From the NCBI GenBank assembly GCA_016292095.1, contig JAEFAB010000004.1, positions 1 to 41,549 of the forward strand: DNA of 41,549 nucleotides, in the 5' to 3' direction. The first letter of the stretch is position 1. The number at the start of each line of letters is the position of its first letter. The translations under genes and the position numbers were made by a program. Source of the DNA: Eubacterium sp. (GTDB taxonomy: Bacteria; Bacillota; Clostridia; Lachnospirales; Lachnospiraceae). Below the pieces are notes generated by a model. The model ran no database searches. It was not told the DNA's origin and worked only from the letters and a program-made list of their open reading frames with translations. Of the stretch, positions 1 to 41,549 are shown in pieces.

Positions 1-148
1 AAAAACATCTGCGAAGCAGATGGTTGGTGACGCAGGCACCTTTTACGAATTGATGAGGGCTGAACTGTTCTGTGCGGAGCGCCTCATAAATGAGTAAAAA
101 CATCTGCGAAGCAGATGGTTGGTGGCGCAGGCACCTTTTACGAATTAC
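1..148. repeat. Two copies of a ~95-bp hairpin repeat unit
   Basis: Positions 1-51 and 96-146 are the same 51-bp block with one difference (A at 30, G at 125), giving a period of 95 bp. Each copy holds a perfect 7-bp inverted repeat with a GAA loop (6-22 and 101-117), then GGTG...CACC arms. The segment between them (52-95) contains ATGAGG/CCTCAT arms, so one unit could fold into three hairpins. The second copy overlaps the stop codon of the LysM gene at 145. It looks like a dispersed intergenic repeat of the genome rather than a CRISPR; whether more copies exist outside the window cannot be seen. Confidence 0.85.
96..117 (-). terminator. Rho-independent terminator inside the repeat
   Basis: Read on the minus strand, CATCTGC-TTC-GCAGATG is followed directly by TTTTT, a textbook intrinsic terminator. 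It lies 28 bases past the stop codon of the LysM gene. The identical structure at 1-22 forms a second, back-up terminator. Confidence 0.75.
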
Positions 149-1290
149 GGCAACAACAATTTCTCTCCTTCAATAATCGTATAGTCATCATCGATATCGT
201 TGATTTCCTTGATCTTATCCACCATTGCATTGGTTCCGTAATACTTCATACTGATGTCATACAAAGTCTGCCCCTTTTTCACCTGATGATACGTCCCGGA
301 AAATGAACTTTCCACATCATCACTTTCCTTCACGGTTTCTTTCTCCGTCTCGGCTTCCGTTTCATCCACTTCCTCAATCGTTGTTCCCACAATGGTGACT
401 TTTTCATTTTCCGTTGTTTCTTCCTTGCTGTAGGAATCGATAATCTCATTCACCGCCTTTGCCTCCTGATTCATATTGTATCCGGAAAGCGTCTGTTTGA
501 TGTTTTTCAATTCTCCGTAATTGTTCAGCATTACCACGGTGGACAAAAGAAGTGCTACAATCAGCATTCCACTGACACCGTAAGCAAAACGGCCCTGTCG
601 TCTGGATACCTCACCCATTTGTTCTATTGGATTTTCCGCTTTTGGCGGAATCTCTTTCTTCTCCTCCGCCTGTACCGGTTCCTTTCCATCGTTCTTCTCT
701 TCTTTCAGTTTTCTTGGAATTTCATTGAAACTTTTTACATACTTTTTCATTTTTTCATTTTTTTCAAAATAGATATAATATCCTTTCTGTTTAACAAAGG
801 ATGTTTGTTCATAGAGGTAAAAACCTTCTTCGTTTTCAGAACGGTCGGCAATAAAACATACTTTATTATTTCCTGCGAAATTATCCAGGTGTGTTTTGCG
901 AATCCCGTTCATATCTTCCGAGACTCTGTACGGAACGGATGCAAACCATCCAACAATATCCAATCGTTCAAAGAACTGTTTCTTCTGCTGATACAATTCC
1001 GTCCAGATTTCGTCATTAAAAATAATACTATTCTCAATAATATCCCGAACTTCCAACAATCCCTTGATAAAGATATATGCATTGCCACCGCTAATCTGAA
1101 TTTGTCCTAAGAGCACACCATAACGAAGGTCGCCTTCCTTTTCCGATTTTTTCTTCAATTGATTCATTACATAATCTTCTATGTAAATCTTCTTGTTGGA
1201 ATCACTGTTTCCTATCTGCCGAATATTTTTTGGCACCTTCACATGCTTGTGACTTTCCGGTTCCTTACCACTATAAACTTTTTCTATCAT
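145..1290 (-). CDS. Membrane protein with degenerate MPN/JAB-like domain and C-terminal LysM
   Basis: 381 residues. Residues 35-180 form an alpha/beta domain whose central segment (DIVGWFASVP, 111-120) looks like the core of MPN/JAMM domains, but the metal-binding HxH is absent; this assignment is an inference from pattern only. A charged linker (190-232) leads to one transmembrane helix (about 237-256), an acidic Glu/Thr-rich stretch (287-330), and a LysM domain at 333-380 (KKGQTLYDISMKYYG). The likely topology is a cytoplasmic N-terminus with the LysM domain in the wall. A GGGGGAGG ribosome site precedes the ATG. It is a single-gene unit lying between a terminator and the repeat terminators. 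LysM is near certain, the N-terminal fold is not. Confidence 0.8.
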   Translation of the reverse strand: MIEKVYSGKEPESHKHVKVPKNIRQIGNSDSNKKIYIEDYVMNQLKKKSEKEGDLRYGVLLGQIQISGGNAYIFIKGLLEVRDIIENSIIFNDEIWTELYQQKKQFFERLDIVGWFASVPYRVSEDMNGIRKTHLDNFAGNNKVCFIADRSENEEGFYLYEQTSFVKQKGYYIYFEKNEKMKKYVKSFNEIPRKLKEEKNDGKEPVQAEEKKEIPPKAENPIEQMGEVSRRQGRFAYGVSGMLIVALLLSTVVMLNNYGELKNIKQTLSGYNMNQEAKAVNEIIDSYSKEETTENEKVTIVGTTIEEVDETEAETEKETVKESDDVESSFSGTYHQVKKGQTLYDISMKYYGTNAMVDKIKEINDIDDDYTIIEGEKLLLP

Positions 1291-1326
1291 GAAACCTCCC
1301 CCTTCTCATTAATTCTTTCCCATCCT

Positions 1327-1355
1327 AACACAGCGTTGCTGTTTAAATTTGTCAA
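1327..1355 (-). promoter_or_regulatory. Possible promoter of the LysM gene
   Basis: A perfect TTGACA (1350-1355) is followed after 17 bases by a poor -10, TGTGTT (1327-1332). It is the only -35 consensus between the sirtuin terminator and the LysM start; the weak -10 keeps confidence low. Confidence 0.4.
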
Positions 1356-1387
1356 AAGAACAGAGGCTTCAACCAGTTTTTAACGAC

Positions 1388-1415
1388 AAAAAAAGTACCC
1401 TTGCAACAAGGGTAC
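1388..1415 (-). terminator. Terminator after the sirtuin gene
   Basis: Minus-strand hairpin GTACCCTTG-TTG-CAAGGGTAC (9-bp perfect stem, 1395-1415) followed by seven T (1388-1394). It separates the sirtuin gene from the LysM gene. Confidence 0.9.
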
Positions 1416-1437
1416 CCATTCTTTTACAAAGATATTT

Positions 1438-2163
1438 TTATATAGCAACAACCTGACTAAATACTTCACCAATCGCCTCATGAATTACCAGATTTGCTCT
1501 GCTATCCTTTGGCGTTGCGCTTTTATTAATCAGAACCAGTTTATTTCCACGATAATAGTCAATCAATCCTGCTGCCGGATACACTGCCAAAGAAGTTCCT
1601 CCGATAATCAGTACATCCGCATTGGCAATTGCACGTACAGAATTTTCAATGGTTCTCTGATCCAAACCTTCCTCGTATAGAACCACATCCGGCTTGATAA
1701 ATCCACCGCAACTGCACTTTGGCACACCATCCATCTTCATAATGTCTTCCAAAGAATAAAACTTTCCGCAATCTTCACAGTAATTTTTGTGCACTGTTCC
1801 ATGAAGTTCATAAACTGTCTTGCTTCCTGCTTTCTGATGTAATCCATCAATATTCTGAGTAATCACAGCTGTCAATTTTCCCTGTTCCTCTAACTTTTCC
1901 AAAGCAATATGGGCTTTATTCGGCTCAGCCTTTGGAAACAACATTTTGTTTCGATAGAAGCGATAAAACTCTTCTCTGTTTTTCATATAAAAACTGTGAC
2001 TTAAAATCGTCTCCGGCGGATAAGCATATTCCTGATTATACAACCCGTCCACACTTCTAAAATCCGGAACTCCGCTTTCTGTAGAAACACCGGCGCCACC
2101 AAAAAAGACAATTCGCTGTCCTTCCTCAATAATCTCTTTCAATTTTAAAATCTTATCATCCAT
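1438..2163 (-). CDS. cobB: NAD-dependent protein deacetylase/deacylase (sirtuin)
   Basis: 241 residues, the usual length for bacterial SIR2 proteins. Removes acyl groups from lysines using NAD+ in the cytoplasm. Visible hallmarks: the NAD-binding GAGVSTESG motif (23-31) with PDFRS, TQNIDGLHQKAG (102-113), the catalytic His121 in ELHGT, a zinc site Cys129-x2-Cys132 ... Cys150-x-Cys152, and GGTSLAVYPAA (188-198). The CxC second half of the zinc site (rather than CxxC) is a small variation. The start has GGAGAAGAGGT just upstream and its own promoter at 2209-2237. It follows the Tad operon without a visible terminator between, so some read-through is possible. Confidence 0.95.
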   Translation of the reverse strand: MDDKILKLKEIIEEGQRIVFFGGAGVSTESGVPDFRSVDGLYNQEYAYPPETILSHSFYMKNREEFYRFYRNKMLFPKAEPNKAHIALEKLEEQGKLTAVITQNIDGLHQKAGSKTVYELHGTVHKNYCEDCGKFYSLEDIMKMDGVPKCSCGGFIKPDVVLYEEGLDQRTIENSVRAIANADVLIIGGTSLAVYPAAGLIDYYRGNKLVLINKSATPKDSRANLVIHEAIGEVFSQVVAI

Positions 2164-2208
2164 ACCTCTTCTCCAATCCGTTCATCAATTCCTTTACACT
2201 CTATGAAA

Positions 2209-2237
2209 ATTTTATCATTCGCTATCCTGTAGGTCAA
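2209..2237 (-). promoter_or_regulatory. Promoter of cobB
   Basis: Minus strand TTGACC (2232-2237), 17-base spacer, TAAAAT (2209-2214), about 45 bases upstream of the cobB ATG and immediately after the FHA gene stop codon. Confidence 0.75.
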
Positions 2238-2240
2238 TTC

Positions 2241-3308
2241 CTATTCCACGGAGAAATCGATGTTTGCAATGGATATCATGTCTCCTTCTTTGATTTCCGT
2301 CGGGATATGAGGAGCCAATTTAATCTGGTTTAAAAAAGTACCATTGGTAGAGTTTAAATCTTCAATATAGAACCCATTATCATCTGCTGACAGTTTCATA
2401 TGAACACGACTGATTACCGGACTGTCGATGATATAGTCGCTGCTTTTTCTGCTTTTTCCGAAAATGCATGGAAAAATATTCGGTTTAATCGTAATCGGCT
2501 TCTCCAGATTATTGCTCTTTAACGTTATAAAATAAGTATTCCCACTGGTTGCAAGAAAAACAGTAGCATCTTCAAAATCCGCCTGAATACTTTCTGCTTC
2601 TGTCATTTCCATATCTGTATGATGTTCCAGTTCCTCTTCATCCTGATATTTTTTTCTTTGAAACAGATTTTTGAGTATCTCCCAAAAACTTTTCTTTGTT
2701 TCTTCTACTTCAAAAATATTTTCCGCTTTTACCTTTTGCAGTTCCTGTTTTTCCCGTTTTCTTTCCGCCAATACATTCTCAATCAGTACCATAATGTCCT
2801 GAATACTGTAATTATCACTGATGGTAATCTGCTGAATCCCGTAAACAATTTCCACTGCCTCCCGGTCATTATGATCAACATATTCCAACAGGTGGTCAAA
2901 TAGGGTTCTCATATTTTCCTGAACCTCTCCCTGGTCTTCCGGACAATAACAAAAGCTGATTTTTTCATCTCTTCTTCCCACAAAAATACATTCCGGTTCA
3001 AACAAAATGTGGTTCATATCCAACAAATATTCTCTCATGGAATCACTGATTTTTTTGACTTCATCCAACAGATAAATGATTTCTTTACTTCCCATCTGCT
3101 TTCTGGCGTAAGCTGACTGCAGAGAAATTTTAGAAGTGGTATCATAATAAATTTCCTTGCTGTTATTCAGGTAGTTAATCCGAATTGGCAATAATTCCTC
3201 AATGCGATTATTTAATACCATTTGAAATCTATAATCATTTTCATCAAAATCCACGGAAGATATAATCATATAGTTCTTATTTCCGTCCTTTTTGTACTCA
3301 ATTTCCAT
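2241..3308 (-). CDS. DUF6382/FHA-domain protein, last gene of Tad operon
   Basis: 355 residues. The N-terminal part (about 1-185) matches what I know as DUF6382, found on FHA proteins of Firmicutes; a charged linker follows (185-250), then a C-terminal FHA domain (270-355). The phosphothreonine-binding residues are present: Gly284-Lys-Ser, Ser300-Arg-x-His303 and Asn319-Ser-Thr-Asn-Gly. FHA domains bind phosphothreonine peptides, so this may link the pilus machine to Ser/Thr kinase signalling; no kinase gene is in view. No transmembrane helix is seen. The start overlaps the upstream TadE-like gene by 11 bases, showing translational coupling. Confidence 0.85.
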   Translation of the reverse strand: MEIEYKKDGNKNYMIISSVDFDENDYRFQMVLNNRIEELLPIRINYLNNSKEIYYDTTSKISLQSAYARKQMGSKEIIYLLDEVKKISDSMREYLLDMNHILFEPECIFVGRRDEKISFCYCPEDQGEVQENMRTLFDHLLEYVDHNDREAVEIVYGIQQITISDNYSIQDIMVLIENVLAERKREKQELQKVKAENIFEVEETKKSFWEILKNLFQRKKYQDEEELEHHTDMEMTEAESIQADFEDATVFLATSGNTYFITLKSNNLEKPITIKPNIFPCIFGKSRKSSDYIIDSPVISRVHMKLSADDNGFYIEDLNSTNGTFLNQIKLAPHIPTEIKEGDMISIANIDFSVE

Positions 3309-3732
3309 TCGCTTTCTTCCTTTCCAATTGTTTTACCAGTTCCCGTGAAAGATACAGAATCGGTGTAGACATATTTCGTTCGATGGTCATAGACTTTGGT
3401 TGGTACAATTGCGTGAATAGTTGTTCAAAACCAAATATTTTTACCGTACATCTTCCCTGAAGCGTAATTGTATAACTATCCAGATTTTTTTGAAATTTCA
3501 GTTCCGGCGTCAGGACAAACAGGGGGGCCTGCTGGACCTTCTCCGTAACCTGACCGGTAAAAACCTCGTACTCCTTTTCGATTGCCTCATTTGCCGCGCC
3601 GTATGCATATGCTTTGATGACCAATGCATCATGAACATAAAGAATCATGCTTATCAGAACAATGACCAAAACCATCACGGTCGTTGTCACAATCGTTGCT
3701 TCCAATGTTATTTCTCCTTTTTTCATTTCCAC
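3298..3732 (-). CDS. TadE-like pseudopilin
   Basis: 144 residues with a pilin-like start: short basic leader ending in Gly (MEMKKGE), then ITLEATIVTTTVMV running into one hydrophobic helix (about 8-32). The Glu at +5 after the leader is typical of TadE/TadG pseudopilins processed by prepilin peptidase. The rest is an extracellular domain of no recognised family. It sits between the prepilin peptidase gene and the FHA gene and overlaps the latter. Probably a minor pilin or assembly factor of the Tad/Flp machine. Confidence 0.75.
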   Translation of the reverse strand: MEMKKGEITLEATIVTTTVMVLVIVLISMILYVHDALVIKAYAYGAANEAIEKEYEVFTGQVTEKVQQAPLFVLTPELKFQKNLDSYTITLQGRCTVKIFGFEQLFTQLYQPKSMTIERNMSTPILYLSRELVKQLERKKANGN

Positions 3733-3737
3733 TCCTT

Positions 3738-4154
3738 TTATTGCAAAGAAAACTGTACTACGGAAGCAATTGCCAAAAAGGGAACAAAGGGCACTGTACT
3801 TCCCCTTTCTACTTTAAAAAATACAATCATCAGAATTCCCCACAGGGTGCACAAAATCAGTCCCCAAAGCAAAATATTCAGACTTTGAAATCCGCCGACA
3901 AGAATGCCCAACACGATGAGCACCATCCCGTCTCCAAACCCAATTTTTTCTCTTGTAAGGAACGCAAGGACTAGAAACCCGATTCCAACAGCAACGCCCA
4001 ATATTAAATCACCCGGTTTGTGCGTTCCCATGACCCACTGCATCACAACGCCCAGTACCCCGGTTATCATACACAGCCTAACGCTGATTTGCCGATTTCT
4101 TAAATCACCAATGGAACAAATCCACAAAAATGCGATCGCACCAATATACTCCAT
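3738..4154 (-). CDS. Prepilin peptidase (A24 family, TadV/CpaA type)
   Basis: 138 residues from the ATG at 4154, chosen because GGAGG lies 8 bases upstream; an in-frame ATG at 4208 has no ribosome site and would overlap the preceding gene. Membrane aspartyl protease that removes the leader from Flp and TadE-like pilins. Both catalytic Asp are visible: Asp17 in SIGD and Asp75 in the GFGD motif. About five hydrophobic helices, no methyltransferase N-terminal domain, as in short Tad-type enzymes. It lies 4 bases after the stop of the zinc-module TadE-like gene. This is the only processing enzyme in the locus. Confidence 0.9.
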   Translation of the reverse strand: MEYIGAIAFLWICSIGDLRNRQISVRLCMITGVLGVVMQWVMGTHKPGDLILGVAVGIGFLVLAFLTREKIGFGDGMVLIVLGILVGGFQSLNILLWGLILCTLWGILMIVFFKVERGSTVPFVPFLAIASVVQFSLQ

Positions 4155-4158
4155 TTTT

Positions 4159-4923
4159 CTATCCTCCACATAAACTACAGGGCTTTCGGTTCCCCACGTC
4201 TTTTTCATGAATCATAAGAACATACCTACTGATTCCGGAACAATTTCCATGAACATGATAACGGTTTCCGTCTGTTGTTATGTAAACCTGTGCGTTTGTT
4301 CCGTTCCAATCCCGACCACAAATTTCACACCGGGAATATTTTTCCCCATTATCATTCCGCAAATTTGCAACAGCATTATAATCCACCTTACGCAATCGCA
4401 CATTCAGGTAACGACAATTTTTATTACGATGAAACACCTTTCCGGTTTTCGTAATATACACCATATCTTTGTCATCTGTGATATCCACACCTCGCCAGTC
4501 TCTCATTCTTGCTCTTTGCTTAATCTGAATCGTATGATTCCAAAAGAATGATTGCCTGTAATAATTTAAACGAATATCTACCATGCCATCTTTATAAAAA
4601 GCGTCTGTCAGTGAAATTCCCATCTGTTCCACTTCCTGAATCATCTTCCCAACATTTTCTTTTTGTTCTTTCAGCACGTCCTGATGGTCAGTTACCTGAT
4701 CTGCCAGTTGTAAATAAAAGGCCGCCTTGGAGATTTTTTTCACATTGGAGTCCAAAAAGATTTGTTTTTCAAAAGTTTTTCCCAGCATAATCAGGTAACT
4801 TAAAAAATATAGGGAAACTAACATAAATGCTGTAACTGATATCGCGGCCTCAATTGTCACGCTCCCTCGGGAGGTAGACAGAAACGCCCTTTTTCGAGTA
4901 TTAATTATTTTCATTTCGGTCAT
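4159..4923 (-). CDS. TadE-like pseudopilin with two tandem zinc-finger-like modules
   Basis: 254 residues. A TadE-type N-terminus (RGSVTIEAAISVTAF, 19-33, then a hydrophobic helix to about 48) precedes a coiled region (60-105). The C-terminal half has two related modules beginning VYIT: the first has His165-x4-Cys170 ... Cys199-x2-Cys202, the second His223-x4-Cys228 ... Cys249-x2-Cys252. HxxxxC plus CxxC suggests a metal or redox site in each; the same short module occurs elsewhere in Firmicutes, for example after nuclease domains. Fusion to a pseudopilin would place the modules outside the membrane. No clear ribosome site before the ATG; an ATG three codons later is also possible. Confidence 0.75.
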   Translation of the reverse strand: MTEMKIINTRKRAFLSTSRGSVTIEAAISVTAFMLVSLYFLSYLIMLGKTFEKQIFLDSNVKKISKAAFYLQLADQVTDHQDVLKEQKENVGKMIQEVEQMGISLTDAFYKDGMVDIRLNYYRQSFFWNHTIQIKQRARMRDWRGVDITDDKDMVYITKTGKVFHRNKNCRYLNVRLRKVDYNAVANLRNDNGEKYSRCEICGRDWNGTNAQVYITTDGNRYHVHGNCSGISRYVLMIHEKDVGNRKPCSLCGG

Positions 4924-5003
4924 TATACTTGGAGAGAATCACAACCTAATTCAAAAACGTATTTGCAGGGTGAAAAAGGGCACTTCTCTCTACCTCCCAT
5001 TTC

Positions 5004-6857
5004 TTAATATGTATTTCTGTAACTGCACTCATACTGATACCCCTGTCCATCTTCCCCCATCAATGCCAACACTTTAGAAGATGCCAGAAATAACGGCCTA
5101 ATGTTGTACTTCACTTTAAAATTGACTTCTGCCAAACACTGATCCATTCGAAAAAGAGACTGATATCTTTTTTGAATATTCAGCTGAATTAAATCCATGG
5201 AGCGAAACACGATACTGTTACTGTCCCCTGAAAGAATCAGTAGTTTGCAATAGTCCAAATAGCTTAGTCCGCTTTTGCCACCACCTTGCTCCGCACTCAT
5301 ATTCCATAAGTCCGTATTCCAGTCCTCCTCCGACTTCAGGATTGGTACCTTCTTCCCGTCCAGCAACCCGCGAACATCACTTGCCGCCTCCACCAAAGCC
5401 CACGCTTCAAACAACGTTGCCGTAATCACCGGTTCCAGAAACGGCATGCGAAAAGCTGCCGCTGCTGCCGACGCCACAGCCCTGATATCAGACATTTTGA
5501 CCTGATCGGTAATGAGATAGGCCGCATCCGCCAGATTGCGAAGAGCAATCAGACGGGTTACCGTTCCAAACAGATTTTCCTTATCATTGTTTTCTCCGTG
5601 AATCATATATTCCACTTCATATTTCAAGCAGGTATCTTTCTTTTCTTCTAAATAATTTCCAAATTGAAGCCCTGCATAAACAGCCATCAATGCTTTATTT
5701 TCCATTTTTTTCAGCATTTTCCGGTCCGTCTTTGTGGCATTTTTTGACGGCAGACCGGAATCAGAAACGGTGTTTTTCGATATCTTCGAAACATCATCGA
5801 TTACCAATGACAACACGCCATCTGCCACCACAGATTTTGCGGTTCTGTATAGAGCGGTATTTTGATCTTCTTTAATCCCACCACGAGTTGTCAGCAATTC
5901 TATCTGTTCCACAATTGTTTTCATGCACTGTACTTCTTCAGACACCGCCTCTACGGTTTCTGCAGTAACCTTTGAAATATCGGAAAGGGAAAGCTCTTCT
6001 AACTCATCAATCTTGCTCTTTACTACTTTCACAATATCCAAATTGTTATCTACAAAATCTTTTTCCGTACTGGTTCCATTTGTTTCTTTCAGAAAGTTCT
6101 CTCTTTTTTTCACATATTGTTCCATTGAGAATAATAAATCGGAAATATGTTCTTTCTTTTTATTGATTTCTTTTTTTGCTGTCTGAAATCTTTCCCAAAA
6201 GTAGGACTCTTTCTTTTTCTCTACATCTTTTTTCAATCGAATCCTTTCCTTCATGGTCTCGAAAGATTTCGCCGCTTCGCTATATTCAGTTTTCAATTTT
6301 GAAATCTCTTTCAGGTCTTTTAAGTCATCATCAATTTTATCCGCCAAATCCATGAGTTCTTTACTATTTTGATTTACTGTATCTATGGATTCCTTCGTAC
6401 TGTATTCCAAAGTGCTCCTTTCTTCATTTTCCGACTCCTGAATCAGCTTCTGTGCCTCCTCTAAAAACCCTCCGTATTTCATGTACTGAACGATCTGACT
6501 CACAAATGCACTGCCTCCCCGGTCCGTCACATAGGCTTTGTTTTTTGCCGTGACTTCCACCAGTTCTGTCTTCAGAAAATTCGTTCCTGACCCTTCTAGA
6601 TCTGCCATATTTATATTAGCTTGTATGTTTTCTTTTATCTGATCTTCCATCGGATAATTTTCCCATACAAGTAATATCCCATAATCATCAAAGACCTGTT
6701 TTGCATACCCTGCCAAAACAGATTCTCCTGCCATTCCGGTAAAGGTTTTGCACTCTGCCTGAACCACACCTACACGGGCAGATTCTGATGCAATACTTAC
6801 CACCAGCAAAACACTTACCAGAATAAGACATAAATAAATTGTTATACTTCCTCTCAT
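5004..6857 (-). CDS. DUF5702 pilus-locus protein
   Basis: 617 residues. The N-terminus is pilin-like: MRGSITIYLCLILVSVLLV, one helix (4-24) with the leader ending in Gly3, followed by SESARVGVVQAE. A long extracellular part has strongly charged coiled-coil sequence (about 125-300) and a hydrophobic stretch with an Ala-rich segment (about 455-480). DUF5702 proteins are regular members of Tad loci in Lachnospiraceae; their role is not established. It may replace TadG as the large pseudopilin of the system. It follows the Flp pilin gene by 6 bases and precedes the zinc-module gene by 80. Confidence 0.75.
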   Translation of the reverse strand: MRGSITIYLCLILVSVLLVVSIASESARVGVVQAECKTFTGMAGESVLAGYAKQVFDDYGILLVWENYPMEDQIKENIQANINMADLEGSGTNFLKTELVEVTAKNKAYVTDRGGSAFVSQIVQYMKYGGFLEEAQKLIQESENEERSTLEYSTKESIDTVNQNSKELMDLADKIDDDLKDLKEISKLKTEYSEAAKSFETMKERIRLKKDVEKKKESYFWERFQTAKKEINKKKEHISDLLFSMEQYVKKRENFLKETNGTSTEKDFVDNNLDIVKVVKSKIDELEELSLSDISKVTAETVEAVSEEVQCMKTIVEQIELLTTRGGIKEDQNTALYRTAKSVVADGVLSLVIDDVSKISKNTVSDSGLPSKNATKTDRKMLKKMENKALMAVYAGLQFGNYLEEKKDTCLKYEVEYMIHGENNDKENLFGTVTRLIALRNLADAAYLITDQVKMSDIRAVASAAAAAFRMPFLEPVITATLFEAWALVEAASDVRGLLDGKKVPILKSEEDWNTDLWNMSAEQGGGKSGLSYLDYCKLLILSGDSNSIVFRSMDLIQLNIQKRYQSLFRMDQCLAEVNFKVKYNIRPLFLASSKVLALMGEDGQGYQYECSYRNTY

Positions 6858-6863
6858 ATCTCT

Positions 6864-7034
6864 TTAAAATCCGTTTACCTGTTTTCTCAGACTGGTAAAC
6901 AGCCCTGTTGCAATGGAATTAATCTGGCTTTTAAACAAAATTGCCAACCCTACCAGCACCACAATAATCAATACAATTTCTATAACACCCATACCCTCTT
7001 CGCTTTTCAAAAAATTTTTGATTTGCTTTTTCAT
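6864..7034 (-). CDS. Flp-type (type IVb) major pilin
   Basis: A 56-residue gene. The protein starts MKKQIKNFLKSEEGMGVIEI and continues with a hydrophobic helix VLIIVVLVGLAILF, then KSQI and a polar tail ending NGF. Basic leader, processing Gly14 and Glu19 at +5 of the mature part, and total size are exactly those of Flp pilins, the polymerising subunit. The ATG at 7034 has AGGAGG seven bases upstream; that ribosome site overlaps the tadC stop codon. An ATG closer to the ribosome site (7041) is out of position. Single copy here, between tadC and the DUF5702 gene. Confidence 0.9.
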   Translation of the reverse strand: MKKQIKNFLKSEEGMGVIEIVLIIVVLVGLAILFKSQINSIATGLFTSLRKQVNGF

Positions 7035-7045
7035 TTTTCATCCTC

Positions 7046-8488
7046 CTAATTCAAATTCATAGACAGGAACGACGGAATCACCACAATTGCCATCGTAATA
7101 ATCAGCAAAAGAATCATCGGTCCCAACAGTTTTGTTGTTATTTCACTTCCTGTACGTAAAGCTCTGTTTTTCCGTTCCACCAACGCACTTCTTTGCTCTG
7201 CCATCAACGCCGATACCAGCTCTTTCGTTCCCCTTCTCTGGTTTTGTTCAATAATTCCTGCCAGTTTCATATAATTCTGTAACCCACAGCGCTCTCCAAA
7301 TTCAACAATTGCCTGCACTTGGGAAATCCCACTGTTCATTTTCGTATGTGCCACTTCCAGTTCTTCATAGGCATAGCGAAAATAACCCTTCTCCCCTTTC
7401 TTCTCTTCTTTATATTCCATAACGATTTTCTCGATAACAGATCGCAATGACAGTCCTGCTCTGTAATACAACAATAATTGCCCCACCAGTTCCGAATAAT
7501 CCGCTTCCATCTGTCGGTTTCTCTCCTGAACCTTCTTCTTTAAATCTTGATCTTTATAGAAGAACAATACGACAGCCAACACGATTCCCACCGGTAAAAT
7601 CCATACCCCGAAAGAATCTGTCTGTTCATAAAACTGAAGTTGATTTCCCTGAAAACTTTCCGGCAGAGAAATCTTTTCCTTTGATTCATCTGTTTCATCT
7701 AAATACGCCTGCAACTGTTCCTGCAAACTCCCTGACTGCTGCAGCGGAAAAACCTTTGTCGGGATTTCTACCTTGAGAGATACCTGCTCCAATGTCATCA
7801 CTGCCGTAAACAGAACCTCTTCTCCTTTCGGATTAATTCCATCCTGCAGTTTTCCCTCATAACTGACCAGATTGGGATTACTGATTTCCCAGGTGACAAG
7901 AATTTGATCTTCTTCCAACACCGATATCAGATTTACATTCTTAACGATTCTCTCCGGACTTTCATTTTCTCCTAAAAATACCTTCTCCAAAGTTTCTCTT
8001 TTTTGTTCCAGTATTTTTATCAGTTCCTTTTCCGTCCGGATCCGCTCTCCCAAAATCAGCTGAACAGTTTCCGTTTCTTTTTCATTCTTCTCCACTACCA
8101 AATCATACGTTTGCTCCAGCAATTCTTCTCTCGTAATCTCAAGAACCCGTTCTTTCGCTTCTTTTTGCTCCGTCCAAAGAGTACCCATGCCAAAAAGAAT
8201 ACTGAGAAGCAATACTAACAGGCTAATCGCAACCTTTTCCGTATAGTAAAGATACCGTTCTTTTCGCACATCTTCCCGCACATTGATTTCCTGTATTGCT
8301 TTGTTAATCGTAGAGTTGTCCCCGGGATTCTTTCGTGGAATTCGGTCTATCAGAAACATTGCCATCCCGTACAGGAGCCACAACCGATGTTCCTTTTTAT
8401 TCAGTTTTCTGCGCAGCCTTTGTTTATAGGGAAGCGTCAGTAGAAATCCACCGGCAAACAGTACCAATGCCACAATGTACACAACCAT
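7046..8488 (-). CDS. tadC: TadC-like inner-membrane platform protein (T2SS F family)
   Basis: 480 residues, longer than usual TadC (about 300). The C-terminal T2SSF domain (about 315-475) has ARTGG-like context replaced by RRGTKELVSALMAEQRSAL and ends in a long helix (IVVIPSFLSM). The extra N-terminal half has two helices (1-18, 86-107), an extracytoplasmic region of about 180 residues (108-290) and a third helix (about 293-312). It should form the rotor/platform with TadB that is driven by TadA. Its stop overlaps the Flp ribosome site. The extended extracellular loop is unusual and could contact the wall or pilus. Confidence 0.85.
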   Translation of the reverse strand: MVVYIVALVLFAGGFLLTLPYKQRLRRKLNKKEHRLWLLYGMAMFLIDRIPRKNPGDNSTINKAIQEINVREDVRKERYLYYTEKVAISLLVLLLSILFGMGTLWTEQKEAKERVLEITREELLEQTYDLVVEKNEKETETVQLILGERIRTEKELIKILEQKRETLEKVFLGENESPERIVKNVNLISVLEEDQILVTWEISNPNLVSYEGKLQDGINPKGEEVLFTAVMTLEQVSLKVEIPTKVFPLQQSGSLQEQLQAYLDETDESKEKISLPESFQGNQLQFYEQTDSFGVWILPVGIVLAVVLFFYKDQDLKKKVQERNRQMEADYSELVGQLLLYYRAGLSLRSVIEKIVMEYKEEKKGEKGYFRYAYEELEVAHTKMNSGISQVQAIVEFGERCGLQNYMKLAGIIEQNQRRGTKELVSALMAEQRSALVERKNRALRTGSEITTKLLGPMILLLIITMAIVVIPSFLSMNLN

Positions 8489-8491
8489 TTA

Positions 8492-9220
8492 TTACACCTC
8501 CACCTGTACAATTTTTTCTCCCCAAAGATAAGCAATGATGTATCCTACAATACAAAAAGTCATAACAATTCTTCCCAACATTGTTTCATACATCACATCC
8601 AGAAATCCTGCGGAAGTCGTAGACACATACAAAACCATAAACACCGGGATGCCCATCATAATTCGATGCTCCATACGCTTTCCGTGAATTTCCACAGTAA
8701 TTTCTTCTTTCACTGCCTCTTTAAGGACCAGGCTGTCTGTAACACTTTTAATCACCTCCGTCATATTTCCACCGGTTCGTTTTGCCACAGAAAACACCTG
8801 ATAAAACTGTCCGGCCGCCTTCATCTCTGTGCGTAGTGCAAACTCTTTTAATACCTCTTCCATAGGAACATTCAGCTTAATCCGGGAAATCATCAGTCTC
8901 ATCTCCACGCAGATGGGACTTCTGTTTCCATATATTTTCCGAATATCCTGATAGCTTTCTTTCAACGCATTCTCCACGGAATATCCGGTCTTTAAAGCAT
9001 CCGAAAGGGACACCAGCATATCTTTAAACATGCACTCCATCTTTTGTTTCTTTTTTTCCAATAATTGTTTTTTTCGTTGTTTATATAAGGGGATTATCAT
9101 AGGAATCAGCACCACTCCGGCAAAAAAAGTTCCATAGAACATTTTTGCAAGAAACATGATAAGAAGAAGTAGTACTGCAATTTGGATTAGTTTTTCTTTT
9201 GTAGATAATTTGTGAATCAT
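8492..9220 (-). CDS. tadB: TadB-like inner-membrane platform protein (T2SS F family)
   Basis: 242 residues. Two N-terminal helices (about 11-48), then the cytoplasmic four-helix T2SSF domain (about 62-190) with MLVSLSDALKTGYSVENAL and the VAKRTGGNMTEVI motif, then two C-terminal helices. Works with TadC as the membrane platform for pilus extension. The gene lies 4 bases after tadA and 4 before tadC, so the three are tightly coupled. Confidence 0.9.
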   Translation of the reverse strand: MIHKLSTKEKLIQIAVLLLLIMFLAKMFYGTFFAGVVLIPMIIPLYKQRKKQLLEKKKQKMECMFKDMLVSLSDALKTGYSVENALKESYQDIRKIYGNRSPICVEMRLMISRIKLNVPMEEVLKEFALRTEMKAAGQFYQVFSVAKRTGGNMTEVIKSVTDSLVLKEAVKEEITVEIHGKRMEHRIMMGIPVFMVLYVSTTSAGFLDVMYETMLGRIVMTFCIVGYIIAYLWGEKIVQVEV

Positions 9221-9224
9221 GAGA

Positions 9225-10439
9225 TTAGATTTTCACCCCATGATGAATTAGTTTTTCTTTGTTTTTCAGTTCATGTTTCTTTATCAGTTTTCCAATAACT
9301 TTATTACTCGTTTCTCCCTGTTCTTCATACTCAAATAATTTTCTTAATTGAATTACATTGTCTTCCAGTCCCAGCACTTCCACAATCTCCAGAACTTTTC
9401 TGCTCTTGTCCCGAATTCTTCCCAAGTGAACAATCAAATCAATGGCGGAAGCAATTTGAGCCCGCACCGCCGGTAGGGGCATTTCAATTCCGGTTAACAC
9501 CATTGTTTCCAAACGGGACAGCATATCTTTCGGGGAATTTGCATGTCCGGTACTCATGGAGCCATCATGTCCTGTATTCATAGCCTGCAGCATGTCCAAT
9601 GTTTCCGGCCCGCGAACTTCCCCCACAATGATTCGATCCGGTCGCATACGCAAAGAAGTTTTAATCAAATCCCGAATGGTGATTTTGTTTTCTCCCTCAA
9701 TGTTTTCCTGACGGGTTTCCATCCGAATCAGATTTTTAACACTCTTAAGTTGCAATTCCGCCGAATCTTCTATGGTAATAATTCGTTCTTCTGCAGGAAT
9801 AAAGTTTGACAATACATTTAGAAACGTAGTCTTTCCGGAGCCGGTTCCTCCACTGACGAAAATGTTATATCCCGCCTGAACTGCCTCCTTCAGGAAATCT
9901 GCTGCTTCTTTGGAAATACTCTCCCATGCAATCAAATCCCGGATTTGTACCTGCCGCTCCGGAAATTTTCTAATCGTTACCGCCGCACCATCAATAGCAA
10001 CCGGCGGCAAAACAATATTGACTCTGGAACCATCTTCCAGTCGGGCATCCGCAATGGGATTACTCTCATTAACTCGTCGATTGTTTTTCCCTACAATCTT
10101 CTGAATCAGATTAGCTAATCCCTCTTCTGTATATGCCGTACCTTCAATCTGACGAATGCTTCCCTTCTGCTCAATAAAGATGCAATTCGGCCCGTTAATC
10201 ATTATTTCCGTAATCTCTTGGTTTCCCAACAATTCATCCAGAATTCCCAGCCCGCGAATCTGGTCAAAGATCTTCTTGTGATATTCGCAACGTTTTACGA
10301 CACTGATATGCTGAACACTCATATACTCAGACAGAATCCGATCGATCACTTCATGTAAACGTCCATCATCAATCTCCTCCGACATATCTATGGAACTGAT
10401 AACTCTGTTTCGCATTTCTTCAAGATCAATTTCACTCAT
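9225..10439 (-). CDS. tadA: TadA/CpaF pilus assembly ATPase
   Basis: 404 residues from the ATG at 10439, which has AAAGGAGG seven bases upstream and overlaps the preceding stop by 4 bases (ATGA); a longer reading to 10490 lacks support. Secretion-superfamily hexameric ATPase powering Flp pilus assembly. Seen: N-terminal CpaF domain, Walker A GGTGSGKTT (197-205), Asp-box ITIEDSAELQ (221-230), Walker B IIVGEVRG (270-277), and His-box GHDGSMSTGHA (290-300). All catalytic residues are intact. Confidence 0.95.
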   Translation of the reverse strand: MSEIDLEEMRNRVISSIDMSEEIDDGRLHEVIDRILSEYMSVQHISVVKRCEYHKKIFDQIRGLGILDELLGNQEITEIMINGPNCIFIEQKGSIRQIEGTAYTEEGLANLIQKIVGKNNRRVNESNPIADARLEDGSRVNIVLPPVAIDGAAVTIRKFPERQVQIRDLIAWESISKEAADFLKEAVQAGYNIFVSGGTGSGKTTFLNVLSNFIPAEERIITIEDSAELQLKSVKNLIRMETRQENIEGENKITIRDLIKTSLRMRPDRIIVGEVRGPETLDMLQAMNTGHDGSMSTGHANSPKDMLSRLETMVLTGIEMPLPAVRAQIASAIDLIVHLGRIRDKSRKVLEIVEVLGLEDNVIQLRKLFEYEEQGETSNKVIGKLIKKHELKNKEKLIHHGVKI

Positions 10440-11446
10440 CCCCGCTCCTCCTTTAGTTTCTGACGAATCAAATCTCCTAAAGACCCCCACAGCTGTTCTT
10501 CTAAATACCGAACCCCTTGTGCCTGGGAATTTAATTCCGGCATAAGAACCTTATCAATTTTCCCCATCAGGTCTTCCATATCATTCTGAAGCAGAAAAGT
10601 CTCAAATGCCTGAACCTTCATCTCTGACATGCCACTCTTTGCCGTAGGCATATAAATCCGGTCACAACGTTCCAAAAGATACAGTGGATCTTCCAACATA
10701 CTGCTGATGTCTAAAATAATTTTGTCATATATTCCAAAGGAATTCAGTTTTTCAATAAAAGAAATCCATTCTTTCCCTTTCATCTGACGCAGGTCTTCGG
10801 AAAAGGTCAATGGCGGTATGTAATCCAATCCGTTGAATTTCTCAACAACCGCTTTTACTTTAATGTGCAGGCTTTCCGGATACTGCCTGTAGTAATACAA
10901 CAAGTCAGACAAATCTGCAGCATATGTTTTTTCCATCAGACTTTCAAAGGCTGCAAATTCTTCCAGATTGATATACAACGTTCCGTAATTAGCGGCAAGG
11001 ATTTGTCCTAAAGTCAAGGCAAAAGTGGTTTTCCCCACTCTTCCAACAGGGGAATAAACACCAATGACTTCCGTTCTCCCCAGATTCATCGGTATATTTC
11101 CACTTTCCTGATATACATCCACATAGTAATCCAGCACTTCCCGAATAATATTTTCCGAGGACTGGAATTTATAGATCGAAGAATATCCGATATATTCGGA
11201 AAAAATATCTCCCGGTGACAACAGAATGATTTTTCCAACATCTTTGTTTGCAAAGCATTCCTCCATGGCCGTACTGGAAATCAACAACAAGTCAATATGA
11301 TTTTCCTCCATGTACTGAAGCAGTGCTTCTTTTTGGGTAAACGCGATGGTCTTAAAAGGCATCCCTTCTTTGTCACAAATATACTTCATCAGACTGTTCG
11401 CATAGGAATCGTCCAAATCATAAATCGCCAAAACACCTGAATTCAT
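10436..11446 (-). CDS. CpaE/TadZ-like ParA-family ATPase, first gene of Tad operon
   Basis: 336 residues from the ATG at 11446; GGGAGGA lies five bases upstream. An N-terminal receiver-like domain (about 1-115) is followed by a MinD/ParA-type ATPase. TadZ/CpaE proteins place the pilus machine at the pole. The Walker A reads PVGRVGKTT where the deviant motif is normally KGGVGKTT, so the signature first Lys is missing, and the usual Walker A' Asp is replaced (INLEE). Several CpaE proteins carry such changes; ATP turnover may be weak. It heads the operon behind the promoter at 11486-11514. Confidence 0.85.
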   Translation of the reverse strand: MNSGVLAIYDLDDSYANSLMKYICDKEGMPFKTIAFTQKEALLQYMEENHIDLLLISSTAMEECFANKDVGKIILLSPGDIFSEYIGYSSIYKFQSSENIIREVLDYYVDVYQESGNIPMNLGRTEVIGVYSPVGRVGKTTFALTLGQILAANYGTLYINLEEFAAFESLMEKTYAADLSDLLYYYRQYPESLHIKVKAVVEKFNGLDYIPPLTFSEDLRQMKGKEWISFIEKLNSFGIYDKIILDISSMLEDPLYLLERCDRIYMPTAKSGMSEMKVQAFETFLLQNDMEDLMGKIDKVLMPELNSQAQGVRYLEEQLWGSLGDLIRQKLKEERG

Positions 11447-11485
11447 ACTCTCCTCCCATCTCAAGTTGTTTTAGAATATACACAC

Positions 11486-11514
11486 ATTATATATGCAACC
11501 TTTCAAAATGTCTA
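11486..11514 (-). promoter_or_regulatory. Promoter of the Tad operon
   Basis: Minus strand TAGACA (11509-11514), exactly 17 bases, TATAAT (11486-11491). It lies about 40 bases upstream of the cpaE-like ATG. No other comparable promoter was noticed before the sirtuin gene, so the ten pilus genes may be one transcript. Confidence 0.85.
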
Positions 11515-11520
11515 TACCCT

Positions 11521-11571
11521 TTTTGTGATTTTTTAAAATTATTTTGTGATGACCTTTTTGACATCACAAAA
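11521..11571. promoter_or_regulatory. Candidate operator between divergent genes
   Basis: A perfect inverted repeat TTTTGTGATG (11542-11551) and CATCACAAAA (11562-11571), spacer 10 bases, overlaps the -35 of the rightward promoter. A third half-site TTTTGTGATT (11521-11530) sits just behind the -35 of the leftward Tad promoter. The arrangement suggests one DNA-binding regulator controlling both directions; the regulator is not identifiable from the site. Confidence 0.65.
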
Positions 11572-11586
11572 ATGCTATAGTAAAAT
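11558..11586 (+). promoter_or_regulatory. Promoter of the zinc-ribbon membrane protein gene
   Basis: TTGACA (11558-11563), 17 bases, TAAAAT (11581-11586), 30 bases before the ATG at 11617. The -35 and spacer start are inside the palindrome at 11542-11571. Confidence 0.85.
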
Positions 11587-11616
11587 AAACTGAAATAAAA
11601 CAGAGGAGAAAGACTT

Positions 11617-12489
11617 ATGCAGGTAAAATGCGAATACTGTGGCGGCATGGTTGACGACACTCAATCCGTCTGTCCTCATTGCGGTGCCACAAATACGAAT
11701 ATGAAAAGAACGGTGGATCACACGCCTAAAACCATTGAAGAATTAAAGCAATGGTATCAGGACAGACATCTTCCACCTTATGAAACAACCCGTTTCTTTA
11801 TCGGTATTGACTATCAATACCCAAGGGCCTTCGGAATTTACCGGGACGGAAATGAAGTTGTAGTTTACAAAAATAAAGACGATGGAAGTCGTGCCATTCG
11901 ATATCGAGGAACGGATGAAGCATACGCGGTCAATGAACTCTTAATGAAATTGAAAAGCGAGATTTTAAATCAAAAAGCTCACAACTCGACCCGTAACCGC
12001 AATTATTCCAACACTATTGAACGCTCCCTTTCAAACATGGTAAAATCCGCCCTCATCAGCTATGGTCTTTTGGCCATGATCTTTGTAGTCATTATTGTGG
12101 TTGTCATCGCAATACCGGGAAAGACGGCGACATACTACCGCTACGATAATACTATTTATTGTAAATATGATGATGATTACTACGAATATTCCTATACACA
12201 AAAAGACTACGTTCCGATTAGCGACGAGAGTTCTCTTCCTAAGGTAATTTTATATGAGAACTCGGATTATATTTTTGATTCTGATGATGTTGAATGGAAC
12301 AGCGATTATTCCTTTACGGACTCCGATTATTATGACGATCATTTTTCTCGAAGCTACAGCAGTGATAGCGATGATGACAAGGACTACGATTCCGGCAGTA
12401 GCTACGATTCTCGTAGCGATAGTGATTATGACTGGGATTCCGGTAGCAGTTGGGATTCCGGTGGTTCCGACTGGAGTTCAGATTGGTAA
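11617..12489 (+). CDS. Zinc-ribbon membrane protein with acidic Ser/Asp/Tyr/Trp tail
   Basis: 290 residues. N-terminal zinc ribbon (Cys5-x2-Cys8 ... Cys19-x2-Cys22), a cytoplasmic domain (40-130) with no recognised family, one transmembrane helix (about 145-167), then an extracellular half (168-290) that becomes almost pure Asp, Ser, Tyr, Gly and Trp; the end has repeated DSGSS / DSGGS units. The tail could bind calcium or wall polymers, or be low-complexity surface display. AGGAG precedes the ATG. It is transcribed away from the Tad operon and shares its regulatory region, hinting at joint control. Function unknown. Confidence 0.8.
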   Translation: MQVKCEYCGGMVDDTQSVCPHCGATNTNMKRTVDHTPKTIEELKQWYQDRHLPPYETTRFFIGIDYQYPRAFGIYRDGNEVVVYKNKDDGSRAIRYRGTDEAYAVNELLMKLKSEILNQKAHNSTRNRNYSNTIERSLSNMVKSALISYGLLAMIFVVIIVVVIAIPGKTATYYRYDNTIYCKYDDDYYEYSYTQKDYVPISDESSLPKVILYENSDYIFDSDDVEWNSDYSFTDSDYYDDHFSRSYSSDSDDDKDYDSGSSYDSRSDSDYDWDSGSSWDSGGSDWSSDW

Positions 12490-12493
12490 ATTC

Positions 12494-12526
12494 AAAAGAA
12501 ACTGTCTTAGGGCAGTTTCTTTTTTT
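12494..12526 (+). terminator. Terminator after the zinc-ribbon gene
   Basis: AGAAACTG (12497-12504) pairs with CAGTTTCT (12513-12520) around an 8-base loop and runs into a T tract (12520-12526). Confidence 0.9.
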
Positions 12527-12527
12527 C

Positions 12528-12556
12528 TTGACACGTTGTTTTTTGGCTCGTATAAT
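12528..12556 (+). promoter_or_regulatory. Consensus promoter of trhA
   Basis: TTGACA (12528-12533), 17 bases, TATAAT (12551-12556): a perfect sigma-A consensus that begins right at the end of the preceding terminator. Such a promoter should be strong and largely unregulated. Confidence 0.9.
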
Positions 12557-12559
12557 TGT

Positions 12560-12580
12560 ATGTAGTTTTAAATACTACAT
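12560..12580 (+). other. Stem-loop at the 5' end of the trhA message
   Basis: ATGTAGT (12560-12566) and ACTACAT (12574-12580) form a 7-bp stem with a 7-base loop, beginning about where transcription should start. It could protect the 5' end of the mRNA. No known riboswitch matches. Confidence 0.5.
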
Positions 12581-12608
12581 GTCGCGTTTTGGAGGTTTTT
12601 AGGTTTTT

Positions 12609-13283
12609 ATGAAGAAACGAATTAAATTAGCAGACAGAGTTCTTCCCGATTACACAAAAGGGGAAGAAATTTTCAATATGGTTTCCCACATTGTGGGCGG
12701 GGCTTTGGGCATTGCCGCTTTAGTCCTTTGCATTATCGTGGCTGCCAGCCATCACAGTGCTATCAGTGTCATTTCAGCGATTATTTATGGAGTTACTTTG
12801 ATTGCCCTTTATACAATGTCCAGCATCTATCACGGATTACGTCCCGGTATGGGAAAGAAAGTATTACAGGTCTTAGACCACTGTACGATTTACTTTTTAA
12901 TTGCGGGAAGTTACACCCCATTCCTATTGGTGGCTTTAATGCCGAAATATCCGGTGATATCCTGGTTTATGTTTGCTGTCGTTTGGGGCTGTGCCGTCAT
13001 AGCATGTACCTTAACCGCCATTGATTTGGAAAAATACGCAATCTTTTCTATGATTTGTTATCTGACTATGGGATGGATTATCATTATTTTCGTAAAACAG
13101 GTCTACAATGTGATTGGTGTGGGCGGCATTACCTTCCTGATTACCGGTGGTGTCAGCTATACCGTTGGTTCCATCTTTTACGGATTGGGAAACACAAAAA
13201 AATGGATGCATTCCATTTTCCATTTATTTATTCTGGCAGGAAGCATCCTTCATTTCTTTGCAATCATTTTATACGCTTTATAA
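12609..13283 (+). CDS. trhA: Hemolysin III / TrhA family (PAQR-like) membrane protein
   Basis: 224 residues, seven hydrophobic helices. Conserved family features: His in FNMVSHIVGG (about residue 27), SSIYHGL, the DHCTIYFLIAGSYTPF signature in the third/fourth helix, and the C-terminal pair HSIFHLFILAGSILHF. These His and Asp residues form the zinc-dependent site of PAQR-type ceramidase-like proteins. Members were named for haemolysis but are general membrane-homeostasis proteins; no toxin role is implied. The ribosome site GGAGG is 13 bases from the ATG, longer than usual. It ends 6 bases inside the convergent gene at 13278. Confidence 0.92.
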   Translation: MKKRIKLADRVLPDYTKGEEIFNMVSHIVGGALGIAALVLCIIVAASHHSAISVISAIIYGVTLIALYTMSSIYHGLRPGMGKKVLQVLDHCTIYFLIAGSYTPFLLVALMPKYPVISWFMFAVVWGCAVIACTLTAIDLEKYAIFSMICYLTMGWIIIIFVKQVYNVIGVGGITFLITGGVSYTVGSIFYGLGNTKKWMHSIFHLFILAGSILHFFAIILYAL

Positions 13284-13685
13284 TTTTTGCCAGGGCGGCA
13301 GGAAAGGTCTTTTATTAGGACGTCTTTTCTGCCGCCTTCTGCACATCTCGTTTAATAACAACACCATGATAATATCCTTTAGCCACTGATTATCCGGATA
13401 ATGAATACAGTTCTTCTTGCAATTCCCTTCCTGTTTTTTCACCTCATCAAAAATGCGGTTTGCAATCCGTCTCATACTCAGTCGATCCGGATATTCATCA
13501 AACATCATACTTCCGGCAAACTCCTGTCGGTCACACTCCCGTTCCACCTGCTCCTGAATTTTAGAAAAAGCTTTCGGATACATTTCCCGGACATATTCCA
13601 AATCCCGACTCTCCTCCGGCGTCAAATGCATTCCAATCATAGGATTCCTTTGTAAATAAAAGGGTTCTCGGTAATAATCCATCAT
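13278..13685 (-). CDS. Hypothetical small basic protein
   Basis: 135 residues, no recognised domain. It is rich in Met, Arg and Tyr; the middle (residues 23-95) should be helical with an EYVREMYPKAF segment, and the end is strongly basic (RRRQKRRPNKR). One Cys pair (CKKNC) at about 88-92. Begins ATGATG after AGGGAG; the second ATG (13682) has the better spacing. Own promoter at 13709-13737. The gene is convergent with trhA and overlaps its end by 6 bases. Codon use is like its neighbours, so I take it as a real family-specific gene. Confidence 0.7.
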   Translation of the reverse strand: MMDYYREPFYLQRNPMIGMHLTPEESRDLEYVREMYPKAFSKIQEQVERECDRQEFAGSMMFDEYPDRLSMRRIANRIFDEVKKQEGNCKKNCIHYPDNQWLKDIIMVLLLNEMCRRRQKRRPNKRPFLPPWQKL

Positions 13686-13708
13686 TTGCTCCCTAAAGTA
13701 TTTACTCT

Positions 13709-13737
13709 ATTTTATTCAATCCCCTTCCGGATGACAC
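13709..13737 (-). promoter_or_regulatory. Promoter of the gene at 13278-13685
   Basis: Minus strand GTGTCA (13732-13737), 17 bases, TAAAAT (13709-13714), preceded by a G-rich spacer. Four of six -35 bases match the consensus. Confidence 0.5.
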
Positions 13738-13754
13738 AACCTTCCTTTGTTCCG

Positions 13755-13799
13755 CAAAAAAAGAAGGTTTCGCAAAAATTATATTTCGCAAAACCTTCT
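13755..13799 (-). terminator. Terminator after the 82-residue membrane protein gene
   Basis: Arms AGAAGGTTT (13762-13770) and AAACCTTCT (13791-13799), extended by GCAA/TTGC-type pairs, followed on the minus strand by seven T (13755-13761). It closes the 16825-to-13803 gene group. Confidence 0.8.
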
Positions 13800-13802
13800 T
13801 TC

Positions 13803-14051
13803 TTATTCCGCAACTTTTTCTTCTTTCTTTGCTGCCTCTTCTTCTTTCAGGCGCTTATCTTCTTCAATGATTTTTTTCATCATCTCTTCAAATTCGTCGT
13901 CCGTATTTTCCGCATCTTCTTTTTTCTGCTGAAACGCCTTTAACTGTTTCGCTTTTGCATCTCGGATATACGTTAAGTAGAAAACAAACGCTACAAAAAT
14001 ATCAAAAACAATAAACGCACCAAATATTACGCCAAAGTACTCTGAAAACAT
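13803..14051 (-). CDS. Small single-pass membrane protein with coiled-coil tail
   Basis: 82 residues: a hydrophobic helix at 5-27 (VIFGAFIVFDIFVAFVFYL) and then an entirely charged Lys/Glu helix to the end, probably a cytoplasmic coiled coil. No recognised family. Preceded by AAAGGA and AGAGG. It follows dCMP deaminase by 13 bases and is followed by a terminator, so it is the last gene of that group. Confidence 0.7.
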   Translation of the reverse strand: MFSEYFGVIFGAFIVFDIFVAFVFYLTYIRDAKAKQLKAFQQKKEDAENTDDEFEEMMKKIIEEDKRLKEEEAAKKEEKVAE

Positions 14052-14064
14052 CTCCTCTTCCTTT

Positions 14065-14553
14065 CTACAACTTTATTTTAATTTCCTTATCGGACTCCTC
14101 GTAAGGAATATAATCAACACCTGCTGCCCGCATCATTCTCTTGGATGCTTTTACTGATGGGGTATTTGCATATTTATCATTCGCATAAATAACCTGCTTG
14201 ATTCCGCACTGGATAATTGCCTTGGCACATTCATTGCACGGAAATAACGTCACATACATTTTTGCGCCTTCCAAACTTCCACCTCGGTAATTCAAAATGG
14301 CATTCAATTCACTGTGGGTTGTATAGAAATATTTATTGTCGTAAGGATCATCACTTTCACGATTCCATGGGAACTCATCATCGTTACAACCAATTGGCAT
14401 TCCGTTGTAACCCATAGACAAAATCTTATTGTTCTGACTTACAATACAGGCTCCCACTTGTGTGTTGGGATCCTTGGAACGCAATGCTGAAAGGGATGCC
14501 ACCCCCATAAAGTATTCGTCCCAGGAAATATAATCTTTTCTCTTCTCACTCAT
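14065..14553 (-). CDS. dCMP deaminase (ComEB-like)
   Basis: 162 residues from the ATG at 14553, which has AGAGGA upstream; a longer reading to 14571 would place that ribosome site inside the gene. Converts dCMP to dUMP for dTMP synthesis. Zinc-dependent deaminase motifs: HSELNAI (His and catalytic Glu) and PCNECAK (two Cys ligands), plus an N-terminal WDEYFMGVA and the substrate-proximal GYNGMP. It follows upp in a pyrimidine-salvage context, though a terminator-like hairpin lies between the reading frames at 14601-14634. Confidence 0.93.
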   Translation of the reverse strand: MSEKRKDYISWDEYFMGVASLSALRSKDPNTQVGACIVSQNNKILSMGYNGMPIGCNDDEFPWNRESDDPYDNKYFYTTHSELNAILNYRGGSLEGAKMYVTLFPCNECAKAIIQCGIKQVIYANDKYANTPSVKASKRMMRAAGVDYIPYEESDKEIKIKL

Positions 14554-14600
14554 TACTTTTCCTCTCTCCACTCATTTCAGTGATATCATGCAGGATACAA

Positions 14601-14634
14601 AATGAAACAGAAGCACATTCCCTTCTGTTTCATT
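14601..14634 (-). terminator. Hairpin after upp
   Basis: A 13-bp perfect inverted repeat (14601-14613 and 14622-14634, arms starting AATGAAACAGAAG) around an 8-base loop. On the minus strand it is followed by only four T, so it may be a partial terminator lying between upp and the dCMP deaminase gene. Confidence 0.7.
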
Positions 14635-14643
14635 TACAATCTC

Positions 14644-15273
14644 TTAGAGGGTTCCGAAAATTCGATCCCCTGCGTCCCCTAAACCGGGAACAATATATTT
14701 TTTCTCATTTAATTTTTCGTCTAATGCGCCGATGTACAGGTTTACATCGGGGTGTGCCTCCTGAATTGCTTTCACCCCTTCCGGTGCTGCAATAATACAC
14801 ATCATTGTAAGATTTCGAATCCCCTGATCTTTCAGCATCTGAATTGCCGCAACAGCGGATCCTCCGGTAGCCAACATCGGATCAACAACGAAAACATCTC
14901 TCTGTTCGCAATCCTTTGGCAAATTAAAATAGTATTCCTGAGGCAATGCAGTCTCCGGATCTCTGTAAAGTCCGATATGTCCGACTTTTGCCGATGGGAT
15001 TAAAGCAAGAACTCCGTCTACCATTCCCAAACCTGCTCGCAGAATCGGAATAATCGCCAACTTTTTTCCACCCAACTGCTTTACTGTCGTTTTGCAGATT
15101 GGTGTTTCAATATCAACATCTTCCAATTCCAAATCTTTGGTAGCTTCATAGGTAATCAGCATTGCGATTTCGCTGATTAACTGACGAAACTCTCTTGTTC
15201 CGGTTTCTTTCTTTCTAATGATTCCGATTTTATGCTGAATCAATGGATGATTCATAACTACCGTTTTTGCCAT
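14644..15273 (-). CDS. upp: Uracil phosphoribosyltransferase
   Basis: 209 residues, standard length. Makes UMP from uracil and PRPP. The PRPP-binding loop [12 protein letters not shown] (about 128-139) and the uracil-binding C-terminus ([17 protein letters not shown]) are intact. CGGAG lies six bases before the ATG. Gene order tsaC, phosphatase-like, upp copies the ywlC-ywlE-(glyA)-upp block of Bacillus with glyA missing. Confidence 0.97.
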
Positions 15274-15289
15274 CTTTATCTCCGTCTCT

Positions 15290-15742
15290 TTAAATCCGAT
15301 TCATCTTTAACTTGTGAGCCAATTTAATAATCACTTCATCTAACGTTTCATAAAGCTTTGCGTAATCCGTTAATTCTCCACCGTCCGGATTATTAATACT
15401 ACCTTCTTCGTTAATATATTCTTTCAATGTATATACATTAACTGCTTCTGCGTAGTCATCATAAATTGTCTGCTTTTTGGACTCTTCCAACACAAGTACC
15501 AAAACATCCTGTCCAAAATCTTCACTTTCCAACTGCGTAGAAGTGCGATTCATTTCCAATCCCTTTGAAGCAGCAATTGCTACTGTCTTCGGGTTCATCG
15601 GTTCCGGAAACAATACCGCCAATCCTCTGGAATCAATGTGAACCTGTTCCAATGGCATATGATGTCTCAATAATGCCGCTGCCAACGGTCCCGGCGACGT
15701 ATCTGTATCCGTCACAAAAATAATTTTTGAAAATTCTAACAT
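15290..15742 (-). CDS. Catalytically dead LMW protein-tyrosine-phosphatase-like protein (YwlE position)
   Basis: 150 residues, the length of LMW-PTP/YwlE arginine phosphatases, and in the YwlE slot between tsaC and upp. The N-terminal strand [12 protein letters not shown] aligns with the IIFVCTGNTCRS loop, so nucleophile Cys is Thr11 and the P-loop Arg is Pro17. The general-acid loop, DPFGG in YwlE, is NPDGG here. All three catalytic positions are therefore changed, while the fold-defining strands and the C-terminal helix ([15 protein letters not shown]) remain. It should not hydrolyse phosphate; a binding or regulatory role is inferred. GGAGG precedes the ATG. Confidence 0.8.
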
Positions 15743-15757
15743 ATTACCTCCGTATTG

Positions 15758-16825
15758 CTACAGGTCGGTAATCTGATAACCTGCTGCTTTCGTTAACCTG
15801 TTCATTATCGCCTGTCCTATATGGTCTTCTGAAAATGCCTCTCCATAAATGAACTCAGCACCCCGTTTATCAAATTCCCTAAGTACCTGAAACAAATGAT
15901 TTGCTATTGTCTCCGGATGCGCTAAATCTCCCAGAGCAATAACACAAATGTTTTCATCAGTTTTTCCTTCGTATAATTTAAGGTGTTCTTCTGCAGTAAT
16001 AATTCCGACTGAAAATCCTTCTTTAGCCTTTTCATTGGCTCTCTTTAGAATCTCCGTTGCTACCTTATTTTTGTTTCCCCTATATATTGTAAAATCTGCT
16101 TTCGGTGCGTAATGGCGATATTTCATGCCCGGCGCCTTCGGCTTCAACCCTTCCTGAGGTTTCTGCAAAATAGCCGGATCAATTCCTACCTGGCCTACCA
16201 CTTCCTGCAGCATTTCTTTTGTAATGAATCCCGGTCTTAAAATCATGGGAGTCTCTGCCGTCACATCCACGATCGTGGACTCCAGTCCCATTCCTACCAT
16301 TCCGCCATCGATAATCATATCAATACGACCATCCATATCATCGATAACATGTTCTCCCATGGTCGGACTTGGTTTTCCGGATAAATTTGCGCTAGGTGCT
16401 GCAATGCTAACCCCTGCTTCACGAATCAACGCCTGAGCAATTTTATGATTCGGGTAACGCACTGCCACCGTATCAAGACCACCTGTGGTCTCTTTCGGTA
16501 CCAAATCGCTTTTTTTAAAAATCAATGTCATCGGTCCCGGCCAGAAAGCATCCATTAATTTCCTTGCTGCTTCCGGTATTTCCTCAACCAACGGTTTCAA
16601 CATTTCCAAATCTGCAATATGCGCAATCAACGGATTGTCCGAAGGTCTTCCCTTCGCAGCATAGATTTTTGTGGAAGCTACTGGATCCAGGGCATTGGCA
16701 CCTAGTCCGTAAACCGTTTCCGTTGGAAAAGCAACCAGTCCTCCGCTTCTGATAATCTCAGCGGCCTGACATATCTTTTCTTCATCGATATCTGATTCAT
16801 TCATTTTAACAATAATCGTATCCAT
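15758..16825 (-). CDS. tsaC: L-threonylcarbamoyladenylate synthase (TsaC/Sua5)
   Basis: 355 residues from the ATG at 16825 (GAGGG upstream; an in-frame GTG 12 bases earlier is less likely). Makes threonylcarbamoyl-AMP for t6A37 of ANN-decoding tRNAs. The YrdC domain (about 10-205) has AFPTETVYGLG and KGRPSDNPLI; a Sua5 C-terminal domain (about 230-350) follows, so this is the long, two-domain form. It leads the tsaC/phosphatase-like/upp group. Confidence 0.95.
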   Translation of the reverse strand: MDTIIVKMNESDIDEEKICQAAEIIRSGGLVAFPTETVYGLGANALDPVASTKIYAAKGRPSDNPLIAHIADLEMLKPLVEEIPEAARKLMDAFWPGPMTLIFKKSDLVPKETTGGLDTVAVRYPNHKIAQALIREAGVSIAAPSANLSGKPSPTMGEHVIDDMDGRIDMIIDGGMVGMGLESTIVDVTAETPMILRPGFITKEMLQEVVGQVGIDPAILQKPQEGLKPKAPGMKYRHYAPKADFTIYRGNKNKVATEILKRANEKAKEGFSVGIITAEEHLKLYEGKTDENICVIALGDLAHPETIANHLFQVLREFDKRGAEFIYGEAFSEDHIGQAIMNRLTKAAGYQITDL

Positions 16826-16853
16826 TTCGTCCCTCACGACTTACACTCGCTCT

Positions 16854-16882
16854 ATTTTAACACACCACAAAAAAAAACACAA
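16854..16882 (-). promoter_or_regulatory. Possible tsaC promoter
   Basis: Minus strand TTGTGT (16877-16882), 17 bases, TAAAAT (16854-16859). The -35 lies within the apbE terminator hairpin, and only its TTG matches, so this is tentative. Confidence 0.4.
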
Positions 16883-16908
16883 CGTTCCTGCATTTGCAGG
16901 ACATTGTG
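16869..16908 (-). terminator. Terminator after apbE
   Basis: Imperfect 13-bp stem (16878-16891 with 16896-16908, inner part CCTGC-ATTT-GCAGG perfect) followed on the minus strand by nine T (16869-16877), 16 bases after the apbE stop. Confidence 0.92.
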
Positions 16909-16923
16909 CTTTTCCTCTCTATT

Positions 16924-17964
16924 TTATTTTACAATGTCAACATCCCGGTCTGCCTCAAAAGAGTCTGCCAGCCCGGAGGAAATAACCACATTTCCATTGT
17001 CCTCCACCAGGATGAAATCAAAGGAATTGCTGCCACCGTAATTCTTCCAGTACTGAATGGCCTTTTCTTTTCCCATAACAAACAATGCAGTGGAAAGCCC
17101 ATCTGCCATAGTTCCGTTTTCATTTACAATGGTTACGCTTTTCAATCCGGATTCTGCCGGATAACCGGTTTCCGGATTCAGGATATGATGATAAGTCACC
17201 CCATCCTGCTCAAAAAATCTTTCATATCCACCGGAAGTAATTACCGTTTTATCAGTAATGTTTAATGTTCCCACATAGTCCTCGTTTCCAAAAGGATCCT
17301 CAATGGCCACCACAAATTTCGAACCGTCCGGTTTTGTTCCATAGGTCTGAACATTGCCTCCCAGGGAAACCAATCCACCGGTTAACTGATATTTCTGAAA
17401 AATATCCATTACCCTTTGAGAGGTGTATCCCTTTGCAATTCCGCCGAAGTCAATTTTCACGCCTTCCGGCAGGGAAATGAGCCCGCTTTCCTCATCATAA
17501 GAAATCTTTTCCATGCCCACATTCTTTACCAGTTCCTGAATCTTTTCTTTCGACGGCACCTGATACTTCTGATCCGTAAATCCCCATTCCTGCATCAACG
17601 GATAAACGGTAATATCAAAGGCACCTTCCGTTCTGTCGAAAATCTCCTTGGACACCGAGAACAGATATCGGCCTTCCCCGGAAAGAATCTCCGAGCCGTT
17701 TTCATTCAGGATTCCAATTTCACTTTCTTTACTTCCCGTGGTGAACATCTGATCCAGTCGCTGAATCTCACCAACCGCTTCATCTAACGCTTCCGAACAG
17801 TTTTCCCCGTAGGCCTTTAATGTCATATAGGTATCCATGGCAAAAACTTCTCTGCTGTCTTCTTTAATTTTTTTCTTCTCGCTGCTTTTCTGTTCCGAGG
17901 CACATCCCGTCACCAAAAGACTCAGTGCCAGAACCAGAAAGACAGTGCTCCATCCCTTCTTCAT
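16924..17964 (-). CDS. apbE: FAD:protein FMN transferase, lipoprotein (ApbE)
   Basis: 346 residues from the ATG at 17964; AGGAGAAGG lies upstream and this start avoids overlap with the Gx gene. Links FMN from FAD to Thr/Ser of exported flavoproteins. A lipoprotein signal ends LLVTGC (Cys21). Family motifs: DTYMTL, the GGIAKGY Mg/FAD motif, SLGGNV, HHILNPETGYP and MADGLSTALF. Third gene of a trio with the NusG-II and Gx proteins, all presumably for extracytoplasmic flavin redox chemistry. No substrate with an FMN-binding domain is in view. Confidence 0.95.
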   Translation of the reverse strand: MKKGWSTVFLVLALSLLVTGCASEQKSSEKKKIKEDSREVFAMDTYMTLKAYGENCSEALDEAVGEIQRLDQMFTTGSKESEIGILNENGSEILSGEGRYLFSVSKEIFDRTEGAFDITVYPLMQEWGFTDQKYQVPSKEKIQELVKNVGMEKISYDEESGLISLPEGVKIDFGGIAKGYTSQRVMDIFQKYQLTGGLVSLGGNVQTYGTKPDGSKFVVAIEDPFGNEDYVGTLNITDKTVITSGGYERFFEQDGVTYHHILNPETGYPAESGLKSVTIVNENGTMADGLSTALFVMGKEKAIQYWKNYGGSNSFDFILVEDNGNVVISSGLADSFEADRDVDIVK

Positions 17965-17974
17965 GTTCCTTCTC

Positions 17975-18511
17975 CTAGCCAATTAAATTCTTCGGCAACC
18001 GTTTCACAATCTGTGCAGAAACCAGTCCAATGATGATTCCCGCACCAATTCCCGTCACCCACAAAACCAGCAGGTAATATAACATTGCCTGGGTCTGTAA
18101 AACCACCATTGCCACAAGAATCTGTCCCACGTTATGGGCAATTCCTCCAGCCATGCTGACGGTGGTCATAGTGACTTTGCCCCAGCGCTTCATCAGAATC
18201 ATCACCAGTCCGCTGAGTATTCCCCCAGCCATACTATAAAGCATGGAAAACATACTTCCAAAGGTCATTCCCACTAAAATAATTCGCACAAGATTAATGA
18301 CAATGGCTTCCTTTTCATTAATCCGGTAAAGCGCCACCATAACAACCAGATTCGTCAGTCCCAGCTTAATTCCCGGAACAATGCTGACGAACTGTATCTG
18401 ACTTTCTATGTAAGAAAGCACCATGGCCAATGCAATCAGCAATGCCGTCACTGCAATCTTTTGTGTACTCGACAATCTATTTTCTTTCATTTCTGTCTCA
18501 TCCATCTCCAC
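17975..18511 (-). CDS. Gx transporter family protein (EetB-like)
   Basis: 178 residues, about five hydrophobic helices; family formerly named heptaprenyl diphosphate synthase component I (PF07456), now Gx transporter. Seen: IVPGIKLGLTNLVVM near the N-terminus, GMTFGSMFSMLYSMAGG and GGIAHNVGQI. In Listeria the homologous pair NusG-II/Gx (EetA/EetB) works in extracellular electron transfer; that link is from memory. The true start is unclear: GTG at 18511, or ATG at 18505 or 18490, none with a good ribosome site, so coupling to the gene 3 bases upstream is likely. Confidence 0.85.
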   Translation of the reverse strand: MEMDETEMKENRLSSTQKIAVTALLIALAMVLSYIESQIQFVSIVPGIKLGLTNLVVMVALYRINEKEAIVINLVRIILVGMTFGSMFSMLYSMAGGILSGLVMILMKRWGKVTMTTVSMAGGIAHNVGQILVAMVVLQTQAMLYYLLVLWVTGIGAGIIIGLVSAQIVKRLPKNLIG

Positions 18512-18514
18512 GTA

Positions 18515-18895
18515 TTATTTCACAACTGCATCCACATCGTTCGGCTCTGAAGTTTCCCGAACCACTTCCACGACCACCTCGTTAGGAAGGCAAATCAGAC
18601 TTTCTCCAACTTTCTGGACCGTTCCCTGTTTCACACATAATTTATCCGGACAATTAGCCTCCTTAATATAGGCCTTTCCGTCTTTTACCACTAAAAGATT
18701 CTTCCCCTGTCCTTTTCCTGAAATTTCATAAGTTCCATCCGTATCCAAAGAATACTGTCCCTGAACTTTTCCGGAAACCCGGACCTGTACATAGGAACCA
18801 TTTTCTGCCGTCATCTGATATACCAATAATAGCACCAACGCCACACAGAGCACAATTCCCCATAGGATGATATCTGTTTTTCCAAACTTTTTCAT
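18515..18895 (-). CDS. NusG domain II protein (EetA-like)
   Basis: 126 residues: one N-terminal helix (9-27) and an extracytoplasmic NusG_II domain (33-113) with YVQVRVSGK and a Cys82-x4-Cys87 pair (NCPDKLC) plus Cys102. Despite the name this family is not a transcription factor; it occurs beside Gx transporter, ApbE and Rnf genes. AAGGAG is 11 bases upstream of the ATG, and a promoter lies at 18937-18965. First gene of the trio. Confidence 0.88.
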   Translation of the reverse strand: MKKFGKTDIILWGIVLCVALVLLLVYQMTAENGSYVQVRVSGKVQGQYSLDTDGTYEISGKGQGKNLLVVKDGKAYIKEANCPDKLCVKQGTVQKVGESLICLPNEVVVEVVRETSEPNDVDAVVK

Positions 18896-18936
18896 GTTCC
18901 ACTAAACTCCTTGGTTTGTCACCACTAACTTTGCTC

Positions 18937-18965
18937 AGCATACCACAGCCTACCTAAGATTTCAA
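18937..18965 (-). promoter_or_regulatory. Promoter of the NusG-II/Gx/apbE trio
   Basis: Minus strand TTGAAA (18960-18965), 17 bases, TATGCT (18937-18942). The -35 hexamer overlaps the stop codon of cwlD (18962-18964). Confidence 0.7.
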
Positions 18966-19714
18966 GATTCCCGGGTAAAATATGCGTGAATCCCCTCTTC
19001 CATGACCTTGGCCAGTTTCTCCTGATAGGCATCCTCTCCTAACTGCTGCTCCTCTTCCGGATTACTTAAAAACCCGCACTCCACAATAACTCCCGGGCAC
19101 TGACTATTGATCAACATATAGTAATTGTCATTACTCTTCATCTTCTTCGGGCGCTCTCCATTAATCTGTTCATTGAGTTTCCTCTGTAAGTCTTCCGCCA
19201 ACAGTTTTCCTTTTTGTGAATCGCGATAATAAAAGCACTGCGCCCCGGACACCGATGATTTTTCAAAGCTGTTCTGATGAATGCTGACCATGACTGCCCT
19301 CTGATTTTTCGCAAAGCAATTATTGATAATCTCACAGCGTTCATTCAGATCTGCTACTTTTCGAAATTTTACCGCACCTAAATGGACGTCCTCGTTTCGT
19401 GTCAGGTACACCTCATATCCTTTCTCCTCCAGATACTGCTTTAACTTCTTCCCAATCTGAAGGTTTAAATCCTTCTCCAGAGTTCCCTTTCTCCCTATTT
19501 TTCCCGGATCCTTTCCTCCGTGTCCCGGATCAATCACCACGCAGAATCCATTCTTCCGTTCCTCTTTGGTTTCGTTTTGCTTTACCGTTCCATCCTCATT
19601 CTTTCCCGTTATGATTCTCCCCATGCTAACCGCAATGAGCGTAACCGAAATGATTAAGATGACTCCCATCATCCACTCCAGTGTTTTCTCGTGTTTCTTT
19701 GATTCCACACTCAT
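18962..19714 (-). CDS. cwlD: N-acetylmuramoyl-L-alanine amidase, CwlD-like
   Basis: 250 residues: an N-terminal anchor helix (about 12-31), then an Amidase_3 domain. Zinc ligands and catalytic Glu are visible: DPGHGGKDPG, EKDLNL, SIHQNSF and VECGFLSN. CwlD prepares muramic-delta-lactam in spore cortex, so this hints at a spore-forming lineage, though other Amidase_3 enzymes look alike. The gene stands alone after the rsmA terminator; the ribosome site is weak (AAAGAG). Confidence 0.85.
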   Translation of the reverse strand: MSVESKKHEKTLEWMMGVILIISVTLIAVSMGRIITGKNEDGTVKQNETKEERKNGFCVVIDPGHGGKDPGKIGRKGTLEKDLNLQIGKKLKQYLEEKGYEVYLTRNEDVHLGAVKFRKVADLNERCEIINNCFAKNQRAVMVSIHQNSFEKSSVSGAQCFYYRDSQKGKLLAEDLQRKLNEQINGERPKKMKSNDNYYMLINSQCPGVIVECGFLSNPEEEQQLGEDAYQEKLAKVMEEGIHAYFTRES

Positions 19715-19745
19715 TCCAAATCTCTTTGCTTTTTTATCAATATAT

Positions 19746-19782
19746 AAAAAAAAGAAAGCCTTTAGACATAAAGACTTTCTTT
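19746..19782 (-). terminator. Terminator after rsmA
   Basis: Arms 19751-19764 and 19769-19782 (AAAGAAAGCCTTTA with one mismatch), loop GACA, followed on the minus strand by eight T. The A/T-flanked stem could also stop transcription on the plus strand. Confidence 0.88.
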
Positions 19783-19788
19783 TTCTCT

Positions 19789-20649
19789 CTATTTCTTTAA
19801 GAAATTACTGAGTGCCGCAAATTCTTCTAACGTCAATGCTTCTCCTCGAATGGTTTCCGGCTTTCCCAGTTTCTCAATTGCTTCTAAGATTTCTTCTTTG
19901 GAAAAGCTCAGTTCTGCGGAATTCTTTAATCCGTTCACCAAGGTTTTTCTTCTCTGGTTAAAGGATGCCCGGATAATCCGGAACATTAACTTTTCATCCT
20001 TTACATCCACCGCCGGTTCCTGATGTCTTGTAAGCTTAATTACTGCCGAGTCCACGTTTGGTCTAGGCATAAAGCAGTTCGCTGAAACAATCATCTGAAC
20101 CTCTGCCGTGGCATAATACTGCACCGCCAAAGACAAGGCACCATAATCTTTACTACCCGGTCCTGTCTGCATTCTGTCGGCCACTTCTTTTTGCACCATA
20201 ATGGTAATGCTATCAATCGGCACACCGCTTTCAAACAATCCCATAATAATCGGTGTTGTAATATAGTAAGGCAGATTTGCCACAACCTTAATCGGTTTTC
20301 CCTGATTACGTTCCTCTGCCAAAGATTTTATGTCAACCTTAAGCACGTCCTGATTAATGACTTCCACATTATCATATTCTGATAACGTATGGTCTAAAAT
20401 CGGAATCAGCGCCTTATCGATTTCCACTGCCACAACCTGTCCGGCAGCTTCGCATAAATACTGTGTCATCGTTCCTATTCCGGGACCGATTTCCAATACA
20501 AAATCATCCTTCGTAATTCCGGCAGACTCCACAATTCCTTCCAGAATATTGGAATCAATCAGAAAGTTCTGTCCGAATTTCTTCTGAAATGCAAATTTGT
20601 ACTGATCAATAATAAATTTTGTAGCTGTTGGCGTTCCTAAATATGCCAT
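19789..20649 (-). CDS. rsmA: 16S rRNA (A1518/A1519-N6)-dimethyltransferase
   Basis: 286 residues. Dimethylates two adenines of helix 45 in 16S rRNA. Seen: KKFGQNFLIDSNI at the N-terminus, SAM-binding LEIGPGIGTMT, NLPYYITTPI catalytic motif, and the C-terminal ASFNQRRKTLVNGL. Usual length; start preceded by GAAGGG. Third gene after metG and the TatD nuclease, as in many Firmicutes, but without the rnmV gene usually between. Confidence 0.97.
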   Translation of the reverse strand: MAYLGTPTATKFIIDQYKFAFQKKFGQNFLIDSNILEGIVESAGITKDDFVLEIGPGIGTMTQYLCEAAGQVVAVEIDKALIPILDHTLSEYDNVEVINQDVLKVDIKSLAEERNQGKPIKVVANLPYYITTPIIMGLFESGVPIDSITIMVQKEVADRMQTGPGSKDYGALSLAVQYYATAEVQMIVSANCFMPRPNVDSAVIKLTRHQEPAVDVKDEKLMFRIIRASFNQRRKTLVNGLKNSAELSFSKEEILEAIEKLGKPETIRGEALTLEEFAALSNFLKK

Positions 20650-20676
20650 TGTTCCCTTCTTTCTAAAACGACCTTC

Positions 20677-21456
20677 CTAATCAAATCTCTTTCTTCCGAT
20701 TCGATATAAATCTTTCGCATTTTCACTGGTAATATGGATTACTTCTGCCGGCGTCAGGTTTTTGATTTCTGCAATCTTGTTTACCACATACGGAAGATTG
20801 AAGGAATCATTTCTCTTGCCTCTGTTTGGTTCCGGTGTCATATACGGGCAATCCGTTTCCAACAACATCTTTTCCATTGGCATATATTCCACAACTTCCT
20901 GAATTTTCTTTGCGTTCTTAAATGTAACAACACCGCCGATTCCAAGATAGAATCCCATATCCATAAATTTCTCAGCCATTTCCTTTGCATAAGAAAAGCA
21001 ATGAACCACGCCGCCTAATTCCTCAGCTTTATTGGCTTTCATAACTTCATAAGTATCCAACGCCGCATCACGGCTGTGAATAATAATCGGCATTTCCGCT
21101 TCTCTTGCAATATCCATCTGGCGTTCAAAGGCGCGAATCTGTTCTTCGCGATTTTCGTTCCAATGATAGTCTAAACCGATTTCACCTACGGCAACAATCT
21201 TTGGCTTGTAAATGCTCTTTTCAAGCCAAGCGTAATCTTCTTCTGTCAAATCAGAAATATCATTTGGGTGAACGCCCAATGCACCATACACATATGGGAA
21301 TCTTCTTGTAAGACCAATGGTGCTTTTGCAGGATGCAATACTTGCCCCTACATTAATGATATATTCCACACCGCGATTTTGCATACGCTCTAATAATTTT
21401 TCTCTGTCTTCATCAAACGCTTCATCATCATAATGTGCATGTGTATCAAAAATCAT
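20677..21456 (-). CDS. TatD family metal-dependent nuclease
   Basis: 259 residues. TIM-barrel hydrolase; metal ligands visible as HAH (FDTHAHYDDEAF), E in VAVGEIGLDYHW, HSRDA, VHCFS and LETDCPYMTPEP. The family acts as 3'-5' DNase or deoxyribonuclease in repair. GGAGG is five bases upstream of the ATG. Lies between metG and rsmA in a conserved order. Confidence 0.93.
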   Translation of the reverse strand: MIFDTHAHYDDEAFDEDREKLLERMQNRGVEYIINVGASIASCKSTIGLTRRFPYVYGALGVHPNDISDLTEEDYAWLEKSIYKPKIVAVGEIGLDYHWNENREEQIRAFERQMDIAREAEMPIIIHSRDAALDTYEVMKANKAEELGGVVHCFSYAKEMAEKFMDMGFYLGIGGVVTFKNAKKIQEVVEYMPMEKMLLETDCPYMTPEPNRGKRNDSFNLPYVVNKIAEIKNLTPAEVIHITSENAKDLYRIGRKRFD

Positions 21457-21491
21457 ATCTTCCTCCGAATAAAAATCTCAATGGATTTTGC

Positions 21492-23429
21492 CTAGCAGAT
21501 TTCACTTCCTGCCACAATATCCTTATCTACTGTAACAATGGACAGATTTCCGTCATCATCCCCTGCTGCAAGAATCATTCCCTGTGATTCCACACCACAA
21601 AGCTTGCAAGGTTTTAAGTTCGTGATTACGGCAACCTTCTTTCCAACCATTTCTTCCGGCTTATAGTACTTCGCAATACCGGATACAATCTGACGTGTTT
21701 GGGCACCAATCTTAATCTGAGAAACCAAAAGTTTCTTTGCCTTTGGTACCGGTTCACACTTTACAACTTCACCTACCTGAATCTGAACCTTATCAAATTC
21801 ATCAATGGTGATTTCCGGTTTCTTTTCTACTTCCGGATACTTTTCTCCTTCTGCTCTCTGAGCCGCCTGGATTTCAGCAACCTTTTCCATAACTTCGTTT
21901 ACATCCTGTCTTGCGAAAAGGATTTCAGGACTGTCAGTTACCTTGCCACCATTATATTTTCCAAATTCCTTCATATCATCAAAAGCTCTTGCTTCACCGT
22001 TAATCTGAGCAAGAATCTTTGCGGATGTTTCCGGCATAAATGGCTCTAACAGGCTTGCACCGATATTAATACCTTCAATAAGGTTATAAAGTACAGTCGC
22101 CAGTCTGTCCTGCTGTGCCTCATCCTTTGCCAATGCCCAAGGCATTGTTTCGTCAATATATTTATTACATCTCTTGAAAATTGCAAAAGTTTCTGTGATT
22201 GCATCTGCCACACGAAGCTTCTCCATCTTTTCTGCTGCTTTAATCGGTGCTTCTAAAATCGTTGCCTTGAATTCTGCATCAATTTCATCGGTTACACCCT
22301 TATCTTCCACAACACCACCAAAATACTTATTGGACATAGAGATGGTTCTGTTTACCAGATTTCCCAATGTATTTGCCAAATCAGAGTTTACACGTTCCAC
22401 CATTAATTCCCAGGTGATTGTTCCGTCTGATTCAAATGGCATTTCATGAAGTACGAAATAACGCACTGCATCTACACCAAACAAACCTGCCAAATCATCT
22501 GCGTAAATAATATTACCTTTGGATTTACTCATCTTTTCGCCACCCTGTAATAACCAAGGATGTCCGAAAATCTGTTTTGGCAACGGAATATCCAGTGCCA
22601 TTAACATACATGGCCAGTAAATCGTATGGAATCTCAAAATATCCTTACCAATCAAGTGCACATCTGCCGGCCAGTATTTTTCAAACATTGGATCAGAATT
22701 TCCGTCCAAATCAAATCCCAAACCGGTAATATAGTTTGATAATGCATCAATCCACACATAAATAACATGCTTTGGATCAAAGTCTACAGGAACGCCCCAG
22801 CTGAATGTAGATCTGGAAACACATAAATCCTGTAATCCCGGTTTCAGGAAGTTGTTAATCATTTCATTCTTTCTGGATTCCGGCTGAATGAATTCCGGAT
22901 GATCTTCAATATGCTTCATCAAACGATCTGCATATTTACTCATTTTGAAGAAGTACGCTTCTTCCTTTGCCGGTGTAACTTCTCTACCACAGTCCGGACA
23001 TTTTCCGTCTACCAACTGTGATTCCGTAAAGAAGGATTCACACGGTGTACAGTAAAGACCTTCGTAAACACTCTTATAAATATCTCCCTGATCGTATAAC
23101 TTACGGAAGATTTTCTGAACCTGCTCTTTATGGTCTTCATCTGTAGTTCTGATAAATCTATCGTAGGAAGTTCCTACTAAATCCCAGATTCTCTTAATTT
23201 CTCCGGAAACTTTGTCTACGTATTCCTTTGGAGTTACTCCGATTTCGCTGGCCTTTAATTCATTCTTCTGTCCATGCTCATCGGTACCGGTCTGAAATCT
23301 AACATCATACCCCTGCTGTCTTTTATATCGAACAATACTATCGCCTAAGATTGCTTCATAGGTATTTCCGATATGTGGTTTTCCTGAAGCATAGGCAATG
23401 GCTGTTGTCAAATAATATGGTTTGCTCAT
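21492..23429 (-). CDS. metG: Methionine-tRNA ligase
   Basis: 645 residues with the C-terminal tRNA-binding (EMAP-II-like) domain (about 540-645) that makes the dimer form. HIGN at 19-22, KMSKS at 299-303 and one zinc knuckle (Cys127-x2-Cys130, Cys144-x2-Cys147) are intact. GGAGG lies nine bases before the ATG. Promoter at 23499-23527; I found no T-box leader in the 90 bases between them. Heads the metG-tatD-rsmA operon. Confidence 0.98.
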   Translation of the reverse strand: MSKPYYLTTAIAYASGKPHIGNTYEAILGDSIVRYKRQQGYDVRFQTGTDEHGQKNELKASEIGVTPKEYVDKVSGEIKRIWDLVGTSYDRFIRTTDEDHKEQVQKIFRKLYDQGDIYKSVYEGLYCTPCESFFTESQLVDGKCPDCGREVTPAKEEAYFFKMSKYADRLMKHIEDHPEFIQPESRKNEMINNFLKPGLQDLCVSRSTFSWGVPVDFDPKHVIYVWIDALSNYITGLGFDLDGNSDPMFEKYWPADVHLIGKDILRFHTIYWPCMLMALDIPLPKQIFGHPWLLQGGEKMSKSKGNIIYADDLAGLFGVDAVRYFVLHEMPFESDGTITWELMVERVNSDLANTLGNLVNRTISMSNKYFGGVVEDKGVTDEIDAEFKATILEAPIKAAEKMEKLRVADAITETFAIFKRCNKYIDETMPWALAKDEAQQDRLATVLYNLIEGINIGASLLEPFMPETSAKILAQINGEARAFDDMKEFGKYNGGKVTDSPEILFARQDVNEVMEKVAEIQAAQRAEGEKYPEVEKKPEITIDEFDKVQIQVGEVVKCEPVPKAKKLLVSQIKIGAQTRQIVSGIAKYYKPEEMVGKKVAVITNLKPCKLCGVESQGMILAAGDDDGNLSIVTVDKDIVAGSEIC

Positions 23430-23498
23430 GTTCTAATTCCTCCCAAATATATTATTAAAGATTTTATCTTCTATTATTACATAGAAACATACTACTTT

Positions 23499-23527
23499 AT
23501 AATATACCACACCCCTCATTTTATCAA
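23499..23527 (-). promoter_or_regulatory. Promoter of the metG operon
   Basis: Minus strand TTGATA (23522-23527), 17 bases, TATTAT (23499-23504), about 70 bases upstream of the metG ATG and just beyond the HPr terminator. Confidence 0.8.
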
Positions 23528-23529
23528 GC

Positions 23530-23567
23530 AAAATCAAATGTCGGGTGCCCTTTTAGGAACACCCGAC
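23530..23567 (-). terminator. Terminator after the HPr gene
   Basis: GTCGGGTG (23540-23547) pairs with CACCCGAC (23560-23567), an 8-bp GC-rich stem with a 12-base loop; the minus-strand tail ATTTGATTTTG is only moderately T-rich. Confidence 0.7.
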
Positions 23568-23622
23568 GTGAATATAATATAAAACACCCTATTTGTATTT
23601 TATAGAATTTCCAAAAATAATT

Positions 23623-23886
23623 TTAGTCGCCGAAATTCTGACTTGCAATTTCATCGACTTTAGCTAATGCCTCTTCTTCCAAATCGCCATCACACTCAAA
23701 AATCACTTCTGCACTATGTTTAATCCTGGCTGAAATGATATTAATGAGACTTTTTGCGTTATATCGCTTCCCGTCATGAATAATCGTTACTTTGCATGGA
23801 AAATTCTCCATTTCACTGGCAAGTACTCCTGCCGGTCTCATGTGCAATCCTTCAGGGTTCTTAATGATGATTGTCTTACTAACCAT
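23623..23886 (-). CDS. HPr family phosphocarrier protein with His15 and Ser46
   Basis: 87 residues from the ATG at 23886, supported by GGGAGG eight bases upstream; the reading to a TTG at 23940 is not. HPr passes phosphate from enzyme I to PTS transporters at His15 and is phosphorylated by HPr kinase at Ser46. GLHMRPAG gives His15 and Arg17; NAKSLI gives Ser46, both at canonical positions. The Ser46 surroundings (KSLINIISARI) differ from the usual KSIMGVMSLGI, so this may be a paralogue rather than the main HPr. It stands alone between its promoter (23943-23971) and a terminator. Confidence 0.92.
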   Translation of the reverse strand: MVSKTIIIKNPEGLHMRPAGVLASEMENFPCKVTIIHDGKRYNAKSLINIISARIKHSAEVIFECDGDLEEEALAKVDEIASQNFGD

Positions 23887-23942
23887 AGGCCCGTCCTCCC
23901 TTTTCTGTCTTAAATTGTTTCCGCTCTCTTTCGTATACAAAT

Positions 23943-23971
23943 ATTTTAAATGGTTCTGACACTTTTTTCAA
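23943..23971 (-). promoter_or_regulatory. Promoter of the HPr gene
   Basis: Minus strand TTGAAA (23966-23971), 17 bases, TAAAAT (23943-23948). Confidence 0.75.
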
Positions 23972-24054
23972 TGTTTTTCTGTCCTTTTATTGGCCCATGA
24001 ATAAATGCTGTTTCTTTTCAATAAAATAAACTAACTGACTTATGGAGTATTTCT

Positions 24055-25797
24055 ATGCCGTTCTCTGTCTTTCGTAAAACAATCATTCTCTTTACACTCT
24101 GCGCTTTTCTCTGTTGTTCCTGTGCCACTTCCTTCAAATCCACTTCTCCCAATGCGGCCTGCCGCCAATTTGATTCTTACACCTCCGACTATTTTGACCG
24201 TCAGATGTTAGGTAACGGTTTCAATCTTCAATTCTTTTTACAAGATACCTCTAAGTATTCCGGTGCCCGGATGTCTTTAGGTGACTACTCTTACGAAGCA
24301 ATGAAAAGTGCGCAAAAAGATTGGATTGAAGAAATCCATACACTTAAAAAAATTCCTTATGACCAACTGGATTCCAAACGAAAGCAAACCTATGATGTTT
24401 TACTAAACTATTTTCGGCGAAAATTGGACTTCTCCGATCTCTGCCTTTGTGCCCAGGACTTGAGTCCTACCATTGGCATTCAGTCGCAATTACCTGTACT
24501 GTTTTCAGAATATCGCTTCACCTCGAAAACAGATTTGGACAATTATTTAACTTTGCTCCGTTCCGTAACCGGTTACTTTGATGGACTTTGCCGGTTCCAG
24601 GAAGAAAAGGCAAAGCATCACTCCTTTATGAACAAGGAAGCCTGTCTCAAAGTCATTTCCCAATGCAAAGACTTTTTAAATAACAAAACGCTTTCTTCCA
24701 ATATTCTTTCGACCTCCTTCACAAACCGGCTGAACCATTGCTCTTTTTTAACCGAGCAAGAACGAAAAAAATACATTCAAAAAAACCACCGGATTTTGAT
24801 GAATTCAGTTTTTCCTTCCTATGAAAAACTGATTGCCACTTTGTCCGCTTTAATTTCAAAGGGTTCATGCGACCACATTAACGGTCTCTGTTCCATCAAA
24901 AACGGAAAAGATTACTACGAATATCTGGTCCGGGATAATACCGGCTGCTCTTTATCGGTTCCGGAAATCAAGGCAATGATTCAACAGGCATTGCTTCAGG
25001 ATGTTCAATCCTTACAGCAGCTGCTTCAACAACATCCGAATCTGGAACAACATACTCCTTCGAAAAATCTGAAAGAACCGGATGCGATTATAAAAGATTT
25101 AGAACAGAAAATGGCAGAAGATTTTCCTTCTTCTAATACTCTTACTTATGAATTCAAAACTGTTGATAAGAATTTACAGGACTACTTAAGCCCTGCCTTT
25201 TACATTACGCCGCCTCTGGACAATCCACAAAACAATGTAATTTACATCAACCCACAAAAAACGGAGGACCTCTACACCGTTCTGGCCCACGAAGGCCTCC
25301 CCGGCCATATGTACCAAAATGCTGTTTTCGCCTCCACCCATCCGGATCCGATTCGATATCTGACAGAGTGCGGAGGTTATATGGAGGGTTGGGCAGTTTA
25401 TGCAGAACTGCTTTCCTATCAATATCAATATTCCGATACGACCGTTGCAACAGCGTTACAACTCAATACCACCTTTTCCCTTGCCCTGTACTGTCTTTGT
25501 GATCTGGGTGTCAATTATGAAGGCTGGTCCCTTTTCGATTTGCAACACTTTTTGAGGACTTACAACGTCACAGATTCTACTGTCTGTAAAAACATCTTTC
25601 AGGCGGTCATTGAAGATCCGACCAACTATTTAAAATACTATGTGGGTTATTTGCAAATTATTGCACTGCGGGATGTTCTAAAAAAAACACAAGGTACTAA
25701 TTTCCGATTAAAAGATTTCCATCAGACTCTGCTTATCTTTGGTCCTGCAGACTTTGATACTCTGAATAAATGGATGCCAATCCTGATGGCATCCTGA
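24055..25797 (+). CDS. DUF885 family lipoprotein, predicted zinc peptidase-like
   Basis: 580 residues. A signal with a Cys cluster (FLCCSC, 19-23) suggests lipoprotein processing, most likely at Cys23. DUF885 follows, an all-helical family with an HExxxGH-type motif: His412-Glu413-Gly-Leu-Pro-Gly-His418, then Glu438 in ECGGYMEGW. These fit a zinc site of gluzincin type, but activity is not established for most members. The protein would sit outside the membrane. TGGAG precedes the ATG. Single gene on the plus strand, divergent from HPr; no clear promoter found in the 168-base gap. Confidence 0.88.
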   Translation: MPFSVFRKTIILFTLCAFLCCSCATSFKSTSPNAACRQFDSYTSDYFDRQMLGNGFNLQFFLQDTSKYSGARMSLGDYSYEAMKSAQKDWIEEIHTLKKIPYDQLDSKRKQTYDVLLNYFRRKLDFSDLCLCAQDLSPTIGIQSQLPVLFSEYRFTSKTDLDNYLTLLRSVTGYFDGLCRFQEEKAKHHSFMNKEACLKVISQCKDFLNNKTLSSNILSTSFTNRLNHCSFLTEQERKKYIQKNHRILMNSVFPSYEKLIATLSALISKGSCDHINGLCSIKNGKDYYEYLVRDNTGCSLSVPEIKAMIQQALLQDVQSLQQLLQQHPNLEQHTPSKNLKEPDAIIKDLEQKMAEDFPSSNTLTYEFKTVDKNLQDYLSPAFYITPPLDNPQNNVIYINPQKTEDLYTVLAHEGLPGHMYQNAVFASTHPDPIRYLTECGGYMEGWAVYAELLSYQYQYSDTTVATALQLNTTFSLALYCLCDLGVNYEGWSLFDLQHFLRTYNVTDSTVCKNIFQAVIEDPTNYLKYYVGYLQIIALRDVLKKTQGTNFRLKDFHQTLLIFGPADFDTLNKWMPILMAS

Positions 25798-25802
25798 ATT
25801 GT

Positions 25803-25834
25803 AAAAAAGGAGCTGTTTACCACAGCCCCTTTTT
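25803..25834 (+). terminator. Terminator after the DUF885 gene
   Basis: Arms AAAAAGG-GCTGT and ACAGC-CCTTTTT around TTACC (25804-25834), with one bulged/mismatched position, ending in five T. The run of A on the left arm means it could also act on the minus strand. Confidence 0.85.
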
Positions 25835-25974
25835 GTTGCACCTATCTTTAAAAAATCCCCCCAAATCTTTTAAAGATTGTATCTGTATTATAGGTCATAA
25901 TAACCTGAACGACTCATATTTGCTTTGAACTCTGCGTTTTTGTACACGAATGCTTTACCAATATTCCGTAAATT

Positions 25975-26718
25975 TTACAGCCACAATCCCAGATTACAAT
26001 GTTCCAACGTATCCCGGAATTTATTTTTCATGCCGCTGCCGATTTCCACCATCTTATTGATTTCCTTCAACGTAACATATCTGTTTACAAAGTCAATTTC
26101 CTTAATATAATCCACATTAATGATTGCCTGCCTGCTGCATTGAACAAATCGTTCATCACGGATTTTTTTCAGGAACCGCTTAGCTGTCTCATACTTAATC
26201 ATTACTGTTTCTTCTATCGTATGAATTAACAAAATTCGCTCCCGGTTTTCAATATAAATGATTTTGTCTGCATTTAATGCACAAAGAATTCCGTCCTGTT
26301 TGAAAAAAATATTTCTCCCCCTCTTTTTCGGAATCGGAATACTTAACGCATCCTTTACGATTTTCTTAAATAAATCCATTGCTATAGGCTTTTCCAGCAA
26401 CCCAAAACAATGGAATTCATTAATGATATATTTCCCCGGATCCTCCAGGTTTGTCAAAATGATAATTGGTGTGTAACGGTATCGCTCGATTTTTCGGATT
26501 TGTTCTATGAACTTTAATCCGGAAATGTCCCCATAATAATCCGGTCGGGATACCACATCCACAATAACTATATTAATTTCCTTTTGCATTAGCATCAGTA
26601 ATGCATCTTCCTCCGTCTCCGCACTGTATACTCTTACCTGTCTGTTGATTTCTCGAATGACCGATAGAATATTTCTTCGTTCCACGGAATTTGTTCCTAA
26701 AATCAGTACTTCTTTCAT
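25975..26718 (-). CDS. LytTR-family response regulator with atypical receiver
   Basis: 247 residues from the ATG at 26718, where the receiver domain begins; a ribosome site (GGGGGA) is seven bases upstream. Longer readings to 26769 or 26841 are possible but would add unrelated sequence and approach the upstream gene. Receiver domain 1-120 with phosphoacceptor Asp54, Thr89 and Lys110, but the acidic pair after strand 1 is missing (ILGTNS). LytTR DNA-binding domain about 140-240 (IIYIENRERILLIHT, FVQCSRQAIINVDYI). No kinase is nearby; the neighbour is an XRE regulator 56 bases upstream. Confidence 0.88.
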   Translation of the reverse strand: MKEVLILGTNSVERRNILSVIREINRQVRVYSAETEEDALLMLMQKEINIVIVDVVSRPDYYGDISGLKFIEQIRKIERYRYTPIIILTNLEDPGKYIINEFHCFGLLEKPIAMDLFKKIVKDALSIPIPKKRGRNIFFKQDGILCALNADKIIYIENRERILLIHTIEETVMIKYETAKRFLKKIRDERFVQCSRQAIINVDYIKEIDFVNRYVTLKEINKMVEIGSGMKNKFRDTLEHCNLGLWL

Positions 26719-26774
26719 TGCAAGTCCCCCGTTTTTCTCTTCGGATTTTTGCAAGTTTTTCATACTCATTGATT

Positions 26775-27101
26775 TTAAAACTTCCTGACGAAATATTGGT
26801 GCAAGTACAAAAATAAGATCATTTTGTCTTCGTCGGTACATCTGTCAATATTGATAATAATCTCATCAATTTCGAACCGTTCCCCCAGCAGGATGTAATC
26901 CGGAGAAATCCGAAACTGCTTCCAGATATTTTTTAATAACTTTCTGGAAACGGAATTTCTCCCGCATTCAACTTTCTGATACCCTGAAGGTGACATTCCA
27001 ATCAATTCCGAGAATTTTTCAATCGACAGACCTTTCAGTTGCCGGGAATGCTTAAGTCGCATTGCCTGCTGCATTTTCTCTTCCTGTGTAAAGTCCTCCA
27101 T
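26775..27101 (-). CDS. XRE-family helix-turn-helix regulator
   Basis: 108 residues. HTH_3 domain at about 14-72 (RLKHSRQLKGLSIEKFSELIGMSPSG, recognition helix around SGYQKVECGR). The C-terminal part (73-108) is a short helical extension, ending DKMILFLYLHQYF. GGGAGG is only three bases from the ATG. Transcribed with the LytTR regulator downstream; together they resemble a small signalling pair, target unknown. No phage genes lie nearby. Confidence 0.88.
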   Translation of the reverse strand: MEDFTQEEKMQQAMRLKHSRQLKGLSIEKFSELIGMSPSGYQKVECGRNSVSRKLLKNIWKQFRISPDYILLGERFEIDEIIINIDRCTDEDKMILFLYLHQYFVRKF

Positions 27102-27274
27102 GAGCCTCCCTTTCCTAATTTTCTCAACTAAAATGTACCTTTATTTTGTCATTCAAACTAGAGACGGACAAGGTAGTTTATACACCTTAATTTATCTTTT
27201 TTTCACATATTATTCTCAAAGTATCTTTACTGTTGATTATTCACAAAATCATTCCACCCGTTTCATACTTTCCT

Positions 27275-27314
27275 AAAAAAAGCTTCTGTCCTATCTTACA
27301 ATAGAACAAAAGCT
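27275..27314 (-). terminator. Terminator of the cobalamin operon
   Basis: A 13-base arm (27281-27293) pairs with 27302-27314 with two mismatches; on the minus strand it ends in seven T (27275-27280 and following). It lies just after the S-component stop. Confidence 0.88.
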
Positions 27315-27319
27315 TTTCT

Positions 27320-27958
27320 TTAGAATTTCATTTGATAATACATTCCGTATTTGATTTTAATCCTCTCCAATTTATGGAACATTGGCTGAGAAAGCACCCA
27401 CAGCACAATCACCGTAGTAACAGCATGAATAAAATTAATAATAATTCCCGCCAGATAGGCATCTACAAAGGCCTCTCTTGTCGGCTCATCCACTGACATA
27501 AACACCGTTCCCGTGTCCATAATCAATCCATAAACAAGCATTGTTGCCAAAAAACCATAAATACAAAGCAACACTTTATTGGCACAAAGCCCTTCTCTTC
27601 CATAAAAAACTATTGCTGCGCCCAGCCCCACGAGACCAAAAGCAACCATCTGCCACGGTGTCCATGGTCCCTGTCCAAAAACAAAGTCCGAAAAAAACGC
27701 TGTCAGAACGCCGGATAAAAATCCTGCCTGTTTTCCCAACATGGCACCGGTGATAATAATAATTGCTGCACTTGGTTTCATTTCCGGAATCATAAAAAAC
27801 ATAACTCTGGATACAATGGCAATCGTAGTCATTACTGCCAACACAACGATTTCTCTTGATTTCGGCTTTCTTCGTTCAAAGGAAAAGGTAAACATAAAAA
27901 TGGCTACCGCAATAATTACAAAAGAGATTAAATAATATTGTCTTCCGTCAAGAAACAT
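27320..27958 (-). CDS. ECF transporter S component (predicted cobalamin/corrinoid)
   Basis: 212 residues, about six hydrophobic helices with the first serving as an N-terminal extension; family ECF_trnsprt. Seen: AVMTTIAIVSRVMFF, the KPSAAIIIITGAMLG stretch and FVFGQGPWTPWQM. It binds the vitamin and toppled inwards by the EcfT/EcfA module. The substrate is inferred from the cobalamin riboswitch at 33441-33604 and the transcobalamin-like partners; the S protein may be related to CbrT. Start ATG has GGGAGG seven bases upstream and overlaps the ATPase gene by 31 bases. Confidence 0.88.
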   Translation of the reverse strand: MFLDGRQYYLISFVIIAVAIFMFTFSFERRKPKSREIVVLAVMTTIAIVSRVMFFMIPEMKPSAAIIIITGAMLGKQAGFLSGVLTAFFSDFVFGQGPWTPWQMVAFGLVGLGAAIVFYGREGLCANKVLLCIYGFLATMLVYGLIMDTGTVFMSVDEPTREAFVDAYLAGIIINFIHAVTTVIVLWVLSQPMFHKLERIKIKYGMYYQMKF

Positions 27959-29505
27959 AAAATATCCTCCCTTTTAATTGCTCCCTTTAAAACCTTTCCT
28001 GCCATTTTATTGACAGTGGTTGTATAGAAACTGTTGCCGGTAAAGAATGCTCGCACATTGGCGGTACAAGCCAGTGTCCCTCTGGAAAACAACCCACAAC
28101 GGTCGGCATACTCTCCGCAAAAATCAATATCATGACTTACCATAATGATGGTTTTTCCCAGATTCTTCAATTCCTTCAGCACATTCCCCAACTGCTCTTT
28201 ATATATTCCATCAATTCCTTTCGTCGGTTCGTCTAACAAAAGAATATCCGGGTCCGTGGCAAGAACCTTGGCAAGCCCCAACTTCTGCTGCTGACCACCG
28301 CTGATATCATAAGGATGGTGATTTTCCAACGGCTTCAATTCCATCAGAGTAATGATTTCTTCAGGCACATCCTCCAATTCTTTTTTTACTGTATCTTTAC
28401 AAAACAGTGTCTGCACATCCTGAGGCAGATAAGAAATCCGTCCCTGTACTTTCACTTTTCCCCGATAGGGTTTATAGACGCCGGATAATACGGACATGGT
28501 GGTTGTTTTTCCGGTTCCGTTTCCTCCGAGAATTGCGAAGATTTCTCCCTTCTTTATGTGAAGCGATAAGTTCCTTAAAATGTCTTTTCCTTCTCTCATA
28601 TAGCGGAACCACAGGTTTTTACACCGGATGGCATCCTCATGGTCTCCGGAAACTTCCTGAATTTCCATGGCACCTGTTTTGTGCTGCGCCTCAATCCACT
28701 CTCGTCCTTCCTTAATTGACAGGGGCATCTTCCCTTCCCCGTCTCCGGTGACACCATAATAAATCTGTGCCGGATATGGCATCAGTTTCATAAATTCATT
28801 ATCCAGATTTTTTACCAGAACCTCCGAAAGAGAACCGGTGTGAATCACGCTTCCGCTATCCATAATGATTGTATGATCTGCCAATGGTAACACATAATTC
28901 AAACGGTGTTCTGACAATATAATCGTAATTCCAAAATCCTCATTGATTTTCTTTAAAGTATCCAAAAAATGTTCTGCAGCAATAGGATCCAGCTGTGCTG
29001 TCGGTTCATCTAAAATCAGAATTTCCGGGCTTAAGACCATGGTCGCTGCCAGATTTAATAGTTGCTTTTGCCCGCCGGATAACACATCTACCGGCTGATC
29101 GTACCAATCGGTAATTCCAAAATACTCGGAAATCTCCGCCACACGAATTTGGATTTCCTGCTGCTGGTACCCCATATTTTCCATGCCAAAGGCCAATTCG
29201 TGCCAGACTTTATCGGTAACCAACTGGTGTTCCGGCGACTGCATCACAAAACCGATCTTTTGTGCCTGCAGCTTTTCATCCACCTCTTCCATGGGCTGTC
29301 CATTCCAGAAGACCCGGCCTTCTTTTTTGCCGAAAGGACAAATTGCCGGCTTCAAATTTCTTAGAAGGGTACTTTTCCCACAGCCGGATTTTCCACATAA
29401 AACAACAAAGGCTCCCTGCTCTATTTCCAAAGAGACATTGTGAATTGCCGGTGCTTCTGCCTTCGGATAGGTGAAACTTAAATTTTCGATTTTAATCTGT
29501 ACCAT
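27928..29505 (-). CDS. Fused double ECF ATPase (EcfA-EcfA')
   Basis: 525 residues, two ABC ATPase domains in one chain (about 1-240 and 285-510). First domain: Walker A GKSGCGKST, signature LSGGQKQ, Walker B ILILDEPTAQLDP. Second: GGNGTGKTT, signature SGGQQQKLGLAKVL, LLLDEPTKGID. A full pair in one gene is typical of dedicated (group I) ECF systems that do not share EcfA with other S components. GGAGG upstream of the ATG; the gene overlaps EcfT by 28 bases and the S component by 31. Confidence 0.95.
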   Translation of the reverse strand: MVQIKIENLSFTYPKAEAPAIHNVSLEIEQGAFVVLCGKSGCGKSTLLRNLKPAICPFGKKEGRVFWNGQPMEEVDEKLQAQKIGFVMQSPEHQLVTDKVWHELAFGMENMGYQQQEIQIRVAEISEYFGITDWYDQPVDVLSGGQKQLLNLAATMVLSPEILILDEPTAQLDPIAAEHFLDTLKKINEDFGITIILSEHRLNYVLPLADHTIIMDSGSVIHTGSLSEVLVKNLDNEFMKLMPYPAQIYYGVTGDGEGKMPLSIKEGREWIEAQHKTGAMEIQEVSGDHEDAIRCKNLWFRYMREGKDILRNLSLHIKKGEIFAILGGNGTGKTTTMSVLSGVYKPYRGKVKVQGRISYLPQDVQTLFCKDTVKKELEDVPEEIITLMELKPLENHHPYDISGGQQQKLGLAKVLATDPDILLLDEPTKGIDGIYKEQLGNVLKELKNLGKTIIMVSHDIDFCGEYADRCGLFSRGTLACTANVRAFFTGNSFYTTTVNKMAGKVLKGAIKREDILCFLTEDNII

Positions 29506-30365
29506 CTCAATGCCTCCTCCATATTAATAAGTATCGGGGTCAAACATAATAATAAATATGCCCCATATGTGAATAACTCTCCTTTTACAACGTAGAAAGG
29601 ATAATAAACAGTCTCGATTCTTCCGGCAATTTTTTCAACAAAGACCACCGCCGTCCAGCAAAGGATCCATACCAAAACCACATAATCCCGAAACTGAAAC
29701 TGATGATTATGAAACGTACTTCTTTTTCCCATTCCATAGCCCCTTGCCCGCATGGAATCTGCTGTGTCCACAGAGTTTTCCAGTGCCCAGGTAGTAGTAA
29801 TGGAAAAGGTTTCAAAGCCGTTCTTCAACCGATTCTTCCATCCCGCATTCTGCTTTCCCAAAGCTTTTTGTGCAAAATGAATTTTCCTGATTTGTCTTGT
29901 ATATTTCGGAACAAAGCGGAAAATCATGGACAACAACAAAGCAAAATGTGGGAAAATTCTTCCTACAATTTCAATCAGTTTATCCTGGGTAACAATAGCA
30001 TTCAAGGAAGAAAACCACAACAGGGTTCCGCAAACCATAATTGCCAGCGACCCGCCATATATTAAGGATTCCAGCGTTACCGGATTTCCGGTGGGAAGAT
30101 AGAACAATAAGGTTACTCCCTTGTGAGAAAACAGAGGATTAATAATTGCTGTTGCAAGAAATACTCCCACAATCATTGCCAGATATTTCAAGCCACTACG
30201 CCCTTTTAAATAGAAATGATAAATTAACGCAGAAAAAAAGGACACAACAATCAGGCCTGCCTGCATTTGAAACATAGTAAGCCCTAAAACCGTAATATAA
30301 AAAATCATATTAATGATGGGATGAAAATTTGAAAATTCATCCACGCGTTTTGTCTGTCCGAACAT
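29478..30365 (-). CDS. ecfT: ECF transporter transmembrane component (EcfT)
   Basis: 295 residues, about six hydrophobic helices, CbiQ/EcfT family. The coupling-helix motif is seen as DSMRARGYGMGKRS (about 211-224) plus FRFVPKYTRQIRKI. It joins S component to the ATPase. ATG overlaps the stop of the DUF4430 lipoprotein gene (TAATG) with GGAG five bases upstream. Confidence 0.93.
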   Translation of the reverse strand: MFGQTKRVDEFSNFHPIINMIFYITVLGLTMFQMQAGLIVVSFFSALIYHFYLKGRSGLKYLAMIVGVFLATAIINPLFSHKGVTLLFYLPTGNPVTLESLIYGGSLAIMVCGTLLWFSSLNAIVTQDKLIEIVGRIFPHFALLLSMIFRFVPKYTRQIRKIHFAQKALGKQNAGWKNRLKNGFETFSITTTWALENSVDTADSMRARGYGMGKRSTFHNHQFQFRDYVVLVWILCWTAVVFVEKIAGRIETVYYPFYVVKGELFTYGAYLLLCLTPILINMEEALRWYRLKSKI

Positions 30366-30850
30366 TACTGCTCCTTATATTCCTGTCCCAAATCTTTTCC
30401 CAAATCACAAGTATAATGCCATTCAATGACGTCTCCGTCCTTCACATCATACCCGCTGCATCCCACATTGGGATATTCTCCGTTCACACAATACATCCAA
30501 CCGGATAAATCTCCACACTCAAATTCGTAGAGATTATCAATTCCTTCAATATACGCCAAATCTCCTGTAAAAGAAGCTTCCATCAGAACCCCTTCTTCTT
30601 TCATGGTTCGTTCCAATACATCATATACTGAATCCCCGTTTTCAAAAGGAACTTCCTTTTTCTCCAGAATTATCCCGTTTTCCGGCAAAAATTCTTTTAA
30701 ATCCTGACGTAATTCCCCATTCTTAACTGCATTGGTACATTCTACTGACAACGTACAAACATGTCCATCCTTACTTTTTGCCTCTTTTTTCCCGCATCCT
30801 GTTGCAAAAAGGCAGAGGATTAAAAGAATCCCAATCCAAATCTTTTTCAT
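30365..30850 (-). CDS. DUF4430 lipoprotein (transcobalamin-like beta domain)
   Basis: 161 residues. Lipoprotein signal with LFATGC (Cys19). The mature part is a single DUF4430 domain (about 34-150): NGDSVYDVLERTM, then SGWMYCVNGEYPN and VKDGDVIEWHYTCDLG. DUF4430 (PF14478) is the C-terminal half of intrinsic factor/transcobalamin. Starts one base after the stop of the barrel protein gene and shares its stop with the EcfT start. Anchored outside the membrane next to the transporter, it probably holds or delivers the corrinoid. Confidence 0.85.
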   Translation of the reverse strand: MKKIWIGILLILCLFATGCGKKEAKSKDGHVCTLSVECTNAVKNGELRQDLKEFLPENGIILEKKEVPFENGDSVYDVLERTMKEEGVLMEASFTGDLAYIEGIDNLYEFECGDLSGWMYCVNGEYPNVGCSGYDVKDGDVIEWHYTCDLGKDLGQEYKEQ

Positions 30851-30851
30851 T

Positions 30852-32234
30852 CTATATCACCTTTCGCTTTCGTTTCCAGCAATAAACTCCTCCAAAAAGA
30901 ACTGCAGCGCCGGGAATCAGTACAAGGTATAACCTCTTTTCCCCGGATGATTCTTCCTTCTCATTTCCGGTTTCATTTCCGGTTTCTTTCTCGGATTTCG
31001 TCGTATCCTGCTGCTCCTTCATCATAGAAGTACTCTCCCGAGCTATTGCTTTTGCAACTTTTGAATCTTCTTCCGTCTTTTCTTCTTTTTTTGTTCCTTT
31101 TTTTGAAGTGGTTTCTTTTCCCTTTACAGAAACGGTTTCCGTTACGCCGGTTTCTCTCTCCTTTGCTGACGGCACTTTCTGTTTCTTTTTACCCGTTGAC
31201 GCTTTCGTCGTCTGAGATTCCTCTGAACTATTTCTATTGTAGGAAATTTCTGGTTCCCTGATTGGAACTGCATCCGACATATTGTACAACCGATTTTTTC
31301 CCTGAGTGCTTCGAGAATATGCAACCAATGCATAAAATGCCTGCTCTGTTGCCATTCCGTTAATGCTTCCTCCCTTTGTATGCAGAAAGCCTCCGTTCTT
31401 ATAATACTGTAACAATCCATCCAGTACAGTATTCCCGTTTTTTACGAAACGTTGATCCTTCACGGAAATGCCCAATTCCGACAATGCCATAAGTACCTGA
31501 GCCGTACTTTCACAGGTTTTGATGCCGGTCGTTTCATAACTTCCATCGGAAAGCTGGATTTCCGACAATACCTCAAGCCCTCTGTTTACTGCTTTTTTCA
31601 CCGCTGCATCTTTTCGATAGTAGGGTGCCAACGCCTGAATTGCCATGGCCGTAATGTCTGCATCTGCCTTCTTTCCGCTAAATGCCCAGCCTCCATCTTC
31701 CAATTCTCCGTTTAAAAGCAATTGAATTAACTTTTCTCTGGTGGTAACTTCTCCGCCATACTCTTTATCCGCACTTGGAACCTGATAACCGCCGCAGTCC
31801 AGTGCAATCAATGTATAAATAATTCCATTCGAGCCCTGCTTCTTTACGCCATCCAATTCAGCCAGGGGTTTCAGTAAATTATATCCCTGAAATTTTTCCG
31901 GATTTTCTTTGATGGATGTTAACGCGATTACCACTCTGGCATATTCCGTATATTTCCGCTCCGACAGATTTCCCTGACAATCTTTCACTGTCTGTGCCAA
32001 ATTTTTCCGATACGTAATGCCATACTGGCTCCTTAACTTCTCCCCCCGGGCAAGTCCCATAATCATCCACTCTCCTCCAATACTCCCCATGGAAGGATTG
32101 GGATTATGAGCCATCAGATAAGAAGCAGTCTCAGAAAGAACCTGGTGAATCTGCTTTGACGGTTCCGCATTGACTGTCGTCGTACCAACAATCAGGATGC
32201 AAAAAATCAGCACCATGCGAATCATTCTTTTCAT
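30852..32234 (-). CDS. Membrane-anchored alpha-barrel protein with prenyltransferase-like repeats
   Basis: 460 residues from the ATG at 32234, with TGGAGA six bases upstream; a TTG at 32255 is unlikely. Signal peptide (1-23, ending VNA), then an alpha/alpha barrel (about 30-325) with repeat helices (DADITAMAIQAL, STAQVLMALSELG, ATEQAFYALVAYS) and turns DGGWAF, DGSYET, NGGFLH. No prenyltransferase zinc residues or cyclase DxDD motif are seen. A long Lys/Glu/Thr linker leads to a C-terminal helix (about 436-452) and a basic tail, so the barrel sits outside the membrane. The same barrel forms the N-terminal half of transcobalamin. Confidence 0.82.
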   Translation of the reverse strand: MKRMIRMVLIFCILIVGTTTVNAEPSKQIHQVLSETASYLMAHNPNPSMGSIGGEWMIMGLARGEKLRSQYGITYRKNLAQTVKDCQGNLSERKYTEYARVVIALTSIKENPEKFQGYNLLKPLAELDGVKKQGSNGIIYTLIALDCGGYQVPSADKEYGGEVTTREKLIQLLLNGELEDGGWAFSGKKADADITAMAIQALAPYYRKDAAVKKAVNRGLEVLSEIQLSDGSYETTGIKTCESTAQVLMALSELGISVKDQRFVKNGNTVLDGLLQYYKNGGFLHTKGGSINGMATEQAFYALVAYSRSTQGKNRLYNMSDAVPIREPEISYNRNSSEESQTTKASTGKKKQKVPSAKERETGVTETVSVKGKETTSKKGTKKEEKTEEDSKVAKAIARESTSMMKEQQDTTKSEKETGNETGNEKEESSGEKRLYLVLIPGAAVLFGGVYCWKRKRKVI

Positions 32235-32253
32235 ATCTTTTCTCCATAATGAC

Positions 32254-32280
32254 AAAAGGCAAGAGCCACGCTCTTGCCTT
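32254..32280 (-). terminator. Intercistronic hairpin/partial terminator
   Basis: A perfect 10-bp stem (AAGGCAAGAG at 32256-32265 with CTCTTGCCTT at 32271-32280), loop of five, followed on the minus strand by four T. It lies between the first DUF4430 gene and the rest of the operon and should reduce downstream transcription, giving more of the secreted first product. Confidence 0.7.
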
Positions 32281-32291
32281 AAAAATCCTGA

Positions 32292-33401
32292 TTATTTTTT
32301 AATCTTTGCAGATTTCGCTGCACTCCACTTTCCATAGTAGAATGCTCCGTCTTTCTTTACATAAGCACGAACCTTTACATACACCGTTTTATTCTTTGTA
32401 AGTTTTGCTGTAGAAACTGTTGCTTTCTTTGTGGCAACAACTACGGCATTCTTTAACTTCTTGTTTGTTGCATATTTAACTTCATAACCGGTTACACCCT
32501 TAACAGTTTTTACTTTGATTTTAGCCTTGCAACCTTTTACGTTTTTAACTGATTTTACTTTACTTGCTGCAACTTTTGGTGCTGCATTTTTAGCATCATC
32601 TTCTGCCTTCTGTGCTTTCTGTCCGTCCTTAAAGACTCCTACCATAAAGTCAAGTGTATATGCTCCTGCTGTGATATTAGACTGTTCTGCATTATATGTT
32701 GTCAAATAACCTGCTGCTGCATCTAAAACTTTCTTAAAGTTTGCACTCTTATCAGCAATCTTTTCTTCTTTTGCATTTGCATAAGACTTGATTAATGCGT
32801 CTTTATTTGCTAATTCAATTCTCTTTTCTCCTGAATTCCAATCAACAAATCCTAAGTCAATACCATATCCGTAAATAGAAAACTGAACACGAATTACATC
32901 TCCGTCCTGAACCTTCTGTTCAGACATACCATGCATAGAACTTTCATTGTTAATTGTATACATCCATCCGGACATATCTGTATAACTGCCTGCCTGTAAA
33001 AGTCCGTCTTTGCTTGCTTTTTCTTTCACGTTTTCATTGGTTGGCGCAGCATAATTTCCCCAATCTGTTACATAATCACCAAATGCAGTAATTTCGCTTG
33101 GAATATCAACTGTGCCATTGTCTGCATTCTTAATTCCTGAAAGATATCCACTTGAAACTACAAGTTCAACATTTTCTGCTTTTGCTGCTTTCTCAACAAC
33201 GGATAAAACCGTATCGCCTTCTGTGATTTCAACCTTTGTCGGTTCTACCAAAAATCCCTGTCCAATTGTAAGTTTTTCAATTGTTACATAAGCAGATTTT
33301 GTGGTCGCTGCTTCTGTTTTCACAGGTGTTGTTGTAATTGCTGATACTGTAAGTACCATTGACAGTACAACTGCCCCAATTTTGTTTGTAAATTTCTTCA
33401 T
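32292..33401 (-). CDS. Secreted DUF4430 protein with lysine-rich fibronectin-like C-terminus
   Basis: 369 residues, first gene under the cobalamin riboswitch. Signal peptide (1-32, ending EAA). DUF4430 domain about 55-185 with GDTVLSVVEKAA, SGWMYTINNESS and VQDGDVIRVQFS, the same core as in the lipoprotein at 30365. A helical segment follows (185-280), then a Lys-rich beta module (about 284-369; GVTGYEVKYATNKKLK, YVKVRAYVKKDG) typical of fibronectin-like repeats on Lachnospiraceae surface proteins, probably for wall binding. AAGGAGG upstream of the ATG. No sorting signal or membrane anchor. Confidence 0.85.
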   Translation of the reverse strand: MKKFTNKIGAVVLSMVLTVSAITTTPVKTEAATTKSAYVTIEKLTIGQGFLVEPTKVEITEGDTVLSVVEKAAKAENVELVVSSGYLSGIKNADNGTVDIPSEITAFGDYVTDWGNYAAPTNENVKEKASKDGLLQAGSYTDMSGWMYTINNESSMHGMSEQKVQDGDVIRVQFSIYGYGIDLGFVDWNSGEKRIELANKDALIKSYANAKEEKIADKSANFKKVLDAAAGYLTTYNAEQSNITAGAYTLDFMVGVFKDGQKAQKAEDDAKNAAPKVAASKVKSVKNVKGCKAKIKVKTVKGVTGYEVKYATNKKLKNAVVVATKKATVSTAKLTKNKTVYVKVRAYVKKDGAFYYGKWSAAKSAKIKK

Positions 33402-33440
33402 TGTTTGCCTCCTTTTCGTCTTGCTTACGAATTTTAGTGA

Positions 33441-33604
33441 AATTGTGTTGACATATCCTGACTTAAGTTCCTCCTACTAAAAGCGCCTTCCAGATTAATT
33501 CCGTGGCAAAATGCTTCGTTCGTCCCTCATACAGTAGAGAAAGACTGTGCCGGATTCTCACCGGACTTCCCTTAAACCGATTCCTGTCGTATCGGACCAC
33601 AATT
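33441..33604 (-). ncRNA. Cobalamin riboswitch
   Basis: Minus-strand leader. P1 is closed by AATTGTG (33598-33604) and CACAATT (33441-33447). Between them lie the family's conserved blocks in order: AAGGGAAGTCCGGTGAGAA then TCCGGC, a stem-loop, GCCAC, CTGGAAGGCG, and the B12-box form TAAGTCAGGAT. Binding of adenosyl- or other cobalamin should shut expression. The aptamer ends 39 bases before the ATG; that gap shows no T-ended hairpin, so control is probably at translation (AAGGAGG at 33408-33414). Confidence 0.95.
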
Positions 33605-33627
33605 TGTTTGAATAAACAGACGAATTT

Positions 33628-33656
33628 ATTTTATAACATCTCCATTTTAATGTCAA
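33628..33656 (-). promoter_or_regulatory. Promoter of the cobalamin operon
   Basis: Minus strand TTGACA (33651-33656), 17 bases, TAAAAT (33628-33633), placing the transcript start about 15 bases before the riboswitch P1. Confidence 0.88.
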
Positions 33657-33898
33657 CGAAGCACTTTTTTACGGAATACTGCATATTGTCTGGTTTTTTT
33701 TCACTGTTTTTTTCAAAAATATGATTTCACAATTTTGGTGATTTTATAAGCATTTCTGTTCTTTTTTAGTTTGGAAATGGGCAAAAGTTATACATTTTTC
33801 CCTCAAATTTCCATAACATTTCACTTTTCCTTCGTTTATTCCTAAAAAATCACTATAAAAATCTGTTTTTTCCGTTTTTCTTTAGGTATTTTACCACC
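33657..33898. other. Non-coding T-rich spacer
   Basis: The gene-free stretch between the two divergent promoters is very AT-rich on both strands with many T runs on the plus strand. I see no reading frame with a ribosome site, no tRNA and no clear repeat in it. Confidence 0.6.
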
Positions 33899-33927
33899 TT
33901 GACGAATTATTCTGTGGGCTTTAAGAT
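33899..33927 (+). promoter_or_regulatory. Promoter of the Crh-like gene
   Basis: TTGACG (33899-33904), 17 bases, TAAGAT (33922-33927), about 70 bases upstream of the ATG. Confidence 0.8.
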
Positions 33928-33933
33928 GTAGGC

Positions 33934-33960
33934 GAATGAAGGATAAATTAAATCCCATTC
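33934..33960 (+). other. 5' UTR stem-loop of the Crh-like gene
   Basis: GAATG (33934-33938) with CATTC (33956-33960) and GGAT (33941-33944) with ATCC (33952-33955) form a bulged stem just after the likely transcript start. Role unknown; it could stabilise the message. Confidence 0.4.
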
Positions 33961-33996
33961 AAGTCGTAACATTTTTCAGATTAGGAGGTATTTATT

Positions 33997-34230
33997 ATGA
34001 AAACAGTTACAGTAAGCTTGAATTCTATTGACAAAATTAAGTCCTTCGTTAAGGACATTAACAAGTACGATAACGATTTTGATTTAGTATCAGGACGCTA
34101 CCTGATTGATGCAAAATCCATTATGGGTATTTTCGCATTAGACTTGTCAAAACCAATCAAGCTGAATATTCACAAAGGACAGTCAGAAGTAGATCAAATC
34201 GCTGAATCCCTTAGTCAGTATACCTGCTAA
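33997..34230 (+). CDS. HPr-fold protein lacking His15, retaining the Ser46-type site (Crh-like)
   Basis: 77 residues. The HPr pattern is recognisable: a strand MKTVTVSL, a helix, and DAKSIMGIFALDL around Ser41, equal to the HPr kinase site of HPr (KSIMGV). The usual GLHxRPA is replaced (NSIDKIKSF), so there is no His15 and no phosphotransfer. This is the logic of Bacillus Crh, a catabolite-repression partner of CcpA. AGGAGG lies eight bases before the ATG. Strong promoter and ribosome site suggest high expression. Single gene, convergent with rsmI. Confidence 0.82.
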   Translation: MKTVTVSLNSIDKIKSFVKDINKYDNDFDLVSGRYLIDAKSIMGIFALDLSKPIKLNIHKGQSEVDQIAESLSQYTC

Positions 34231-34252
34231 GGTATCTTCTAAAAAATAACAT

Positions 34253-34273
34253 CGTTGGGGCCAGACCCCGACG
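34253..34273 (+). other. GC-rich hairpin after the Crh-like gene
   Basis: CGTTGGGG (34253-34260) pairs with CCCCGACG (34266-34273) around CCAGA, with one G-T wobble. No T run follows, so it is probably an mRNA 3' structure or pause site, ahead of the true terminator at 34325. Confidence 0.6.
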
Positions 34274-34324
34274 GTGATTAATATACACACTTGCAAAATA
34301 GAATTCACACAAAGCTATGAAAGC

Positions 34325-34361
34325 AAAAGAGAGGCAGGAATGAAATCCTGTCTCTCTTTTT
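34325..34361. terminator. Bidirectional terminator between convergent genes
   Basis: A 15-bp stem with one mismatch (34325-34339 and 34346-34360), loop six bases, followed by T5 on the plus strand and T4 on the minus strand. It serves the Crh-like gene and rsmI. Confidence 0.9.
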
Positions 34362-34362
34362 G

Positions 34363-35199
34363 TTATATTAATTCACTGTAAATATCTCTTTTGGATACGC
34401 CCCGGTCCTTTGCCGCCAGTTTCATGGCCTCTTTTTTATCATGTCCCTGAGCAATATAATAATCCACATGCTCCTGCACGCTCATTTTTTCCCACTGCGA
34501 AATCTGTTCCTGCTTTAATTCTTCAAAGCTCTTTCCCTCAATCACCAGAACGTATTCCCCTCTTGGTTCCTGATCCTGATAATAGGTAATTGCTTCTTCC
34601 AGGGTGGTTTTCATCCCTTCTTCATAGCGTTTTGTCAATTCACGACACAACGTAATGGAACGGTTCCCCAAGGTCTTTAACAACTCCTGCAAGGTCTTTT
34701 CCAACCGGTGCGGGGCCTCATAAAGAATAATGGTTCTTGTCTCATCCTTTAATTCTTCCAACACCTGTACCTTTTCTTTTTTATCATGAGGTAAAAATGC
34801 CTCAAAGCAAAAACGACGGGTTTTCTGACCGGACATCGTCAACGCTGTAATACAAGCTGCTGCTCCCGGCAAAGAAGTCACTTCAATCCCCGCTTCATAA
34901 CACTGACGCACCAGTTCCTCCCCCGGATCAGAAATACCCGGAGTCCCTGCGTCCGTAATCAATGCAATATTTTTTCCCTGTTGCATCATTTCTACTAACA
35001 CTTTAGCCTTATCATACTTGTTAAATTCATGATAACTGGTCATGGGTGTTTTAATTTCGAAATGGTTTAACAATTTAATACTGTTTCTTGTGTCCTCCGC
35101 TCCAATCAAATCCACTTCCTTCAACGTTCTTACCACTCGGTAAGTAATGTCTTCCAGATTTCCAATGGGCGTAGCACATAAATATAATTTTCCTGCCAT
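34363..35199 (-). CDS. rsmI: 16S rRNA (cytidine1402-2'-O)-methyltransferase
   Basis: 278 residues. SAM-dependent tetrapyrrole-methylase fold. Seen: LCATPIGNLEDITYR, GAEDTRNSIKLL, LITDAGTPGISDPGE and GAAACITAL, all standard. Methylates C1402 in the ribosomal P site. Its C-terminal RsmI helix-turn-helix (AKDRGVSKRDIY) is present. Last gene of the holB-ricT-trmN6-rsmI series. GTAGAGG upstream of the ATG. Confidence 0.97.
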   Translation of the reverse strand: MAGKLYLCATPIGNLEDITYRVVRTLKEVDLIGAEDTRNSIKLLNHFEIKTPMTSYHEFNKYDKAKVLVEMMQQGKNIALITDAGTPGISDPGEELVRQCYEAGIEVTSLPGAAACITALTMSGQKTRRFCFEAFLPHDKKEKVQVLEELKDETRTIILYEAPHRLEKTLQELLKTLGNRSITLCRELTKRYEEGMKTTLEEAITYYQDQEPRGEYVLVIEGKSFEELKQEQISQWEKMSVQEHVDYYIAQGHDKKEAMKLAAKDRGVSKRDIYSELI

Positions 35200-35210
35200 A
35201 TGACCTCTAC

Positions 35211-35948
35211 CTAAAATCCATAAATCCGGTGAATTTCCTCTGTAAAAACTCCCGGTTCTTCATATACCACCAATGGTGGTTCCACTTTCATCATTGGTCC
35301 ACCGCTCTTTACCCCTTCAATTAAAACCATATTGGCTTCCTTATCCGCAAAAGGATGCACCATGCGAATCTTTTTCGGCTCCAAACGGTAACTGCGCATT
35401 AAAGAAATAATATCCACCAGCCTTCTCGGTCGGTGAACCATATAAAACCTTCCCTTTGGCTTCAACACCTTGGCGCCTTCCCGAATTACGTCTTCCAAAT
35501 TGCACAGAATTTCATGTCTTGCAATAGTTTTTGCATCCGCCTCATTCTGTACCCCATGCTTCTCCGTCATATAAGGAGGGTTTGTGGTTACAACGTGAAA
35601 AGTGGCTCCGCCAAAAATACCCGAAGCCTCCTTAATATCACCATGTACAATATCAATTTTTTTCTCTAATTCGTTTAACGAAACGCTTCGTCTTGCCATA
35701 TCAACACTTTCCGGCTGAATTTCCAGCCCCGTAAAATGTTTTCCCTTGGTTTTTGCCTCCAGCAAAATCGGAAGAATCCCGGTTCCTGTTCCTAAGTCCA
35801 GAACCTGTTCTCCCTCTTTCACCTCCGCAAAACCGGAGAGCAACACCGCATCAATTCCAAAGCAAAAACCTTTCTGATTTTGAATAATCCGGTACCCGTT
35901 TCTCTCCAAATCCACAAGACGCTCGTTTTCCTTTAATTCTATCATCAT
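35211..35948 (-). CDS. tRNA1(Val) (adenine37-N6)-methyltransferase-like (YabB/TrmN6)
   Basis: 245 residues. Class I SAM methyltransferase: VLDLGTGTGILPILL motif I, NPPYM catalytic motif for N6-adenine, GKFYMVHRPRRL-type region (GRFYMVHRP). Position between ricT and rsmI equals Bacillus yabB. Target tRNA adenine is assumed from E. coli TrmN6. ATGATG start follows the ricT stop by one base, so it is coupled. Confidence 0.93.
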   Translation of the reverse strand: MMIELKENERLVDLERNGYRIIQNQKGFCFGIDAVLLSGFAEVKEGEQVLDLGTGTGILPILLEAKTKGKHFTGLEIQPESVDMARRSVSLNELEKKIDIVHGDIKEASGIFGGATFHVVTTNPPYMTEKHGVQNEADAKTIARHEILCNLEDVIREGAKVLKPKGRFYMVHRPRRLVDIISLMRSYRLEPKKIRMVHPFADKEANMVLIEGVKSGGPMMKVEPPLVVYEEPGVFTEEIHRIYGF

Positions 35949-35949
35949 C

Positions 35950-36843
35950 TTAATCTAATTTTGATTCTTCCTTATCTTCCAATCCCTTTAAAGCCTTCAG
36001 TTCTTCAGAAGCCAGATCAAATTTCTTTTTCTTAGGCTTAAACTTCAATTCCTTAATGGAATATTCCTTAATTTCTCTTTCATCGTTCTGTTCTACCACG
36101 ATTTTAACCTTCTGACGTAAGACATTGACGCTGATAACGTCTCCTTTAAATCCGTCAAAGGTCTTCACGGTTTCACCAATATCCGGCAAGTTGGAGTTCA
36201 AATGCTCATAAGCAGCCTGTTCATTTTTCAAACAGCACATTAATCTTCCGCAAATTCCGGAAATCTTTGTCGGATTCAGGGACAGATTCTGTTCCTTTGC
36301 CATCTTAATGGAAACCGGAATAAATTCTGAAAGGTAAGAATGGCAGCAAAGTGGTCTGCCACAAACTCCGATTCCACCAATCATCTTGGTTTCGTCTCTT
36401 ACGCCTACCTGTCTCAACTCAATTCTTGTACGGAATACAGAAGCTAAATCCTTAACTAATTCTCTAAAGTCGATTCTTCCGTCTGCTGTAAAGTAGAAAA
36501 GAACTTTATTGTTATCGAAAGTATATTCCGTATCAATCAGCTTCATTTCCAAACCATGCTTCATGATTTTTTCTTTACAAATCTGGAACGCCTTCTTTTC
36601 TTTTTCTTTGTTTTCCAAAGCCTTCTTATCATCTTCCTTCGTAGAAATACGAATTACCGGCTTCAAAGGCATTACCACCTGATCGTCAGGCACCTTCACA
36701 ATTCCGGAAACAACCTTTCCGTATTCAGTTCCTCTGGCTGTTTCAACGATAACATGGTCTCCCATTTTTATCTGAAGACCTGCCGGATCAAAGTTATAAA
36801 TTTTACCGGCCTGTCTGAATCTCACCTTAATTACATCTATCAT
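35950..36843 (-). CDS. ricT: PSP1-domain protein RicT (YaaT)
   Basis: 297 residues. PSP1 domain with the Cys clusters GVCGRPLCCHSY and GICGRLMCCL that bind Fe-S in the RicAFT complex, which promotes RNase Y processing, sporulation and competence in Bacillus. The partners RicA/RicF are not in the window. ATG overlaps the holB stop by 4 bases. Confidence 0.95.
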   Translation of the reverse strand: MIDVIKVRFRQAGKIYNFDPAGLQIKMGDHVIVETARGTEYGKVVSGIVKVPDDQVVMPLKPVIRISTKEDDKKALENKEKEKKAFQICKEKIMKHGLEMKLIDTEYTFDNNKVLFYFTADGRIDFRELVKDLASVFRTRIELRQVGVRDETKMIGGIGVCGRPLCCHSYLSEFIPVSIKMAKEQNLSLNPTKISGICGRLMCCLKNEQAAYEHLNSNLPDIGETVKTFDGFKGDVISVNVLRQKVKIVVEQNDEREIKEYSIKELKFKPKKKKFDLASEELKALKGLEDKEESKLD

Positions 36844-37853
36844 TTTTGTATTCTCTCCTTAATTGCTAACAAAAATACTTCTATTGTTAAGTCAAAATTG
36901 ACATTCGTTCGTACTCTGTTTTCCGCCTGATCAATCGATTTCAAAATAATATCCAAATCAAAGAAAGAACAGTCCCCTGCCATTTCTTCAATTCCCCGGA
37001 CATCTTCCTGAAAAATCAGGGAATCTTCTCTTTTCGTAGCTTTATAAATCAACACGTCCCGGAACCAGCTCCTCATCAGGGACAAATACTCCCCAATATC
37101 TTTCTTAAACTCTGCTGCTTCCTTTACCTTGGCATTTACCATATCCATTCCACCGGTTTTCAGAGAAAACAACGTGCCCACAACACACTTTTTCAATTCC
37201 TGAAAATCTTCGGAAGTTGCAAGTTTCACTGCCTTCCCCGGATTTCCTCCCGAAAAAATCGCAGCAACTTTTGCATCATAGGATCCAATTCCATATTCGG
37301 ACATTAATTTATTTTGAATGATTTCTTCCTTCACCGGCTTCATATTCAGCAATACACATCTGGACAAAATTGTCGGTAAGAAAGAATCTGCATTGGTTGT
37401 TAAAAGAATAATAACTGCATACTCCGGCGGTTCCTCGATTGTTTTCAACAACGCGTTCTGTGCCGCTACAGTCATCTTTTCGCTCTCCGGAACAATATAA
37501 ACCTTATATCTGCTACTATATGGTTTAATATCAATATCATTGTTAATCTGTGTTCTGATCTCATCCACACCAATTCCGGTTTTCTCATAAGTCAGATAAA
37601 GAATATCCGGCTGATTTTTAGACTCCGTCTGCTTACAGGACTTGCATTCATTGCAGGCGGTTCCCAAAGGATGTTCCACATCTGCACCGTTTTTCTCACA
37701 TTGCAATGCCTTCGCAAAATCCATGGCAAGCCTCATTCTCCCGGAACCGGCTTCTCCATTAATAATGTAAGCATGAGAAATCTTTCCCATTTTAATCGCA
37801 TTTTCAAAATGTCTTACGATATGCTGTTGTCCCAGAACCCTTTTTTCTTCCAT
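36840..37853 (-). CDS. holB: DNA polymerase III delta' subunit
   Basis: 337 residues. Clamp-loader AAA+ subunit. GEAGSGRMRLA replaces a full Walker A (no Lys), as usual for delta'; zinc module of Cys (CNECKSC with an earlier Cys); QNALLKTIEEPPEYAV and SRC box (LSRC). Precedes ricT as in Bacillus. Ribosome site AAGGA six bases upstream. Confidence 0.95.
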   Translation of the reverse strand: MEEKRVLGQQHIVRHFENAIKMGKISHAYIINGEAGSGRMRLAMDFAKALQCEKNGADVEHPLGTACNECKSCKQTESKNQPDILYLTYEKTGIGVDEIRTQINNDIDIKPYSSRYKVYIVPESEKMTVAAQNALLKTIEEPPEYAVIILLTTNADSFLPTILSRCVLLNMKPVKEEIIQNKLMSEYGIGSYDAKVAAIFSGGNPGKAVKLATSEDFQELKKCVVGTLFSLKTGGMDMVNAKVKEAAEFKKDIGEYLSLMRSWFRDVLIYKATKREDSLIFQEDVRGIEEMAGDCSFFDLDIILKSIDQAENRVRTNVNFDLTIEVFLLAIKERIQK

Positions 37854-37925
37854 GATATTTCCTTAATATTCCACAGATTTTTATAAGTCACCGACAATAA
37901 TCATACCATAAAACAAGGATTTTTC

Positions 37926-38513
37926 CTACTGTTTCCCCTGAATCATTTTGGTAATCTCCTCAATACAGACTTCCAAATCCTTATTTTCAAACCGCTGTTC
38001 AATTCCGGCTTTCAAGATATTCTCTTCACAAAAATCTTCTTCATCTGCCAAAAATCTTCTACACAGTTCCGCATACTTTGGTTCTGCCTGTTTCCGTTCC
38101 CTCTGAATTGCTCTTTCCAGACGTTCTCCGGTTTCAACTTCCACGTAAATCGGCACCACCACATCTTTTCCATAAAAGCGAACCATTGCCTCAAAAGATT
38201 CCAAAGTGCCGATATAAAGATAATTTCCTTCTGCCAAATCAATCTGGCCATCATCCACTGTAAAGTAACTCCAAATTCCATGAACCGTATTATAGTCCCT
38301 GCACTCAATCACTTTGCCGGCACGCTTTAGTTCTTCCAATTTCTCCCGGCTCACAAAAAAATATTCCACGCCATCCTGCTCTCCCTGACGCATTGGTCTG
38401 GTGGTATAACCTACAATCGTATTGAGCTGCAGACTTTCATCCATCTTCAATCGCCCAAAAATAGTGTCCTTACCACTACTGCTTTTTCCTAATACAAAAA
38501 ATATCTTTCCCAT
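37926..38513 (-). CDS. Guanylate kinase-like enzyme in the tmk position
   Basis: 195 residues. P-loop GKSSSGKDT (9-17) and the GMP-type base-binding run TTRPMRQGEQDGVEYFF are clear. The usual YGTS motif near residue 80 is changed to WSYFT, so specificity may differ from ordinary gmk. In Bacillus this slot between the YaaO-like decarboxylase and holB holds tmk, thymidylate kinase. Lid region Arg/Glu-rich (RAIQRERKQAEPKY). GAGGA upstream of the ATG. Confidence 0.85.
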   Translation of the reverse strand: MGKIFFVLGKSSSGKDTIFGRLKMDESLQLNTIVGYTTRPMRQGEQDGVEYFFVSREKLEELKRAGKVIECRDYNTVHGIWSYFTVDDGQIDLAEGNYLYIGTLESFEAMVRFYGKDVVVPIYVEVETGERLERAIQRERKQAEPKYAELCRRFLADEEDFCEENILKAGIEQRFENKDLEVCIEEITKMIQGKQ

Positions 38514-38533
38514 TTTTTCTGTTCCTCATGAAT

Positions 38534-39946
38534 TTATTTAACAACCCGAATGCATCGAGCTTCCCGATCCGCCAAACCGTTTACCTGAGCTCCACGGTCT
38601 TTACCAAAAAGCACTTTCTCCATTACAGCCTTTGAAATCACTTCTCCCGGTACAATCAACGGAATTCCCGGTGGATAAAAATAAACAAATTCTGCAGAAA
38701 TTCTTCCTTCCGCATCTTTCAATTCCACTGTTTCACACTCCAATTTCCCCGTCTCATAAACAGAATACCGCACTTCGTTTCGATCCAATGAAAAATCCTG
38801 AAGAGAATCACAACGGTTCTCTAATGTATCATCTACAGCTTTTATCGCATCAAACAATCCTTCCAAACCTTCTTTGGAATCGCAAATTGTGGAAATTCCC
38901 AAGGCATAGGAAGGTGCAGCCATTTCCATCTCAAATTCAAAGGATCTTCTCAGCCGATCCGCCAGTTCAAATCCGGAGAGTTCTCCTCCCGGAACACTGA
39001 ATAAAAGTTTTGTTTCGTCTACATCATAAACTCCGTCTCTGCCAATCAACTCTTTTCCCGGCATCTGAATAACACGGAATTTTTCCTCACGCAATTTTCG
39101 AATCAGACAAAGCAATTTCTTCATCTCTTCTTTGCCGTTTTCTTTCATAAAACGAATACAATGATCTATGGAACCCATCAATATATAAGACGGACTACTG
39201 GTCTCAAAAATAGACAAAGCCTGCTCTATTTTCCCCTCAGAAACTGCGTCTGACATATTGTGAAGAACTGCCGTCTGTGTCAACGCCGGTAAAGTTTTAT
39301 GTAAACTTTCTATCACAAGATCCGCACCGAGCTGATAGGCCGGTTTCGGACCATTTTCAAACAAACAAAAATGAGCACCATGTGCTTCATCGACGATTAA
39401 AACACCCTGATGTCGATGTACAATTTCAGCAATTTTTTTAATGTCCGATACGATTCCATCATATGTTGGAGAGGTTAAAACAACCACTTTGATTTTAGGA
39501 TTTTCAGACATCATCCGGTCAATCTCATCAGGGTCATATCCACCGCAAATTCCATACTTTGAAATGTAACTTGGATAAACATATTCCACCTTCAGATTGC
39601 GGAGCAAAGCCCCGTGATAAACGGCTTTGTGGCAGTTTCTTCCGATTAAAACCGTTTCCCCGATTTCAGTTGTTGCGGCAATTGCAGCCAAGAGACCGCA
39701 AGTGCTTCCATTCACTAAAAACCAGGTTTTCTTTGTTCCATAAAATGTACGGGCAAAATCCATACAATCCTTCAAAAGACCCTCTGCATGATGCAGGTTA
39801 TCGAAACCTTCAATTTCGGTAATATCCACACCAAAAGGATCAACAGCTTCCAAAAGATTTTTCCGTCTTTTATGCCCGGGCATATGAAACGGATATCTTC
39901 CGTTCTGACTATATTCAGTTAACTTTTCAATCAATCCATTCTCCAT
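38534..39946 (-). CDS. Orn/Lys/Arg decarboxylase-family PLP enzyme (YaaO-like)
   Basis: 470 residues. Fold-type I PLP enzyme: VNGSTCGLLAAI, IVDEAHGAHF and the PLP-lysine in ESLHKTLPALTQ. C-terminal OKR_DC domain (about 380-470). Shorter than the large E. coli decarboxylases, matching Bacillus YaaO/SpeA. Substrate unassigned (arginine, lysine or ornithine). No good ribosome site; starts 21 bases after the nuclease-like gene and may be coupled to it. Confidence 0.9.
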   Translation of the reverse strand: MENGLIEKLTEYSQNGRYPFHMPGHKRRKNLLEAVDPFGVDITEIEGFDNLHHAEGLLKDCMDFARTFYGTKKTWFLVNGSTCGLLAAIAATTEIGETVLIGRNCHKAVYHGALLRNLKVEYVYPSYISKYGICGGYDPDEIDRMMSENPKIKVVVLTSPTYDGIVSDIKKIAEIVHRHQGVLIVDEAHGAHFCLFENGPKPAYQLGADLVIESLHKTLPALTQTAVLHNMSDAVSEGKIEQALSIFETSSPSYILMGSIDHCIRFMKENGKEEMKKLLCLIRKLREEKFRVIQMPGKELIGRDGVYDVDETKLLFSVPGGELSGFELADRLRRSFEFEMEMAAPSYALGISTICDSKEGLEGLFDAIKAVDDTLENRCDSLQDFSLDRNEVRYSVYETGKLECETVELKDAEGRISAEFVYFYPPGIPLIVPGEVISKAVMEKVLFGKDRGAQVNGLADREARCIRVVK

Positions 39947-39967
39947 TTATGTAAACCAATCTATTCT

Positions 39968-40900
39968 CTAGAAATCAAAAAAACTAACCTGTTTATTTGT
40001 ATAATCACCCTTATTAAATCCTTCCAGGAATACCTCCAAGGACACGAATTCTTTTCTTCCTTTCGCTGTCAGATAAGGAATTTCAATATTAAAAATAACA
40101 TGATCTTTCGTCACATTATCACTACGCTCCATCAACTTTTCCAACACAGAAACAGGAATAGAAAATTCTGCACTGCTCTCCATAAAGTTCAACTGGAAAT
40201 TTACTTCAAACTGATTTTCATTTCGATACACATTATCAATATAAGCCCGTCCAATCTCAGAGGATTTCGCTTCTTCAAACACCGGCGCTGTCCAACCGGA
40301 TTTTCCTAAAATCATCACAGGATAGACACCATTTACAATTCCAATAACCGATTCCGGCAAAATTTCATTTTCGTCTACTTCCCGGTGATACCCCTCAATC
40401 AATTCTTCTTTTGTAATATTATTAATAATAGTTTCACTTAATCCTGCAACAAAAGCATCAATTTCTTTTAAAATAGGCTGCATTACTTCAATGCGCTCCA
40501 GTGAAATCATAAAAATATTGTGAGCCCAGGCATATTCCTGTGCTTCTTTCGTAAAAGAAGTTGCACTGAAAAAACAACCGGCATACTGAAAACGATCACA
40601 AATATTACCTACTTCACCTTGAATCGCATAATTTCTCTCGGAAATATCCGCCATTGCACCACCAAAATCTCTGATATGCATTAACTCCACACGGTTTTTT
40701 GCATAATATTTGTACTGACATACAATTCTGGTTGGATAGCTAAAGGCTGAAGGAATATTCAATTTTCCGTAAGCATGAATATCATGATATCCGCTTCTAC
40801 CCGGAACTTCTTCTTCCACAATTGTTATATAGTTGTTATCTTGCAATAATCGTTTTACTTTCTCTTCAAAGATATATTCTCTTGCCTGGTGTTCTTTCAT
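39968..40900 (-). CDS. Mrr-like PD-(D/E)xK endonuclease-fold protein
   Basis: 310 residues, no assigned name. The N-terminus (1-135) looks like a restriction-endonuclease-like fold of Mrr type: GRSGYHDIHAYG gives Asp40, then VCQYKYY gives Gln62-x-Lys64, and CFFSATSFTKEAQEYAWAHNI equals the terminal strand-helix of Mrr_cat. The C-terminal half (140-310) is unrecognised and may recognise DNA or another target. No methylase or other defence partner is near. AAGGAG and a promoter (40943-40971) precede it. Could be an orphan nuclease for foreign DNA, or a repair factor. Confidence 0.7.
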   Translation of the reverse strand: MKEHQAREYIFEEKVKRLLQDNNYITIVEEEVPGRSGYHDIHAYGKLNIPSAFSYPTRIVCQYKYYAKNRVELMHIRDFGGAMADISERNYAIQGEVGNICDRFQYAGCFFSATSFTKEAQEYAWAHNIFMISLERIEVMQPILKEIDAFVAGLSETIINNITKEELIEGYHREVDENEILPESVIGIVNGVYPVMILGKSGWTAPVFEEAKSSEIGRAYIDNVYRNENQFEVNFQLNFMESSAEFSIPVSVLEKLMERSDNVTKDHVIFNIEIPYLTAKGRKEFVSLEVFLEGFNKGDYTNKQVSFFDF

Positions 40901-40942
40901 AAAAACTCCTTATTATTAATCATTTATAATTACATCAGTATT

Positions 40943-40971
40943 ATCTTACTATTTTTTATATACATAAGCAA
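40943..40971 (-). promoter_or_regulatory. Promoter of the Mrr-like gene group
   Basis: Minus strand TTGCTT (40966-40971), 17 bases, TAAGAT (40943-40948). Confidence 0.6.
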
Positions 40972-40991
40972 ATCTATTTTCTTTTCGCTGA

Positions 40992-41040
40992 TATAAATAA
41001 AATCTTCTCAGTATAATCCACTGGGAAGATTTTATTTATA
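40992..41040. terminator. Long AT-rich hairpin downstream of the tRNA cluster
   Basis: About 20 paired bases (40992-41012 with 41020-41040, one mismatch), loop of seven. Its T-rich right side on the minus strand suggests a second terminator after the tRNA operon; it would also work on the plus strand. Confidence 0.7.
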
Positions 41041-41067
41041 AACAATATTATGACAATTCTTCTCCCT

Positions 41068-41085
41068 AAAAAAGGGCAGAAAAAG

Positions 41086-41090
<5 letters not shown>
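41068..41090 (-). terminator. Terminator sharing the 3' end of tRNA-Phe
   Basis: On the minus strand the last five bases of tRNA-Phe (GGGCA, 41086-41090) can pair with TGCCC (41074-41078), followed by six T (41068-41073). Stem formation would compete with the acceptor stem of the tRNA. Confidence 0.65.
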
Positions 41091-41158
<68 letters not shown>

Positions 41159-41168
41159 ATGTGTTAAA

Positions 41169-41242
41169 TTGCGGGAGTAGGATTTGAACCTACGACCTCC
41201 GGGTTATGAGCCCGGCGAGCTTCCAGACTGCTCCATCCCGCG
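41169..41242 (-). tRNA. tRNA-fMet (CAT), initiator
   Basis: Cloverleaf with anticodon CAU. Initiator marks: unpaired C1 opposite A72 and three G-C pairs closing the anticodon stem (GGGCUCAUAACCC). No encoded CCA. Confidence 0.95.
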
Positions 41243-41266
41243 ATGATATTTACTTTTAAAAAATAG

Positions 41267-41348
41267 TGGGCAGAGGTGGATTCGAACCACCGAAGCAAGT
41301 TGCAGCAGATTTACAGTCTGTCCCCTTTGGCCACTCGGGAATCTGCCC
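41267..41348 (-). tRNA. tRNA-Tyr (GTA)
   Basis: 82 bases, class II with a long variable arm; acceptor GGGCAGA/TCTGCCC, anticodon GUA. No encoded CCA. Confidence 0.96.
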
Positions 41349-41352
41349 ACGA

Positions 41353-41425
41353 AGCCGATGAACGGACTCGAACCGTTAACCTGCTGATTACAAATCAGCT
41401 GCTCTGCCAATTGAGCCACATCGGC
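41353..41425 (-). tRNA. tRNA-Thr (TGT)
   Basis: 73 bases; acceptor GCCGATG/CATCGGC, anticodon UGU. Four bases separate it from tRNA-Tyr. No encoded CCA. Confidence 0.96.
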
Positions 41426-41459
41426 TTATTACTTTCTTATGATATTTTTATATATCAAA

Positions 41460-41532
41460 TGGGACCTACAGGGCTCGAACCTGTGACCCCCTGCTTGTAA
41501 GGCAGGTGCTCTCCCAGCTGAGCTAAGATCCC
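41460..41532 (-). tRNA. tRNA-Val (TAC)
   Basis: 73 bases; acceptor GGGATCT/AGGTCCC with one G-U pair, anticodon UAC. First tRNA of the cluster in the window; no encoded CCA. Confidence 0.96.
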
Positions 41533-41549
41533 AGAATTATTTTCTCTAT

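Follow-up and report, generated by a model that had tools for sequence, protein, structure and literature searches.

Animal transcobalamin, intrinsic factor, and haptocorrin are single soluble chains that are taken up by receptors. A bacterial parallel was proposed in 2007, when a transcobalamin-like domain and a toroid encoded in CbiO/CbiQ operons were suggested to scavenge vitamin B12; the available text of that paper also names B12 precursors among the scavenged ligands and proposes that animals acquired transcobalamin from Gram-positive bacteria (PMC1796856). We found no laboratory test of the B12-capture prediction in the literature. A DUF4430 domain has been noted at the C-terminus of transcobalamins (PMC4350170), and the alpha and beta domains of human transcobalamin, when expressed apart, assemble around cobalamin from separate chains in a cobalamin-dependent manner (PMC5599065). 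On the transporter side, CbrT is a proven vitamin B12 S component, and 6FNP is a vitamin B12 ECF transporter (PMC5997447). Because the core idea was published in 2007, the finding described here is less new than the initial annotation of this DNA implied; what is new relative to that paper is the riboswitch control, the CbrT-type S component, the split layout, and the numbers.

The window (the whole 41,549-nt stretch of Eubacterium sp. DNA that was analyzed) contains six genes, all on the minus strand and tightly packed behind one cobalamin riboswitch, as determined from the list of open reading frames and Pfam profiles. Their order is secreted DUF4430 protein, exported alpha/alpha barrel, DUF4430 lipoprotein, EcfT, double ATPase, and S component (Table 1). 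Consecutive genes are separated by 36, 1, −1, −28, and −31 bases; thus, they are likely to form a single operon. The initial annotation had placed this system correctly, at 27320-33656, and its inventory of a riboswitch, two DUF4430 proteins, an exported barrel, and a full ECF transporter was borne out by RF00174, Pfam, and the gene order. It had also described a beta domain, a membrane-tethered barrel, and a beta-domain lipoprotein as separate chains, and there are indeed three genes, with export signals, a C-terminal membrane helix on the barrel, and a lipobox-like motif. Its description of the first DUF4430 protein as wall-binding is unsupported, as the C-terminal part of that protein has no Pfam match above the cut-off.

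Table 1. Features of the operon, with positions in the window.
Feature	Position	Strand	Evidence or remark
Promoter-like TTGACA-17-TAAAAT	33628-33656	-	11/12 consensus positions; directly upstream of riboswitch
Cobalamin riboswitch aptamer (RF00174)	33430-33616	-	Covariance-model match, 58.8 bits
Gene 1, secreted DUF4430 protein	32292-33401	-	369 aa; hydrophobic signal at the N-terminus; PF14478 matches 32880-32993
Terminator-like hairpin between genes 1 and 2	32256-32280	-	11 pairs, then T-rich; pattern match
Gene 2, exported alpha/alpha barrel	30852-32255	-	N-terminal signal and C-terminal membrane helix; model suggestive of a transcobalamin alpha-domain-like fold
Gene 3, DUF4430 lipoprotein	30365-30850	-	Lipobox-like ATGC; transcobalamin beta-domain-like fold
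EcfT (CbiQ-like) membrane coupling protein	29478-30365	-	Pfam match
EcfA	27928-29505	-	Two ABC ATPase domains within one chain
ECF S component, CbrT-like	27320-27958	-	Pfam; family profile versus PDB (6fnp_A)

Riboswitches of the RF00174 family permit expression when internal cobalamin is low. The aptamer covers model positions 1-189 of 189, scores well above the gathering score of 31.5, and is the sole match found in the 2.3-Mb genome under strict filters. Its end is 28 bases upstream of the first start codon, which makes control at the level of translation plausible. The promoter-like site was identified by consensus, and shuffled sequences contain at least as many such sites as the region does. 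The hairpin between the first two genes may lower expression of the genes downstream; terminator-like patterns numbered 7 versus 5.2 expected from shuffles.

A profile built from 40 S components of such operons was compared with the PDB. CbrT (6fnp_A) was matched at an E value of 2.2e-22, and the next matches were 4hzu_S (1.4e-5) and RibU (2.4e-4). Among the solved S components, CbrT is thus the nearest to the one encoded here, and EcfT and EcfA are both present. Riboflavin was considered as a substrate because of the Pfam name ECF-ribofla_trS, and it was set aside because the profile prefers CbrT over RibU. The source genome encodes B12-dependent MetH, and no match to CbiD was detected in it. 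CbiD is present in 14 of the 56 genomes that bear a barrel, and therefore the system is not restricted to auxotrophs.

Both DUF4430 proteins match PF14478 above the Pfam cut-off of 23.8 bits, gene 1 with 42.7 bits over profile positions 34-70 only and gene 3 with 68.2 bits over positions 1-71 of 72. When the AlphaFold2 (AF2) model of DUF4430 was compared with the PDB by Foldseek, 5no0 was matched at an E value of 1.2e-5. Among 19 matches at E ≤ 0.001, 17 were transcobalamin, haptocorrin, or intrinsic factor, and the other two were chains of the bacterial protein 3u7z. The model has a helix at 56-66 followed by strands at 71-76 and 79-85, which form a beta-hairpin insert. A simple lipobox pattern fits 12 of 37 membrane-near DUF4430 proteins; others seem to be held by an N-terminal helix.

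The barrel was listed with a TTG start, but the ATG at 32234 is likelier to be the true start. Its best Pfam match, SQHop_cyclase_C, is below the cut-off. The barrel model (pLDDT 74, built from 3 rows) gave transcobalamin as all of the top five Foldseek matches in the PDB, with E values of 0.005 to 0.009 (best, 0.0054; none at ≤0.001), TM scores of about 0.5, and rmsd of 6 to 9.5 Å; complement C3d and terpene cyclases ranked close behind. The match of the barrel to the transcobalamin alpha-domain fold is suggestive. Of the two transcobalamin folds that the initial annotation had assigned, the beta-domain part stands on the DUF4430 model, and the alpha-domain part matches weakly. Conserved residues include W63, D200, E249, H292, and Q305 in the barrel and the SGW motif in DUF4430. 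PF01122 (Cobalamin_bind) matched 5 of 58 barrels at E ≤ 0.1, the best at 9.1e-5; across the 250 genomes surveyed, it matched one genome below the cut-off and none above it. Sequence searches of the PDB proved a poor route to transcobalamin: phmmer and profile searches with the barrel and DUF4430 returned cyclases, unrelated weak matches, or nothing, the DUF4430 profile search finding nothing. Presenilin matches to membrane stretches were set aside.

We surveyed riboswitches in the 56 barrel-bearing genomes found among the 250, using all 88 barrel rows. Of 97 RF00174 matches in these genomes, 46 have a DUF4430 or barrel gene within 10 kb downstream on the same strand, compared to about 0.5 by chance, 7 in the mirror-image control, and 2 on the opposite strand; restricting the count to matches over the cut-off gave 44 of 95. 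The co-occurrence of DUF4430, barrel, and cobalamin riboswitch that had been put forward as a check was thus found. In 33 of the 56 genomes, an RF00174 match precedes these genes by no more than 10 kb, and among 23 genomes with a single match, 19 have it there. The other 23 of the 56 have none in that position, and 15 have no match at all. One genome (G175) lacks RF00174 and carries three barrel loci, and the second nearest operon (L004) also has none. Among 33 rescanned loci without an internal RF00174, no other riboswitch family reached its gathering score, so the idea that such loci use another riboswitch was not borne out. Nor did related operons turn out to be mostly under other riboswitches, which had been named as grounds for doubt; they have the cobalamin riboswitch or none detected.

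The module is conserved beyond the window. Loci L003 and L004 share the gene order of the operon, and the full module occurs in 40 of 60 loci of the same family and in 16 of 20 loci picked from 17 more distant families (RF00174 lies ≤2 kb upstream in 13 of these 20). DUF4430 is found in 55 of the 56 barrel genomes, and barrel and DUF4430 occur together in 59 of 60 loci. Among 75 barrel domains from the window and related loci, 37 share a chain with DUF4430, which lies behind the barrel in 19 and ahead of it in 18; 38 are without it. Nine have the transcobalamin order, with the barrel first and the ECF-side type of DUF4430 behind. In a tree of the 75 domains made by a quick method, the C-terminal fusion label needs 2 changes, 30 of 72 inner branches are open, and the tree gives no age order for fused and split forms. 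Locus L115 (genome G365) has an S component and a barrel in one open frame, and it was rejected as proof of a fusion because a signal-peptide-like stretch between the two parts allows an internal start. The two nearest operons in named records are from Eubacterium sp. and an uncultured Lachnospiraceae bacterium. A plasmid collection contained no relative of the operon, giving one 87-base match to the ATPase.

We consider it probable that the operon encodes an importer for a corrinoid, either vitamin B12 or cobinamide, together with dedicated capture proteins, and that the barrel and DUF4430 close on this ligand. When internal cobalamin is low, the riboswitch would allow expression, placing the secreted DUF4430 protein, the membrane-tethered barrel, and the DUF4430 lipoprotein outside the membrane. 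One corrinoid would be enclosed from opposite sides by the barrel and a DUF4430 domain, in the way that transcobalamin uses its alpha and beta domains. It would then reach the CbrT-like S component, probably handed over by the lipoprotein near the membrane, and be driven inward by EcfT and the double ATPase. Either DUF4430 protein could be the partner of the barrel, because relatives fuse the barrel to a DUF4430 both N-terminally (in the manner of gene 1 plus gene 2) and C-terminally (in the manner of gene 2 plus gene 3), and the two may divide the labor. A more specific version, for and against which we see about equal chances, is ligand-induced assembly of separate chains: a barrel whose DUF4430 partners are interchangeable, one being released and the other membrane-bound, would close with them on B12 like a dismantled transcobalamin and deliver it to the CbrT-type ECF pump.

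The same importer might bind corrinoid with DUF4430 alone, leaving the barrel to act as an anchor, to dock on the transporter, or to catch corrinoid that is bound to proteins or polymers. In human transcobalamin, the beta domain on its own does bind cyanocobalamin (structure 5np4; PMC5599065), the fold match of DUF4430 far outscores that of the barrel, and DUF4430 is present in 123 of the 250 genomes versus 56 for the barrel. We regard this as unlikely, however, since barrels are so constantly accompanied and adjoined by DUF4430 and share chains with it in several arrangements, and the structure that the barrel model matches best is transcobalamin, whose barrel does bind.

A different ligand, such as riboflavin, cobalt, or another tetrapyrrole or vitamin, with the riboswitch acting as indirect regulation, would accord with the Pfam name of the S component, with the CbiQ-like EcfT (a family named for cobalt), with the 23 genomes that have no riboswitch near these genes, and with a reviewer's caution, in the available text of PMC1796856, that the domain might bind different ligands. 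Against this, the S-component profile favors CbrT over RibU by 18 orders of magnitude in E value, the rescanned loci without RF00174 show no other riboswitch family, and none of the six operon proteins matches CbiM in Pfam; we therefore hold another ligand to be very improbable. Hardly any weight falls on the barrel being a surface enzyme (a terpene cyclase, prenyltransferase, or glycosidase-like alpha/alpha toroid) that is not linked to transport. Squalene-hopene cyclases are its nearest solved structures by sequence, the barrel profile matching these, C3-like proteins, and prenyltransferases but not transcobalamin in the PDB, and most barrels match Pfam SQHop/Prenyltrans. But those matches cover short repeat stretches only, the barrel consensus carries D-x-D-x-T where class II cyclases carry DXDD, and the barrel is exported and located among DUF4430 and ECF genes.

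Corrinoid import by barrel and DUF4430 together thus remains the preferred reading, and it can be set against the known systems. BtuG, a beta-propeller protein whose transporter is the outer-membrane BtuB, differs from the present system in its fold and in having an outer-membrane transporter. What the BtuG-type surface lipoproteins of gut Bacteroides have in common with our proposal is capture of B12 ahead of the transporter (PMC6143338). A paper on corrinoid starvation in Dehalobacter was set aside, as its available text deals with other transporters (PMC4285132). ECF-CbrT of Lactobacillus delbrueckii (6FNP) shares the S-component family and the EcfA/EcfT energizing unit. There, however, eight predicted S components use one ECF module, and the available text mentions no extracellular capture protein (PMC5997447), whereas here the ECF genes and three exported proteins form one operon. 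The module is a good candidate for one of the missing systems. If the ligand-induced assembly holds, many anaerobes in this phylum would have in it a major B12 importer that had not been assigned before.

The operon closely resembles the SLBB transcobalamin-like clade, in which an exported domain of the transcobalamin beta fold, often with an alpha/alpha toroid, is accompanied by a paralogous second protein at the surface and by CbiO/CbiQ-like genes (PMC1796856). Export signals, a beta-hairpin after a helix, and toroid and CbiO/CbiQ neighbors are all found here. The available text of that paper describes toroid-SLBB fusions and stand-alone SLBB domains, whereas here the toroid and two DUF4430 proteins make three chains, and the operon adds a cobalamin riboswitch and a CbrT-type S component; the paper nowhere uses the word "riboswitch" (PMC1796856). 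Animal transcobalamin, intrinsic factor, and haptocorrin have the beta-domain fold in common with the operon and may share the barrel, which matches weakly in fold and is below family cut-offs in sequence similarity. In the animal carriers, the two are in one chain, alpha first, whereas here the alpha and beta counterparts are separate genes, with two of the pieces membrane-held and the whole tied to an ECF transporter. The module is a natural experiment in which a two-domain vitamin carrier is split into parts. For the proposed transfer to animals (PMC1796856), it supplies a concrete bacterial counterpart open to expression and assay. If the ligand-induced assembly holds, it would be the kind of system ancestral to the animal B12 carriers.

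The operon runs on the minus strand of the window from 33656 down to 27320 and consists of a promoter-like site, a riboswitch and six closely packed genes. The arrangement described in the initial annotation, a cobalamin riboswitch ahead of two DUF4430 (PF14478) genes, a barrel gene and a full ECF transporter, was confirmed.

Features of the operon
Feature	Position in window	Strand	Description
Promoter-like site	start of the 33656 to 27320 stretch	minus	pattern match
Cobalamin riboswitch (RF00174)	33430-33616	minus	58.8 bits
Gene 1		minus	secreted protein, 369 residues; DUF4430 match
Terminator-like hairpin, between genes 1 and 2	32256-32280	minus	pattern match
Gene 2 (barrel)		minus	exported protein, 467 residues; C-terminal membrane helix; weak squalene-cyclase/prenyltransferase repeats
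Gene 3		minus	lipoprotein, 161 residues; DUF4430 makes up most of the chain
Gene 4		minus	EcfT
Gene 5		minus	two ABC ATPase domains in one protein
Gene 6		minus	S component

The RF00174 match was the only one found when the 2.3-Mb genome was scanned with strict filters. Because the riboswitch ends 28 bases upstream of the first start codon, beside a purine-rich stretch resembling a ribosome-binding site, it plausibly acts on translation. The hairpin after gene 1 could raise the secreted protein above the other products of the operon, and expression is possibly unequal. Gene 2 is listed with a TTG start, but an ATG seven codons downstream is likelier. Divergent from the operon is a 77-residue frame (33997-34230, plus strand) that is HPr-like (PF00381, E 5e-4, below the cut-off).

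Of 250 genomes from the window's family, 56 carry a relative of the barrel, counting the window's own. DUF4430 accompanied the barrel, occurring in 55 of these 56 genomes versus 123 of the 250 overall; if both counts share one draw, as the genome handles indicate, it occurred in 68 of the 194 genomes without a barrel. From 49 of the other 55 barrel genomes we took 60 loci around barrel matches; the six left out (G078, G109, G199, G218, G219, and G233) had matches that were weak or short. The full module (barrel, DUF4430, EcfT, EcfA, and S component) was found in 40 of the 60 loci and 39 of the 49 genomes, and several of the remaining 20 loci are truncated by contig ends. A profile built on the fused form and run against 398 genomes from across the phylum matched 76 of them in either part (E ≤ 1e-10). 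We picked 20 distant loci from the better matches, representing 17 families outside the window's own; the full module was present in 16, and 13 had a same-strand RF00174 no more than 2 kb upstream. In three loci (L038, L055, and L060), one EcfA and one S component are flanked by two different EcfT genes in the same operon.

The window, its two nearest operons (L003 and L004) and the 60 loci contain 75 barrel domains of good length. In 38 there is no DUF4430 in the same chain; in 18 it lies in front, in 10 a gene 1 type lies behind, and in nine a gene 3 type (the membrane-near form) lies behind. When the alignment was inspected by eye, these last nine had hydrophobic stretches between the domains, and look as if a tethered barrel and an anchored DUF4430 had been joined with their topology kept. 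The barrel-bearing frames have a hydrophobic stretch at the N terminus in 64 cases and at the C terminus in 42, and an LPxT motif in 1 of the 75; a simple lipobox pattern fits 12 of 37 membrane-near DUF4430 proteins. Some of the chains are of great length, the longest having 3,382 residues. A domain scan of three of these gave DUF4430 alone in L041, and Ig-like and other domains in the surface proteins of L052 (916-11064, plus; the longest) and L055 (3455-12010, plus; 2,851 residues), both of which carry DUF4430 and barrel; that of L055 also has a beta-propeller-type stretch. In L115 (G365 contig 1, 8613-10826, minus), a CbrT-like S component, a barrel and wall-binding SLH domains share one open frame of 737 residues; translation may also begin inside this frame, as a stretch resembling a signal peptide separates the S component from the barrel.

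Riboswitch statistics were gathered in the 56 genomes chosen for having a barrel. RF00174 gave 97 matches in 41 of them, 95 over the cut-off. A DUF4430 or barrel gene lay within 10 kb behind 46 of the 97 (44 of the 95), on the same strand, in 33 of the 56 genomes; at a limit of 3 kb this held for 31 of the 97 matches. The mirror-image arrangement occurred 7 times (6 of these also with such a gene in front) and the opposite-strand arrangement twice; about 0.5 of 97 would be expected by chance, assuming 2.6-Mb genomes and computed with 67 of the 88 barrel rows. Where a genome had exactly one match (n = 23), it was in front of these genes in 19. There was no RF00174 within 10 kb in front of these genes in 23 of the 56 genomes, 15 of which had no match at all; one genome, G175, has three barrel loci and no RF00174. 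In L003, the closest relative, RF00174 sits immediately ahead of the same operon, and L004 has none within the stretch covered. We rescanned the 32 of 60 loci lacking RF00174, plus L003, L004 and a positive control (L078), against all of Rfam at the gathering score. These 35 loci yielded RF00174 in L003 and L078, some tRNAs, and nothing else. Thus, no other known riboswitch replaces RF00174, and control of related operons by other riboswitches, which would have spoken against the initial annotation, was not found there. Short stand-alone DUF4430 frames lie directly behind RF00174, away from the same genome's barrel, at G157:C61:27685-27843 (minus, 144 residues) and G227:C17:25515-25706 (plus, 156 residues). 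Genome G564 has 26 RF00174 matches in 2.9 Mb; the runner-up in its set of 20 genomes has 13.

The Pfam label of the S component, 'ECF-ribofla_trS', is a general name. A profile of 40 S components from these operons, including the window's, was searched against all solved chains. The best match was CbrT of Lactobacillus delbrueckii (6fnp_A, E 2.2e-22, residues 4-177 of 182), followed by 4hzu_S (E 1.4e-5) and RibU (E 2.4e-4). The 6FNP transporter has been shown to import cobalamin and cobinamide (PMC5997447).

By sequence alone, the link of the capture proteins to transcobalamin is thin. The barrel profile found squalene-hopene cyclases in the PDB, the DUF4430 profile found no PDB match, and PF01122 matched 5 of 58 barrels weakly. 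For DUF4430 the predicted structure makes the link clear. At E ≤ 0.001, an AlphaFold2 model (6 rows, pLDDT 76, pTM 0.72) had 19 PDB matches. Seventeen of these were transcobalamin, haptocorrin or intrinsic factor, and the other two were chains of the Ruminococcus gnavus protein 3u7z. The top match was 5no0, human transcobalamin's beta domain on its own (E 1.2e-5). A C-terminal DUF4430 domain is also assigned to transcobalamins in a 2014 study of B12 binders in fish (PMC4350170). S116-G117-W118 is invariant in all 46 members of the lipoprotein family.

The barrel half of the proposal fared less well. Its model was weaker (3 rows, pLDDT 74, pTM 0.80); among 350,542 chains the five best matches were all transcobalamin (TM about 0.5, rmsd 6 to 9.5 Å), but none reached E 0.001, and complement C3d-type and cyclase chains ranked close behind. 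The transcobalamin-first ranking is suggestive, not conclusive. W63, D200, E249, H292, and Q305, each conserved in 53 to 56 of 58 rows, could line a corrinoid site; H292 falls in a loop that the model predicts with low confidence, and a role for it as an axial ligand is speculative.

In the host genome (91% complete), B12-binding domains exceeded the cut-off in MetH and one 586-residue frame, and no CbiD was found; therefore, the host probably needs external corrinoid. Because CbiD is present in 14 of the 56 barrel genomes, the system is not restricted to auxotrophs. We propose that low cobalamin would open the riboswitch, that the barrel and one DUF4430 domain would clasp a corrinoid at the outer face of the membrane, and that the membrane-near lipoprotein would carry it to the CbrT-like S component, uptake being driven by EcfT and the ATPases. 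Either DUF4430 protein could be the barrel's partner, since relatives fuse the barrel on both sides. That separate parts are able to close in this way has been demonstrated for human transcobalamin, whose alpha and beta domains, when produced separately, assemble in a cobalamin-dependent manner (PMC5599065).

In the DUF4430 model, the helix is followed by strands 71-76 and 79-85, which is where Burroughs and colleagues, 2007 (PMC1796856) place the transcobalamin-like hairpin. That work proposed bacterial transcobalamin-like B12 scavengers encoded alongside CbiO/CbiQ genes, and this kind of system is thus not new. Searches of the open-access literature yielded no binding or transport experiment on these systems, and no report of their link to a riboswitch, of a CbrT-type S component in the operons or of the split into three chains; as far as that literature extends, these three features are what is added to the 2007 proposal.
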